A stretch of 51,094 nt of DNA from Ruminococcus sp. (GTDB taxonomy: Bacteria > Bacillota > Clostridia > Oscillospirales > Acutalibacteraceae): the NCBI GenBank assembly GCA_017384945.1, contig JAFNSO010000091.1:1-51094 (forward strand), read 5' to 3'. Every line of letters begins with the position of its first letter. Within the stretch, counting starts at the first letter, position 1. Positions 1 to 51,094 of the stretch are shown in pieces. The notes below the pieces were generated by a model. The model searched no databases. It worked only from the letters and a program-made list of their open reading frames with translations, and was not told where the DNA came from. A program made the position numbers and the translations under genes.

Positions 1-11
1 ACTACATCCGC
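1..11 (-). tRNA. 5' tip of a further tRNA (probably Gly), cut by the window edge
   Basis: The complement reads GCGGATGTAGT, the start of a tRNA: a 7-nt acceptor strand followed by the T8-A9 pair. It matches the start of the neighbouring tRNA-Gly, so another glycine tRNA (or one with the same acceptor stem) is likely. Only 11 nt are visible and the anticodon is outside the window. Confidence 0.45.
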
Positions 12-62
12 AAATCATAATATTCATAACAAAAAATAAAAAGCCTGCATAAGCAAGCAAAG

Positions 63-135
63 AGCGGATGACGGGGCGCGAACCCGCTACCTCCACCTTG
101 GCAAGGTGGCGCTCTACCAGATGAGCTACATCCGC
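63..135 (-). tRNA. tRNA-Gly (anticodon GCC)
   Basis: Complete cloverleaf on the minus strand. The acceptor arms GCGGATG/CATCCGC pair perfectly and the discriminator is U, as expected for glycine. The anticodon loop TTGCCAA gives GCC, and the T-loop GGTTCGCGCC is present. CCA is not encoded, unlike the three tRNAs upstream of it in the same transcript. Confidence 0.95.
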
Positions 136-147
136 AAATTCTCTGTC

Positions 148-223
148 TGGTGCCTCCGGGCGGAATCGAACCACCGACACGGGGATTTTCAGTCCCCTGC
201 TCTACCAACTGAGCTACAGAGGC
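148..223 (-). tRNA. tRNA-Phe (anticodon GAA)
   Basis: Minus-strand cloverleaf with acceptor GCCTCTG/CGGAGGC, discriminator A and encoded CCA at 148-150. The anticodon stem GGGGA/TCCCC carries the loop CTGAAAA, anticodon GAA. Third gene of the Val-Asp-Phe-Gly tRNA operon. Confidence 0.95.
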
Positions 224-228
224 AAATA

Positions 229-305
229 TGGCGACCCGGAACGGGCTCGAACCGTCGACCTCTAGCGTGACAGGCTAGCGTTCTAACCAACTGAACTACC
301 GGGCC
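229..305 (-). tRNA. tRNA-Asp (anticodon GTC)
   Basis: Minus-strand cloverleaf with acceptor GGCCCGG/CCGGGTC, discriminator G as is typical for Asp, and encoded CCA at 229-231. The anticodon stem CTAGC/GCTAG holds the loop CTGTCAC, anticodon GTC. Confidence 0.95.
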
Positions 306-335
306 GAATAAAAGTCATAAGACTTTTATAAGAAG

Positions 336-411
336 TGGTGGGAACTACAGGGCTCGAACCTGTGACCCTCTGCTTGTAAGGCAGATGCTCTCCCAGCTGA
401 GCTAAGCTCCC
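336..411 (-). tRNA. tRNA-Val (anticodon TAC)
   Basis: Minus-strand cloverleaf with acceptor GGGAGCT/AGTTCCC, discriminator A and encoded CCA at 336-338. The anticodon stem TCTGC/GCAGA holds CTTACAA, anticodon TAC. First tRNA after the operon promoter. Confidence 0.95.
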
Positions 412-443
412 ACGCAGTCGCCGTGATTGTCGACGACTAGTAC

Positions 444-472
444 ATAATACTACAACCTCGAACAAAAGTCAA
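444..472 (-). promoter_or_regulatory. sigma-A promoter of the tRNA operon
   Basis: On the minus strand: TTGACT (472-467), a 17-bp spacer, TATTAT (449-444). It points into the tRNA operon about 30 bp away and lies between it and the end of hslO. Confidence 0.8.
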
Positions 473-491
473 GTGTTTTTTCAAAAAAACT

Positions 492-1382
492 TTAACTTTT
501 TTTAACTCGGTTTTTTATAATTGTCTCGAGGTCGTTTTCGGTAAACTTGTAGCTCTTTTTGCAGAACTGACAGCTCACGTCGCAAACACCGCTTTCGTCG
601 GGCAAAGACCTGAGCTCCTCGTCGGGCAGACCCGCGAAGTAGTTCTCGAGCTTGTCGCGTGAGCATGAGCAAACGTAGTGGATCTCGCTCTCGTCGAGCA
701 CCTCCACCTCAAAGCCGTCGAGCGCAGCCTTGCAGATGTCGAGAATCGAAAAGCCCTTGGCGAGCATTGTTGTTACGGGCTCGAGCTTTTTGAGGTTTTC
801 CTCGATTTTGTCAATCGTCGCCTCGTCCGCCCCCGGAAGGAGCTGAATCAGAAAGCCGCCCGCCAGAAGCACCTGAGCGCTTTCCCTGTCGACGAGAACT
901 CCGAGTCCGCAGACGGTCGGGATCTGCTCGGACGCGGCGTAGTAGCTTGTTATGTCCTCCGCGATCTCGCCGCTTACCAGCGGAACCTGACCGACGTAGG
1001 GCTCGCCCTGTCCGTAATCGCGGATAACTCCGAGGGTGCCGTTTTTGCCGACTCCCGCGGAGACATTGATTTTTCCGTTACCGTAATACTCGGTCACGCA
1101 GTCGGGGTTCGAGACATAGCCGCGGACGTTGCCGCTTGAATCGCCCACGACAAAAACGTTGCCGAGAGGTCCGTCGCCCTTTACACTGAGGTTGATTGTC
1201 GCCTTGCTCTGCTTTAGGTTGGCTCCCATAAGCGAGCCGGCGCACAAAAGCCTTCCCAAAGCGGCGGTGCCGACGGGGGTCGTCCTGTGCAAACGCTGGG
1301 CGGTAAACACAATATCCGAAGCGTCCACTGCGGCAGCCATAACCGCTCCGTCGGAGGTTATACATCTGATAAGCTTATCCAT
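492..1382 (-). CDS. hslO: Redox-regulated chaperone Hsp33
   Basis: Cytoplasmic holdase activated by oxidation. The 296-residue protein is the usual length of the Hsp33 family. The C-terminal redox switch is complete: C238-x-C240 and C271-x-x-C274, the four cysteines that bind zinc in the reduced form and make disulfides on activation. The N-terminal half shows the family's substrate-binding fold, starting MDKLIRCITSDG. It is the last gene of a three-gene minus operon: the methyltransferase ends 11 nt upstream of the ATG, and a GAAAGGG ribosome site sits in that gap. No strong GC-rich terminator follows; there is only an A/T-rich inverted repeat at about 470-490. The family assignment is very secure. 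Confidence 0.96.
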   Translation of the reverse strand: MDKLIRCITSDGAVMAAAVDASDIVFTAQRLHRTTPVGTAALGRLLCAGSLMGANLKQSKATINLSVKGDGPLGNVFVVGDSSGNVRGYVSNPDCVTEYYGNGKINVSAGVGKNGTLGVIRDYGQGEPYVGQVPLVSGEIAEDITSYYAASEQIPTVCGLGVLVDRESAQVLLAGGFLIQLLPGADEATIDKIEENLKKLEPVTTMLAKGFSILDICKAALDGFEVEVLDESEIHYVCSCSRDKLENYFAGLPDEELRSLPDESGVCDVSCQFCKKSYKFTENDLETIIKNRVKKS

Positions 1383-1393
1383 AAATTACCCTT

Positions 1394-2134
1394 TCATATC
1401 TTTCTCGCGACATAAACCGCGCGCTGAGTGTCCTTCTTCACCTCGTCAAAGCTCATATCGGCGTAAACCGACTCGACCTTGAAGCCTGATTTTTCGAGCA
1501 TCGACTTTATTTTTGAATCAGAGTAAGCCCTCTCGGAAAAATGCTCGTCGGCGCGCTCGAAGAGCCCGTCCTCGGGGATAAAGAAGGTCAAATCCATATC
1601 GACTGTGTTATTTTCTTTTAAAGAATTTTGCCATACGCAGAACACATCCTCGCAGTCGTAAACGAAGGTATTGTCCGCCAAAATCTCCCTGTGCTTGAAT
1701 ACGGTGTTCACGTCAAAGACGAAAAGCCCTCCCGCGTTCATAAAGAGCGAGACCTTGTCAAACGTTTGCTGAACGTCGTCCTCGCGCGTCATATGGTTAA
1801 TGCTGTCGAGCGTGCACAGGCAGGTGTCGATTGTGCCGTAGAGGTCGAGCTCCTGCATTTTCTGACACAAAAACAAAAGTCCCAGACCCTCGTCGGCGGA
1901 TTTCTCCTGAGCTACCGAGAGCATTTCGTTTGAGCCGTCGACGCCGTATATATCGACCCCGAGCTTTTTGAGAACAATTGTCAGGTTGCCCGTTCCGCAG
2001 GCGAGATCGAGGGTCAGTCCCGCGTCGTGGTTGTGCCTTTTCAAAACATCCAGCAAATGCACCGCCCTCTTCTCATACTCGACGTTGAGGGTGAGGCTGT
2101 CGTAGAAATCGGCAAAAACTCCGTAGGAGCTCAT
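1394..2134 (-). CDS. Class I SAM-dependent methyltransferase
   Basis: 246-residue methyltransferase of the class I Rossmann fold. Motif I (LDLACGTGN, residues 42-50) binds S-adenosylmethionine and is followed by an acidic strand end (GVDGS). The mid region TIDTCLCTLDSINHM fits motif IV. The substrate cannot be read from sequence; proteins of this type in Firmicutes are usually left as 'class I SAM methyltransferase'. The start at 2134 shares its A with the TAA stop of the upstream yerC-type gene (TAATG), so the two are probably translationally coupled. An open frame continues further 5', but it only shadows the upstream gene and lacks a ribosome site. Confidence 0.88.
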   Translation of the reverse strand: MSSYGVFADFYDSLTLNVEYEKRAVHLLDVLKRHNHDAGLTLDLACGTGNLTIVLKKLGVDIYGVDGSNEMLSVAQEKSADEGLGLLFLCQKMQELDLYGTIDTCLCTLDSINHMTREDDVQQTFDKVSLFMNAGGLFVFDVNTVFKHREILADNTFVYDCEDVFCVWQNSLKENNTVDMDLTFFIPEDGLFERADEHFSERAYSDSKIKSMLEKSGFKVESVYADMSFDEVKKDTQRAVYVARKI

Positions 2135-2433
2135 TACTTGTCCACCTTGATTCCCATATTGGCGAACGCCAGCATATAGCCGTCGGTGTCCTCGTTGAGA
2201 GAACGCTTCACGCGGCTGATTGTGGCGGTTGAAGCGCCCGTACGCTTTACGATCTCGCTGTAGACGGTTTTCTCGGTAAGAAGCTTCGCGACAACAATGC
2301 GCTGAGACATCGCGTTGAGCTCGGGCTGGGTGCAAAGATCCTCAAAGAACCGGTAGCAATCCTCCTTTGTTTTGAGGGTCAGAATAGCCTCGAATAAAAA
2401 GTCGGTCTGCTCATTTTTAAGCTTGGAATTCAT
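2134..2433 (-). CDS. YerC/YecD family TrpR-like DNA-binding protein
   Basis: 99-residue protein of the TrpR/YerC-YecD superfamily. It has a helix-turn-helix of the Trp-repressor type: the region around residues 45-80 contains SQRIVVAKLLTEK, then GASTATISRVKRSL as the recognition helix. In Firmicutes these small regulators are mostly uncharacterised and do not necessarily sense tryptophan. The ribosome site GGAGG precedes the ATG. It is the first gene of the operon with the methyltransferase and hslO and has its own promoter at 2474-2502. Autoregulation is an inference only: a CACTTTC/GAAAGTG repeat spans the promoter region. Confidence 0.88.
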   Translation of the reverse strand: MNSKLKNEQTDFLFEAILTLKTKEDCYRFFEDLCTQPELNAMSQRIVVAKLLTEKTVYSEIVKRTGASTATISRVKRSLNEDTDGYMLAFANMGIKVDK

Positions 2434-2473
2434 TTTTTGTCCTCCACTTTCACACGTTAAGATACTAAAGCTA

Positions 2474-2502
2474 ATTTTACCACACGAAAGTGTTTTTGTA
2501 AA
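2474..2502 (-). promoter_or_regulatory. sigma-A promoter of the yerC-methyltransferase-hslO operon
   Basis: Minus strand: TTTACA (2502-2497), 17-bp spacer, TAAAAT (2479-2474). The spacer carries CACTTTCGTGTG. A related CACTTTC copy lies downstream near 2442-2454 in opposite orientation to GAAAGTG, so an operator is possible. Confidence 0.7.
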
Positions 2503-2548
2503 GTCATATTTTACTGTTTTTATTACCGCGACTTTTGTCGAAAAACGA

Positions 2549-2576
2549 TTGACTTTTTGTTTTTCTGTTGTATAAT
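2549..2576 (+). promoter_or_regulatory. sigma-A promoter of the O-acylation operon
   Basis: TTGACT (2549-2554), 16-bp spacer, TATAAT (2571-2576). It lies 38 bp upstream of the first gene and is divergent from the yerC operon promoter. Confidence 0.8.
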
Positions 2577-2613
2577 TTCATATGGATTATAATTAATATT
2601 TGAGGTTTGCTCA

Positions 2614-3393
2614 GTGAAAATAAGTATAAAGAAGGCGGCGTTGTGCGCGGCGGTCGTGATAGTCGCGGTAATGCTGTTCAGAGCGATATCCGTCACGCTC
2701 CCTCAGAGCGCGGCGCAAAGCGACACAAAGGAAGGACTTGAGTACATCGGCGCTCAGGAAAAGTCCGAGGTCTCAGACATTGAAAACGAAATACGAAGGG
2801 CGCGAAAGGACACTCAGCTGCTCAAAAAAGCGGACGAGGCGAAGGCTCAGCTCGCCGAGGGGAACTTCAAGGGCGCGTTTGACGGAATAATCATAACGGG
2901 AGACAGTCTCGTGGAGTCAATCGCGGAGTACGGGGTGCTCGACAACAGTCAGGTAATCGCCCAAATCGGCGCGGGAGCGGATTTTCTTTCAAAAAAGGTC
3001 GGGGAAATCGCGGCAGCAAACCCCGAATTCATCGTGCTCCACTTCGGCGAAAACGAACTCGACAAGAAGCCCAACGCCGTGTACTTTTTTGAGAGGTATC
3101 AGAACGCGATCGAAAAGCTCAAAAAACGACTGCCCGACGCAAAAATTCTCGTCGACAGCATCTTCCCCGTTAAGAAAAAGGCGTACAAGCAGGAGCCGTA
3201 CACAAAAAACATAAGCTACTACAACGACATTATGAAGAAAACGGCGGAAAAGCTCGGCGTGGTTTACCTCGACTACAGCAAGAAAAAGGACTTTTTCACC
3301 TCAAAATACTACGACGCGGACGGGATTCACTTTACGGAGGATTTTTACACCGAAAAGTATCTTCCCTTCGTTCTCGGGGAGGTATACAAATAA
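2614..3393 (+). CDS. Membrane-anchored SGNH/GDSL-type hydrolase
   Basis: 259-residue extracytoplasmic protein with a single N-terminal membrane anchor (about residues 8-28). The SGNH blocks are readable: GDS at 96-98 with the putative nucleophile serine 98, block III as GENE (145-148) in place of GxND, and D236-G-I-H239 as the catalytic Asp/His pair. Such proteins are esterases or acyltransferases. Placed before an MBOAT and a DHHW protein, it probably transfers or removes acetyl groups on a cell-surface polymer. Start is GTG at 2614, with GAGG 8 nt upstream. The next gene begins directly after the stop. The asparagine of the classic block III is replaced by Glu, so activity needs testing. 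Confidence 0.85.
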   Translation: MKISIKKAALCAAVVIVAVMLFRAISVTLPQSAAQSDTKEGLEYIGAQEKSEVSDIENEIRRARKDTQLLKKADEAKAQLAEGNFKGAFDGIIITGDSLVESIAEYGVLDNSQVIAQIGAGADFLSKKVGEIAAANPEFIVLHFGENELDKKPNAVYFFERYQNAIEKLKKRLPDAKILVDSIFPVKKKAYKQEPYTKNISYYNDIMKKTAEKLGVVYLDYSKKKDFFTSKYYDADGIHFTEDFYTEKYLPFVLGEVYK

Positions 3394-3873
3394 GTGGCAA
3401 AGAAAAAATACCTTATCGCGGAAATACTGTGCGTGCTGGCTCTGGCGGCGTTTATAACGGGGCTGTGGATTTCACGCTCGGGAGGCACCGACAAGGACAT
3501 ACAGACGATATCGGCTCCCGTTATTCAGTCACTCGAAAAAAGCGGGATGACCCAAAAATCAAACTCGGACGCGATAAAAACGTTCGGAATCGAGCTCGAC
3601 AAAACCGAGGGCGTGACCTACTATTCAAACGACAACGTAATGGACGTGTCGGAGCTTTTGATAATCAAGCTAAAGGACAAGTCGGACGGCGAAGCTTTTC
3701 GGGATAAAATCGAAAAGCACATAGAGGAGCAGAAAAAGCTTTACAAAAGCTACGCGCCCAAGCAGTACGCCCTGCTCGACAACAGCATTGTCGAAGCAAG
3801 CGCGAACACGGTATTCTACTGCGCCGCTGAGAACGCGGCGGCGCTCAACGAAGCGTTCAAAAAAGCGTTATAA
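3394..3873 (+). CDS. DUF4358 membrane-anchored protein
   Basis: 159-residue protein with an N-terminal transmembrane anchor (about residues 6-26) and an extracytoplasmic domain of the DUF4358 type. Recognisable stretches are DVSELLIIKLKDK, AFRDKIEKHIEEQ and YAPKQYALLDNSIV. DUF4358 has no assigned function and is often found next to MBOAT/DHHW acylation genes in Clostridia. The GTG start touches the preceding TAA (TAAGTG), so translation is probably coupled, and the MBOAT gene follows 15 nt later. I infer an accessory role in the acylation complex. Confidence 0.82.
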   Translation: MAKKKYLIAEILCVLALAAFITGLWISRSGGTDKDIQTISAPVIQSLEKSGMTQKSNSDAIKTFGIELDKTEGVTYYSNDNVMDVSELLIIKLKDKSDGEAFRDKIEKHIEEQKKLYKSYAPKQYALLDNSIVEASANTVFYCAAENAAALNEAFKKAL

Positions 3874-3888
3874 AAAGGATTTACATAA

Positions 3889-5307
3889 ATGGTATTCAGT
3901 TCATCGACCTTTCTGGTTGTTTTTCTTCCGATAACACTTCTGGCTTATTTTCTTGTCGGCTGTTTTCTGACGAAAAACATCACCGTAAAAAATCTGATAC
4001 TTTTAGCCGCCAGCCTCATTTTCTACGCCTGGGGCGAGCCCGTATACATAGTTCTAATGCTTATCAGCATAATGTTCAACTACATTATCGGCAGGGATAT
4101 TGCGCTCTCAAAAAAAGACGGCGGCAAAAAAAGAGCGAAGGTTCTGTTTATATGCGCGGTTGTGTTCAACCTCGCGGCGCTCGGGTTCTTCAAGTACTCG
4201 GGCTTCGTCGCGGAGAACCTCGGCAACCTGCTCGGGCTCCAGTTTAAAATGCCCGACCTGCCGCTGCCCGTCGGAATCTCCTTCTACACCTTCCAGATCA
4301 TGTCCTACATAATCGACCTGTACAACGGCAAAATCAAGGTTCAGAAGAGTATACTCTCCTTCGCGCTGTACATCTCGCTGTTCCCGCAGCTTATCGCGGG
4401 TCCCATCGTTAAGTACAAGGACATCGAGCGTCAGCTCAGCCGCAGAAAGGAAACTCCTCAGAAATACGCCGAGGGAATGAGCCGCTTTGTGGTCGGGCTT
4501 TCAAAAAAGCTTTTGCTCGCGAACACCCTCGGAAGCGTCTACAGCACGGTTCAGGCGACCGAGTTCGGCAAGCTCAGCGCCCTGAGCGCGTGGGTCGGAA
4601 TCGTGTGCTACACGCTGCAAATATACTTCGATTTTTCGGGCTACTCGGATATGGCTATCGGTCTCGGAAAAATGTTCGGCTTTGAGTTCAGCGAAAACTT
4701 CCGCTATCCGTACATTGCAAGCTCGGTGACGGACTTCTGGAGAAGGTGGCACATCTCGCTTTCGTCGTGGTTCAGAGACTACGTGTACATCCCGCTCGGC
4801 GGCAACAGACGCAAAACCCCGAGGGTCATTTTCAACCTTATGATTGTGTGGCTTCTAACGGGTCTGTGGCACGGAGCGGCGTGGAATTTTATTCTTTGGG
4901 GCGTGTACTACGGCGTTCTGCTGATTCTCGAAAAATACGTCCTCAAAAGCAAGCTTGAGCGGGTGCCCGCTATGCTCAGAAGAGTAATCACGCTGATTCT
5001 CGTTATGCTCGGCTGGGTGCTGTTCTCCGCGCCCACGCTTTCGGACGCGCTTGGCTACATCGGCGTGATGTTCGGCTTCGGGGCAGGCTTGTTTGACGCA
5101 AACGGCGCGTATCTGCTTACCTCAAACCTCGCGCTCATCCTCATAGGAGCCTTCTGCGCGGCGCCGATCTACAAAAAGCTCCAAAAGAAAATCAAGCCCG
5201 TAAACCTCAGCCGCGTCAAGGCCGCGGCGTATCCGCTTTTGCTTATACTTTGCTACATCTTTATGATAAGCGAAACCTACAATCCGTTTTTGTATTTCAG
5301 ATTCTGA
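3889..5307 (+). CDS. MBOAT family O-acyltransferase (AlgI/DltB-like)
   Basis: 472-residue polytopic membrane protein of the MBOAT family, which moves acyl (usually acetyl) groups across the membrane onto extracellular polysaccharide or teichoic acid. Signature segments in order: FPQLIAGPIVKY (about 165), DFSGYSDMAIG (about 250), WRRWHISLSSWFRDY (about 285) and GLWHGAAWNFILWG, whose His328 is the invariant catalytic histidine. Length is normal for AlgI-like members. It sits in an operon with an SGNH protein and DUF4358 upstream and a DHHW protein 1 nt downstream, the usual O-acetylation set. No dltA/dltC is seen, so O-acetylation is more likely than D-alanylation. Confidence 0.95.
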   Translation: MVFSSSTFLVVFLPITLLAYFLVGCFLTKNITVKNLILLAASLIFYAWGEPVYIVLMLISIMFNYIIGRDIALSKKDGGKKRAKVLFICAVVFNLAALGFFKYSGFVAENLGNLLGLQFKMPDLPLPVGISFYTFQIMSYIIDLYNGKIKVQKSILSFALYISLFPQLIAGPIVKYKDIERQLSRRKETPQKYAEGMSRFVVGLSKKLLLANTLGSVYSTVQATEFGKLSALSAWVGIVCYTLQIYFDFSGYSDMAIGLGKMFGFEFSENFRYPYIASSVTDFWRRWHISLSSWFRDYVYIPLGGNRRKTPRVIFNLMIVWLLTGLWHGAAWNFILWGVYYGVLLILEKYVLKSKLERVPAMLRRVITLILVMLGWVLFSAPTLSDALGYIGVMFGFGAGLFDANGAYLLTSNLALILIGAFCAAPIYKKLQKKIKPVNLSRVKAAAYPLLLILCYIFMISETYNPFLYFRF

Positions 5308-5308
5308 T

Positions 5309-6481
5309 ATGAGTAAAATAAAAATCATTTTTCAAAAAACAAAATCCCCGAGACGCGAGGAAAGGCGCAACCTTGTTATCTCCTCGCTGGCTGTAACGGC
5401 AGTTATTCTGATAATCAGCCTGCTCACGCTTTTCGGAGCCGACCGCGAATTCAGCGAAAACGAAAACCGTTATCTGGCTCAAAAGCCCTCGGCAAGTCCG
5501 AGCTCCGTCGCGGACGGAAGATTTATGGAGGACAGCGAAAAGTACCTCTCCGACCAGTTTTTCTCCCGCGACATAATGGTTCAGGCAAGGACGAGCATAG
5601 ATATTTTTCTCGGCAAAAAGGAAGAAAACGGCGTCTACATCGGCAAAGAGGGTTTTCTCTTTGAAAAGCCCTCGGCTTACGACGAAGAGCGCGTCTCAAA
5701 GACTGCGGGCGTGATAAACTCGATTTGCGAAAAGCACCCGAAAATCAAGTCGTACATCGCCGCGGCGCCGAACAGCTCGGAAATCCTTAAGGCTTTTCTC
5801 CCTCTGAACGCGCCCGACGAAAACCAGAGCGAACAAATCAAGAAACTATACTCCAAGCTCAGGGGTATCACAAAAATCGACCTCTTCTCCCCTCTGAATG
5901 CTCAGAAGGAAAAAGAGGAGCTGTACTACAGGACAGACCACCACTGGACTGCCAAGGCGGCAAAGCTCGCCTTTGACACGATAGCGGGAAGCATGAAGCT
6001 CGACCTGTCAAAAACAAAATACCGCACAATAGCGGTCACAAACTCGTTTCAGGGAACTATGGCGTCGTCCTCGGGACTTTTCAGCGCGAAGGACACGATT
6101 TTCATAACCGTCCCAGAACCCGAAATCAAGTGCGTGGCGAGCTACCCGGACGAAAAGAAAAAACGCCCGTCGATCTTCGATTCCTCCAAGCTGAAAACGA
6201 ACAGCAAGTACGAGGTATTTCTCGGCGGCAACTTCTCCGAAATCATCATCGACACCACCGCGAAGTCCGACAGAACGCTTTTGCTCATTAAGGACTCCTA
6301 CGCAAACTGCGTCGTGCCGATGCTCACCCCGTATTTCAAGAGGATCGCGGTAATCGACCCGCGCTACTACGTCGGCAACATCAACGAGACGATTTCAAAG
6401 GAAAACGTCACCGACATTCTCTGGCTGTACAACACGAACACGCTCCTCAGCGACACCTCGATTTTTGACAAGCTGGCATAA
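5309..6481 (+). CDS. DHHW family protein (AlgJ/AlgX-like partner of MBOAT)
   Basis: 390-residue protein with one N-terminal membrane helix (about residues 22-42) and a large outside domain. The family motif D210-H-H-W213 is present, and LLLIKDSYANCVVPML near the C-terminus carries the likely serine. This is the SGNH-like arrangement of AlgJ/AlgX acetyltransferases. With the MBOAT protein it would form the extracytoplasmic half of a polymer O-acetylation machine. It is the last gene of the operon, separated from the MBOAT stop by one base, and is followed by a strong hairpin terminator at 6487. Confidence 0.9.
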   Translation: MSKIKIIFQKTKSPRREERRNLVISSLAVTAVILIISLLTLFGADREFSENENRYLAQKPSASPSSVADGRFMEDSEKYLSDQFFSRDIMVQARTSIDIFLGKKEENGVYIGKEGFLFEKPSAYDEERVSKTAGVINSICEKHPKIKSYIAAAPNSSEILKAFLPLNAPDENQSEQIKKLYSKLRGITKIDLFSPLNAQKEKEELYYRTDHHWTAKAAKLAFDTIAGSMKLDLSKTKYRTIAVTNSFQGTMASSSGLFSAKDTIFITVPEPEIKCVASYPDEKKKRPSIFDSSKLKTNSKYEVFLGGNFSEIIIDTTAKSDRTLLLIKDSYANCVVPMLTPYFKRIAVIDPRYYVGNINETISKENVTDILWLYNTNTLLSDTSIFDKLA

Positions 6482-6486
6482 GTAAA

Positions 6487-6512
6487 GGCTGACCCGACGG
6501 TCAGCCCTTTTT
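6487..6512 (+). terminator. Rho-independent terminator of the acylation operon
   Basis: GGCTGACC (6487-6494), loop CGAC, GGTCAGCC (6499-6506), then CTTTTT. The right arm and T-run lie inside the last codons (a lysine run) of the convergent TfoX-like gene, so terminator and coding sequence share bases. Confidence 0.85.
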
Positions 6513-6821
6513 CTTTTTCTTTGGCGCGGGGAGCTCATTGTACATCCCCTCGAACAGGTCGCGCAAAAACTCCGCGTCCTCGATGTTGTCGACGAGGAGC
6601 ATCGGCTTCGCGCCCTCATACGGCTCCTCAAGCGCCGCGTCGGGCATAAACTCCCGAGCGAATTTCGTCTGCTTTACGAGAAACCTGTTGTCATATATCC
6701 CGCCCGCTACCTTGTCTCGGTAGTAGATGATGAACTCGCCCATCATCGCGCGGGAGCGTATATCCCCGAGCAAAGAGAGCTGCCCGAGAACGTAGTCGAG
6801 ATAAGCCTTGTCAGATGCCAT
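6501..6821 (-). CDS. TfoX/Sxy family protein
   Basis: 106-residue protein with a TfoX N-terminal domain: residues about 20-60 contain IRSRAMMGEFIIYYRD followed by VAGGIYDNRFLVK, the pattern of TfoX_N. In Gammaproteobacteria TfoX controls competence; in Firmicutes such short versions are common and their role is not known. It ends in a lysine run (KKKKKG) encoded by the T-tract of the opposing terminator. The ribosome site GGAGGG lies 6 nt before the ATG. It follows the small gene at 6833-7060 by 11 nt, probably as an operon. Confidence 0.85.
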   Translation of the reverse strand: MASDKAYLDYVLGQLSLLGDIRSRAMMGEFIIYYRDKVAGGIYDNRFLVKQTKFAREFMPDAALEEPYEGAKPMLLVDNIEDAEFLRDLFEGMYNELPAPKKKKKG

Positions 6822-6832
6822 ATTCCCTCCGT

Positions 6833-7060
6833 TCAGTACTCCGTTTTCAACGTGTCAACCTTGTACATTTCCTTGAATTTCTGCTCATCCTTCTTTGAGC
6901 GGATAAGCATAACCTCCGTGAAGTGACCGTCGTGCCTGTCCCTAAAGCCCGCGACCTTTTCGCCCGTACAAATCGAGCTTCTTATGACCGCGTACTGTCT
7001 CTCAGGGTCAAACGGGCTGACCTCAAAGCGGGAGCCGCTGTTTTTTGAGCGTCTTTTCAT
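6833..7060 (-). CDS. Small conserved protein of unknown function (75 aa)
   Basis: I chose the ATG at 7060 because GAGGTGA sits 6 nt before it, while the upstream candidate start at 7108 lies inside the promoter. The 75-residue product is soluble and basic at its N-terminus. It contains FDPERQYAVIRSSICTGE and GHFTEVMLIRS. Similar short proteins are widespread in Clostridia and, as I recall, are sometimes mislabelled as aspartate dehydrogenase; nothing here supports an enzyme. It is co-transcribed with the TfoX-like gene. Confidence 0.75.
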   Translation of the reverse strand: MKRRSKNSGSRFEVSPFDPERQYAVIRSSICTGEKVAGFRDRHDGHFTEVMLIRSKKDEQKFKEMYKVDTLKTEY

Positions 7061-7078
7061 AACAATCACCTCAAAAAT

Positions 7079-7107
7079 ATCATAGCAGAAAAGCCGCCCT
7101 TTGTCCA
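7079..7107 (-). promoter_or_regulatory. sigma-A promoter of the small gene/TfoX-like operon
   Basis: Minus strand: TGGACA (7107-7102), 17-bp spacer, TATGAT (7084-7079). Transcription would start about 12 nt upstream of the ATG at 7060, leaving a very short leader made almost entirely of the ribosome site. Confidence 0.65.
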
Positions 7108-7141
7108 TACCTACAAAAAGATAAAATCCCCGATAAAAGCA

Positions 7142-7171
7142 TTGACAATAAATTCGTTTTTGAGCTATAAT
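7142..7171 (+). promoter_or_regulatory. sigma-A promoter of the zinc-ribbon gene
   Basis: TTGACA (7142-7147), 18-bp spacer, TATAAT (7166-7171). It lies 37 bp upstream of the ATG at 7209. Confidence 0.8.
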
Positions 7172-7208
7172 TGAAAGGCTGGAAAGTTATTTGAAAGGAA
7201 GTTTTGAG

Positions 7209-8024
7209 ATGGCGGACAACAATCAGTTAGTAGGAAAATGGTACGTCGCGGATGAAAGCGCGGAGCAAACCGAGGAAAACTCGCTGCAGTTTTACAAGGA
7301 CGGCTCCTGTCTTGTTCCCGTAAATCTTTTGGGAGAGGAAAACGAGGATTACCCCATGTATTTCTTCTACCACGCGTTTGAGAATCTTACAATCAAGTTT
7401 GACTCGGGAGAAGCGGGAATCCATATGTACCGCTTTGTAATAGAAGGAGACAGTCTTTGTCTCAGAAAGCTTAACGGCGAAAAGTTCTTCTTCACAAAGG
7501 AAGAAAAGAAATCGAAATTCAAAATCAACCCGTTTGAAAAGATAAAGCAGGAGAAGGAAGCCGAGCAGGAAAAGGAGGAGCGCGAGCCCAACGAGAACGA
7601 GTGGAAGTGCCCCACCTGCGGAAAAATCAATCAGAACTACGTCGGAACCTGCGGCTGCGGAGAAGCGAGACCCGAGGACGTACTCCCCTTTGTTACGTAC
7701 GAAATGCTCCCGGGACAGCAGCTCCCGACCAAGGAGGAGGAGCCCGTTGTCGTAGAAGAGCCCGAGCAGGAGCCCGAAAAGCAGCCTGAGCCCGAGCCTG
7801 AGATCGAGCCGACAGAAAACGAGTGGAAGTGCCCGAACTGCGGTACGATCAATCAGAACTACGTCGGAACCTGCGGCTGCGGAGAACCGAGACCCGCCGA
7901 CGTTTCACCCTTTGTAACCGTCGAGCTCCCGCCCGATGTACAGAAAATGGTAGACGCCGCCGAAAAGGCGGAGGAAGAGAGCCGCTTCGCGATGGAAGCA
8001 GCCAAAGCAGAGGAAGAGGCTTAA
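7209..8024 (+). CDS. Zinc-ribbon repeat protein, 5' part (stops at an in-frame TAA)
   Basis: 271 residues from the ATG at 7209, chosen because GGAAG lies 8 nt upstream. The N-terminal ~95 residues resemble a small lipocalin-like beta domain (LVGKWYVADES, FYKDGSC). Two acidic linkers follow, each ending in a zinc ribbon of about 25 residues with the pattern NEWKCPxCGxINQNYVG then TCGCG, four cysteines per ribbon. The stop TAA at 8022-8024 is followed in the same frame, without interruption, by two more linkers and two more ribbons up to a normal TAA at 8391-8393. The intact gene would therefore have four ribbons over 394 codons. The linkers are rich in Glu/Pro. Function is unknown; a cytoplasmic protein-protein or nucleic-acid binding role is a guess. 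There is no signal peptide. Confidence 0.75.
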   Translation: MADNNQLVGKWYVADESAEQTEENSLQFYKDGSCLVPVNLLGEENEDYPMYFFYHAFENLTIKFDSGEAGIHMYRFVIEGDSLCLRKLNGEKFFFTKEEKKSKFKINPFEKIKQEKEAEQEKEEREPNENEWKCPTCGKINQNYVGTCGCGEARPEDVLPFVTYEMLPGQQLPTKEEEPVVVEEPEQEPEKQPEPEPEIEPTENEWKCPNCGTINQNYVGTCGCGEPRPADVSPFVTVELPPDVQKMVDAAEKAEEESRFAMEAAKAEEEA

Positions 8025-8393
8025 AAAGAGCCCGAGCCCGAGATCGAGCCGACGAAAAACGAGTGGAAATGCCCGAACTGCGGTACGATCAATCAGAACT
8101 ACGTCGGAACCTGCGGCTGCGGAGAAGCAAGACCCGCGGACGTCTCCCCCTTCGTAAGCTTTGAGCTTCCGCCCGACATCCAGAAGATGGTCGACAAGGC
8201 GGAAAAGGTCGAGGAAAGCAAGTTCGCGGTAGCCGAGGCCGAGGAAGAGCCGAAGGAAGAGGTCAAGGCTGAGGAGCCCGAGACAGACGAGCCTCAGGCG
8301 GGCGAAAACGAGTGGAAATGCCCCACCTGCGGAAAAATCAACCAAAACTACGTCGGAACCTGCGGCTGCGGACAGTCCAAGAACGATATTTAA
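8025..8393 (+). pseudogene. In-frame 3' continuation of the zinc-ribbon gene after TAA
   Basis: Reading on after the TAA in the same frame gives KEPEPEIEPTKNEWKCPNCG and so on: two further Glu/Pro linkers and two further CPxCG...TCGCG ribbons, ending at TAA 8391-8393 and followed at once by a terminator. Repeat periodicity is kept across the stop. An internal ATG at 8187 has no good ribosome site. The simplest origin is a single-base change, for example GAA to TAA; read-through cannot be excluded. Confidence 0.75.
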
Positions 8394-8406
8394 TACAGAA
8401 ACGATT

Positions 8407-8437
8407 TCGGTCGGGTGGAAGCACCCGACCGATTTTT
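8407..8437 (+). terminator. Terminator of the CGGTCGG family
   Basis: Stem TCGGTCGGGTG (8407-8417), loop GAAG, CACCCGACCGA (8422-8432), then TTTTT. It closes the zinc-ribbon gene. Its T-run is shared with the stop codon of the convergent sigG. Confidence 0.88.
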
Positions 8438-9215
8438 ATTCGCCCTTGATCCTTTGCAGGGCGGATTTTTCTATTCTGCTGACCTGCGCCTGCGAGATCC
8501 CGATTTCGTCGGCGACCTCCATCTGGGTTTTGCCCTTGAAGAACCTCAGCCCGATTATCTTCTTTTCTCTCGGGGAAAGGCCTCGGATATTGTCCTTGAT
8601 TGAGATTTCGTCTATCCAGTCGCTGTCGTCGCTTGTGTCGCCTATTTGGTCCATAACGTAGATCGTGTCGTTGCCGTCGGTAAACAGCGGCTCATAAAGC
8701 GACACAGGCTCCACGATTGCCTCAAGCGCAAGCACCACTGTGTGCTTTGGGAGCTCCATTTTCTCGGCGATTTCCTCAACGCTGGGCTCGCGGTTGAGCT
8801 TGTTTGTGAGTTCCTCCTTGATCTGCATGGCGTGGTAGGCGGTGTCTCGCATAGAGCGCGAAACCCTCACGGCGTTGTTATCGCGCAGGTATCGCCTGAC
8901 CTCTCCTATGATCATCGGCACGCCGTAAGTTGAAAAACGAACGTCAAGGCTGCAATCGAAGTTGTCGATCGCCTTTATCAGCCCGATCACTCCGACCTGA
9001 AACAAATCGTCGGGGTTCTCTCCCCTGTTCTGAAACCGCTGGATCACCGACAAAACCAGCCGCAGGTTGCCGTTTATCATCTTCTCGCGGGCAAGCTTTT
9101 TTTCGCTTTCGGTCCCGTTTTTGATGATGTTCAAAAGCTCCTTTTTCTCTTTTTCGGTGAGCACCTTTAAATTCGAGGTGTTTACTCCGCAAATTTCGAC
9201 CTTGTTATACTGCAA
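8436..9215 (-). CDS. sigG: RNA polymerase sporulation sigma factor SigG
   Basis: 259-residue sigma-70 family factor. The N-terminus NKVEICGVNTSNL is the characteristic start of sigma-G. Region 2 (NLRLVLSVIQRFQNRGENP, then DLFQVGVIGLIKAIDNFD), region 3, and a region 4 ending QAQVSRIEKSALQRIKG are complete. SigG drives late forespore genes, so the host is or was a spore former. The start is TTG at 9215 with AAGGAG 7 nt upstream; no ATG fits. The ribosome site is inside a hairpin (see 9214-9267). A possible sigma-F-like promoter (GAATT, 15 bp, GGCAATACTT) lies upstream on the minus strand, but the match is partial. Not in an operon with spoIIG genes here. Confidence 0.93.
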   Translation of the reverse strand: MQYNKVEICGVNTSNLKVLTEKEKKELLNIIKNGTESEKKLAREKMINGNLRLVLSVIQRFQNRGENPDDLFQVGVIGLIKAIDNFDCSLDVRFSTYGVPMIIGEVRRYLRDNNAVRVSRSMRDTAYHAMQIKEELTNKLNREPSVEEIAEKMELPKHTVVLALEAIVEPVSLYEPLFTDGNDTIYVMDQIGDTSDDSDWIDEISIKDNIRGLSPREKKIIGLRFFKGKTQMEVADEIGISQAQVSRIEKSALQRIKGE

Positions 9216-9267
9216 AAAACCGCTCCTTCAACAATGCTTTTACTAAAAGTATTGCCGCAAGGAGCGG
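9214..9267 (-). promoter_or_regulatory. Leader hairpin covering the sigG ribosome site
   Basis: Minus strand: CCGCTCCTT (9267-9259) pairs with AAGGAGCGG (9228-9220). Between them, CAATACTTTTA and TAAAAGCATTG form an inner stem. The right arm contains the AAGGAG ribosome site of sigG and is followed by TTTTTT, whose last two T belong to the TTG start codon. The structure can act both as a terminator for the upstream remnant gene and as a lock on sigG translation. Confidence 0.7.
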
Positions 9268-9292
9268 TTATAATTCTTGTTTTAAAGGACAG

Positions 9293-9823
9293 TTACTTAA
9301 TTTTTATTTTCACCGTCTTGGTTACTGTTTTCGCCTTGTACGCGTCGTTGCCCTTGGCGGTGATTTTTACTTTGATTTTGTAGGTTCCTTTCTTGGGCTT
9401 TTTCCACTTCTTGATTTTAAGTACGCCCTTTTTGGAGATCGTGAGGAATTTTTTGATATTCTTCTTCGCGGACGTAATCTTGAAGCTCACCTTTCCCTGA
9501 GCGTTTGTTACCTTGAAGGTCGCGGCTTTTTGCGCTTTTTTCTTTAGCTTTTTTGCCTTAACGGTCTTTGCTTTTGCGGTGACCTTTACGGGGTTAGCTT
9601 TCTTTTCTAAAACATTATCGAACGGCTCAAAAACGGAAAAAGCATGTTCTATCTCTAATACATCAAAATAATAAGCGCTGTTGTATTCACCGTGAGGAAT
9701 CGGCTGAAAAGCTTGCGGTTTGATATTTGAAACCTTAGTGCCGTCCCAAAGCGTATCGGGGACAAAGGTATAGTATCCCTGCGGTCTGATAACGTCGAGG
9801 TACGCCGTACCGTCATTCAACAA
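9293..9823 (-). pseudogene. 5'-truncated remnant of a BspA-like LRR surface protein
   Basis: Frame of 176 codons from a weak TTG, with neither a signal peptide nor a ribosome site. Reading further 5', the frame meets TGA near 9874. The sequence YEYHLLNDGTAYLDVI begins just upstream of the TTG and matches the beginning of LRR_5 units in the BspA-like protein at 18462-22226. The remainder is a lysine-rich C-terminal module of about 95 residues, nearly the same as the C-terminus of that protein. I read it as the tail of a decayed or recombined paralogue. It could still be translated as a small basic protein, but I see no evidence for that. Confidence 0.65.
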
Positions 9824-9880
9824 ATGATATTCATACGCAGGAAAATTTTTTAAAAAAATGTGAAACTTTTTTCAGACTTT

Positions 9881-9909
9881 TTGACACTACTATAATGTAA
9901 GCATAAAAT
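9881..9909 (+). promoter_or_regulatory. sigma-A promoter of the dockerin protein gene
   Basis: TTGACA (9881-9886), 17-bp spacer, TAAAAT (9904-9909). A TATAAT at 9891-9896 lies inside the spacer and is probably not used because it is only 4 bp from the -35 box. Confidence 0.8.
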
Positions 9910-9939
9910 TGGCAAATTTTTCAGAAGGAGAAAAAGAAA

Positions 9940-11304
9940 ATGAAAGTATTATCAAGTGTATTGGGAATCGCTTCGGCGGCGGTTATCGCGGCTTCGGCAA
10001 TTGTTACTCCGACTGCGGCGTCAGCCGCGGAGCTCGGACAAATCCGTCCCGCCGCGGAAACAGCGGCAGCAGACGAGGTAATGACCCTCGGAATCGGCGA
10101 AAAAATAACCTTTTCAAAGCCCGATAACTCAAAGCCCGTTTCCTATACCTTCACCGCGAAAGACAACGCTGTGATTTGGCTGAACACAACGAAGAAAAGC
10201 CGTGTAGAAAAAGACAGCAACGCTAATTGGGTCTCCGCCACGGCGACTGACTCTAAGGGCAATAAATTGGAGAGCTTTTTCAAGGACGGAGAGGATTATC
10301 AGGACATAAACTCCACCGAGTTCTTTATGACCAAGGCGGGAGAAACCTACACCGTCGAAGTCGACTCGTGCGGCGTAATCGAGTGGGAGCTTAAAATGGA
10401 GGAAATCCAAAAGGCAAAGCTCAACGAGATTTACTGCACCAATCGAGGCGAGTTTTCGTATTCGGGACAGAGTTTCATAAGCTTCACCGCCGACAAAGAC
10501 GGTCTGCTCCGTATTGTTGTGGATTCGGTGAGCAGAACAGAGGACAGCGCGGATTACAGCTTCAATATTTCCGAGTCAGCAGATTTGTCAGACGATAATA
10601 TAAATTCCGGAATCTACCAGTACCCTGTGAAAAAAGGACAGACCTATTACATCAGAAGCGAGACAATGTGGTGCTACTGCGATTTCCACCTCAGCTTGTC
10701 CGACACAATCAAGCTCGGCGACACAAAGCACGTAAACGTCAGCGACACCTTTTTGTTTGCTCCGGATCGCGATGTTACCGTAAAATACACCTCTTCCGAC
10801 CTCAAGGGCAACAAATACGGCTGCGCCTCGATGTGCGTCTATGAGGTTAATTATCAGCCCCTCGAGGAATATAACGCTACTCCTTTTGAGGCGCGTGATT
10901 TCACCTTCTATTTCAAGGCGAAGGCAGGACACACCTACATCATCAATAACTACATCCTGATAGGCGAAGATGATTTCTCCTACGAAGGCGAGTACGACGT
11001 TCACCTCGAGGAAATCCCCGACAGCGAGTTTCCTTCCGACGTGAAAGAAACCGAATCGACCACGGTCAGCGAGCCCGAAAAAAAGCTTTACGGCGACGTT
11101 AACGGCGACGGAAATATTTCCGTTTCGGACGCAACCGAAATCCAGAAGGCGCTCACCGATCTTTCCGAGCTAAGCGGCGAACAGCTCAAGCTCGCGGACG
11201 TCAACGGCGACAACAGAATCACCGTCCGCGACGCCACCTGTATCAGAAAGTATCTCGCTAATTACGAAAAAGGCTTCGGCAAAACAGGCGAAGTTTTTAA
11301 ATAA
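9940..11304 (+). CDS. Secreted dockerin-containing protein of unknown function
   Basis: 454 residues with a Sec signal peptide (about 1-29, ending AASAAE). Residues about 45-370 are beta-rich, with stretches such as FTAKDNAVIWLN and FTADKDGLLRIVV that suggest two or three copies of a pre-peptidase-C-like sandwich fold; no catalytic motif is recognised. A complete type I dockerin occupies about 383-445, with two calcium loops (GDVNGDGNISVSD and ADVNGDNRITVRD), each followed by a helix with DAT. The protein should dock onto a cohesin scaffold. GGAG lies 9 nt before the ATG. It has its own promoter and terminator, so it is monocistronic. It may be a carbohydrate-binding or accessory amylosome subunit; that is inference. 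Confidence 0.85.
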   Translation: MKVLSSVLGIASAAVIAASAIVTPTAASAAELGQIRPAAETAAADEVMTLGIGEKITFSKPDNSKPVSYTFTAKDNAVIWLNTTKKSRVEKDSNANWVSATATDSKGNKLESFFKDGEDYQDINSTEFFMTKAGETYTVEVDSCGVIEWELKMEEIQKAKLNEIYCTNRGEFSYSGQSFISFTADKDGLLRIVVDSVSRTEDSADYSFNISESADLSDDNINSGIYQYPVKKGQTYYIRSETMWCYCDFHLSLSDTIKLGDTKHVNVSDTFLFAPDRDVTVKYTSSDLKGNKYGCASMCVYEVNYQPLEEYNATPFEARDFTFYFKAKAGHTYIINNYILIGEDDFSYEGEYDVHLEEIPDSEFPSDVKETESTTVSEPEKKLYGDVNGDGNISVSDATEIQKALTDLSELSGEQLKLADVNGDNRITVRDATCIRKYLANYEKGFGKTGEVFK

Positions 11305-11336
11305 TCAGAACCTATAAATCAAGCCTCAACATAAAA

Positions 11337-11374
11337 GGCGCGTAACCGAAAGAAACGACGGTTACGCGCCTTTT
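11337..11374 (+). terminator. Bidirectional terminator between convergent surface genes
   Basis: GGCGCGTAACCG (11337-11348), 10-nt loop, CGGTTACGCGCC (11359-11370), TTTT on the plus side and AAAA before the left arm for the minus side. It serves the dockerin gene and the convergent adhesin gene ending at 11401. Confidence 0.88.
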
Positions 11375-11400
11375 GTTGTGTGATGAAGCCTTTGAGCCGC

Positions 11401-14400
11401 TTACTTAACGGTTATTTTAACGCGGTTGTAGACTCCGCTTTGAGCGTAGGCGTAGACGAAGCATGTGCCCTTTTTCTTTGCCTTGATCACGCCCTTGGAC
11501 GTTACCGTGGCGACGCCCGGATTTGACGACTCAAACTGAATCTTTCTGTGCGACGCGACCTTGCGCTTCTTTGATTCGGGGACGGCTGTAGCTTTGAGCT
11601 TGAAGGTCTTGCCCTTTTTGAGAGCTTTCTTGGTCGAATTGAGCTTGACCTTCTTATAGTTGCCCGACTTGCCGCCCTTGGTCGCGACGTGAAGGGTCTT
11701 GGCTGTGGATACCACCTTACTTCCCTTGACAGCCAAAACGAGGAATTTGTAGTAGGTTCCCTTTTTGAGCTTCTTTGATTTGATTTTCTTTAAGGTTATA
11801 GTACTTTTCTTAGTCGTTTTGAGCTTTAAGAAAGAGTTGAACTTGCCCTTTGTTTTGCCGCATTTGTTGCCGAAGATTATGTATTTTTCGGCTCCCTTGG
11901 GCTTTGTCCACGTGATTGTGACGGAGTTCTTCGTAACCTTCTTGACCCTTGCCGTAAGCAGTCCGAACACGCTGTTCTCGGGGTCCTTGTCGTTTTTGAG
12001 CTTGGAGATCGCCTGCTCCGCGGCTTTGACGTCCGCGCCGGCCTTGAACTCATCTGTTTTCGTCGGAGTTGCAGGCTGTGTCACAGGCTTGGTCGCAGGC
12101 TCCGCCGTGGTCGGTTCGGTTGCAGGCTCTGCCGTGGTCGGTTCGGTTGCAGGCTCTGCCGTGGTTGTCTCCGTGGGAACGGTTATGGGCTCTGCCGTAG
12201 TTACCTCGGTAGGAACGGTTGTGGGCTCAGCCGTTGTTGCCTCGGTGGGCTCGGTTGTGGGTTCAACCGTTGTTACCTCGGTGGGCTCGGTTGCGGGTTC
12301 AGCCGTTGTTGCCTCGGTGGGCTCGGTCGTGGATTCTGCCGTTGTTACCTCGGTAGGCTCGGTCGCGGGCTCTGCCGTTGTTACCTCGGTGGGCTCGGTC
12401 GTGGGCTCTGCCGTTGTTACCTCGGTGGGCTTGGTTATGGGCTCTGCCGTGGTTGACTCCGTAGGGTCAGTTGCGGGCTCTGCCGTTGTTGTCTCCGCGG
12501 GAACGGTTGTGGGTTCTGCCGTAGTTGATTCTGTTGGATCGGTTGCGGGCTCTGCCGTCGTTGTCTCTGCGGGAACGGTTGTAGGCTCTGCCGTAGTTGA
12601 TTCTGTTGGAACGGTTGTAGGCTCTGCCGTTGTTGTCTCCGCGGGAACGGTTGTCGCGGGCTCCGTGGAGAGAGGCTTCCACACCGCCTTGATTACGGTG
12701 TCCGACTTTATTGTGATTTTGTCGCCCTTCGCGCCCTGCTCCCAGCGGTCGAACTCCATTCCCTCGGGAGCCGTGAAGCCGCACTCGGGAAGGAACAGCT
12801 CGTCGCCGTATTCAGCGGTGATTTCCTTCATTCCGCCAAAGCCGCCCTCGGCGCTGAAGCTCACCTTGTATGTGTTGACCGTCCACCTTGCGTAAAGTGT
12901 CAGTCCTCCGTTTATCTCCGATGTGAAATCGTAAGGATTTTTCAGCTCTTCGTCGGTATACCAGCCGCCGAAGGTGTAGCCCTCAGCCTCGGGGTCGGCG
13001 GGCTTCACGGCTTTTCCGCTCCTTACCACCGACTGCGATTCAATCGCTTCACCGTGTCCGTTGAGCTCGAAGTTAACGTCAAAGAATTTTCCTATAAGCG
13101 CATGGTTTGCGTATGTATATCCGTCGGAAATACAGACGACCTTCTCACCTGACGGCCTATATGATCCGATCACACCGTTTTCGGGCAATTTCAGGACTAA
13201 TCCATCGTCGATATTTAAGAATTTGTTAGAAAGAATCGCAACATAGCCCGAGGCATCAACGAAGTTCACGCCGCCTTTTATGGAAAGTCCTCCGAGCGAG
13301 TATATTCCGAAAACAGATTTTCCGACTGTTCTCAGGCTTCCCGATCGGACTGTCATAGACTTATCCGTTCTGACGCCCGTCATGTTACCGAGGAATACAA
13401 AATCGCCGTCCAGGGTCAACGCCGCATCTCGAATCGCTATACCGTATTCTGTTTTGGCTTCGGTCATCACATAACGACCCTTGATCGTCAGATCCATTCT
13501 CTCGGATACGATTGTGCTCGAATAACGGCTCGAGCTTGTGGAAAATTCGTGAGACCCTTCAATGGTCGGATCATCGAGCGTAAGTGTGCCTGTTTCGGGG
13601 TCAAACTTCGCCTTGCCGCCGTCGCCGAGGATGTCGTCCTTGTTATCCGAGGTGACCTGAGTTGAACCGACCCAAAGGTCGTATTCCATATACTTGTCTC
13701 CCAAAAGCCTTATATCGGCAAGCTGGAAGGTGGAGCCCGAACCTACTTGGTTTATAGTCAGGCGATAGATTCCGAACCTCTTGTTTTCGGGATTCGATAC
13801 TCCGAAGGTGTAGTTCTCGTAGTTCTTCGCCTCCAGAGCTCCGCTGTTTTCATATTCTGAGAGCGTCGTCCATTCGTTGCCGTTTTCGCTTCCCTCGAGC
13901 TTCCACGACACGGGATTGCGCCCGGGGTACTTTACGGCGTCGTTGGCTGTGGTGAGGATGTAGCCCTTGGGGATAGTATTATTATCCGTTTTGAATACTA
14001 ATCTTACCGGGTATTTCGCGCCCGAAACGCACCATTTTGTTTGCTCGTTTTCATCGAGCATATTCACGGGACCCTCGTTTTTGTTGCCCGAGGTGCCCGA
14101 TTCAAATGACGCGTCTGAGACAGAAGCTGTTGACTTAGTTACAGTGACGTTATCGTTTGGCATATACAGATTGACGGTACTGCCGTTTCGGGAAACAGCG
14201 CCCTTGTCCGCGATATAGGTTCCGTCCGCGCTCGGGACTGTCAGCGATATTCTATCCTGATTACCCGCGTAGATGGCGCCGCTGTATTCAATACCCGTCG
14301 AGCCGCTAAGGGACAAATCGAAGCCGTCGCCCTTTACGGTATGCGCGAGCTTGCCGATGTTTGTCCACGGACGGCTGTCCGAGGCTATTTTGTTGTTTGT

Positions 14401-15051
14401 ATAATACACATTGGTGACGCTTGCGTCTCTCGGCTCACCCTGACCGACTCTATAAGGAGAATCGCTGAGGTCAAGGCAATTTTTGAGTACGGGAGTCGAG
14501 CCGTTGTCGCTCCAGCCCCATAGGGTGCCCGCGTAGATCTCGCCTGTTATTGAACCGCCGAACACACAGGAGCTCAGAGTGGTTTTTGAGCTTCCTCCGC
14601 CGTGACCGACAAAGCCGCCGCAGTGACTTTTTGCGCAGTTGATGTCAGCGTCGACAACGCAGTTTTCGATGAGGTTGTCCTTTGTGCCGCTGACGGCTCC
14701 AACAAGACCCGAGCCGTGCATATCGCAGTTAACCGTGCCGTCGGTTCTGAGGTTCTTTATAGTCGCGCCGCTTATTTGGCTGAACGGAGCGCAGAAATAT
14801 TCAGACGAGCTGAGATCGAGCGTCAGCTTATTCATATTTCCGTCGAAGATACCCGCGAACGGATTTGTCGAGGTACCCGCCATAGTCGAAACGGTAATGG
14901 AGTTCTCAAGCCTGAATACCAAGCCGTCTGTTACCCCGCCTTTCTCCATGAAGCCTGTAAACGCGTCCCAATCCTGTGTGCTTTTGATAAGATAAGGCGA
15001 CTCGAGAGTTCCGTCTCCTTCGATATCAAGCGGAGCCACGCGCTCAATCAC
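11401..15051 (-). CDS. Multidomain adhesin, 3' part of a gene split by an in-frame TAA
   Basis: 1216 codons from GTG 15051, with no signal peptide. Domains in order: GLUG-like beta region (about 60-200); F5/8 type C (discoidin-like) domain (about 310-455); one copy of the 'YDLWVG...NKDDILGDGG' beta-repeat unit (about 457-640); two InlB/Flg_new-type repeats (about 655-790, with GGWYTDEEL and LYARW); a Thr/Glu/Pro linker of about 200 residues; an FN3-like domain (about 1030-1115); a BIG2 Ig-like domain at the C-terminus. The frame is continuous with the upstream 1080-codon gene except for one TAA at 15067-15069, so this is very likely the second half of one protein of about 2300 residues. An AAGGA lies only a few bases before the GTG, so separate translation is possible but would give an unexported product. 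Confidence 0.75.
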   Translation of the reverse strand: MIERVAPLDIEGDGTLESPYLIKSTQDWDAFTGFMEKGGVTDGLVFRLENSITVSTMAGTSTNPFAGIFDGNMNKLTLDLSSSEYFCAPFSQISGATIKNLRTDGTVNCDMHGSGLVGAVSGTKDNLIENCVVDADINCAKSHCGGFVGHGGGSSKTTLSSCVFGGSITGEIYAGTLWGWSDNGSTPVLKNCLDLSDSPYRVGQGEPRDASVTNVYYTNNKIASDSRPWTNIGKLAHTVKGDGFDLSLSGSTGIEYSGAIYAGNQDRISLTVPSADGTYIADKGAVSRNGSTVNLYMPNDNVTVTKSTASVSDASFESGTSGNKNEGPVNMLDENEQTKWCVSGAKYPVRLVFKTDNNTIPKGYILTTANDAVKYPGRNPVSWKLEGSENGNEWTTLSEYENSGALEAKNYENYTFGVSNPENKRFGIYRLTINQVGSGSTFQLADIRLLGDKYMEYDLWVGSTQVTSDNKDDILGDGGKAKFDPETGTLTLDDPTIEGSHEFSTSSSRYSSTIVSERMDLTIKGRYVMTEAKTEYGIAIRDAALTLDGDFVFLGNMTGVRTDKSMTVRSGSLRTVGKSVFGIYSLGGLSIKGGVNFVDASGYVAILSNKFLNIDDGLVLKLPENGVIGSYRPSGEKVVCISDGYTYANHALIGKFFDVNFELNGHGEAIESQSVVRSGKAVKPADPEAEGYTFGGWYTDEELKNPYDFTSEINGGLTLYARWTVNTYKVSFSAEGGFGGMKEITAEYGDELFLPECGFTAPEGMEFDRWEQGAKGDKITIKSDTVIKAVWKPLSTEPATTVPAETTTAEPTTVPTESTTAEPTTVPAETTTAEPATDPTESTTAEPTTVPAETTTAEPATDPTESTTAEPITKPTEVTTAEPTTEPTEVTTAEPATEPTEVTTAESTTEPTEATTAEPATEPTEVTTVEPTTEPTEATTAEPTTVPTEVTTAEPITVPTETTTAEPATEPTTAEPATEPTTAEPATKPVTQPATPTKTDEFKAGADVKAAEQAISKLKNDKDPENSVFGLLTARVKKVTKNSVTITWTKPKGAEKYIIFGNKCGKTKGKFNSFLKLKTTKKSTITLKKIKSKKLKKGTYYKFLVLAVKGSKVVSTAKTLHVATKGGKSGNYKKVKLNSTKKALKKGKTFKLKATAVPESKKRKVASHRKIQFESSNPGVATVTSKGVIKAKKKGTCFVYAYAQSGVYNRVKITVK
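12081..12670. repeat. Coding minisatellite (Thr/Glu/Pro linker)
   Basis: About fifteen imperfect 36-39-bp units encoding variants of TTAEPTTEPTEV. It joins the InlB-type repeats to the FN3/BIG2 tail of the adhesin. Unit number is likely to vary between strains through slippage. Confidence 0.8.
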
Positions 15052-15066
15052 AACTTCCTTTGCAAT

Positions 15067-18000
15067 TTAGCCGTCGGAATTATAAACCGAGTCGGCGCCG
15101 TAATTGTGCTCAATTTTACTGTTTTCGGGAACGGTGATTGCCTCGCCTGCGCCGAGTTCAAGTCCGTATACCATACGCAGAGCTCCGCTGCTGTCTGATT
15201 TGCCTGTTGCAACCAGTTTTTTAAACCGCGGATGCACATAAAGCGAACCGCCTGTGTTAATACCTATATCACTGCCGTGAGTATTGAGTTCTCCGCCCTC
15301 GAGAACAACGCTTCCGTCGGAATAAACAGTTTCTCCTTTGCTGTACAGGGTAAATTTGCCGTCGAGTGTCAGCACATTCCAATACTTGACCGCAATCGCT
15401 ATGTCTGATGCCTCTGAGGGCTTCATATGGTATTCGCCCTTTACAGTAATCGACATTTCAGCCGAGATCGTACAGGGAATCCCGCCCCACAAATTATGAG
15501 TGCTGCTGATGGTCGGGTTATCGAGCGTCAGGGTATTTGTTGAGGGGTCGAATTTAGCCTTGCCGCCGTCGCCGAGGATGTCGTCCTTGTTGTTTGAGTT
15601 TACTCTTGTCTCACCGACCCAAAGCTTGTACTCGGTAAATTCGGGATCCGTAGTTGTCGTCGGCGCAGTTGTTGTAGGAGGCGCCGTTGTCGTCGGCGCA
15701 GTTGTTGTAGGAGGCGCCGTTGTCGTCGGAGGCTGAGTTGTTGTAGGCGGCGCCGTTGTCGTCGGGGGCTGAGTTGTCGTAGGCGGCGCCGTTGTCGTCG
15801 GAGGCTGAGTTGTAGGCGGCTGCGTAGGAGCCTGCGGCTTAGGTTCAATTACGACATGAGCCGCGTGTTTTGAGGTTTCCTCGACAAAGACAGACTCCAG
15901 ATTGTAGCTCGAATCGGTCTTTTTCTCCCATGCGGAGGGCTCGGTCAGCGTGAGGTCATCGCCGATTATCAGCTCATTGCCGAATACGGCGACATCCGAC
16001 GCGCTTATGTCCGCCTTTAAAAGGTCGTTTCCGAACGTAAAGGCTCCCTTGTACGCAAGCGCTCCGATGAAGCCGTCGCTGACAGCGGTGAAGGTACCCG
16101 AGTTAACGGTAATACCTTTCAGCGAGTAGACGGCATAATCGGTTCCCTTGAAGGTAAAGTCGCCGTCAAAGGTCAGGTTGCCCGACGAGTATATACCGAA
16201 CTTCGCGTCAGCCGAGGTCATCGAGTAGCTTCCGACTACCTTCAAATCGAGGGAGGTGTATATCTTTATGGTGTTTGAGCCGTTTGTATATACTTCGGGG
16301 ATGGTGGGACTGCTGAGAGTCAGGGTGTTTGTTGAGGGGTCAAACTTTGCCCTGCCGCCGTCGCCGAAAATATCGTCCTTGTTCTTTGAATTTACCTGAG
16401 TTGTGCCCAGGAAAACATCATAGTAGGTTGTCGACTCCTTGTATTCGATAACAACGTGCTTCGCGTATGTTTTAGCGTCGAGGTCATATATTCCCTTAAC
16501 TCCCAGATCTTCGTCTTTCGCGAACGCGTATTTTGCGGGAGTGGTGACTTTGATGTCGGTGCCGAACTCGATTTCTTTAGCCAGAAGGGCAGCTGTTCCC
16601 GAGGTAATATCAACCTTTGTAACTCCGCTTTCGACTTTGAACGAACCGTCGGTGGAAACCACTCCGATCTGACCTCCCGACTCGGCGGTCAGGGTTCCCG
16701 ACTCGGCAGTGATACCATCCTTGGCGTTAACGGCAGAATGAGTGCCCATAAAGGTAAAATCACCGTTCATAGTCAGCTTTTTCTCAACAAAGAGGCCTAT
16801 CGAAACATCCTCCGAGGACATATGATAGCTTCCCTTGAGGTTGAGGTCGTAGCTCGTCAAAATCTTGTAGGTATTTCCGTTGTTCGGCAGATTGCCTTTG
16901 ATCGTCGGGTTATTAAGCGTCAGGGTGTTCGTTGAGGGCTCGTAAACCGCCTTGCCGTCGCCGAAAATATCGCCCATATTCTTAGAGGTGACCTGTCTGT
17001 CTCCGAGGAACAGGTTGTACTTGGTGACGTCGCTCTGATTCTCGATTATTACGTGGCGAGCGATTTCTCTTTCGGTATCAAGAATAAACTGGTAGTTATC
17101 TCCCTGAGCAAGATAGCCGTCCGTCGGGGTCGTTATTGTTTCCTTGGAGTCAATCTCAACGACCTTCGCGGCTATCGGATATGATTTTGACCTCGCGTCC
17201 AGCCTGAGCATACCCTCGTTAACGGTCAGAGTGCCGTTCGGGGCAAAAATCGCGGGCTGCTTTTCAATGGTTGATTTTGCTGTGATCGAGCCCGACTCAA
17301 GCGTAATATCCTTCTCCGAGTAAACGGAATACATTTCGGTAATAAAGCTGAAGGTACCCGAAAGGCTCAGGTTTCCCGAGCAATAAACGCCGCCGAAATC
17401 AACATCGTCTACGCAGGAAGCGGTGTAGCTGCCCTTGAGGTTGAGCTCAGGCGTTTTTGCTTTAATTAAAAAGTTCGAATCATGCTCCACGCCGTTTATC
17501 TTCGGGTTGTCGAGAGTAAGAGTGTAGGTCGAGGGGTCGTACTTCGCCGAACCGCCGTCCTTGAGGATATCGTCCTTGTTCTCGCTTGTGACCCTTCTGC
17601 AGCCGAGCCAAAGGTCGTAATCGACTCCCGAGTAAGGCTCGATTATAACCGAGTTCGCGAACTCCTTGCGGTCCTCGGTGAGAATGCTTCTCGACGAATC
17701 GACAAACTGCGCGCCGTAGGGTGAAGAAACCCTGTTGCCGTGCATCAGCATCTCGGACGCGAGCAGCGAGGTCAGTTTACCTCTTGACTCTACCCTTGTG
17801 ACTTCGTCGCAAATCTCAATAGAGCCGTCCTTCGCGGTGTACATTCCCGCGGAATTATCATCCTCGGTGCCGATCGCGGTGAGCGAGCCCTTTTGAACAA
17901 TAATATTATCATTGGCTACAACGCCGAATCTTTTGCCGATGAAGGTAAAATCGCCGTTGAGCGTCACCTTACTCCGGCACTGGAGACCGAAGTCCGACAC

Positions 18001-18309
18001 AGCGGAGGTCATATAGGCGCTTCCCGTGATTGTGATGTCGTCGTTGTTTACCTGAACAGCTCCGCCGTCGGTAAACGTGGATTTTGTAAGCTTAACATTA
18101 TTAAGCTTGAGCACGTTTTTTGACGGGTCGTAGCTGGCTTTGCCGTCATTCAGAATATTTCTGCAGTTATCGGAAGTGACGGTTACGCCGTTTACGAAAA
18201 TCTGATAATTGATCGCCGCGAACGCCGTCTCAAACGGAATGATCGTGAACAGTCCCAAAAGCATCAAAGCCGTCAGCAGAACGCTCACTGATTTTCTTAA
18301 AACTCGCAT
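15067..18309 (-). CDS. Secreted beta-repeat adhesin, 5' part of a gene split by TAA
   Basis: 1080 codons from ATG 18309 with GGAGGAG 7 nt upstream. It has a Sec signal peptide (about 1-32), then five units of roughly 160-200 residues. Each begins like YDLWLGxxRVTSENKDDI, continues with an AKYDPSTxTLTLDNP strand pair and a beta-helix-like stretch, and ends in A-x-HVVIE. A Pro/Thr linker lies before the fifth unit. The stop TAA (15067-15069) falls in what should be the end of that unit: the bases beyond it read IAKEVVIE in the same frame, and a sixth unit opener is found downstream. This looks like a nonsense change in a single adhesin gene. The truncated product would be secreted but lack the C-terminal domains. 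The unit is of unknown fold to me; a parallel beta-helix is likely. Confidence 0.8.
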   Translation of the reverse strand: MRVLRKSVSVLLTALMLLGLFTIIPFETAFAAINYQIFVNGVTVTSDNCRNILNDGKASYDPSKNVLKLNNVKLTKSTFTDGGAVQVNNDDITITGSAYMTSAVSDFGLQCRSKVTLNGDFTFIGKRFGVVANDNIIVQKGSLTAIGTEDDNSAGMYTAKDGSIEICDEVTRVESRGKLTSLLASEMLMHGNRVSSPYGAQFVDSSRSILTEDRKEFANSVIIEPYSGVDYDLWLGCRRVTSENKDDILKDGGSAKYDPSTYTLTLDNPKINGVEHDSNFLIKAKTPELNLKGSYTASCVDDVDFGGVYCSGNLSLSGTFSFITEMYSVYSEKDITLESGSITAKSTIEKQPAIFAPNGTLTVNEGMLRLDARSKSYPIAAKVVEIDSKETITTPTDGYLAQGDNYQFILDTEREIARHVIIENQSDVTKYNLFLGDRQVTSKNMGDIFGDGKAVYEPSTNTLTLNNPTIKGNLPNNGNTYKILTSYDLNLKGSYHMSSEDVSIGLFVEKKLTMNGDFTFMGTHSAVNAKDGITAESGTLTAESGGQIGVVSTDGSFKVESGVTKVDITSGTAALLAKEIEFGTDIKVTTPAKYAFAKDEDLGVKGIYDLDAKTYAKHVVIEYKESTTYYDVFLGTTQVNSKNKDDIFGDGGRAKFDPSTNTLTLSSPTIPEVYTNGSNTIKIYTSLDLKVVGSYSMTSADAKFGIYSSGNLTFDGDFTFKGTDYAVYSLKGITVNSGTFTAVSDGFIGALAYKGAFTFGNDLLKADISASDVAVFGNELIIGDDLTLTEPSAWEKKTDSSYNLESVFVEETSKHAAHVVIEPKPQAPTQPPTTQPPTTTAPPTTTQPPTTTAPPTTTQPPTTTAPPTTTAPTTTAPPTTTAPTTTTDPEFTEYKLWVGETRVNSNNKDDILGDGGKAKFDPSTNTLTLDNPTISSTHNLWGGIPCTISAEMSITVKGEYHMKPSEASDIAIAVKYWNVLTLDGKFTLYSKGETVYSDGSVVLEGGELNTHGSDIGINTGGSLYVHPRFKKLVATGKSDSSGALRMVYGLELGAGEAITVPENSKIEHNYGADSVYNSDG
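15649..15836. repeat. Coding Pro/Thr tandem repeat
   Basis: Short units encoding TTQPPTTTAPP variants within the secreted adhesin, between its fourth and fifth beta units. At the DNA level it is a 15-36-bp minisatellite. Confidence 0.75.
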
Positions 18310-18353
18310 TTTCTCTCCTCCTTATTAGATAAATATGCTGTCAATACGGTTAC

Positions 18354-18382
18354 ACAATAACATATTATCAGAAATAATTCAA
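18354..18382 (-). promoter_or_regulatory. Probable promoter of the split adhesin gene
   Basis: Minus strand: TTGAAT (18382-18377), 17-bp spacer, TATTGT (18359-18354), 45 bp before the ATG. Both boxes depart from consensus. Confidence 0.45.
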
Positions 18383-18422
18383 TAAATTTTGTGTATTTTA
18401 TCAAAAATATTCAGCCGCCGAA

Positions 18423-18460
18423 AGAAAAACCACCTGCCGTATTAAAGCAGGTGGTTTTTT
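18423..18460 (-). terminator. Terminator of the BspA-like LRR gene
   Basis: Arms AACCACCTGC and GCAGGTGGTT with a 9-nt loop. On the minus strand the hairpin is followed by a T-run (complement of the A-run at 18425-18429). It starts directly after the stop codon at 18462. Confidence 0.85.
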
Positions 18461-18461
18461 A

Positions 18462-21400
18462 TTACTTGATTTTGATTTTAACTGTCTTGGTAACGGATTT
18501 TGAATTGTAGTTATCGTTGCCCTTAGCGGTAATGCTTACCTTGACTGTGTATGTGCCCTTTTTGGCTTTTTTCCACTTCTTGACTTTGAGTACGCCCTTC
18601 TTAGTGATTGAGAGGTACTTCTTTATAGCCTTTTTAGCGGACTTTATTTTGAAGCTTACCTTACCCTGAGCTCCCGTTACCTTGAAGGTGACTGCCTTCT
18701 GAGCCTTTTTCTTAACCTTCTTGAGGCTTACCTTTTTCGCTGTCGCCTTGACCTTGATCGGGTTATCCTTCTTCTCCGTCGTGACTGCGGGAGCCTTAGT
18801 CGCGGGCTCGGTCGTCAAAGCGGAGGTCGTCGCTTCGGTTGCGGGGGTCTCGCCGTAGATTTTGCCGTCGGAGGTGACTACCTTTCCGAACTGCTCGGAG
18901 GTGAGGGTGATTTGACTCTTCCACGTGTCTCCGTCGTAGAACTGGTACTGAACCGAGACGGGAGTTATATCCGCGGGAATCTCAGCCGTGTAGACGGGCG
19001 TGCCGTCAACTATCATCGGAGACGCGGACATCGTGTAGATGTGGTACTGACCGCCTTTATCGAGGACTACGACCTTGATCGTGCCGCTCTGCTGTTCCTT
19101 GCTCGGGATGTAGGAGAAGGTCTGAGTCTTAGCGGGAGCGGTTGTTTCCTCGGGCTGAGGAGTCTTTGTCTCCCCTGTGCCCGACTCGGCAGCGGTTGTG
19201 TCGGCGGGATCGGTAGGCTTTGAGAAGTCGGGAGCGGTTGACTCTGCGGGATCGGTAGGCTTTGAGAAGTCGGGAGCCGTCGTCTCTGCGGGCTCGGTCG
19301 GCTTCGTCTCGGCGGTTGTGTCCGAGGTGGTATCGGAGGTTGTGTCAGCCGTAACGTCGGCTGTTGTCGCTTCGGCGGCTTCCGTCGCGGAGGTCGTCGG
19401 CTCAACGTAGAAGCCGTTCTGCTTGGCGTAGCGCAGACCTTCGTTATCATCGTCGTCCCTTACAATGAGCTTGAAGCCGTCAACCTTTGTGTTCGGGTCG
19501 ATGTAACCGAATGCAAAAATGCCGATTTTCTTAACAAATATTTCGATATTGACCGTTTTCAGGCTCGGGCAGTTGAAGAACGCGTACTCACCGATTTCTT
19601 TTGTGCTCACTCTGTTCTCGTAGCCGATAGTCTCAAGGCTTGTGCAGTTCTGAAAAGCGAATTCGCCTATCATATCCGAGGCCGTGATTTTGATTGATTT
19701 AAGGCTCGGGCAATTCATAAAGGAGTAGCTGCCGATGTCGCACGCGCCCGAGAAGCTTACTTCGGTTATGGTTGAATTACCCGCGAAGGAGTTCGCGTCG
19801 GCGAGAAGGACCTTCTTTCCGCCGAGCTTTGAGGGAACTCTTACGACAGAGGCGGTTCCGTTGTAATTGGTGATAACAGCGCCCTCGCCGTCGTCGGTGA
19901 GCTTGTACTCGTACTCACCCATAAACTCAAAGCCGTTATCCTTTGCGTACTTGTCGGCGGCGGTGTCGTTTTCGCCGAGGACGGTGTAGCCCTCGATTTT
20001 GACGGGGTTGCCGCCGTCCTCCTTATAGCCGAACGCCATACTGTCGATTTTCTGAACAGTCGCGGGAATCGACTGACGCAGTCCGATCGAACCGCAGTTA
20101 AAGAAGGCTCCTTCGTCGATTCTAAGCACGCTCGCGGGGACGTCAAAGCTCCTGAGCCCGCTGTTGTAGAACGCGCACTTGCAAATCCGCATAAGGCTCG
20201 GGTTTTCGCCGAAAATGACCTTTTCGAGCTTTTCGCATTGGTCAAAGGCGTACTCGCCGATTTCTGTAACGCTGTCGGGGATTGTTACGGAGGTGATCAC
20301 GCTGTTGCCGCTGAACGCGAGGTTTCCGATTTTTGTGACCTTGCTGCCGCTGATTTCCTCGGGGATAACAGCCTCGGTGTCGGTACCTAGGTATTTGATG
20401 ATTTTCGCGTTGCCCGTCGCGTCGATTTCGCACTCGAGATTTCCGTCGTCGCTGACGATCGTGTCCGCAGCCTCCTTAAAGGTGATGTGAGCGTTGGCGT
20501 TGGCGAATTCCTCAGCCTTGCTGCCCTTTTTGCCCTCGATCACGCAGGAGGTCATATTTTCGGGGCTGTAGCCGCCGCCGACGCGCGTGCCGAAGCCGCC
20601 CTCGCCGATTTCGGTGACGGAGGACGGAACCCTGACCGTCTCGATTCCCGAATTTGTGCAAAAGGCGTCTACGCCGACCTTTTTCAGCGAGCTCGGCAGA
20701 GTTACGCTCTCAACTCCCGAGTAGTAGAACGCCTGCCCCTCGATTTCGGTTACTCCGAAGGGAATGACCACGTGCTTTGCCGCGTGTTTGGAAAAAAACG
20801 CATTATAGCCGATAACGGTGACCTTTTTCGTGCCGATTTGAGCGGGGATTTTAACGTCGCTGTCGCTGCCGATGTACTTTGTGATTTTAAGCGTGCCGTC
20901 CTCGAACTCCTCGGTCTCGTAGTCGGGGTTGTAGTTATTGTACGGAACGAGAAGCCACACATTGTCGTGGTACTCGTTGTACTCAAAATACGCGTCGGTG
21001 AGTCTTTTATTGTTGAGATAAATATCAAGGCAATCGACGTCCTTGATATTAACCTCGCTCGTATAGGACTTGACCTTATCCGACCAGCCGTAGCCCGTGT
21101 CGGGGCTTACGACATAACGGATGTAATACCTTTTCTCGGGGTTGATTTTCTCGACATAATTCTCGGCTGACTTCGTCTTTCCCTCACCCTCGTCATAACA
21201 GAAGAGATAAGCGATGTCTCCGCCGCTCTTTATGCAGCCCAATGTTGTAACGTCGGTTTTTTCGTAGACTTTGTAGCTGAACTCGGCTTCGGTGAGAGAT
21301 GTGTCGAGCACAAGGTTTTTTGTGTCGGCGGTAAGGTAGATTTCCTCTATCAGATTTTTCGGGCCGTTGCTCTCATAAGTAAAGCCCGTACCCTGGGTGT

Positions 21401-22226
21401 AGTTCTTCGCGGCTTCTCCGCCGACAAGGGTAAAGCCGCTGACCTCGGTGTAACTGTCGTCTTTTTTAGTGTAGCCGAAGGCGTGGGAGTCGATTGTATT
21501 AACTGTTTCGGGAAGGTTTACCTTGGTAAGCTTCGGGCAGTCGCGGAACGCGTCCTTCTCTACGGTTTCAAGCTTGGTGTCCTCGAGGTTGATTTCCCGT
21601 AGCTCGGGACACTCGCAAAAAGCAAAGCGTCGGATTTCGTTTACAGTCGAGGGCAAGGTTACCTTTTTGAGCTTGGGACAATCGTCAAAGGCGCCGATTC
21701 CGATAATCTCAACGCCCTCGGGGATATTTATCTCCGTCAAAGCCTTGCACTGGCAAAAGGCCTGTTTACTCAGCTCCGTAAGGTTCTTGGAAAGCTTTAC
21801 GGCGTAGAGTGAACCGCAAGAGCGGAAGCAGTCCTCTCCGATGTATGTAACGCTGTCGGGAATTTCGACCTCGTGAAGATTTGTCCCCTGGAAGGCTCCG
21901 TCGCCGATGCGTTTTACGGTCGAGGGAATCGTTACTGTATTCGCGTAGTTATAATCGAACGCTTTGTTGCCGATAAAGGTAACGCCTTCCTTGATTACGA
22001 TTTTATTAATTGTATAACGATATTCGTACCACGGAACGTCACTTGCTTTGTAATAATCAGCCATAGGACCGTTGCCGCTGATTGTGAGGGTGCCCGCGTC
22101 GTCGAGTTCCCACATGCAGGAGCCCGTTGTGCCGCTTTCGACTGCGTGAGCCGTAATCGGCGAGACCGCAAGCACGCTCAAAAGCATTAGCAGAGCAAGC
22201 AATAAGCTGACCGATTTTCTTAACAT
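18462..22226 (-). CDS. BspA-like leucine-rich-repeat surface protein
   Basis: 1254 residues with a Sec signal peptide (about 1-29). Many LRR_5 (BspA/TpLRR) repeats follow, with the recurring pattern xxIPxxVxxIGxxAFxxC at about 50-290, 440-560, 600-770 and 790-930. Each block opens with a strand pair like NLECEIDATGNAKIIKYLG. Next come a Thr/Glu/Pro linker (about 935-1015), a beta domain (about 1025-1130, with YQFYDGDTWKSQITL), and a lysine-rich C-terminal module of about 95 residues ending TKTVKIKIK. BspA-like proteins act in adhesion to host or substrate. GAGGTGGA precedes the ATG. A 24-codon ORF and a stem-loop lie in the leader. The C-terminal module is shared with the remnant at 9293 and, more distantly, with the protein at 22639. 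Confidence 0.88.
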   Translation of the reverse strand: MLRKSVSLLLALLMLLSVLAVSPITAHAVESGTTGSCMWELDDAGTLTISGNGPMADYYKASDVPWYEYRYTINKIVIKEGVTFIGNKAFDYNYANTVTIPSTVKRIGDGAFQGTNLHEVEIPDSVTYIGEDCFRSCGSLYAVKLSKNLTELSKQAFCQCKALTEINIPEGVEIIGIGAFDDCPKLKKVTLPSTVNEIRRFAFCECPELREINLEDTKLETVEKDAFRDCPKLTKVNLPETVNTIDSHAFGYTKKDDSYTEVSGFTLVGGEAAKNYTQGTGFTYESNGPKNLIEEIYLTADTKNLVLDTSLTEAEFSYKVYEKTDVTTLGCIKSGGDIAYLFCYDEGEGKTKSAENYVEKINPEKRYYIRYVVSPDTGYGWSDKVKSYTSEVNIKDVDCLDIYLNNKRLTDAYFEYNEYHDNVWLLVPYNNYNPDYETEEFEDGTLKITKYIGSDSDVKIPAQIGTKKVTVIGYNAFFSKHAAKHVVIPFGVTEIEGQAFYYSGVESVTLPSSLKKVGVDAFCTNSGIETVRVPSSVTEIGEGGFGTRVGGGYSPENMTSCVIEGKKGSKAEEFANANAHITFKEAADTIVSDDGNLECEIDATGNAKIIKYLGTDTEAVIPEEISGSKVTKIGNLAFSGNSVITSVTIPDSVTEIGEYAFDQCEKLEKVIFGENPSLMRICKCAFYNSGLRSFDVPASVLRIDEGAFFNCGSIGLRQSIPATVQKIDSMAFGYKEDGGNPVKIEGYTVLGENDTAADKYAKDNGFEFMGEYEYKLTDDGEGAVITNYNGTASVVRVPSKLGGKKVLLADANSFAGNSTITEVSFSGACDIGSYSFMNCPSLKSIKITASDMIGEFAFQNCTSLETIGYENRVSTKEIGEYAFFNCPSLKTVNIEIFVKKIGIFAFGYIDPNTKVDGFKLIVRDDDDNEGLRYAKQNGFYVEPTTSATEAAEATTADVTADTTSDTTSDTTAETKPTEPAETTAPDFSKPTDPAESTAPDFSKPTDPADTTAAESGTGETKTPQPEETTAPAKTQTFSYIPSKEQQSGTIKVVVLDKGGQYHIYTMSASPMIVDGTPVYTAEIPADITPVSVQYQFYDGDTWKSQITLTSEQFGKVVTSDGKIYGETPATEATTSALTTEPATKAPAVTTEKKDNPIKVKATAKKVSLKKVKKKAQKAVTFKVTGAQGKVSFKIKSAKKAIKKYLSITKKGVLKVKKWKKAKKGTYTVKVSITAKGNDNYNSKSVTKTVKIKIK

Positions 22227-22270
22227 AAAAATCCACCTCTTTTTTATTGAAAAACGAAAGATAAAAACTG

Positions 22271-22318
22271 TTTTGAGCCGGCGAGAGCACCCCTTTTTAA
22301 AGGGGTACTGCCCGGACT
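22271..22318 (-). ncRNA. Structured leader of the LRR gene (candidate)
   Basis: Minus strand between the 24-codon ORF and the LRR start. An outer stem GAG..CCGG / CCGG..CTC encloses an inner hairpin ACCCCTTT / AAAGGGGT. There is no T-run after it, so it is not a simple terminator. I could not match it to a riboswitch class I know. Confidence 0.4.
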
Positions 22319-22348
22319 CACTTAATTATTCATTATTCAATTTACCTT

Positions 22349-22423
22349 TTACTTAACCTTAAAGACGCTTATGATTATGAGCGCGGAAAGTATAACGCCG
22401 AGTGTTTTTTTGATGATTGCCAT
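22349..22423 (-). CDS. 24-residue hydrophobic peptide ORF in the LRR gene leader
   Basis: ATG at 22423 with a near-perfect ribosome site (AAAGGAGG) 5-6 nt upstream, ending at TAA 22349-22351. The product is MAIIKKTLGV, a hydrophobic run ILSALIIISV, then FKVK: a short membrane-spanning peptide with basic ends, like type I toxins or small membrane modulators. It precedes the LRR protein gene by 122 nt on the same strand. The strong ribosome site and membrane-peptide composition argue that it is real. Function is unknown; a leader peptide or an independent small protein are both possible. Confidence 0.55.
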   Translation of the reverse strand: MAIIKKTLGVILSALIIISVFKVK

Positions 22424-22536
22424 ATTTTCCTCCTTTCAATTTTCCGATAATCAGCGTGACCGCGTATCAGACGCATATAATCACAGTATTTATATCACAA
22501 CTCATAGTGTTTTGATATGTTTCCACCACAAAATAG

Positions 22537-22566
22537 TGCATAAATTTTTTTACCAATCTTTATGCA
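22537..22566. repeat. Inverted repeat, possible operator
   Basis: TGCATAAA (22537-22544) and TTTATGCA (22559-22566), perfect 8-bp arms 14 bp apart, upstream of the 24-codon ORF. No T-run fits a terminator on the minus strand. The stretch 22427-22590 otherwise holds no gene that I can see. Confidence 0.4.
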
Positions 22567-22593
22567 TATTGTACATCACAACCTACATTCACG

Positions 22594-22633
22594 CAAAAAA
22601 ACAGCAGACTACCCGTTTTTCAGGTAGTCTGCC
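22594..22633 (-). terminator. Terminator of the GDPD/three-repeat protein operon
   Basis: GCAGACTACC and GGTAGTCTGC with a 9-nt loop. On the minus strand it is followed by TGTTTTTTT. It directly follows the TAG stop at 22639. Confidence 0.88.
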
Positions 22634-22638
22634 TAAGC

Positions 22639-24420
22639 CTATTTTAGCTTTAACTTTATTGTTTTGTAAATCGTTTTCGAGAGGTAGCTTGAGTTGCCCT
22701 TGGCAATTATCCTGACCCTCACCTTGTAAACGCCTTTTTTGAAAACGCTCCTTTTGATTGTGATTACACCCTTATTATTAATAGAAAGCATTTTGAAGAG
22801 CTTTTTGGAGCTGTTCTTTTTTATGAGCTTAAAGCTGAGCTTTCCCTTGGCTTTCTTTACGGTGAGCGGCTTTACTTTCTGAGCTTTTCTTTTAAGCTTG
22901 TTGACTTTCACCTTCACTGTCTTGGCTGTGACCTTGAGCGTGTTCTTCTTCTTTTCCGTTTTCGGGGACTCCGAGGGCTCGGTCGGCTGAGTCGGCTCGG
23001 TCGCCCCGGAAGAGGTCGGCTCCGTAACTGCGGTCGATTCGGACGCGGTCGGGCTTTGTGACTCGGTCGAGGTCAAAGCGGTCGGCTCCTCAGCCTTGGC
23101 GGTTGCGGGCGCGGTCGATTCCGTGGGAGCCGCGGTCGGCTCCTCGGGTTCAACGGCGGGCTCGGTGTAGCCTGTCACAGCGCCGTCAAAATCGAGCTCA
23201 AAGTAAATCCACTTGTCGCTGTAAAGGTCCTCCTCCAATACGCCGCCGAGGTTTTTCGAGCGGCAGACGAGGATTCTCAGATACGCCGCCGAAAACGGCA
23301 CGTCGATCAGGTCGCTTAAACAGATCGTCGGCGGGTTGACCGACTCAAGCGCGGAGATGAAGTTCTTTTCACTGTCGTAAAAAAAGATATTGTACCTGTA
23401 GTTCGGGTCAAATACAAAGGCTTTTACGACGTTGTAGTTTTCGAGACTGATGTAGTCGGTTCGGTAGTATCTGCCCGTGGTTTCGTCCTTGGGCTTGCCC
23501 GAGGTCGCGACGAAGCGTCCCTTTTCCCAGCTTATGTCCGTTGTTTTTGAAGCTCCGAGGCTTTCGTCATACGCCGAAAAGCAGATATTGAAGCCCGCCT
23601 CCAGCTTTGAGAGCAGAATCCCGCCCTTTTCCTCGGAGCGGTAAACGACGAGCCTGACGTACTCGGCTCCGTCCTTTATTTTGTAAGCCCGAGTGAGGTT
23701 GATTGTCGGGGTCTCCTCCTTTTGCAGGGCGGAGATAAATTTCCTGTTTTTATCGTAAAAACAGATGTTATACCTGTAGGTTCCGTTCAGTACGGCGGCT
23801 CTGACAGCGCTTATTCCGTCGGTTTTAATCAGATTTGTTCTGAAATACAAGCCCGAGGGGTCGTCGCGTTCCTCGCCGTCCTCGGTGTCGATACTTCCGA
23901 CTTCCCAGCTGTAGAACGGCGAGCCCTTGGCAAAGGAGTCCTCTTTAAGACTGAAAAGACCGTTTTTTCCTTTTAAGACAACTCTCTGACCGTCAAAAAG
24001 AGCGTCGAGGTTCAAACCCTTTTTTGAGTAACAGACGACCCTCGCGTAGCAGGCGTTGTTATCAAACTCGCCCGAGGTCGAGAGAAACGTCCAGTCGGTG
24101 AGCGCCGAAACCCGCTTTTTGTCCTTGTTATAAAAAATGACGTTGTACGCGCAGTCGGGGTCAATAAGCTCAACGACGACCGAGCCGAAGCTCTGCACAT
24201 TTATAAAATCGGTGCGTGCGTAGATTTTCGGCGAATCGGCGGTGTCGAAGCCGTTATCGGGATTGATAGCGCCGTACTCCCAGCCGTAAACAAGCTCGTG
24301 AACGGCGTCGCCGACACGGTATTTCGGCTCGTTGTCATCAGCGCTCGCGACCGTCACTCCGACAATCAGCGACGCCGAAAGAATCAGAACCGAAAGCGCA
24401 ATTGAAATCAGCTTTTTCAT
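22639..24420 (-). CDS. Secreted protein with three ~125-residue repeats and lysine-rich tail
   Basis: 593 residues with a Sec signal peptide (about 1-27). Three imperfect repeats of about 125 residues follow. Each contains WExGxI, a YYRTDFI-like strand, YRYNIxFYDKxKKFISAL and a final VRLVVYRS strand: a beta-sandwich pattern that suggests a ligand-binding module, although I do not recognise the family. A Thr/Glu/Pro/Ser linker (about 420-495) leads to a lysine-rich C-terminal module (about 497-593) related to those of the LRR protein and the remnant at 9293. The ribosome site AAGGGGG lies upstream of the ATG. The gene begins 12 nt after the GDPD gene, so the two are co-transcribed. The role is unknown; extracellular, probably wall-associated. 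Confidence 0.78.
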   Translation of the reverse strand: MKKLISIALSVLILSASLIVGVTVASADDNEPKYRVGDAVHELVYGWEYGAINPDNGFDTADSPKIYARTDFINVQSFGSVVVELIDPDCAYNVIFYNKDKKRVSALTDWTFLSTSGEFDNNACYARVVCYSKKGLNLDALFDGQRVVLKGKNGLFSLKEDSFAKGSPFYSWEVGSIDTEDGEERDDPSGLYFRTNLIKTDGISAVRAAVLNGTYRYNICFYDKNRKFISALQKEETPTINLTRAYKIKDGAEYVRLVVYRSEEKGGILLSKLEAGFNICFSAYDESLGASKTTDISWEKGRFVATSGKPKDETTGRYYRTDYISLENYNVVKAFVFDPNYRYNIFFYDSEKNFISALESVNPPTICLSDLIDVPFSAAYLRILVCRSKNLGGVLEEDLYSDKWIYFELDFDGAVTGYTEPAVEPEEPTAAPTESTAPATAKAEEPTALTSTESQSPTASESTAVTEPTSSGATEPTQPTEPSESPKTEKKKNTLKVTAKTVKVKVNKLKRKAQKVKPLTVKKAKGKLSFKLIKKNSSKKLFKMLSINNKGVITIKRSVFKKGVYKVRVRIIAKGNSSYLSKTIYKTIKLKLK

Positions 24421-24432
24421 ACTGCCGCCCCC

Positions 24433-25551
24433 TTACTCAAACAGGACGCAGTTGGACAGGATTTCGTCCATACCGCTCGCTTTAATATTCGCGACCTGCT
24501 CGCTGTCGGTGATAGTGTAGCTTGCGAGCCTCAGACCCTTGTCGTGCGCGTAGGTCACGAACTCGGCGGGCGGGAGCGCTTTGCTGTTGTACTGCTGTAA
24601 AATTCCTTCCACACCGTTCTCGACAGCCCAGTCAGCCAAGGATATGAGCTTTTGAGCGTCGGTCTCCGTGGTGAGCACGGCGGTCTTTATGTCGCGCGCG
24701 AAGTATTTGAGCTCGGTTTTTCTGCTTGAACAGACAGTCACCCTGCCGCACAGTCCCCTGTTCCTTATTTTTGAGGAAAGGTCAGCGACCATTTTTTCGT
24801 TCCATCCTCCTGTTTTCGCAATCTTTTTGAGGTGGATATACGCGTCGCTCAGCGAAGGAGTCTTTGCGATATAGTCGAGAACCTCGTCGACCAGCGGTAT
24901 GTACTGAGTCTCGATTTTGTCGACGTTCACGCCGTTGGTTATCGGGTAATCATGACGCTCAGCCAAAGTGAGCTCGCCGAGAGCCTTGTCGACTCCGCAC
25001 ATCTTTATCAAATCAAAATCGTGAAGCACATAAAGCGTTCCGTCGTTCGAGGGATTCGCGTCGAACTCGAACCTGTCGTAGCCGAGCTCAACCGCCTTTG
25101 AGAACGCGTAGAGAGTGTTCTCGGGAGCGTAGTCCATCGCTCCGCGGTGAGCGACGAAGTCGGGGTCTGACTCGGTGACGAAGAGCCTGATGTTCTTCTC
25201 GCGGTCGTAGAATCTGACGCTGAGCATGGTCGAGCCGAGCGCCCTTCCGTGAATAACTCCGTCCTCGGACACGGTCGCGATTTCCTCGTTCTCAACCGAA
25301 AACCGACAGCTTTGAGTGACGTTTTTCTCCTCAACCTCCTCGAGCGTCGCGCCGTTGTACAGCTCGTAGGTGTTAGTTACGGGCTTTTTAACGACGAGCT
25401 TTTCGCGGTTGTTGATTTTTACGTAGAGATTATCGGGCAGAGCGCCGAGAAAGTCGTCCTCCGCGCTCGCGGAGGGAACGAAAAGCGCCGAAAGCAGAAC
25501 TCCGACAATCAAAACCGATACAATAATTAAAGAATGTCTGTTTTTCTTCAA
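24433..25551 (-). CDS. Secreted glycerophosphodiester phosphodiesterase family protein
   Basis: 372 residues with a Sec signal/anchor (about 8-30), a BIG2-like Ig domain (about 40-125) and a GDPD TIM-barrel (about 132-372). Catalytic-site residues are visible: H135-R-G137, PENT (143-146), E162/D164 and H177-D178. The enzyme would hydrolyse glycerophosphodiesters outside the cell, for example deacylated lipids or glycerol-phosphate polymers, releasing glycerol-3-phosphate. Start is TTG at 25551, with AAGGAGG 7 nt upstream. It is first of a two-gene operon with the three-repeat protein. The usual IDVQxTKDG motif reads FEFDANPSNDG, a mild departure from consensus. Confidence 0.85.
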   Translation of the reverse strand: MKKNRHSLIIVSVLIVGVLLSALFVPSASAEDDFLGALPDNLYVKINNREKLVVKKPVTNTYELYNGATLEEVEEKNVTQSCRFSVENEEIATVSEDGVIHGRALGSTMLSVRFYDREKNIRLFVTESDPDFVAHRGAMDYAPENTLYAFSKAVELGYDRFEFDANPSNDGTLYVLHDFDLIKMCGVDKALGELTLAERHDYPITNGVNVDKIETQYIPLVDEVLDYIAKTPSLSDAYIHLKKIAKTGGWNEKMVADLSSKIRNRGLCGRVTVCSSRKTELKYFARDIKTAVLTTETDAQKLISLADWAVENGVEGILQQYNSKALPPAEFVTYAHDKGLRLASYTITDSEQVANIKASGMDEILSNCVLFE

Positions 25552-25724
25552 AAGAATCCTCCTTCTTTTAATATCTTTTGCTATACCTTATATAATAACA
25601 TATTTCTCAAAAAAAATCCACCACCGGAATCAGGAAACAAAAACCGCCTTGAATTGCAACTTAATCTTTGCTCCGCTTCAATAATTTCACAAAAATTTGC
25701 ATAATCGGCGGTTCGTTTGCGTAT

Positions 25725-25755
25725 TATTGCAAGAAAGCACACGCAACTTGCAATA
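25725..25755. promoter_or_regulatory. Inverted repeat upstream of the glmS promoter
   Basis: TATTGCAAG (25725-25733) and CTTGCAATA (25747-25755), perfect 9-bp arms with a 13-bp centre, ending 5 bp before the glmS -35 box. It is placed well for an activator or repressor of glmS or of the divergent GDPD operon. Confidence 0.5.
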
Positions 25756-25760
25756 TTCTA

Positions 25761-25789
25761 TTGACAAACTCAAAAGATTAGTCTATACT
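25761..25789 (+). promoter_or_regulatory. sigma-A promoter of glmS
   Basis: TTGACA (25761-25766), 17-bp spacer, TATACT (25784-25789). Transcription would start near 25796, leaving a leader of about 35 nt, too short for a glmS ribozyme. Confidence 0.88.
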
Positions 25790-25794
25790 AATCT
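25775..25794. promoter_or_regulatory. dre-like operator palindrome over the glmS -10 box
   Basis: AGATTAGT (25775-25782), CTAT, ACTAATCT (25787-25794): a perfect palindrome overlapping the -10 box. The core ATTAGTCTATACTAAT agrees at most positions with the NagR/DasR/YvoA (GntR/HutC-type) site ATTGGTCTAGACCAAT as I remember it. It suggests repression of glmS by an amino-sugar-phosphate-sensing GntR regulator. The regulator is not in the window. Confidence 0.6.
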
Positions 25795-25829
25795 CATTGT
25801 TAACAAGAATAAAAATCGGGAGGAAAACT

Positions 25830-27653
25830 ATGTGCGGAATAGTCGGATACGTAGGTCCGAGAGACTGCTCGGACGTGCTTGTATCAGCGCTCACAAAGCT
25901 TGAATACAGAGGATACGACTACGCGGGAATCGCGGTGTTTGAAAACGGCAAAATCGAGGTAGCCAAGTCCAAGGGCAGGCTCTCCGACCTTGTCGCGAAA
26001 ATGGAAAAGGAAGGCAAGCCCAAGGGTCACGCGGGAATCGGACACACCCGCTGGGCGACTCACGGCGAGCCGTCGGACGTAAACTCTCACCCTCACTCGG
26101 GCAGAAGAGTTACAATAGTCCACAACGGAATCATTGAAAATTACAAGGACATCAAAAAATTTCTCATAGAAAACGACCGCACCGAGTTTCTCAGCGACAC
26201 CGACACCGAGGTCGTCGCTCAGCTTCTCGACTTCTACTACGACGGAAACCCGATTCGCTGTATCAGAAAGGTTCTGCACGAAATCAGGGGCTCCTTCGCG
26301 CTCGGAATCGTGTTCGCCGACCGACCCGAAACAGTCTACGCGGTCAGGTGCGAATCCCCGCTGATCGTCGGTCAGGGGCCCGGAGAAGCATTCATAGCCT
26401 CCGACGTTCCCGCGATCATCAAGTACACAAAGGACTACTACCTGCTCGAATACGGTGAGATCGCCGTACTCAAGAACGGCTCGGTGAGCTTCTGCGACTT
26501 CCACGGAAGAATGGTTGAAAAGGAGCTCAAGACAGCCGACTTTGACGAGGACAGCGCCGAGAAGGGCGGCTTCGAGCACTTTATGATAAAGGAGATCCAC
26601 GAGCAGCCCACAGCCGTCAAGACGACAATCACCCCGAGAATCGAGGACGGTCTGCCCAACCTCAGCGAGTGCGGGATCACAAAGGAAACGCTCAAAAGCT
26701 TCAACAATATTTTCATCGTCGCCTGCGGAACGGCGATGCACGCGGGAATGGTCGGAAAATACGTAATCGAAAAGCTCGCGAGAGTCTCGGTCACGGTTGA
26801 CATCGCCTCCGAGTTCCGTTACCGCGATCCGCTTCTGAACACAGACGACCTCGTTATAATCATCAGCCAGTCGGGCGAAACCGCCGACTCAAAGGCTGTG
26901 CTCAATCTCGTAAAGGAAAAGGGCGCGAAAACCCTCGCGATCGTAAACGTAAAGGGAAGCTCCATCGCAAGAGAAGCGGATATGGTCATCTACACCCACG
27001 CGGGTCCCGAAATCGCCGTTGCCTCCACAAAGGCGTATATGGTTCAGCTCTCGGTTATGTACCTGTTGGCGTTCGAGATGGCGTTCGCGAAGGGCAAAAT
27101 CACCGAGGAAAAATGCCGCCGGCTCACCTCTGAGCTCCAGAAAACCCCCGAGGTTATCGAAAAGGCGATCGGACTTTCGTACAACTGCCAGTACATCTCA
27201 ACAAAGCTAATCACCGCCGACAGCCTGCTTTACATCGGACGCGGACTCGACTACGCGCTCTCGATGGAGGGCTCGCTGAAGCTCAAGGAGATCTCCTACA
27301 TCCACTCCGAGAGCTACGCCGCGGGCGAGCTCAAGCACGGCACGATTTCACTGATCACCGAGGGAATGCCCGTTATCGCGGTCGCGACTCAGACCTCGCT
27401 GCTTGAAAAGACGATCTCCAATATCAAGGAGGTCAAGGCGCGCGGAGCGATGACGATCGTAATCTGCGACGACGAGGCGGAGTTCGACGACGAGGTCGCC
27501 GACCACATCATCAGAATCCCGAAGATCTCCGAAATGCTTATGCCGATGGTCGCTACGGTTCCGATGCAGCTTCTGGCGTACTACACCTCTGTAAACAAGG
27601 GCAACGACGTCGATAAGCCGAGAAACCTCGCGAAATCGGTCACTGTTGAGTAA
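25830..27653 (+). CDS. glmS: Glutamine-fructose-6-phosphate aminotransferase (isomerizing)
   Basis: Makes glucosamine-6-phosphate from fructose-6-phosphate and glutamine, the first step to UDP-GlcNAc, peptidoglycan and wall polymers. 607 residues, the normal length. I chose the start at 25830 so that Cys2 (MCGIVGYVG) becomes the N-terminal nucleophile after Met removal; GGGAGG lies 6 nt upstream. The glutaminase domain (1 to about 240) contains HTRWATHGEPS and HNGIIEN. Two SIS domains follow (about 285-425 and 455-590), with SQSGETADSK and the C-terminus ending RNLAKSVTVE. A longer frame 5' is not supported. It is monocistronic, with an operator-like palindrome at the promoter and no ribozyme. 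Confidence 0.97.
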   Translation: MCGIVGYVGPRDCSDVLVSALTKLEYRGYDYAGIAVFENGKIEVAKSKGRLSDLVAKMEKEGKPKGHAGIGHTRWATHGEPSDVNSHPHSGRRVTIVHNGIIENYKDIKKFLIENDRTEFLSDTDTEVVAQLLDFYYDGNPIRCIRKVLHEIRGSFALGIVFADRPETVYAVRCESPLIVGQGPGEAFIASDVPAIIKYTKDYYLLEYGEIAVLKNGSVSFCDFHGRMVEKELKTADFDEDSAEKGGFEHFMIKEIHEQPTAVKTTITPRIEDGLPNLSECGITKETLKSFNNIFIVACGTAMHAGMVGKYVIEKLARVSVTVDIASEFRYRDPLLNTDDLVIIISQSGETADSKAVLNLVKEKGAKTLAIVNVKGSSIAREADMVIYTHAGPEIAVASTKAYMVQLSVMYLLAFEMAFAKGKITEEKCRRLTSELQKTPEVIEKAIGLSYNCQYISTKLITADSLLYIGRGLDYALSMEGSLKLKEISYIHSESYAAGELKHGTISLITEGMPVIAVATQTSLLEKTISNIKEVKARGAMTIVICDDEAEFDDEVADHIIRIPKISEMLMPMVATVPMQLLAYYTSVNKGNDVDKPRNLAKSVTVE

Positions 27654-27693
27654 ACAACCGCTCCTCGGATAGAATATGAACTTTTAAATGTGA

Positions 27694-27741
27694 CGGGAAA
27701 GCGACTTTTTTAGCAAAAATGCCGCTTTCCCGATTGTTTAT
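27694..27741 (+). terminator. Terminator of glmS
   Basis: CGGGAAAGCG (27694-27703) and CGCTTTCCCG (27723-27732) with a 19-nt loop, followed by a T-rich tail (ATTGTTTATTTATTTT). Confidence 0.75.
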
Positions 27742-27782
27742 TTATTTTAATTCTTTTTTTAGAATAAATCATTGAATCATTG

Positions 27783-27791
27783 TGTTATAAT
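27783..27791 (+). promoter_or_regulatory. Extended -10 promoter of the lipoprotein gene
   Basis: TGTTATAAT (TG-N-TATAAT), 31 bp upstream of the ATG. No good -35 box is found 17 bp upstream, consistent with an extended -10 type. Confidence 0.5.
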
Positions 27792-27821
27792 TGAGTTACT
27801 GTTTAATTTCGGAGGTAAATT

Positions 27822-28490
27822 ATGAAAAGAACACAAAAATTTTCCGCGCTTTTGCTTGCGGGCGCTATGGGCGCCTCAATGCTGTTCGCGGGCTGCTCGG
27901 GCACAGAGAACGTTCCCACACAGGCAGGAGGAATCCCTCCCGTAGAGAACACCACCGTTCAGTCTGCTGAAAGCGATACAAGACCCGACGGAAGCATTAT
28001 CAGAGGAAACACCTATCACGACAAGCTCTTCGCCTTTACTATGACACTTCCCAAGGGCTGGAAAGACGGCGTGTACATCTTCAATACACAAAACGAAAGC
28101 GGCAATCGTCAGCTTGATTTTGTCGAAAAGAAAAACTACGACAAGAACAAGGCGCTGGGCAGAATCTTCTCAATCGCCGAGAGCGAAAAGGAAGCGAACG
28201 GCGAGCAGAATATATCGCTCGGCTCAATCGTAAATTCCTCGGGTAACAGAGTGTACCTGACGCTTATCCCCGTCAGCGACGTTCAGTATGATATGAACTC
28301 AAAGAAGCTCAAGGACAGCTACTTAAAGCTCTACAAGCTCCGCGACAAGGCGATCGACAGCATTGTAATCGACGCTGCGGGCGAGTACGAGGCTCCCAAG
28401 GCCAAGAACTCAAAGAAGCTCAAGAGCGCGCAGTACGACCCCGAGGCAACAAAAGCAAACGGCAACGAGGGCGCCGAAAAATCCGAATAA
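27822..28490 (+). CDS. Lipoprotein of unknown function
   Basis: 222 residues with a lipoprotein signal peptide; the lipobox LFAGC puts the lipidated cysteine at residue 25. A Thr/Ser/Pro-rich spacer follows. A globular region of about 55-190 contains FAFTMTLPKGWKDGVYIF, a pattern seen in small extracellular lipoproteins that I cannot assign to a named family. The tail is rich in Lys/Glu. GGAGG precedes the ATG. A strong terminator follows 10 nt after the stop, so it is probably monocistronic. Confidence 0.8.
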   Translation: MKRTQKFSALLLAGAMGASMLFAGCSGTENVPTQAGGIPPVENTTVQSAESDTRPDGSIIRGNTYHDKLFAFTMTLPKGWKDGVYIFNTQNESGNRQLDFVEKKNYDKNKALGRIFSIAESEKEANGEQNISLGSIVNSSGNRVYLTLIPVSDVQYDMNSKKLKDSYLKLYKLRDKAIDSIVIDAAGEYEAPKAKNSKKLKSAQYDPEATKANGNEGAEKSE

Positions 28491-28500
28491 GGAAGAACAA

Positions 28501-28530
28501 CGGTCGGGATAATCTCCCGACCGAAATTTT
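28501..28530 (+). terminator. Terminator of the CGGTCGG family
   Basis: CGGTCGGGA (28501-28509), loop TAATC, TCCCGACCG (28515-28523), then AAATTTTT. It lies in the 57-bp gap between the lipoprotein and the DUF5677 gene, so the latter needs read-through or its own promoter. Confidence 0.85.
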
Positions 28531-28547
28531 TAGAAAAGAGGTCGCGT

Positions 28548-29393
28548 ATGAAGAACAGAGAAAGCATATCGCAAGCCTTTAAAAGCGCAGGCTTTCCCGA
28601 TACGCTCGCGTACAGCGTGCTGACCGAAATCGCGAAGGACAGAGCGCGCGAAAAGAGCTTTTTGCTCAAGGCCGAGGAGGACTGGGGCGCGGCGTTCGAG
28701 TACTCGGAATGCTTCTACGTCATTATCACGAGGGCTGTTTCAACCTATTCAAAATACGTTTCCTCACTGCCCGAGGACGAAAGAGGCGAAAAGCAGCAAA
28801 GCTACACCGCCCTGAGAACACTTCTCGACAGAGCATCACAGCAGTACCTCGAAATCCTCACGCTCGTCAAGAACGGCTTTTCCGACGGAGCGTTCGCGAG
28901 ATGGCGCTCGATGTACGAGCTGTCGGCGATAAGCTCCTTCATATTAAAATACGGCGAGCCCGTCGCGGAGAAGTTCATCGAGGCTTCGGACTCCGAGGAT
29001 CGCTACGACTGGGCGATGGCGAGCGGGATTTTCCCCGAAACAAAAAGACACGTCACATTCGGCGACATACTGAGGCTGTGCGATATCGACGCGGAGGTAT
29101 GGAAGGAAAACTACACCGTCGCCAACCAGACGGTGCACGCCTCGCCGCAGGGAACCTTCGGCAGACTCGGCGAGCAGGACGGAAAGGAAATCCCCTCGCA
29201 GAGAAGCGAGTTCGGACTGTCGGCTCCCGCTATCCACAGCGCGAATACGCTGGCTCTCGTAGCGTCAATGCTCTTCTCACTCTACCCCGAGGAGGAAACA
29301 ATGGAAGGGCTTAAGCTCGCCGCAGGCTGGCTCGACGAGCTGATTGATATTTATACAAAAACCCACGAAAAACTGTTCGGTACGGAAAACTAG
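28548..29393 (+). CDS. DUF5677 family protein
   Basis: 281-residue soluble, helix-rich protein. The central region GFSDGAFARWRSMYELSAIS followed by FILKYGEPVAEKFIEAS matches the DUF5677 pattern (arginine-rich WRS-ELS helix, then a Tyr/Asp helix). The family has no known biochemical function. GAGGT precedes the ATG by about 5 nt. It sits directly behind a terminator, with no clear promoter visible, and ends before a hairpin terminator at 29412. Confidence 0.75.
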   Translation: MKNRESISQAFKSAGFPDTLAYSVLTEIAKDRAREKSFLLKAEEDWGAAFEYSECFYVIITRAVSTYSKYVSSLPEDERGEKQQSYTALRTLLDRASQQYLEILTLVKNGFSDGAFARWRSMYELSAISSFILKYGEPVAEKFIEASDSEDRYDWAMASGIFPETKRHVTFGDILRLCDIDAEVWKENYTVANQTVHASPQGTFGRLGEQDGKEIPSQRSEFGLSAPAIHSANTLALVASMLFSLYPEEETMEGLKLAAGWLDELIDIYTKTHEKLFGTEN

Positions 29394-29411
29394 CACGTAC
29401 GGAAAACCAGC

Positions 29412-29446
29412 ACAGGCTGCCACAAATATGTGACAGCCTGTTTTTT
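29412..29446 (+). terminator. Terminator of the DUF5677 gene
   Basis: ACAGGCTG and CAGCCTG(T) arms with an inner CACA/TGTG pairing, followed by TTTTTT (29441-29446). The T-run overlaps the TAA stop of the convergent rmuC. Confidence 0.85.
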
Positions 29447-30671
29447 ATTCCCCGTCGGATAATTCCAATACAGAATCATCCTCGAGCTTTTGGACATTAG
29501 AAAGCTTGCGCCTGATTTGTCTTGTACGGACACCGACGAGCTTGTCGAGCTCGGAGTTCGCCTGAGTGATTCTCTGCTGAGTCGCGACGAGCACGTCGTT
29601 GAACTTGTCGAACTCGGTCTTGACGGCTCCGAGGATGTTCCAGACCTCGGCGCTGCGCTTCTGAACGGCGAGGGTCTTGAAGCCCATTTGCAGCGAGTTG
29701 AGGAGCGCCGCCATGGTGCTCGGACCCGCGACGTTGACCTTGTATCTGCGCTGAAGCTCCTCGACCATTCCGCGGTTGACGACCTCGCTGTAAAGCCCCT
29801 CAAACGGGAGGAACATAATCGCGAACTCGGTCGTGTTGGGCGGGTCGATGTACTTGTCGCGGATGTCCTTCGCCTCGTTCTTGATGGTGGTGGTGAGATT
29901 TTTTGCGGCGAGAGCGATTTTCTCCTTGTCACCCTCCTCGATCGCGTCGCGGAGAGCGGCGTAGGTGTCGCCGGGGAACTTCGAGTCGATGGGCAGATAG
30001 ATAAAGCTGTCGTCCTCGGCGGGAAGCCTGACGGCGAACTCAACCACGTTCTTGGAGTTCTTTTTGGTGGCGACGTTCTCGTCGTACTGCTCGGGAGAAA
30101 GGATTTCCGCGAGAATGGCGGAAAGCTGGATCTCGCCGACAATTCCGCGGGTCTTGACGTTGGTGAGCACCTTTTTGAGGTCGCCGACGCCGACCGCGAG
30201 GGTCTGCATTTCGCCGAGACCCTTGTAGACCTGCTCGAGACGCTGATTGACGAGCTCAAAGCTCTTGTTCATCTTTTCCTCGAGGGTGTTCTGTAGCTTT
30301 TCGTCGACGGTCTTTCGCATTTCCTCGAGCTGCTTGTTGTTGTCCTCCTGAATGTAGGTTAGCTTTTTCTCCATAGTCAGGCGGATGTTCTCGAGCTTCT
30401 GCTCATTTTCGAGCGAAAAGGTTTTCATCCTGTTTTCAAGAGCCGCAAGCCTCTCGTTCTGAGCCTGAGAGAATTGGGTCTGATTCTGAGCGATCATATC
30501 GCCCATACTCTTTACAGACTGCTGGGTCGAGGAGTTGATTTCCCGACGAAGCAGACTGAACTGCTCGGAGTTGTCGCTTTCATCCCGACGGAAAAGCCTG
30601 ATAAGCGCAACAACAAGCAAAAGAGCGATAAGCGCGCATAAAGCAATAATAATGTAAAGTAAAGTATCCAT
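29445..30671 (-). CDS. rmuC: DNA recombination protein RmuC
   Basis: 408 residues from the ATG at 30671, chosen because GGAG lies 7 nt upstream; the further 5' frame has no ribosome site. An N-terminal membrane helix (about 3-24) is followed by a long coiled coil (about 30-150) and the RmuC nuclease-like domain (about 165-370), with GEIQLSAILAEIL, LPIDSKFPGDTY, FLPFEGLYSEV and GPSTMAALLNSLQMGF. RmuC limits inversions and acts in repair or recombination; it is related to PD-(D/E)XK nucleases. Single gene, convergent with DUF5677. Confidence 0.95.
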   Translation of the reverse strand: MDTLLYIIIALCALIALLLVVALIRLFRRDESDNSEQFSLLRREINSSTQQSVKSMGDMIAQNQTQFSQAQNERLAALENRMKTFSLENEQKLENIRLTMEKKLTYIQEDNNKQLEEMRKTVDEKLQNTLEEKMNKSFELVNQRLEQVYKGLGEMQTLAVGVGDLKKVLTNVKTRGIVGEIQLSAILAEILSPEQYDENVATKKNSKNVVEFAVRLPAEDDSFIYLPIDSKFPGDTYAALRDAIEEGDKEKIALAAKNLTTTIKNEAKDIRDKYIDPPNTTEFAIMFLPFEGLYSEVVNRGMVEELQRRYKVNVAGPSTMAALLNSLQMGFKTLAVQKRSAEVWNILGAVKTEFDKFNDVLVATQQRITQANSELDKLVGVRTRQIRRKLSNVQKLEDDSVLELSDGE

Positions 30672-30720
30672 AAAATTCTCCGACACTTCAAGTATATAAG
30701 TCCAAAACGGCAAAAACCGT

Positions 30721-30951
30721 TTTCAAAAGGATTAGCCCCAACCAAAAGACTAAATAAACCGTCAGCCCCGCCGTTAATGAACGTTTCCAAAAAACCAACG
30801 TTTCCAAAGGCGGCTTTGCCTGTCGGGGCTACCGACCCGCCGTTGATGAACGTTTCAAAAGGAGCAGCCCCAACCAAAGACTAAATAAACCGTCAGCCCC
30901 GCCGTTGATGAACGTTTCCGATAAGCCAAACCTCTCCAAAGGCGGCTATGC
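30721..30951. repeat. Two ~100-bp intergenic direct repeats, 132 bp apart
   Basis: Copy 1 is 30721-30819 and copy 2 is 30853-30951. Both run from TTTCAAAAGGA through AGCCCCAACCAAA, GACTAAATAAACCGTCAGC, GCCGTT(A/G)ATGAACGTTTCC and AAAGGCGGCT to TGC. The stretch between rmuC and potD (30672-30972) holds no gene I can support; the repeats fill most of it. It looks like a small non-coding intergenic repeat family. Confidence 0.75.
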
Positions 30952-30972
30952 GACCCGAGGCACTCGGGGGGG

Positions 30973-32037
30973 TCAGGACATTAGTTTTACGAATTGTTCC
31001 TGCATGTAGGTGTAAACATCCTTGTCAACATCGCGGAAGGTGTAGCACTTTTCAAGATACTCGTCGCTCGGATAAACGAGCTCGCTTTCGCGGAGCTCCT
31101 TGTAGCTCTTCTCACGGGCGCCCTTGACGGGGCTCGCGTAGGTGATGTACTCGGAGTTCGCGGCGGAAACATCGACCCTCGTCATAAAGTCGATGAACTT
31201 CTCGGCGCCCGAAACGTTCTGAGCGTTCTTCGGAATACACATGTTGTCAACAAAAAGGTTCGAGCCCTCCTTGGGGAGAACTCCGACCAGATCCTCGTTG
31301 TTGTCCATCATCGTGAAAACGTCGCCCGCGTAGTAGGGAGCGATGGCGCTCTGGTTCTTCTCCATCTCGTTGAAAACCTGATCCATAACGTACTTTTTCA
31401 GCAAAGGCTTCTGCTCCTTGAGCTTCTTTGTAGCCTTGTCAATGTCGGACTTGGTGTAGGTCTCGGGGTTCACGCCGCAAAGCTGCATGGCAATCGCGTA
31501 AGCGTCGCGGCTGTTGTTGAACTGGAGAATCTTTCCCCTGAAATCCTTGTCCCAGAGATAAGTCCAGCTGTCGGGCTTTTTGTCGCCGACCATATTCTTG
31601 TTATACACAAGACCCGTCACGTTCCAAGAGTAAGGAACCGTGTACTCGTAGTTCGGGTCGTAGCTCATTTTCTTGAATTTCTCAACAACGTTCTTGGAGT
31701 TGGGGATGTTGTCCCTGTTGAGCTTTTGGAGCCTGTCCTCCTTGATAAGCTTTTCAACCATATAATCCGACGGGAAAATAACGTCGTACTGAGAGTTAGA
31801 CGAGCTGAGAATACTGTAGAGCTCCTCGTTTGTCTCGTAGGTCGTGTAGTTGACCTTGATGTTGTACTCCTCCTCGAACTTCGCGATGGTGTCGAGGTTG
31901 TCGTCGCTGCCGTCGGCGATGTAGTCGCCCCAGTTGTAGACGTTGATTTCACCCTCGTAGCCCGAGCACGAGGTAAAAACCGCGCAGGACACAGCCGCGA
32001 GAGCGATCGTGAGAATCAAAGCAATTGTTTTTTTCAT
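30973..32037 (-). CDS. potD: Spermidine/putrescine ABC transporter, substrate-binding lipoprotein
   Basis: 354-residue periplasmic-type binding lipoprotein, lipid-anchored at Cys24 (lipobox-like FTSC). It begins the mature domain with INVYNWGDYIADG, which is diagnostic for PotD/PotF, and contains VIFPSDYMVEKL and a typical C-terminal lobe with AEKFIDFM. It captures spermidine or putrescine outside the membrane. Last gene of potABCD, 17 nt after potC with AGGAGG before the ATG. No terminator hairpin is evident directly after the stop; the intergenic repeats follow. Confidence 0.95.
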   Translation of the reverse strand: MKKTIALILTIALAAVSCAVFTSCSGYEGEINVYNWGDYIADGSDDNLDTIAKFEEEYNIKVNYTTYETNEELYSILSSSNSQYDVIFPSDYMVEKLIKEDRLQKLNRDNIPNSKNVVEKFKKMSYDPNYEYTVPYSWNVTGLVYNKNMVGDKKPDSWTYLWDKDFRGKILQFNNSRDAYAIAMQLCGVNPETYTKSDIDKATKKLKEQKPLLKKYVMDQVFNEMEKNQSAIAPYYAGDVFTMMDNNEDLVGVLPKEGSNLFVDNMCIPKNAQNVSGAEKFIDFMTRVDVSAANSEYITYASPVKGAREKSYKELRESELVYPSDEYLEKCYTFRDVDKDVYTYMQEQFVKLMS

Positions 32038-32054
32038 AATTTCCTCCTTATATT

Positions 32055-32849
32055 TTACGCCCGTTCACCGAGCTTTTTCTCCTCTTTTCTGTCTCTGAAA
32101 TTGATGATCAGCATAAGTATGATAACCGCTATGAACATCAAAGCCGAAAGCGCGTTGATTTTCGGCGAGATGCGCTGATGGGTCATCGTGTAAATCTGAA
32201 TCGAGAGCGTCTGAAAGCTCGAGCCCCTTGTAAAATAAGTGATTACAAAATCGTCGAGCGAGTAAGTGAAGCTCATCAGAAAGCCCGTGAATATACCGGG
32301 CATAAGCTCGTGAACAACGACCTTTCTGAACGCCTGCCACTGGTTGCAGCCGAGGTCAAGCGCAGCCTCGTAGGTCGAGTAGTCCATATGACGAATCCTA
32401 GGCAGAACGCTGAGCACAACATAGGGCGCGCAAAGCGTTATGTGAGCCATAAGCACCGTCCAGAAGCCCATCTGAAAGTGAAAGGCAATTCCCGCGAGCG
32501 TGAACATCAGCATAAGCGATACACCCGTAACGATGTCGGGGCTGAGGATCGAGATATTGCTGACGTTCTGAACGAGGATTTTTTTCTTTCCTCTGAAATT
32601 ATTTATACCGATAGCCGCCATAGTGCCGAGCACAGTCGCGATAACCGAGGCAAGGATAGCGATAGCGAGTGTGTTCCACAGCGAGCTCATAATACGGGCG
32701 TCGCGGAACAAATCGACGTACCACCTGAGCGTAAAGCCCTTCCATACGGTGGTCTTGCCGTCGTTGAAGCTGAACGCGATAAGAACGATGATCGGCATAT
32801 ACATAAAGAAAAGTATGAGCCCCGTGTAAACCTTATAAAGCTTTTTCAC
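32055..32849 (-). CDS. potC: Spermidine/putrescine ABC transporter permease PotC
   Basis: 264-residue inner-membrane permease with six helices and the EAA loop YEAALDLGCNQWQAFRKVV (about 150-170), which contacts PotA. Start is GTG at 32849, overlapping the potB stop by 4 nt (GTGA), with GAGGCGATC upstream. A longer open frame up to 33656 only reads potB out of frame. Forms the heterodimeric channel with PotB. Confidence 0.94.
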   Translation of the reverse strand: MKKLYKVYTGLILFFMYMPIIVLIAFSFNDGKTTVWKGFTLRWYVDLFRDARIMSSLWNTLAIAILASVIATVLGTMAAIGINNFRGKKKILVQNVSNISILSPDIVTGVSLMLMFTLAGIAFHFQMGFWTVLMAHITLCAPYVVLSVLPRIRHMDYSTYEAALDLGCNQWQAFRKVVVHELMPGIFTGFLMSFTYSLDDFVITYFTRGSSFQTLSIQIYTMTHQRISPKINALSALMFIAVIILMLIINFRDRKEEKKLGERA

Positions 32850-33640
32850 GCCGCGATCGCCTCCTCGTCTCCGAAAAGGTTGAGTATGATAAGGAAAATC
32901 AGAATCGCGACCATAAGCACAAGAGCGATCGCCGAGCCCGTATTGTGGTCGCTCCAGAAGATTTTGTCGATCACGTCGCCTATCATCAGATCGTCGGTGC
33001 CGCCGAGGTACTGAGCCACAAGGAAGGTGCTCGCCGTCGGCACGAATACCATGGTAACGCCCGAAATTATCCCGGGGATACTGAGCGGAAGAACGACCTT
33101 TCTCATAACCAGGAGCCTGTTGCAGCCCAGATCCTCCGCAGCCTCGATCAGACGGGTGTCGATTTTCGACATAACGGTGTAAAGCGGAAGGATCATAAAC
33201 GGCAGATACTCGTAGACCATACCGAGAATGACCGCGCCCTGATTGCCGATAAGCGTAGTGTGGATCCCGAGCAGCGAAAGCATTGTGTCGATCGGACCGT
33301 CGTTTTGCAGAAGGGTCATCCACGCGTATATCCTGAGCAGAAAGTTCATCCACATCGGGATCATAAAAAGCATTGTAAGAACGTTTTGAACGCTCTTTTT
33401 CTGCCGGCTCATAAAATAGCCGATAGGATAAGCCAGCACAAGGCAGATGAGCGTCGAGATAAACGCGATCCAAAGGCTTTTCAGAAATACTCCCGTGTAG
33501 CCGAAGGCGTTTATGAACGCCTGAAAGCCGAAGGCTCCCCTGTCGTCCGTGAAGGCGTAGTAAAGAATGAGAGCTATGGGAAGAATGGTAAAAATTACCA
33601 TCCAGGCTATATACGGAATAGAGGGCTTTTTCAGTCTCAT
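32846..33640 (-). CDS. potB: Spermidine/putrescine ABC transporter permease PotB
   Basis: 264-residue permease with an N-terminal helix (about 12-32) and five more helices. The EAA loop is LIEAAEDLGCNRLLVMRKVV. It overlaps the potA stop by 4 nt (ATGA) at its start and the potC start by 4 nt at its end, giving tight translational coupling. Partner of PotC. Confidence 0.94.
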   Translation of the reverse strand: MRLKKPSIPYIAWMVIFTILPIALILYYAFTDDRGAFGFQAFINAFGYTGVFLKSLWIAFISTLICLVLAYPIGYFMSRQKKSVQNVLTMLFMIPMWMNFLLRIYAWMTLLQNDGPIDTMLSLLGIHTTLIGNQGAVILGMVYEYLPFMILPLYTVMSKIDTRLIEAAEDLGCNRLLVMRKVVLPLSIPGIISGVTMVFVPTASTFLVAQYLGGTDDLMIGDVIDKIFWSDHNTGSAIALVLMVAILIFLIILNLFGDEEAIAA

Positions 33641-35049
33641 ACCTCACCCTCCGCAATCTCGAAACGAGCCTTTGTAAAGTCGAATTTCATCGGAACATAA
33701 GTCGCGACCTGCTCGTCGACGTCGCTCTGCATAAGCCACTTCTGACGGTCGGACTCGAGGATGATCTCGTTGTGCTCGCCCTTGAAGATGACCGACTCGA
33801 TGTAAACGTCGTCGAGGTGACCCACGCCGTCGCCCGCGATCGAAAGCGCCGAGGGAGGCAGGGTAATCGCGAGTCTTTTTCCGACCTCGAAGAACTGATT
33901 TTCAATATCGAACTCGCTGTCCTCGACACGGACGGTGATTTTCTTCTGCTCCTCGTCGGCGGCGATAACCTCCGCGTAGAAGGTGTTTTCGGTCGCGAGG
34001 AACATCTTGTTCATAATCTGTATATTAAAAGGTATAATCTTCATACCGATTTCTGAGCCGACGGGCGAGCAGTTTGTGGAGTGGATGATCCACTCGCAGC
34101 CGCGGCACATAACCGTCATTTCGTAGTGAACGCCCTTGAAAACAACGTCGGTGACCTCGCCAACGAGCTTCGCGTCCTCGGGAGAGGTGACCTCGATGTC
34201 CTCGGGTCGGATGACCACGTCAACGGGAGCGTTGACTCCGAAGCCCTTGTCAACGCACTCGAGCTCAACGCCGAGCACCCTGACCCTGCAATCCTCGACC
34301 ATCGTGCCGTTTAGAATGTTCGCCTCGCCGATAAAGTCGGCGACAAAGGCGCTTTTGGGCTCGTTGTAAACCTCGGTCGGGGTTCCGATTTGCTCGATCG
34401 AGCCGTTGTTCATAACCACAACCGTGTCGGACATAGTGAGCGCTTCCTCCTGGTCGTGGGTAACATATACAAAAGTAGTGTTTGTTTTTTGTTGAATCTG
34501 CTTAAGCTCCCACTGCATATTCTTACGCAGCTTCAAATCGAGAGCGCCCAGAGGCTCGTCGAGCAGAAGAACCTTGGGGTCACAGACCAACGCGCGCGCG
34601 ATCGCGACTCTCTGCTGCTGACCGCCCGAGAGCTTGGAAACCGAGCGTTTCTCGTAGCCCTTGAGGTCGACGATAGCGAGCATTTCGGTGACGCGGCGCT
34701 TTATTACATCCTTGGGAAGCTTTTTGAGCTTCATTCCGAAGGCGATATTATCGAATACGTTCAGATGCGGAAAAAGCGAGTACTTCTGAAAAACGGTGTT
34801 GACGTTGCGCTTGTGGGGCGGAAGCCCGTTGATTTTTTCGCCGTCAAAGAACACCTCGCCGCCGTTCGGCTCGAGAAAGCCGCCGATTATACGCAGGGTG
34901 GTGGTCTTTCCGCAGCCCGACGGACCCAGAATGGTCACAAATTCCTTGTCTCTGATATCAAGATTGATATGATTTAAAATAACTTCACCGTCAAACTCTA
35001 CAAAAATGTCTCTCAAAGACACAATCATATCGTTTTTAGCCTGTTTCAT
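33637..35049 (-). CDS. potA: Spermidine/putrescine ABC transporter ATP-binding protein
   Basis: 470-residue ABC ATPase. Walker A is GPSGCGKTT (about 43-51), the Q-loop QKYSLFPH, the signature LSGGQQQR and Walker B LLLDEPLGALD. After residue 240 there are two TOBE-like segments (VGEVTDVVFKGVHYEMTV and VYIESVIFKGEHNEII) instead of one, which makes it about 100 residues longer than ordinary PotA. It energises polyamine import. GGGGG precedes the ATG by 7 nt. It is first of the operon, behind the promoter at 35094-35122; the usual HTH regulator gene of clostridial pot operons is absent. Confidence 0.95.
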   Translation of the reverse strand: MKQAKNDMIVSLRDIFVEFDGEVILNHINLDIRDKEFVTILGPSGCGKTTTLRIIGGFLEPNGGEVFFDGEKINGLPPHKRNVNTVFQKYSLFPHLNVFDNIAFGMKLKKLPKDVIKRRVTEMLAIVDLKGYEKRSVSKLSGGQQQRVAIARALVCDPKVLLLDEPLGALDLKLRKNMQWELKQIQQKTNTTFVYVTHDQEEALTMSDTVVVMNNGSIEQIGTPTEVYNEPKSAFVADFIGEANILNGTMVEDCRVRVLGVELECVDKGFGVNAPVDVVIRPEDIEVTSPEDAKLVGEVTDVVFKGVHYEMTVMCRGCEWIIHSTNCSPVGSEIGMKIIPFNIQIMNKMFLATENTFYAEVIAADEEQKKITVRVEDSEFDIENQFFEVGKRLAITLPPSALSIAGDGVGHLDDVYIESVIFKGEHNEIILESDRQKWLMQSDVDEQVATYVPMKFDFTKARFEIAEGEV

Positions 35050-35093
35050 TTATCTACCCCCAATATATTTTTTCCAATACTATAACAGATAGC

Positions 35094-35122
35094 ATTATAA
35101 AGAAGTTTGAGTCAAATGTCAA
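35094..35122 (-). promoter_or_regulatory. sigma-A promoter of potABCD
   Basis: Minus strand: TTGACA (35122-35117), 17-bp spacer, TATAAT (35099-35094). Both boxes are consensus. It is divergent from the amylase promoter at 35220. Confidence 0.88.
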
Positions 35123-35219
35123 GACAAATGAATCACAAGCTCGATTTTTTCAATCTGTGAAAAACAAACAGCAAATTGTACAAATTTTTCGTTCGTAATT
35201 GTTGAAAAAGGATATGTAC

Positions 35220-35248
35220 TTTACAAGGATGATTTGATATAATATAAA
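35220..35248 (+). promoter_or_regulatory. sigma-A promoter of the first amylase gene
   Basis: TTTACA (35220-35225), 17-bp spacer, TATAAA (35243-35248), followed by a 40-50-nt leader and AAGGAG. Confidence 0.65.
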
Positions 35249-35297
35249 ATGATAAAGCACGTACAAGTGTTAATTTTAGAAAGGAGTTTTGAAAACA

Positions 35298-38200
35298 ATG
35301 AAAAAACTCAAAGGTATATTGGGAATTGTTCTGGCTGCTTGTATAATTATGAGCTGTTTTTCGCTGGGCTTCACGGCTAACGCCGCCGAAACCTCAAAGG
35401 CGAAGACGGGTCAGCCTGTAAGCCTTCAGGACAATGTAGAGGACGGCGTAATCCTCCACGCGCTCTGCTGGAGCTATGCCGACATCGAAAAGAACATCCC
35501 CGCGATCGCCGCGGCGGGCTATTCGGCGGTTCAGGTCTCGCCTGTTCAGCAGCCCAAGGACTACAGCACCTCGACAAACGTTTCGGGTCAGTGGTGGAAG
35601 TTCTATCAGCCTGTCAGCCTCTCTATCGCTAAGAAGAGCTGGGCAGGCACCGCGACAGAGCTCAAGTCTCTTTGTACGGCGGCTCACAAGGCGGGCGTAA
35701 AAATCATCTGCGACGTTGTAACAAACCACCTCGGCGCTGACGACGACGCGGGTCCGACAAGACTCGCCGCGGAAGTAAAGACATATATGCCCTCCTTCTA
35801 CGGCTCCAACGGCGCCGTAAAGGGCAACCAGTACTTCCACGATCCGTCCCTCGGCTCAGCCTCCGACTCCGACGTAAGATCAGTCACTCAGAAGGTAAGC
35901 TCGGGCTGTCCCGACCTCAACACAGGTAACAAGACAGTTCAGAACGCTGTCGCGGGACTCCTCAAGGAATGTATCAACTGCGGCGCGGACGGCTTCCGTT
36001 TTGACGCGGCTAAGCACATCGAGACTCCCTCGGACTCGATCTCACCCAACGACTACTGGCCGACGATCATCAGTCAGGCTAACTCTGCCGCGGGCTCAAA
36101 GAAGATTTTCTACTACGGCGAGGTTCTTAACACCGCGGGCGGCGGACGCTCGATCTCGGGCTACACAAACCTCAACGGCGGCAAATACAGAATCACCGAC
36201 AACAAGGCTTCCTCCGGAATCAGAAACGGCGTAGTAGGTCACAACGCCGCCAACGCCGTAAAGCTCGACACCTCCCTCTCGGGCGGCGCTTCACACGCCG
36301 TAACATGGGTTGAGTCTCACGACACATACCTCAACACCGACGCGGGCAACACGACCGACATCTCCGACACGGACATCATCAAGGCGTGGGCTCTCGTTGC
36401 GGCTCACAAGGACACCACTCCCCTCTTCTTCGCCCGTACAAACGGTATGAAGATGGGTGAGGCGGCAAAGAACACCTCCTACAAGAGCGTTGCTGTCGCC
36501 GAGGCCAACAAGTTCCACAACAACTTTGTAGGTCAGGCTGAAAAGACAGGCTCCTCGGGCAACTTCGCCTGGATCGCAAGAGGAAACAAGGGTATCGTTA
36601 TCGTAAACGTCAACGGCACGACTGCCTCCGCGAGCGTAAGCGGAACAGGTCTCGCCGACGGCGCTTACAAGGATATGGTCACAGGCGCTGACTTCACAGT
36701 CAAGGGCGGCACCGTATCGGGTAAGATCGGCGCTTCGGGCGTTGCTGTTGTAATGCAGGACGAGACTACTCCCGCCGTATTCGCCGACGTCGAGAGCGGC
36801 AACTTCTCGGGCAACACCCTCACTGTAGGCCTCTCGCTCGTTAACGCGACAAGCGGTACATATCAGCTCGAAAACTACGCTCCCGTTAAGTTCACGGGCT
36901 CGCCGAAAATCAAAATCGGCTCCGACTACAACTACGGCGAGACGATCACACTCAAATTAACAGCCACAGACGGCAAAAATACATCCGAAACAACATACAA
37001 GTACACAAAGAAAGAGGCTGCCTCCTCGGGCGTATACATCATCGTTCCCGCGTCCGCGGTAAGCTCGGCAGGCTGGAAGGCTCCGCTCTACGCTTACCTC
37101 TACGACCAGACAAGCGGCAACGGCGGCAAGGTCGGCGGTATGGTTTACAAGAACGCCGCATGGCCGGGCGAGCAGCTCGAGTACGACGAAAACCTCAAGG
37201 CGTACTATCTCGAGGTTGACGGCAAGAACGCCGTAGCCGAAAAGACAGTCACCGTCGACAAGTCGGGCAACGTAACAAAGTCCGAGAGCGCGGGCACAGT
37301 AGCGTTCGACCTCGCTCACTCAAAGAACACTCACGTAATCGTAAACGACTCCTCAAAGGACGCCGACGGCAAGTCACAGGGCAAGCAGTTCCCGCCCAGC
37401 GGCTCCAAGAGCACCCTCGACCTCGGCGGCTCCTCAAAGAAGCTCACAGCCCTCAAGGGCTCGGCGGGTCCCTCGATCTTCGTCAATACAACAGAAAAGC
37501 CCGGTCAGCAGAAGGACGTTCCCGCAACTGAGGTCAAGAAGGGCGGCGAGCCCGCGACCGAGGCTCCGACGACCGCAAATCCCACCGAGGCTCCCACAAC
37601 CGAAAAGCCGACGGAAGCAACCGTTAAGCCCATCACAGGCGACCTTATCTACGGCGACTCCAACCAGGACGGCAACGTAAGCATCAAGGACGCTACCGTA
37701 ATTCAGGAGCACGCGGCTAAGCTCAAGACACTCACAGGCAACGCTCTCGCGGTTTCCGACGTAAACGGCGACAGCAACGTCAACGTCAAGGACGCTACCT
37801 GCATTCAGAAGCACCTCGCGAAGCTTTCGGGCGCAGGCTACACAGGTCAGCCCTACACAGGAGAGGTCAAGCCCGCTACAGAGCCCAAAACAAAGGCTAC
37901 TCAGGCTCCCGCTCCCACAGAGGCTCCCACTCAGGCTCCGACCGAGGCTCCCACAGAGGAGGCCACCGAAGCTCCCACAGAGCCCGCTCCCACAGGCACC
38001 TACACCGTATATGTAAAAACAAAGCTCTCATGGCTCAGCTCACAGCTCACCGAGCCCTACCTCTACGACACCGCTTCGGGCGAGAGCTATCTGCTCACAA
38101 GAGACACCTCTGTCGCTCCCTACTGCTTCACAGCGGACGTTCCCGGCTCCTTCGGAAGCGCGACCTTCTACAGAGCCAAGGCTCCCGCAGACCCCTCAGA

Positions 38201-38630
38201 GGGCGAAGCAGGCGGCGTTTACAACGTCATTAACGGCCTTGAGTTCTCTACGACAGACAACTGCTACACTCTCGAGGACTTCCCGATGGACGGCGACGCG
38301 GTCGGCTCAATGGGACCGTATGTAGCCGAAGAGGACACAGGCGACTCACTCTCGACCCTCTACGTCAAGGACGACGCGGGCTGGGGCAACGTATTCTTCT
38401 ACGGCTGGGGCCTGTACGACAACAGCGACACAATCGCCTCCGTTAAGGTCAAGGACAACATCTACAAGATCGAGCTTGATCCTCCCCTCATCCCCGGAGT
38501 GGTCACCTTCCTTCTGAAGAACACCGCAGGCAACAAGACCTGGGACAAGCAGACGGATAACCTTGCCGCCGAGACAGGCAAGAATATGTTCGTGCTCTCC
38601 TCCAACACATGGGAGACCTACAGCGAATAA
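35298..38630 (+). CDS. Dockerin-bearing GH13 alpha-amylase (GH13_28-like) with CBM26
   Basis: 1110 residues from ATG 35298 (AAGGAG 11 nt upstream; the TTG at 35289 is too close to it). Sec signal peptide (about 1-29), then a GH13 catalytic domain (about 48-480) that reads like Bacillus AmyE: QVSPVQQPKDY, ICDVVTNHL, GFRFDAAKHIE with nucleophile D236, YYGEVLNT with acid/base E275, and VESHDTY with D342. A CBM26-like starch-binding module (about 575-715) contains YAYLYD and AAWPGEQL. A type I dockerin lies inside the protein (about 775-850; GDSNQDGNVSIKD, SDVNGDSNVNVKD). After a Pro/Thr linker come two tandem modules (about 895-1110) also found in the next gene. The enzyme should cleave alpha-1,4 bonds in starch outside the cell and dock to a scaffoldin. 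Monocistronic. Confidence 0.93.
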   Translation: MKKLKGILGIVLAACIIMSCFSLGFTANAAETSKAKTGQPVSLQDNVEDGVILHALCWSYADIEKNIPAIAAAGYSAVQVSPVQQPKDYSTSTNVSGQWWKFYQPVSLSIAKKSWAGTATELKSLCTAAHKAGVKIICDVVTNHLGADDDAGPTRLAAEVKTYMPSFYGSNGAVKGNQYFHDPSLGSASDSDVRSVTQKVSSGCPDLNTGNKTVQNAVAGLLKECINCGADGFRFDAAKHIETPSDSISPNDYWPTIISQANSAAGSKKIFYYGEVLNTAGGGRSISGYTNLNGGKYRITDNKASSGIRNGVVGHNAANAVKLDTSLSGGASHAVTWVESHDTYLNTDAGNTTDISDTDIIKAWALVAAHKDTTPLFFARTNGMKMGEAAKNTSYKSVAVAEANKFHNNFVGQAEKTGSSGNFAWIARGNKGIVIVNVNGTTASASVSGTGLADGAYKDMVTGADFTVKGGTVSGKIGASGVAVVMQDETTPAVFADVESGNFSGNTLTVGLSLVNATSGTYQLENYAPVKFTGSPKIKIGSDYNYGETITLKLTATDGKNTSETTYKYTKKEAASSGVYIIVPASAVSSAGWKAPLYAYLYDQTSGNGGKVGGMVYKNAAWPGEQLEYDENLKAYYLEVDGKNAVAEKTVTVDKSGNVTKSESAGTVAFDLAHSKNTHVIVNDSSKDADGKSQGKQFPPSGSKSTLDLGGSSKKLTALKGSAGPSIFVNTTEKPGQQKDVPATEVKKGGEPATEAPTTANPTEAPTTEKPTEATVKPITGDLIYGDSNQDGNVSIKDATVIQEHAAKLKTLTGNALAVSDVNGDSNVNVKDATCIQKHLAKLSGAGYTGQPYTGEVKPATEPKTKATQAPAPTEAPTQAPTEAPTEEATEAPTEPAPTGTYTVYVKTKLSWLSSQLTEPYLYDTASGESYLLTRDTSVAPYCFTADVPGSFGSATFYRAKAPADPSEGEAGGVYNVINGLEFSTTDNCYTLEDFPMDGDAVGSMGPYVAEEDTGDSLSTLYVKDDAGWGNVFFYGWGLYDNSDTIASVKVKDNIYKIELDPPLIPGVVTFLLKNTAGNKTWDKQTDNLAAETGKNMFVLSSNTWETYSE

Positions 38631-38640
38631 AATAAACCAT

Positions 38641-38672
38641 TCGGTCGGACTTTTGTCCGACCGATGTTTTTT
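38641..38672 (+). terminator. Terminator of the CGGTCGG family
   Basis: TCGGTCGGAC (38641-38650), TTTT loop, GTCCGACCGA (38655-38664), TG, then TTTTTT. Confidence 0.9.
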
Positions 38673-38703
38673 ACCTTTTTATGTAAAATTACTCAAAATT
38701 CCT

Positions 38704-38732
38704 TTGACTTAACGTTTATAAATTGGTATAAT
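38704..38732 (+). promoter_or_regulatory. sigma-A promoter of the five-CBM26 protein gene
   Basis: TTGACT (38704-38709), 17-bp spacer, TATAAT (38727-38732), 40 bp upstream of the ATG. Confidence 0.88.
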
Positions 38733-38771
38733 ATTATTAATAATACCATTCTGGAGAAAGGATTGATTACC

Positions 38772-41270
38772 ATGAAAAAGAAATTCCTCGCTCTTGCGCT
38801 TTGCTTTGCGCTGGCGTTGTCCGTTTTCTCGCTTCCGATAGCCGTAAGCGCGGCTGAAAGCGGAAAAACCGTCACCGCGGCAACCGCAAAGGGCGACGTA
38901 AACCTCGACGGAAACTTCGACGTCCGCGACGCTACGGCTGTAAAGCGATATGTCGCAAAGCTCATAACATTGACGAACGAGCAGAAGAAAATCGCCGACG
39001 TCGACAAAAACGGCGACGTTGACGTCCGCGACGCTACAAAAATGCAGCGAATCATCGCTAAGCTCGACACCTTCCTCGAGGACGAGCAGACCCCGACCGA
39101 GACTCAGCCCGTAACTCAGACTCAGCCCGCGGGCACCTACACCGTATATGTCAGAACAAACCTTTCGTGGCTCAGTCAGAACGGCGTCGACCCAATGCTC
39201 TACGACGTTAACGCCGACAAGACCTACAAGCTCTCCGTTGACGAAAGCGCCGCGCGCTTCACCTTCAAGGCTACCGTTCCGACGAGCTTCTCAAGCGCTG
39301 TGTTCTACAGAGCCGACTCGACCTACGTTGAGCCCGAGAAAGGCTACAACCAAATCAGCGGACTCAGCTTCACCCCGGAGAACAACTGCTACTTCCTCGA
39401 AAGCTGGGACGACGCGACAAGCACTGCAGTAGGTCATATGGGAACATACACCTTTGAGCCCTACGAGGACAATGCCGTAAGCACGATCTACGTTCTTGAC
39501 GACGAAGGCTGGGGCAACGTGTTCTTCTACGGCTGGGGCGAATACGACAGCTCAAAGACGATCGCGGGAACACCGATCGGCGACAACTACTACAAATTCG
39601 AGCTTGATCCCGCGCTCACCCCGGGAGTCACGACCTTCCTCTTCAAGAACACCGAGGGCAACAAAACTTGGGATAAGCAGACCTTGAACCTCGCGGTCAA
39701 GTCGGGCAAGAACCTCTACACCCTCTCAACCGACAGATGGTCTGTATACGGCTCCTCAACTCCCGAGCCGACCGAGCCCGAGGAGACCGTCAGAGTCTAT
39801 TTCGCAAACGACCTTCTCTGGTATCAGCCCTACGTCTACGCGTGGAACACCGCCTCGCAGGACAACGGCGAGTGGCCGGGCGAGCCGATGATCAAGGGCG
39901 CGGACGGCAGATTCTACTTTGATGTACCAAAGAAATTCTCAAAAATCATCTTCAACGAGGGCAAGGGCGGCGACGGCAAGACCGACGACCTCGACGTACC
40001 GAGAACGGACAATATGACCTGCGACTCAAAGGGCAACTGGACAGCCCCCGAGGACACGACTCAGCCCGTAACTCAGCTCGGCGAGACGATAAGGGTCTAC
40101 TTCGCTAACGACCTTCTCTGGTATCAGCCCTACGCCTACGCGTGGGACAACTCCTCCAACGAAAACGCCGCGTGGCCGGGCGAGCCGATGAAAAAGGACG
40201 CAAGCGGCAGATTCTACTGCGACGTTTCCCGTCAGTTCACTAAAATCATCTTCAACGAGGGCGTAAACGGCTCAGGCAAGACCGACGACCTCGACCTTCC
40301 AAAGGAGGACAATATGACATGTGACTCAAAAGGCAACTGGACGTCCCCCGAGGACGCGACTCAGCCCGCGACTCAGCTCAGCGACACCGTAAAGGTTTAC
40401 TTCTCGAACGACAAGGGCTGGAAGAACGTCTACGCCTACGTATGGGACAACTCCTCCAACTACAAAACAAAATGGCCGGGAGACCTTATGACAGCCGACG
40501 CAAGCAGCAAACTGTATTTTGAGGTTCCGAGGCAGTATAATCACATAATCTTCAACGACGGCGACAAAACAAAGACAACAGACCTCGATATGCCCAAGAC
40601 GAGCGGTATGACCTGCGACTCAAACGGCGTATGGACGGCGGCGGACGGCACAACTCAGCCCGCAACTCAGGCTACCGAACCGACTCAGCCCGCAACTCAG
40701 GCTACCGAACCGACTCAGCCCGCGACGACCGCCGAAACGGTCAAGGTCTATTTCGCAAACGACAAGAACTGGTCTGCTCCGAAAATCTACCTCTGGAACG
40801 ACAAGGGCGATAAAAACGCAAACTGGCCGGGCGAGGATATGAAGAAGGACGCAAGCGGCAGATGGTACTTTGACATCCCGTCAAAATACACCCACGTCAT
40901 ATTCAACGACGGCAACAGCGCTCAGACAGCCGACCTCGACGTTCCGAAGGTGAGCGGACAAACCTGCGACTCAAGCGGAAACTGGTCGGAAGGCGGCACT
41001 ACGCCGAGCACAGACACGATCAAGGTCTATTTCTCAAATGACAAGAGCTGGTCTACTCCGAAAATCTACCTCTGGAACGACATGGGCGATAAAAACGCGA
41101 ACTGGCCGGGCGAGGATATGAAGAAGGACGCAAGCGGCAAGTGGTACTTTGACATCCCGTCAAAATACACCCACGTCATATTCAACGACGGCAACGGTGC
41201 TCAGACAGCCGACCTCGACGTACCCTCGGTCAGCGGAAAAACCTGCGACTCAAACGGAAACTGGACATAA
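38772..41270 (+). CDS. Non-catalytic starch-binding protein: N-terminal dockerin, five CBM26-like modules
   Basis: 832 residues from ATG 38772 (AAAGGA upstream); the longer 5' frame runs through the promoter and preceding terminator. Sec signal peptide (about 1-29). A complete dockerin lies directly at the N-terminus (about 37-100; GDVNLDGNFDVRD, ADVDKNGDVDVRD). Two modules homologous to the C-terminus of the preceding amylase follow (about 118-325, with WGNVFFYGWG and KTWDKQT). Then come five CBM26-like modules of about 85-95 residues, each with VYFxND, the aromatic W/Y positions, WPGExM, IIFNDG and TCDSxGNW. No catalytic domain is present. It is likely a starch-adherence subunit of an amylosome. 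The last two modules are nearly identical in DNA. Own promoter and terminator. Confidence 0.9.
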   Translation: MKKKFLALALCFALALSVFSLPIAVSAAESGKTVTAATAKGDVNLDGNFDVRDATAVKRYVAKLITLTNEQKKIADVDKNGDVDVRDATKMQRIIAKLDTFLEDEQTPTETQPVTQTQPAGTYTVYVRTNLSWLSQNGVDPMLYDVNADKTYKLSVDESAARFTFKATVPTSFSSAVFYRADSTYVEPEKGYNQISGLSFTPENNCYFLESWDDATSTAVGHMGTYTFEPYEDNAVSTIYVLDDEGWGNVFFYGWGEYDSSKTIAGTPIGDNYYKFELDPALTPGVTTFLFKNTEGNKTWDKQTLNLAVKSGKNLYTLSTDRWSVYGSSTPEPTEPEETVRVYFANDLLWYQPYVYAWNTASQDNGEWPGEPMIKGADGRFYFDVPKKFSKIIFNEGKGGDGKTDDLDVPRTDNMTCDSKGNWTAPEDTTQPVTQLGETIRVYFANDLLWYQPYAYAWDNSSNENAAWPGEPMKKDASGRFYCDVSRQFTKIIFNEGVNGSGKTDDLDLPKEDNMTCDSKGNWTSPEDATQPATQLSDTVKVYFSNDKGWKNVYAYVWDNSSNYKTKWPGDLMTADASSKLYFEVPRQYNHIIFNDGDKTKTTDLDMPKTSGMTCDSNGVWTAADGTTQPATQATEPTQPATQATEPTQPATTAETVKVYFANDKNWSAPKIYLWNDKGDKNANWPGEDMKKDASGRWYFDIPSKYTHVIFNDGNSAQTADLDVPKVSGQTCDSSGNWSEGGTTPSTDTIKVYFSNDKSWSTPKIYLWNDMGDKNANWPGEDMKKDASGKWYFDIPSKYTHVIFNDGNGAQTADLDVPSVSGKTCDSNGNWT
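40735..41268. repeat. Recent tandem duplication of a CBM26-coding segment
   Basis: The fourth and fifth CBM26 modules (about 40735-40985 and 41015-41268) are almost the same base for base over most of their length, including silent positions. The first three modules are clearly more diverged. This marks a recent unequal crossover or slippage event. Confidence 0.8.
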
Positions 41271-41284
41271 ACAAAGCCATAACA

Positions 41285-41314
41285 GGGCTGCCTGCTCGGC
41301 AGCCCCTCTTTTTT
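41285..41314 (+). terminator. Terminator of the five-CBM26 protein gene
   Basis: GGGCTGCC (41285-41292), loop TGCTC, GGCAGCCC (41298-41305), then CTC and TTTTTT. Confidence 0.9.
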
Positions 41315-41463
41315 GTAAAACGAACCTGATCCGACCACTCCATAATATTCACTAAATAAACCCAAATAGCGAGAATAATTTGTAGAAAAAGTGTATTTTT
41401 TTTTGGACAGTTTTTTGATAAAATAGTTAGTAACGAAGTTTTGAATTTGAAAGGATGGATTTT

Positions 41464-44034
41464 ATGAAAAAGAAACTTATTGCGCTGGCGCTTTGCGTCG
41501 CTGTCGCGATATCGGCTTTTTCTTTCGGCTCTGTCGCGAACGCGGCTTCAACCGAAAAAACTCAGACCTCCGCTTCCAAAATCAAGAGCGCGTCTGACTT
41601 TTCCTGGGACAACGCGTCGGTTTACTTCCTTCTGACCGACCGTTTCTGCAACGGAAACACCTCCAACGACCACTCCTACAAGCGCGGACTCACAAAGAGC
41701 GGCGGCAAGGCAAACGGTAAAGACTGGGCAAAGTTCCACGGCGGCGACTTTGCGGGTATCACAAAGAAAATCAACGAGGGCTATTTTGATGATCTCGGCG
41801 TTACGGCGCTGTGGATAAGCGCCCCCTACGAGCAGATGCACGGCTACTGCATGGGCGGTCAGGGACACTCCAACTCCTTCCCCCACTATTCCTACCACGG
41901 CTACTACGCGCTCGACTTCTCTCAGACCGACGCTAACTTCGGTACCGAAAAAGAATTCGAGACAATGGTAGACACAGCCCATAAGCACGGAATCCGTATC
42001 GTGCTCGATATAGTTATGAACCACGTCGGCTACAACAATATGGCAGATATGAGCGAGTTCAGCTACGGCGCGCTCAAGTCGGGCTGGGACAACCTCTACT
42101 GGAGCGAGGGCTACACCTCCGACAACTACCACAACTTCATCGACTACGCCTCAAGCGGCGACTCATGGAAAAAGTGGTGGGGTCCCGAGTGGATCAGAGC
42201 GGGTCTCCCCGGCGGCTATCAGGAGGGCAGCGGCGACCTCACGGGAAGCCTTTCCTTCCTCCCCGACGTAAAGACAGAGAGCGGCTCTCAGGTAGGGATC
42301 CCCGCGGTTATGAAAACCAAGTGGACAAAGGAAAAGACCCTCTCCAAAAAGCAGCAGGAGCTCGATTCGGCGTTCAAGAACTACGGACTCTCAAAGACAG
42401 TCCGCGGTCATATGGTCGCATGGCTCTCAAGCTGGGTTGAAAAGTACGGCGTCGACGGCTTCCGCTGCGACACCGCGAAGCACGTAGAAATGGAATCATG
42501 GGTAACGCTCAAGAAGGCGTGCCTCAAGGCTCTCCAGAACTGGAGAAGCAAGAACAAGTCAAAGCCCGGCGCTGACTGGGACGAGGACTTCTGGATGACA
42601 GGCGAGTGCTTCACCCACTATGTAAACAAGGACAACTACTACACCTCGGGCGCGTTCGACTCAATGATCAACTTCTCGTTCTGCGACAAGGACGGCTTCG
42701 GCACATACTCGGGCGGCGCACCGGGCGCGGGTCAGATCAACTCAACCTACGCCGACTACGCCAACAAGCTCAACAACGACGACAAATTCAACGTTCTCAC
42801 CTACCTCTCATCTCACGATACAATGCTCTGCCGTAACGGCGACAGCAATATGTACCAGGGCTCCGCGTTCCAGCTTATGCCCGGCGCGATCCAGATCTAC
42901 TACGGCGACGAGTCGAGCAGACCCCTCTCAAACACATATCAGGATCACAACCTCAGAAGCGATATGAACTTCAACGTCTCGGGCAACGTCAAAAAGGCGG
43001 TCGAGCACTGGGGCAAGGTCGGTAACTTCCGTAAGAACCACGTCGCTGTCGGCGCAGGCAGCCACAAGAACCTCAGCGCTACCTCGGGCACTGCCTTCCA
43101 GAGAAAGTACGACAAGGGCGGCGTAAAGGACAGCGTAGCCTGCGTAATCGCGGCAAACGCCAACACAAACGTAACTATCACACTCGGCGACACCTTCAAG
43201 GACGGCACCGTAGTACGCAACTTCTACGACGGCAAGACAGCCACCGTCTCGGGCGGCAAGGTAAGCTTCAACTCAGGCGCGAACGGCACAATCCTCGTCG
43301 AGGACAACGCTTCGGGTGACGAGCCCGCTACAGAGCAGCCCACAACCGAAAAGCCGACCGAAAAGCCGACAGACAAGCCGACTCAGGCTCCCACGGTAAC
43401 AACCGTTCCTCCCGTAGGCGGCGACGAGCTCTACGGCGACGCTGACCTCAACGGCGTGATCAACGTCAAGGACGCGACCGTTATCCAGCAGCACGCGGCT
43501 ATGCTCACGACACTCACAGGAACCGCACTCGCGGTTGCCGACGTAGACGGCTCGGGCACAGTCAACGTAAAGGACGCTACCTGCGTTCAGAAATTCATCG
43601 CCAAGCTCACAGGCTACGGCAAGACCAACCAGCCCTACTCGGGCGCGGTTCAGCCCGTAACTCAGGCTCCCGCGACTCAGGCTCCCACAGAGGCTCCCGT
43701 GACCGAGGCTCCGACAGACCCCGAGACCGAGGCTCCCACCGAGGAACCCACGAACGCTCCCGTTCCCGACGGCAACTACGTATACTTCAAGAACTCGAAC
43801 AACTGGAACCCCTGCAACGTTTACTTCTGGTCCGACACCAATCCTCATATGATGAGCTGGCCGGGAGAAGCTATGGAAAACGTCAAGGACGACATTTTCA
43901 GAGCAGAGATCCCCGAGGGCGCGACGAAGGTAATCTTCACCATCGGCAACGACGGCGGCAAGACAGGCGACCTCGACATTGAAGGACCGAACAAAATCTA
44001 CGACGGCTCGTCGTGGAGCGACTACACAGGCTGA
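41464..44034 (+). CDS. Dockerin-bearing GH13 alpha-amylase (GH13_19/MalS-like)
   Basis: 856 residues. I prefer ATG 41464 over 41455, because AAAGGA overlaps the first ATG and is 8 nt from the second. Sec signal peptide (about 1-27). The catalytic GH13 domain (about 45-600) opens with VYFLLTDRFCNGN and GGDFAGITKKI, as in MalS-type enzymes. It contains IVLDIVMNHVGY, GFRCDTAKHVE with nucleophile D336, WMTGECF with E381 and LSSHDT with D452. A type I dockerin (about 655-725; GDADLNGVINVKD, ADVDGSGTVNVKD) and a C-terminal CBM26-like module (about 770-856, with SWPGEAM) follow after Pro/Thr linkers. It would act extracellularly on starch or maltodextrins and join the same scaffold as its neighbours. 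Confidence 0.93.
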   Translation: MKKKLIALALCVAVAISAFSFGSVANAASTEKTQTSASKIKSASDFSWDNASVYFLLTDRFCNGNTSNDHSYKRGLTKSGGKANGKDWAKFHGGDFAGITKKINEGYFDDLGVTALWISAPYEQMHGYCMGGQGHSNSFPHYSYHGYYALDFSQTDANFGTEKEFETMVDTAHKHGIRIVLDIVMNHVGYNNMADMSEFSYGALKSGWDNLYWSEGYTSDNYHNFIDYASSGDSWKKWWGPEWIRAGLPGGYQEGSGDLTGSLSFLPDVKTESGSQVGIPAVMKTKWTKEKTLSKKQQELDSAFKNYGLSKTVRGHMVAWLSSWVEKYGVDGFRCDTAKHVEMESWVTLKKACLKALQNWRSKNKSKPGADWDEDFWMTGECFTHYVNKDNYYTSGAFDSMINFSFCDKDGFGTYSGGAPGAGQINSTYADYANKLNNDDKFNVLTYLSSHDTMLCRNGDSNMYQGSAFQLMPGAIQIYYGDESSRPLSNTYQDHNLRSDMNFNVSGNVKKAVEHWGKVGNFRKNHVAVGAGSHKNLSATSGTAFQRKYDKGGVKDSVACVIAANANTNVTITLGDTFKDGTVVRNFYDGKTATVSGGKVSFNSGANGTILVEDNASGDEPATEQPTTEKPTEKPTDKPTQAPTVTTVPPVGGDELYGDADLNGVINVKDATVIQQHAAMLTTLTGTALAVADVDGSGTVNVKDATCVQKFIAKLTGYGKTNQPYSGAVQPVTQAPATQAPTEAPVTEAPTDPETEAPTEEPTNAPVPDGNYVYFKNSNNWNPCNVYFWSDTNPHMMSWPGEAMENVKDDIFRAEIPEGATKVIFTIGNDGGKTGDLDIEGPNKIYDGSSWSDYTG

Positions 44035-44053
44035 TAACTTAATATCCAAATAT

Positions 44054-44080
44054 AAAAGCACTGCTTCGGCGGTGCTTTTT
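44054..44080 (+). terminator. Terminator of the second amylase gene
   Basis: AAAGCACTGC, UUCG tetraloop (44065-44068), GCGGTGCTTT, then T-run. A very stable hairpin. Confidence 0.9.
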
Positions 44081-44163
44081 ATAATGTAACGGAAAAAGAC
44101 GGATATTGTTAATTCCCCACAAAAAAACCTCGTTATGTGATAATCAGTCATTGATTAAAATGA

Positions 44164-44191
44164 TTGACAAAACGTCAAAATGTTATATAAT
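44164..44191 (+). promoter_or_regulatory. sigma-A promoter of the polymer-export cluster
   Basis: TTGACA (44164-44169), 16-bp spacer, TATAAT (44186-44191). The -35 box is half of an inverted repeat, TTGAC-AAAAC-GTCAA (44164-44178), a possible operator. Confidence 0.8.
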
Positions 44192-44234
44192 AGAAGTACA
44201 TAGGTTAGAATAGATAAATTATGTCAAGGGGGCG

Positions 44235-45065
44235 ATGATAATAGTATTTTTAAGGGATATTATCAACGAACACAAGAGCTTCGGCAAGCGGATTTTCGTG
44301 CTCGCCAAAACAGAGCTCGTTAAAACATACAAGGGCGCGGCGATCGGTCCGCTCTGGGCGGTAGTAAAGCCCGCGTTCACGCTGTTTGTGTACTGGTTCG
44401 CGTTTACAATCGGTATCAAAAAGCTCGGTCACGTCGACGTCGAAATTCACAACCACGTCCTGAGCTTCGACCGTTTTCTGTTTATGCTTGTCGGATTTAT
44501 TCCGTGGTTCTTCATCTCGGAGAGCATTACAAAGGGCGCGAAGGACATCCGAAGCCACCGCCAGTACGTAACAAAAATCAATTTCCCCGTCTCCACGATC
44601 ATGACCTTCACCTCGCTTTCGAGAATCTACGTCCATCTCGCTCTCTCGATGATCATGTACGTAATAGTCGCGTTTATGTGGGGCACAAGCTGGTACAACC
44701 TGCAAATCTTCTTCTATATGCCGCTTATGTTTTTGTTCTTCCTGTTTTTGTCGTGGTCGACCGCCCCGATGTGCGCGTTCAGCCCCGACCTCGAAAACGC
44801 GATCACCTCGATTATGTCGGGTATATTCTGGCTGACAGGCGTAATCTACAACTCCTACGACCTCCCCGCTCCGCTCGACAAGATCATGCTCTTCAACCCC
44901 ATCAACTTCTTCGTTAACGGCTACAGAAACTCCTTTTTGTACAACCGCTTTTTCTTCGAGTTCAAGACCGAGTTCTTCATCTTCCTCGCGGAATTTATCG
45001 CGCTGTTCATCCTCGGAGTGTTCAACTACAACCGTCTCAGAAAGAAAATCCCCGACGTTTTATAA
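44235..45065 (+). CDS. ABC-2 type polysaccharide/teichoic acid export permease (TagG/Wzm-like)
   Basis: 276-residue permease with six predicted membrane helices. The N-terminal amphipathic segment KTELVKTYKGAAIGPLWAVV is typical of Wzm/TagG/RfbA permeases. FLFMLVGFIPWFFISESI and FNPINFFVNGYRNSFLY near the C-terminus match the family. It exports a lipid-linked glycan or teichoic acid together with the ATPase at 45193. AAGGGGG precedes the ATG. First gene of the cluster. Confidence 0.92.
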   Translation: MIIVFLRDIINEHKSFGKRIFVLAKTELVKTYKGAAIGPLWAVVKPAFTLFVYWFAFTIGIKKLGHVDVEIHNHVLSFDRFLFMLVGFIPWFFISESITKGAKDIRSHRQYVTKINFPVSTIMTFTSLSRIYVHLALSMIMYVIVAFMWGTSWYNLQIFFYMPLMFLFFLFLSWSTAPMCAFSPDLENAITSIMSGIFWLTGVIYNSYDLPAPLDKIMLFNPINFFVNGYRNSFLYNRFFFEFKTEFFIFLAEFIALFILGVFNYNRLRKKIPDVL

Positions 45066-45178
45066 GTTGAGAGTTGAAGGTTGAAGGTTGAAAGTCCAGG
45101 TCGTAAAGACAGGTTCATATCAGAACAACTCCTCTGCCCGACCGAATTTCTCAATTCTCAATTCTCAATCCTCAATTG
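45064..45178. repeat. Composite intergenic repeat, copy A
   Basis: Heptad-like GTTGAAG runs at the left end, a middle with GGTTCAT and CTCTGCCCGACCGAA, and (T)CTCAATTCTCAATT runs at the right end. The same arrangement, reversed, is found at 46193-46296 on the other side of the ATPase gene. Non-coding; it fills the gap between permease and ATPase. Confidence 0.75.
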
Positions 45179-45192
45179 AAAAAGGAGTATCT

Positions 45193-46188
45193 ATGTCAAA
45201 CTTTGATAATATGCAAAGGGTCGAGGTCGATATGACCTCCGAGCCGATTATTAAAATAGATAACGTCTGCAAAACCTACACCCTCTACAAGAGCGACCAG
45301 GAGCGTTTTTTCGCCTTGTTCAAAAAGCCCAAGAACCCTATCATCCACAAGGCGCTCGACCACGTCTGTCTTGAAATAAGACGCGGCGAGTCAGTCGGTC
45401 TTATGGGTGACAACGGCTGCGGAAAGTCAACCCTGCTCAAAACCATCACGGGCGTAACCTTCCCCGACGAGGGCACAGTCACCGTCAACGGAATGGTCGC
45501 GGCTCTGCTTGAGCTCACAGCGGGCTTCTCGATGGATATGACGGGCAGAGAGAACATCTACCTCAAGGGCTACATCCTCGGTCTCAGCGAGGACAAAATC
45601 AAGGAGATCGAGGAAGCCGTAATCGACTTCGCGGAGCTCGGCGACTACATCGACCAGCCCGTCAGAACGTACTCCAGCGGTATGAGAGTCCGTCTCGGCT
45701 TTGCGATCAACGTCAATATTTCTCCCGACATCCTCGTAATCGACGAGGCTCTCGCGGTCGGCGACGCGGCGTTCAAGGCGAAGTGCCGCAACAAGATCCG
45801 CGACATTATGGAGAGCGGCGTAACGGTGCTCTACGTCAGCCACAACGCAAGCTCCGTAAAGGAAATCTGCGAGCGCGCCGTGTATATGAAGAAGGGTCAG
45901 CTCCTCTTCGACGGACCCACCGAGGAAACACACCTCGTCTACCTTGTTGACAAGCGGACGACTCAGATCGAGCGGCGCAAAAAGAGAATCGCCCAGCTCG
46001 AAAAGAAAATCGCCGACGCCAAGGAGGGCGACGACGTAAGAAGAGAGGAACAGCTCCTCCCCAAGCACAAAAAGAGACTCGTCCAGTTCGAGGAGGATTT
46101 GGCTCAGTACACACAGGAGCTCAAGGACTACCGTCAGGAACGCTACGGCGACAACCCCAAGTGGACAGTCAATAAGCTTGATTTTTAG
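45193..46188 (+). CDS. ABC transporter ATP-binding protein for polysaccharide/teichoic acid export (TagH/Wzt-like)
   Basis: 331 residues from ATG 45193, chosen because AAAGGAG is 5-6 nt upstream and the 5' extension lies in a repeat element. Walker A GDNGCGKST, signature YSSGMRVRLGF and Walker B DILVIDEALAVGD are present, along with the FKKPKNPIIHKALD lead-in typical of this export subfamily. The C-terminal ~85 residues form a basic coiled coil (RRKKRIAQLEKKIADAK onward) in place of a glycan-binding Wzt domain. It energises the permease encoded just upstream. Confidence 0.92.
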   Translation: MSNFDNMQRVEVDMTSEPIIKIDNVCKTYTLYKSDQERFFALFKKPKNPIIHKALDHVCLEIRRGESVGLMGDNGCGKSTLLKTITGVTFPDEGTVTVNGMVAALLELTAGFSMDMTGRENIYLKGYILGLSEDKIKEIEEAVIDFAELGDYIDQPVRTYSSGMRVRLGFAINVNISPDILVIDEALAVGDAAFKAKCRNKIRDIMESGVTVLYVSHNASSVKEICERAVYMKKGQLLFDGPTEETHLVYLVDKRTTQIERRKKRIAQLEKKIADAKEGDDVRREEQLLPKHKKRLVQFEEDLAQYTQELKDYRQERYGDNPKWTVNKLDF

Positions 46189-46192
46189 TTAA

Positions 46193-46296
46193 TTGAGAAT
46201 TGAGATTTTCGGTCGGGCAGAGAAGTTCATTTTCCGATGAACCCTTCTGCTCGTCATTCGTTCTCAACTTTCAACTCTCAACTTCAAAACAACTCT
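46193..46296. repeat. Composite intergenic repeat, copy B (inverted relative to A)
   Basis: Its complement carries AAGTTGAGAGTTGAAAGTTGA, GGGTTCATC, CTCTGCCCGACCGAAA and TCTCAATTCTCAATT in the same order as copy A. The middle also folds: GCAGAGAAGTTCAT pairs imperfectly with ATGAACCCTTCTGC. Confidence 0.75.
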
Positions 46297-46319
46297 CACT
46301 TCAAAAACGGAGAATCTCT

Positions 46320-47339
46320 ATGGAATACGAAGTAAAAAAGCTTCTCAGTCCGAATCTATACACCGACATATTCAGTATTACCGAGGGTAGTACTGATTTT
46401 TCGCGTTTTGAGAACAAAACCGTCCTTGTTACAGGCGCGGCAGAGCTGCTCGGAATCTACCTCGTCAGCGCCTTTTTGATCAACAACGACATAAATTCCT
46501 CAAACACAAGGCTAATCGCCCTCGACTCCCACGACGACATCTTCCGCAAGTACGGAAAGCTCACAAACCGTCCCGACGTAGACTTTCTCGTGAGCCGCGA
46601 CTACTCGGCGCTCAAGGGAGTTTCTGCCGATTATGTTATCCACACCGAAAGCGTCAGGTTCCTCGAGAGCGACCTTGCCGCCGTGAATCTCCTTGAATTT
46701 GTCGAGAAAACGAACGCCCGCGCGGTTTTGAACTCCTACCGCGACATTTACGGCGACGTTTTCAACGGAAAGGACAAAATCTGCGAGGACGATATGGGCT
46801 ACCTCAACCCCGCAAAGCCCGAGAGCAGGAACATTCAGGCTCAGAGAGCCGCCGAGAGCCTCGCTGTGTGGTTTTGCGAGAACAGGAACACAGACCTTAG
46901 CCTTTGCCGTTCGTCGCTCATATACGGCGCTACGGAGTTTGACGGCGAAAGCAAGCACGTCGAGATAATCACCCGCTCGCTGAGGGGTCAGACACTCAAC
47001 ATAAGCCCCACGGACGGAATCCCGCAGAGCTACTGCTACGTCACCGACGCCGCCGAAGCCCTGCTTACCGTTCTTTTAAACGGCGAAAAGGGCGAAATCT
47101 ACAACATCTCCTCGGGCTACATCTCCTCACCCTCCCTGCTCGCGGGCAACTGCGTCAAGATTTTCCCCGACAAGGAGCTAAAGGTCGCCGTAAACGGTAA
47201 CTTAAAGCCCGTCTCCCCCATCTCGCCGACGGTCAGGGTGCTCGATAACTCAAAGCTATGCGCCCTCGGCTTCACCCCAAGGGTGAGCGTTGCGGGCGGT
47301 ATCGTCCGCGCCGCGAAGATAATCTCGGAGGTGATGTAA
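46320..47339 (+). CDS. NAD-dependent epimerase/dehydratase-like (extended SDR), degenerate
   Basis: 339 residues from ATG 46320 (GGAG upstream); the longer 5' frame runs through the repeat element. Overall an extended SDR of the NDP-sugar epimerase/decarboxylase type: VLVTGAAELLGIYLVSAFL at the N-terminus, DSHDD after the second strand, SSLIYGATEFDG and VTDAAEALL near the C-terminus. The glycine motif is weakened (TGAAELLG instead of TGxxGxxG) and no Tyr-x-x-x-Lys is found where expected (NIQAQRAAESLA). It may have lost catalysis. It lies between the ABC exporter and a LicD fusion, and its stop abuts the next start. Confidence 0.82.
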   Translation: MEYEVKKLLSPNLYTDIFSITEGSTDFSRFENKTVLVTGAAELLGIYLVSAFLINNDINSSNTRLIALDSHDDIFRKYGKLTNRPDVDFLVSRDYSALKGVSADYVIHTESVRFLESDLAAVNLLEFVEKTNARAVLNSYRDIYGDVFNGKDKICEDDMGYLNPAKPESRNIQAQRAAESLAVWFCENRNTDLSLCRSSLIYGATEFDGESKHVEIITRSLRGQTLNISPTDGIPQSYCYVTDAAEALLTVLLNGEKGEIYNISSGYISSPSLLAGNCVKIFPDKELKVAVNGNLKPVSPISPTVRVLDNSKLCALGFTPRVSVAGGIVRAAKIISEVM

Positions 47340-49202
47340 ATGCTGATGAAGGACATCCTCAACGTTTTTCAGTTTGACTGGGCGTGCGCTCCCTCGATGA
47401 CCGAGCTGCGTCCCGACGTATTCAAAAACAAGTGCGTCCTGATTTCGGGTCACAGGCTTGCCCTTGCGCTCGCCTGCACCATCCTCACCCTGAACGACAA
47501 GCTCGACCTCGGGGCAAAGGTTTTTCTCTGTTCGACCGACGAGTCCTTTGAAAGCACGCTCCCCGCGGGACTTAGCGAACGCGGCGACCTGATTTTCACC
47601 CCGACTCAAAGAATACTTGACATAAAGCAAAAAATCGACATAGCGATACACACCGCCCTCTGCGGCGAAAAAGCCGACGGCTCGCCCGCTCAGTTTGCCG
47701 CCGAGACCTCGGCGATCAAGCTTCTGCTCTCACTCGACGAAAGCAAGAGCCTTGAGCGGCTGATACTTCTGTCCGACAGCCGCGTCTACGGCAGGGCTCA
47801 GAACAAATACCGAGCCTTCGCCGAAAACGAAATGGGCGCGGTCGGCGTAAAGGACTACGGCGCCCAGCTCATCAGGATGATTGAGAGTATGTTCGCTGAC
47901 GAAAGCCGCGAAAACCATCTGACTCTCCGACTCGGCTCGATAATCGCGCCCTCTCTTCCCCTTTACAACGGAGTCGAGGACGTTTTTGACGCAGTCGCGA
48001 AGGGCAAAGAGATCACTCTCCAAAGCACAGACAGAAAAATCTCCTTCATATATATGACCGACGTTTTTGAGTCGATCGTTTTCTCGCTAAAAAACAAGCT
48101 TAGCGGAGTCTACAACGTCGGCGACGACAGCCTCAACATCTCCACGGGCTCCCTTGCCGCAAAGCTCCACGACATTTTCAGCGCTGCCAAAATCTCAATG
48201 ACCTCAGACGAGGGCTTTGAGGGCAATTCGCTGAGCGCCGACAAGCTAAGAGACAAGGGCTTTAAGACGATAATCGACCTCGACACCGCCCTCGAGCTCG
48301 CCGTTATGAGCCGCTCGGACAGCGACGTGTCGGACTTCCGTTTCCCTCACGAGCACAAGGGCAGACTCAGCTCGATCCAGGAAATCCTGATGGCGTATCT
48401 GCTCGAGGTTGACCGTATCTGCCGCAAGCACAACATCCGCTGGTACCTCGGCGGCGGAACGCTCCTCGGCGCAGCGCGTCACAAGGGCTTCATCCCGTGG
48501 GACGACGACGTTGATATAATGATGCTGCGCGAGGACTACGACAAATTCCTCGAAATCGCGCCCGACGAGCTCCCCGAGGGTATGAAGCTCTACGACCCCA
48601 AAAAGGACAAAACCTACAACTACTGCTACGCGAAGCTCAGAATCAGCGGAACCGTTTTCGCGACCGACTTCTCAAAAAACCACAAGGGAATGGACAACGG
48701 CTTTGCGTTCGACATATTCTGTCACGACAAAACCGCGAACTCCAAGCTCGGTCAGAAAATCCACAGTAAGCTGACTCTGTTCTGGCTCGCGTGCGTATTC
48801 AACAAGTGGAACCACCGCAAGGCGCAGAACGACAGTAAGCTCCAGTCGGTTATCACGAACTTCTGCAAGAACATATTCCCCCTGCGCTTCTCAACAAGAA
48901 TGCTTCTCTTCACGCTCGAAATGTTCAAGCACAAGAAGAACGCGAAATACCTCTACGACGGAATGGGCAAAAGCGTCCACAAGGGCGGCTTCGACAAAAC
49001 CTTCCTCGACAACGAGATCCGCGTCGAGTTCAACGGCTACCCAATGCCCGTCCCCGCAAAGTACAAGGAGTACCTCACCAACCACTACGGCGACTTTATG
49101 GAGCTGGCCCCCCTGAGCACACGCCTGATGGGTCACGAAATAACCCTCAGCGACCTAGCCGAATACGCCGACTTCCAAATCTCCAACAAAACTTTATATT
49201 GA
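47340..49202 (+). CDS. LicD family phosphotransferase fused to a degenerate SDR domain
   Basis: 620 residues. Residues 1 to about 330 follow an extended-SDR pattern (VLISGHRLALALA at the N-terminus, LLSDSRVYGR, SFIYMTDVFESI, GVYNVGDDSLN) but lack both the Gly-rich motif and the catalytic Lys. From about 345 a LicD domain begins: SIQEILMAYLLEVDRICRKH, YLGGGTLLGAARHKG, then WDDDVDIMM (about 386-394), the metal-binding acidic motif of LicD nucleotidyltransferase-fold enzymes. LicD proteins add phosphocholine or related groups to surface polymers. GGAGGTGA lies 5-6 nt before the ATG. Last gene of the cluster; its TGA overlaps the next promoter. Confidence 0.88.
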   Translation: MLMKDILNVFQFDWACAPSMTELRPDVFKNKCVLISGHRLALALACTILTLNDKLDLGAKVFLCSTDESFESTLPAGLSERGDLIFTPTQRILDIKQKIDIAIHTALCGEKADGSPAQFAAETSAIKLLLSLDESKSLERLILLSDSRVYGRAQNKYRAFAENEMGAVGVKDYGAQLIRMIESMFADESRENHLTLRLGSIIAPSLPLYNGVEDVFDAVAKGKEITLQSTDRKISFIYMTDVFESIVFSLKNKLSGVYNVGDDSLNISTGSLAAKLHDIFSAAKISMTSDEGFEGNSLSADKLRDKGFKTIIDLDTALELAVMSRSDSDVSDFRFPHEHKGRLSSIQEILMAYLLEVDRICRKHNIRWYLGGGTLLGAARHKGFIPWDDDVDIMMLREDYDKFLEIAPDELPEGMKLYDPKKDKTYNYCYAKLRISGTVFATDFSKNHKGMDNGFAFDIFCHDKTANSKLGQKIHSKLTLFWLACVFNKWNHRKAQNDSKLQSVITNFCKNIFPLRFSTRMLLFTLEMFKHKKNAKYLYDGMGKSVHKGGFDKTFLDNEIRVEFNGYPMPVPAKYKEYLTNHYGDFMELAPLSTRLMGHEITLSDLAEYADFQISNKTLY

Positions 49203-49227
49203 CAACTCAGCCGTTTTTTGATATAAT
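49199..49227 (+). promoter_or_regulatory. Consensus sigma-A promoter of the tRNA-Leu array
   Basis: TTGACA (49199-49204), 17-bp spacer, TATAAT (49222-49227), both boxes perfect. The -35 box overlaps the TGA stop of the LicD gene. Transcription would begin near 49234, before the two decayed tRNA units and about 245 bp before the intact tRNA. Confidence 0.9.
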
Positions 49228-49242
49228 AATATAGTTCAATAA

Positions 49243-49477
49243 GCAGGTATAGCGGAATTGACAGACGCGCACGGTTCAGGTCACGCCACGTCTGTGTAAA
49301 ATCAAAAGTTAATATATTATAAGTTTTGGCAGGGTATTTACCCTGTTGAGATAAATTTGCGGATATGGCGGAATTGGCAGACGCGCATGGTTCAGGTCAC
49401 GCCACTTCTGTGTAAAATTCAAAAAGTAAATATTTTATAGATTTTGGCGGGGTATTTACCCTGTTGAGATACATTTG
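49243..49477 (+). repeat. Two tandem units, each a tRNA-Leu 5' half plus a 77-nt tail
   Basis: Unit 1 (49243-49358) and unit 2 (49359-49477). The first ~40 nt of each match the intact tRNA-Leu: acceptor 5' strand, D-arm and anticodon loop GGTTCAGGTC. The 3' half is replaced by a tail that is conserved between the units: CACGCCAC(G/T)TCTGTGTAAAAT, an A/T stretch, then the hairpin GGGTA-TT-TACCC, then TTGAGATA(A/C)ATTTGC. In unit 1, ACAGACG pairs with CGTCTGT to make an alternative stem. Confidence 0.8.
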
Positions 49478-49564
49478 CAGGTATGGCGGAACTGGCAGAC
49501 GCGTACGGTTCAGGTCCGTATGGAAATTGCTTCCATGCAGGTTCAAGTCCTGTTACCTGCACCA
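49478..49564 (+). tRNA. tRNA-Leu (anticodon CAG)
   Basis: Class II tRNA. Acceptor GCAGGTA/TACCTGC, discriminator A, encoded CCA at 49562-49564, anticodon stem TACGG/CCGTA with loop TTCAGGT (CAG), a variable arm (TGGAAATTGCTTCCA) and the T-arm GGTTCAAGTCC. Complete and intact. Confidence 0.95.
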
Positions 49565-49565
49565 T

Positions 49566-49615
49566 AATCCCACTCTAATTCTGATACAATGGTATCGGGT
49601 AGAGTGGGATTTTTC
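49566..49615 (+). terminator. Terminator of the tRNA-Leu transcript
   Basis: ATCCCACTCTA and TAGAGTGGGAT arms with an inner GATAC/GTATC stem, then TTTTTC. It starts 2 nt after the CCA. Confidence 0.9.
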
Positions 49616-49671
49616 TTTTGCACCCCATACTTCCTAAAAATGCCTGTTTTCAAGGGCTTTTTAGGCTACAA

Positions 49672-49839
49672 ACACACGATAGTCTTGTCGGAATAGAACT
49701 CAAAAGCCTCGGTGGAACGTTCTCCATCGAGGCTTTTTTGCGTTTTCAGGGCTAAATTGTCAAAAGCTATCGTGTGTTGAGTCGGGTAATCGTGTGTCGT
49801 GTGGGGGCTATCGTGTGTATTGTCAGGGTTATCGTGTGT
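49672..49839. repeat. Phased ATCGTGTGT repeats beside tRNA-Leu
   Basis: Direct copies of ATCGTGTGT start at 49769, 49789, 49810 and 49831 (spacings 20, 21, 21). An inverted copy, ACACACGAT, lies at 49672-49680. Spacing of two helical turns puts all sites on one face of the DNA. There is no gene between 49565 and 49933; the stretch holds these repeats and three hairpins. Confidence 0.7.
49702..49739 (+). terminator. Hairpin terminator in the tRNA-mcrBC gap
   Basis: AAAAGCCTCG and CGAGGCTTTT with an inner TGGA/TCCA stem, then TTTTTT. It has A-runs before and T-runs after, so it can work in both directions. It does not follow any recognisable gene. Confidence 0.7.
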
Positions 49840-49864
49840 CGTGTTGAATTACCCCTCCAATTAA

Positions 49865-49918
49865 GGGCTTCCGGGACTCCGCTGAATTTCACAGCAGAGC
49901 TTCGGAAGCCCTTTTTTT
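49865..49918. terminator. Hairpin terminator next to the mcrC 3' end
   Basis: GGGCTTCCG (49865-49873) and CGGAAGCCC (49903-49911) with an inner GCTG/CAGC pair. T7 follows on the plus side; only AA precedes the left arm, so the minus side is weaker. Probably ends the mcrBC transcript. Confidence 0.65.
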
Positions 49919-49933
49919 GTTTATAAATATGTG

Positions 49934-50137
49934 CTATGGAAAAAACTCTGCGACTATAGCGTTGAGCTGTGCAGCAATTTCAGAGAAATCCCGGTTCAAA
50001 TCAAGCGTTTTTACGCTGATCTTATTACCGCTCATCTGATAGCTGTTGTCAGGCTGAATTGCTTCATCGGTTGCTGCATACAGAAGCATTCCGGATACCT
50101 TATGCGGTTCTTCTCCAAATTCTGTATCTTTATTTTT
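49934..50137 (-). pseudogene. mcrC: True 3' end of mcrC, shifted out of frame
   Basis: In the frame shifted by one base from the upstream part, this stretch reads GEEPHKVSGMLLYA, then QMSGNKISVKTLDLNRDF and ends EFFP before TAG at 49934-49936. This is the C-terminal pattern expected of McrC. The break lies in a T5 run (A5 in the gene's sense) at 50133-50137; one more A restores YVKNKDTEFGEE. Confidence 0.8.
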
Positions 50138-50985
50138 ACGTAGGTAAAGATTTGGTACAGATTGTTTGAATGGAGTGTGTGAACATCATATTGCGTCTGC
50201 GTAGTGTGAGTATAATATTTCGCATCGATTATAAGCACATCTTTGCCTCTGGTCAGCATGATGTCGCTCTGCATAACTGGGAGCATTGTGCCAATGCCAT
50301 CATCCAGAGCCCACGGAATCTGTGACGCTGCGGCGCGTACTTGCGGGCACTCTTTTGCATAGTATTCGAGAATAAATTTCTCATACAGCCGGTTCATCCG
50401 CTGCTCATCGACAAAGGATGCCAGCTTATAATCTCCGGTGTCCGTCGTCAGAAGCATCCCTTCCAGAACGAGCTGACATAAGCTAATGAGCATACGATAG
50501 GTATTATTGTTCCTCTGAAATCGAATGGCCGACCACCGAATTGTGGTTGGATCGATTGTGTCAACATTCGAGAAAAACAACATTTCTTTTTTTAAATCGC
50601 TTTTGTACTCCTGATTTACTCTCGTGTGTCGGAGCAGAAGCATAACGGTCGTTTTCAGTATCTGATTTAGGAGATTGTTTTCTGAAAGCTCGTCATACTC
50701 ACAGGTCAGTACTCGCTTTCTGTCAAGGCGGTTCTGAATAGTACCCGGCATATCGATTTTGCCACGGACTACAGCAACATCTTCTTTCCGATTCAAATAC
50801 TCCCGGTAAAGCCCTTGCTTTAACTGTCTGCCTATGCCCTTCGCCAAAATCGCAGCGAAGAGATTATGCATATTCTCGAACTCTTCGGTAGCAACATCCT
50901 CATAACCACCTTGATTCAGCGTTGTGAACGCATACGAAAGCATATAGTATATGTTCTTTATGAAGATGCTTTTGTCTTTAATCAT
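50032..50985 (-). CDS. mcrC: McrBC restriction system endonuclease subunit McrC (frameshifted near the end)
   Basis: 317 codons from ATG 50985, chosen because it overlaps the mcrB stop by 4 nt (ATGA) and McrC proteins typically begin with a NIYYMLSYA motif close to the start. The central McrBC-type PD-(D/E)XK nuclease core is visible: SDIMLTRGKDVLIIDAKYY (D and D-x-K), then NLYQIFTYVK. McrC cuts DNA that McrB recognises as modified. The last ~30 codons are out of frame: the conserved C-terminus lies in another frame after an A5 run at 50133-50137. The product may be inactive unless this is a sequencing error or phase variation. Base and codon use look more A/T-rich than in the neighbours, suggesting transfer. 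Confidence 0.85.
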   Translation of the reverse strand: MIKDKSIFIKNIYYMLSYAFTTLNQGGYEDVATEEFENMHNLFAAILAKGIGRQLKQGLYREYLNRKEDVAVVRGKIDMPGTIQNRLDRKRVLTCEYDELSENNLLNQILKTTVMLLLRHTRVNQEYKSDLKKEMLFFSNVDTIDPTTIRWSAIRFQRNNNTYRMLISLCQLVLEGMLLTTDTGDYKLASFVDEQRMNRLYEKFILEYYAKECPQVRAAASQIPWALDDGIGTMLPVMQSDIMLTRGKDVLIIDAKYYTHTTQTQYDVHTLHSNNLYQIFTYVKIKIQNLEKNRIRYPECFCMQQPMKQFSLTTAIR

Positions 50986-51094
50986 TGAAACACACCTTGC
51001 AGGATGTTCTCCCAACGCTGGAGCTTATTTGCGTCGTCGAACCAGTATTCACTAAGCATTGGAAGAATATCATAATCAACGATGGAGTGCAACC
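50982..51094 (-). CDS. mcrB: McrB-like GTPase, C-terminal end only (runs off the window)
   Basis: Frame open from the window edge to TGA at 50982-50984, overlapping the mcrC start. It reads HSIVDYDILPMLSEYWFDD and continues to ILQGVFQ, as expected for the C-terminus of the McrB AAA+ GTPase. Only 37 codons are visible; the identity rests on the motif and on its position directly before mcrC. Confidence 0.7.
   Translation of the reverse strand, partial: LHSIVDYDILPMLSEYWFDDANKLQRWENILQGVFQ

What the first reader, a model, noticed from the sequence alone, without database searches (positions are those of the whole stretch)
49243..49564. Tandem decayed tRNA-Leu 5' halves ahead of an intact tRNA-Leu
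Two 116-119-bp units each carry the first ~40 nt of tRNA-Leu (through the anticodon loop) joined to a shared non-tRNA tail with its own stems. Both lie between a perfect promoter and the functional tRNA, so they should be transcribed. Phage integration usually duplicates tRNA 3' ends; here the 5' halves are repeated. The tail can pair with the D-arm region (ACAGACG/CGTCTGT in unit 1) and keeps a GGGTA-TT-TACCC hairpin in both copies. They could be relics of tandem duplication, RNase P decoys, or a regulatory RNA leader.
Basis: partly seen in the sequence, partly recalled or inferred. Interest (0 to 1): 0.7.

Follow-up and report, generated by a model that had tools for sequence, protein, structure and literature searches.

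The report
Leader array of half-tRNA-Leu modules
Between the promoter and the gene of a leucine tRNA lie two half-copies of that tRNA with structured tails; relatives carry the same kind of module in front of leucine tRNA genes, often with a new pseudoknot RNA, so this looks like an undescribed leader system rather than debris, although what it does is not shown.

Summary
Two tandem units (116 and 118 nt; the 40-nt 5' half of tRNA-Leu plus a tail with a 13-bp hairpin) lie between a 12/12 promoter and an intact tRNA-Leu(CAG). They are not private debris. The tail occurs in 6 of 160 other genomes of the genus at 81-99% identity; it is 97% identical in one whose adjacent LicD gene is 78% identical, and 99% identical, in tandem, in another neighbourhood. 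Across the order, truncated tRNA-Leu copies ("A" modules) recur in front of tRNA-Leu(CAG/UAG). They often go with an RNA element without Rfam match ("B": bulged hairpin plus H-type pseudoknot, strong covariation). In whole-genome searches of the genus, 29 of 30 fetched B loci precede tRNA-Leu(CAG); the other is cut by the contig end. In some lineages the A tail ends in a terminator-like hairpin, and one B-A unit stands alone with a strong terminator. The window has A modules only, without a U-run. Best reading: a modular, recombining, probably horizontally spreading leader array that acts in cis on tRNA-Leu output. The anatomy is shown; the regulation is inferred. Rivals: functionless arrays homogenised by recombination, a released small RNA, relics of mobile cassettes.

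The parts
49199..49227 (+). sigma-70-type promoter TTGACA-17-TATAAT with extended -10
   Evidence: 12 of 12 consensus matches
49243..49282 (+). unit 1: 5' half of tRNA-Leu, G1 to just past the anticodon loop
   Evidence: 36 of 40 identical to the tRNA
49283..49358 (+). unit 1 tail (ACGCCACGTCTGTGTAAAAT...)
   Evidence: 49283-49360 is 81-99% identical in 6 other genomes of the genus
49323..49352 (+). unit 1 hairpin HP2, 13 bp, no U-run
   Evidence: no terminator found on this strand in 49100-49700
49359..49398 (+). unit 2: 5' half of tRNA-Leu
   Evidence: 35 of 40 identical to the tRNA
49399..49476 (+). unit 2 tail; the best hit of the B model R1 in the own genome is unit 2 (49359-49435, 16.8 bits, E 0.9 - weak)
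   Evidence: 68 of 76 identical to the unit 1 tail
49441..49470 (+). unit 2 hairpin HP2, 13 bp with G.U pairs
49477..49564 (+). intact tRNA-Leu(CAG)
   Evidence: ARAGORN, RF00005 49.5 bits
49566..49611 (+). inverted repeat followed by a T-rich run, probable terminator of the tRNA transcript
   Evidence: (I2, 12 bp, 22-nt loop), sequence; not called by the short-loop scan

Best explanation
The units are modules of a recurrent leader array in front of tRNA-Leu(CAG/UAG) genes of one order of Clostridia. Shown: module A is a truncated tRNA-Leu (5' half through the anticodon loop) joined to a tail with hairpins; module B is a bulged hairpin plus H-type pseudoknot; both lie between the tRNA promoter and the tRNA in varying order and number. 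Strongly suggested: the array is reshuffled at the repeated 40-nt halves and moves between species. Inferred: the RNA is transcribed with the tRNA and acts in cis on how much tRNA-Leu is made or matured. In lineages where the A tail ends in a terminator it would work as an attenuator. In this window, where the hairpin has no U-run and B is missing, it would be a weakened or non-terminating version.
For: Placement between promoter and tRNA. Tail more alike than its surroundings: 97.4% of 78 nt in G032 against 78.1% of 890 nt of the adjacent LicD gene and 43% of a 60-nt 3' flank; 98.7% in G696, where LicD is not found in the flank held. Array variants in close relatives: P-A-A-tRNA, P-C-A, P-B-C-A, P-A-A-A, P-B-A, P-B-HP2. 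B structure: 8 of 11 pairs changed on both sides, 151 double-change cells vs 37.8 shuffled, score 0.368 vs 0.112; pseudoknot score of 5 or more in 104 of 134 elements vs 36.7 (maximum 46) with partners swapped. B specificity: whole-genome model search of the genus, 29 of 30 fetched loci with tRNA-Leu(CAG) behind, the other cut by the contig end; of the order, 20 of 24, with 2 contig-end and 2 coding hits; of 131 pattern hits in the 119 loci returned, 99 precede tRNA-Leu (80 CAG, 19 TAG) and none another tRNA. The last B (end of GTGTAAA) lies 12-26 nt before the tRNA in 79 of 92 loci. Terminator-like hairpins: 14 of 32 non-redundant A tails gave a candidate, 11 of them matched by at most 10% of shuffles, 7 ending 9-12 nt before B or the tRNA. 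Near-complete pseudo-tRNAs with a T-arm terminator in L197 and, by eye, L141 and L130.
Against: No expression data. The window has no U-run terminator and no B. 18 of 32 tails, the window's among them, gave no terminator candidate, and two of the 14 candidates (L079, L204) lie outside the tail. The small hairpin after the half (HP1) does not covary (25 of 43 vs 28.5 swapped). The window's half and tail are no more complementary than shuffles (p 0.54). 28 of 60 genus genomes have no B at E 0.01 (14 of the 30 best assemblies), so B is dispensable. The A halves vary position by position like real tRNA halves, as plain copying from the tRNA would also give. Pairing of B with the tRNA anticodon loop was tested and not supported.
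Confidence: 0.4

Rival explanations
1. The A modules are functionless leftovers of tandem duplication of the tRNA-Leu gene, kept tRNA-like by conversion or unequal crossing-over with the real tRNA; only B, absent here, has a function.
For: Divergence of A halves by position equals that of real tRNA-Leu halves: acceptor 3-7 0.273 vs 0.272, positions 8-26 0.038 vs 0.026, 27-31 0.273 vs 0.254 (52 A halves, 130 tRNAs). Variable copy number. No U-run terminator in the genus's own A tails except L008 and a mid-tail candidate in L043.
Against: One tail type recurs at 97-99% between species whose neighbouring gene is 78% identical or absent, though conversion or transfer could do that too. Tails of other families share GYCACCTCnGTG and, in 7 of 32, a terminator-like hairpin 9-12 nt before B or the tRNA. 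Tails are complementary to the half beyond shuffles (p 0.0008, 28 tails).
Confidence: 0.3
2. The units are a released small RNA (a structured 5' external spacer) that acts in trans, as a sponge or decoy, after RNase P frees the tRNA.
For: L174 carries a stand-alone B plus half-tRNA unit with a promoter-like TTGACA and a strong terminator and no tRNA behind it. B is highly structured. RtT is a precedent for RNA freed from tRNA operon transcripts (passages of PMC4986893).
Against: Only one stand-alone unit among 142 model hits. Otherwise the module stays with tRNA-Leu, which suggests a role in cis.
Confidence: 0.18
3. The array is made of relics of small mobile cassettes that enter tRNA-Leu at the anticodon loop and bring a new 5' half, as integrative elements do with tRNA 3' ends.
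For: The duplicated part runs from G1 to the anticodon loop. Near-identical modules in different neighbourhoods. C elements split halves in the D-loop. Of five arrays whose ORFs were listed, two hold an ORF between an A module and the tRNA (L102, L204).
Against: No integrase was recognised by eye in the ORF lists (no systematic search). Where the acceptor strands of A and tRNA differ (for example L025, L029, L138), a simple insertion would have broken the tRNA. Covariation in B points to RNA function.
Confidence: 0.1
4. RNase P decoys.
For: tRNA-like 5' ends only.
Against: No T-arm, no 3' acceptor strand, no CCA (sequence); the acceptor pairing seen in some tails of the genus is not general.
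Confidence: 0.02

Closest known systems
RtT RNA (rtT) of the E. coli tyrT operon
   Same: RNA released from tRNA operon transcripts during tRNA processing and linked to amino-acid limitation or the stringent response (passages of PMC4986893; PMC2965389). That it comes from tandem repeats that carry a tRNA-Tyr 3' fragment is recalled.
   Different: Here the repeats carry the 5' half, lie before the tRNA, belong to tRNA-Leu(CAG/UAG) of another phylum, come with a pseudoknot RNA, and give no Rfam match.
T-box riboswitch leaders
   Same: Structured leader RNA of Gram-positives tied to tRNA; attenuation by a terminator in some lineages.
   Different: T-boxes stand before amino-acid genes and bind a tRNA; here the leader contains a truncated tRNA and stands before a tRNA gene. 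No T-box match up to E 10 in 8 loci.
3'ETS-leuZ and other external transcribed spacer RNAs of tRNA transcripts (recalled)
   Same: Stable RNA from the spacer of a tRNA-Leu transcript.
   Different: 3' side, no repeats, no pseudoknot, acts as a sponge (recalled).
tRNA-targeted integrative elements (recalled)
   Same: Partial tRNA duplicated up to a sharp junction.
   Different: 5' instead of 3' part; in the window units of 116-118 nt without a gene.

Membership tests
Transcription attenuator (leader with intrinsic terminator) | GC-rich hairpin followed by a U-run between promoter and gene | tested here: not met
   Window: hairpin present, no U-run. In relatives 14 of 32 non-redundant A tails have a candidate, 11 of 32 at shuffle fraction <= 0.1 (the script missed the terminator of L174, whose loop is longer than it allowed).
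Transcription attenuator (leader with intrinsic terminator) | mutually exclusive antiterminator | tested here: inconclusive
   Tail-half complementarity beyond shuffles on average (p 0.0008, 28 tails) but not in the window (p 0.54).
RtT RNA | match to the Rfam family | tested here: not met
   Window at gathering threshold; 8 loci including the window's up to E 10.
RtT RNA | repeats carry the tRNA 3' end (recalled) | tested here: not met
   Repeats carry the 5' half.
T-box riboswitch | match to the Rfam family | tested here: not met
   No match up to E 10 in 8 loci.
B pseudoknot leader RNA (defined here) | P1 with bulge, P2, pseudoknot, GTGTAAAAAT linker before tRNA-Leu | tested here: not met
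   Own genome: best hit E 0.9 at unit 2, without the P2-pseudoknot part. Met in 32 of 60 genus genomes.
A module (defined here) | tRNA-Leu 5' half joined to a hairpin-bearing tail before tRNA-Leu | tested here: met
tRNA-targeted integrative element | integrase gene within the element | tested here: inconclusive
   Window units are 116-118 nt with no room for a gene; no systematic integrase search was made.
Expressed small RNA | stable RNA product | not testable with these tools
   no RNA data

The most novel reading that the evidence does not exclude
A new class of tRNA-gene control: truncated copies of tRNA-Leu, joined to a pseudoknot RNA and a switchable hairpin or terminator, sense the state of the tRNA-Leu(CAG/UAG) pool (or of a protein that binds these tRNAs) and set transcription or maturation of the tRNA itself, giving autoregulation of a tRNA by its own mimic.
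Probability: 0.22. Interest if true: 0.9.

Novelty: categorically new. Interest (0 to 1): 0.7.

Why it matters
Structured leader RNAs dedicated to a tRNA gene are, as far as my searches went, undescribed in bacteria (Rfam; papers: which cover open-licence papers only). The B element is a well-supported RNA structure found almost only before tRNA-Leu(CAG/UAG), in bacteria that include Ruminococcus bromii and R. flavefaciens (titles). If it regulates, it shows how a cell tunes one isoacceptor group. If it does not, it is still a clear case of a promoter-proximal tRNA array that recombines and probably spreads between species.

Tried and rejected
Pairing of B with the tRNA anticodon loop (base N in C-N-CC-TCGG against position 38): not supported; 6 CTCC elements face U38 and 2 CACC face A38. 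HP1 as a covarying hairpin: 25 of 43, against 28.5 with partners swapped. Spliced or split tRNA (5' half of A plus 3' half of the tRNA): rejected because acceptor strands often differ. Integron-like gene cassettes: of five loci whose ORFs were listed (L097, L102, L130, L174, L204), two hold an ORF between an A module and the tRNA (L102 with a YcxB-like ORF, L204 with one without Pfam match) and no integrase was recognised by eye. Phage origin of B: 51 viral contigs hold the looser pattern, only L249 has tRNA-Leu behind it, probably a prophage flank. B outside the order: 1 of 398 genomes drawn from the phylum (some of them of the order itself), L288, E 0.007; ARAGORN finds no tRNA there and I did not study it further. 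L081 and L083 are weak model hits that look like coding sequence by eye. T-box reading: no Rfam match. The first pseudoknot count, on a MAFFT alignment, gave only 65% paired cells because loops were out of register; it was replaced.

Full report
Observation. A perfect promoter (49199-49227) is followed by two units of 116 and 118 nt and an intact tRNA-Leu(CAG) (49477-49564). Each unit starts with 40 nt that match the 5' half of the tRNA (36 of 40 and 35 of 40 identical) and goes on into a tail that is not tRNA sequence; the tails are 89.5% alike (68 of 76). In both, the GGGTA-TT-TACCC element is the tip of a 13-bp stem. No Rfam family matches the units, neither at the curated thresholds nor up to E 10 (8 loci including the window's).

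Conservation of the tail. The 78 nt at 49283-49360 were sought in all 161 held genomes of the genus: 7 have a match, including the window's own; the six others at 81-99% identity. All six have it before tRNA-Leu(CAG); in G781 only the last 67 nt are there, behind a B and without the half. In G032 the tail is 97.4% identical, while 890 nt of the adjacent LicD gene are 78.1% identical and a 60-nt 3' flank 43%. In G696 three copies stand in tandem (99, 99 and 86%) and the LicD gene is not found in the 1.5 kb held upstream. Non-coding DNA more alike than its neighbours, and in a different place, means strong constraint or recent transfer or conversion. Because other sub-lineages of the genus have quite different tails, transfer or conversion of leader modules is the likelier reading (inference).

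The wider system. Searching relatives with the window region (59 genomes) and with a related region (60 genomes) showed that the stretch between promoter and tRNA-Leu carries recurrent modules. A is the half plus tail. B is GYGG-ATTA-AGC...GCT-CCRC-CT-CGGN...NCCG-TGTAAAAAT with a pseudoknot between the P2 loop and the stretch after the A-rich linker. C is an insert of roughly 100-130 nt that splits a half in the D-loop. In several loci (for example L005, L027, L055, L059) B begins about 8 nt behind a -10 box, that is near the expected start of transcription (by eye).

B is a real structured RNA. On 28 genus sequences, P1a, P1b and P2 are 99, 100 and 96% paired. On 108 matches (105 distinct) from across the order, 8 of 11 pairs change on both sides, with 151 double-change cells against 37.8 in shuffles and a covariation score of 0.368 against 0.112; slid structures reach at most 0.088 (this alignment was fitted to the model). 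For the pseudoknot, 104 of 134 structure-positive elements reach a pairing score of 5 or more against 36.7 (maximum 46) when tails are swapped, with 75 distinct arms among them (158 elements unfiltered: mean 5.10 vs 3.89). G.U pairs on the tRNA-sense strand fit an RNA.

B is specific. Model R1 was run over whole genomes. In the genus, 32 of 60 genomes have it, 16 of the 30 best assemblies; of the 30 loci fetched there, 29 have tRNA-Leu(CAG) behind B on the same strand and one (L284) ends with the match. In the order, 21 of 245 genomes have a hit; of 24 hits, 20 have tRNA-Leu behind, 2 (L064, L082) are cut by the contig end and 2 (L081, L083) are weak hits that look like coding sequence. In a draw of 398 from the phylum there is one weak hit (E 0.007). 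R1 on the 93 loci with tRNA-Leu gives 108 hits, 107 followed by tRNA-Leu (80 CAG, 27 TAG) and one (L106) overlapping its start. Of 34 hits in 46 other loci, 20 are followed by tRNA-Leu, 11 are cut by the end of the locus, 2 are the coding hits and 1 is a stand-alone unit. The last B (end of GTGTAAA) lies 12-26 nt before the tRNA in 79 of 92 loci; 15 tRNA-Leu(GAG) genes in the fetched loci have no B within 150 nt.

A modules across the order. 66 tRNA-Leu 5' halves outside a called tRNA were found in the fetched loci; 53 have tRNA-Leu within 700 nt downstream, 11 have no tRNA before the locus ends, one (L130) is 738 nt away and one (L174) is the stand-alone unit. The pool was fetched by similarity to tRNA-Leu or B, so this association is partly built in. 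The list includes contig-cut true tRNAs (L030, one each in L148 and L150) and near-complete pseudo-tRNAs (L130, L141, L197). Of 61 kept after removing duplicates, 53 were treated as A modules. Their halves vary by position like real tRNA halves. In most loci the half's anticodon matches the tRNA behind it, but not in all (L079 has TAG before a CAG gene). Tails in several families start AGGTnnYGYCACCTCnGTGAA. Fourteen of 32 non-redundant tails gave a terminator candidate, 11 matched by at most 10% of shuffles, 7 of the 14 ending 9-12 nt before B or the tRNA; 18 gave none; the candidates of L079 and L204 lie outside the tail, and the script missed the long-looped terminator of L174. In several lineages the tail is a degenerate reverse complement of the half (L021, L038, L019, L022, L123): duplex energy -16.5 against -13.6 kcal/mol for shuffled tails (p 0.0008) and -15.4 for halves of other lineages (p 0.03), 28 tails, relatedness not corrected. 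Half and tail pair more than with shuffled tails in 23 of 32 units. The window's tail shows no such complementarity (p 0.54), though unit 1 folds better than with shuffled tails (z -2.7).

What it most likely does. The shown parts (position in the tRNA transcript, conserved RNA structure, restriction to CAG/UAG tRNA-Leu, terminator-like hairpins in some lineages, truncated tRNA copies that end in a terminator at the T-arm) fit a leader that acts in cis on tRNA-Leu output. The stand-alone B-A unit with a strong terminator in L174 fits a trans-acting RNA as well. The window's version lacks B and the U-run, so here the units may be a reduced form.

Comparison with the known. RtT RNA of E. coli is the nearest precedent for an RNA from tRNA transcripts (passages seen in PMC4986893, and PMC2965389); it is not matched in Rfam terms or in layout. 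T-box leaders share the theme but gave no match. Seven answered paper searches listed nothing that describes such a leader; the library holds open-licence papers only, and I read passages of two papers and no whole text. I rate it categorically new as a type of locus and RNA; its mechanism is unproven.

Noticed in passing
L004 1392, L007, L008 (two in tandem), L012, L023, L028, L031, L034, L041, L090 3599 and 3805, L103, L169, L194, L201: C elements: roughly 100-130 nt of structured-looking sequence (..AAATAAGGAG ... CGACTATATTT..) that in most of these split tRNA-Leu 5' halves in the D-loop; in L194 similar elements lie behind the tRNA-Leu with tRNA 3'-end fragments at their flanks. Possibly a tRNA-targeting mobile element (by eye).
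   Followed up: partly
L174 5380-5760, - strand: Stand-alone B plus half-tRNA unit with a promoter-like TTGACA and a strong terminator, no tRNA directly behind it: a candidate small RNA gene.
   Followed up: partly
L130, L141, L197: Near-complete pseudo-tRNA-Leu copies whose T-arm has become terminator-like (L141, L197: GGTTCAAGTCCGTGAACC-CTTTTT), upstream of the real tRNA-Leu (L141: locus ends first).
   Followed up: no
L102 5341-5850; L204 about 669-938: ORFs between an A module and the tRNA-Leu: a YcxB-like protein (PF14317, E 9e-9) and an 89-aa stretch without Pfam match.
   Followed up: partly
window 49766-49848: Four tandem 21-nt repeats around ATCGTGTGT, with an inverted copy of 12 nt at 49671-49682, just behind the tRNA-Leu.
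   Followed up: no
window 50032-51015, - strand: McrBC-family protein (PF10117, E 3e-39) near the 3' side of the tRNA-Leu; the upstream neighbour 47340-49202 has a LicD domain (PF04991).
   Followed up: partly
L249: Viral contig with a B element and tRNA-Leu(CAG) 79 nt behind it: probably a prophage beside tRNA-Leu.
   Followed up: no
L288 1501-1562: Weak B-model hit (E 0.007) in a genome of the phylum outside the order, with CCTCG...ACGTGTAAAAAT; no tRNA called there.
   Followed up: partly
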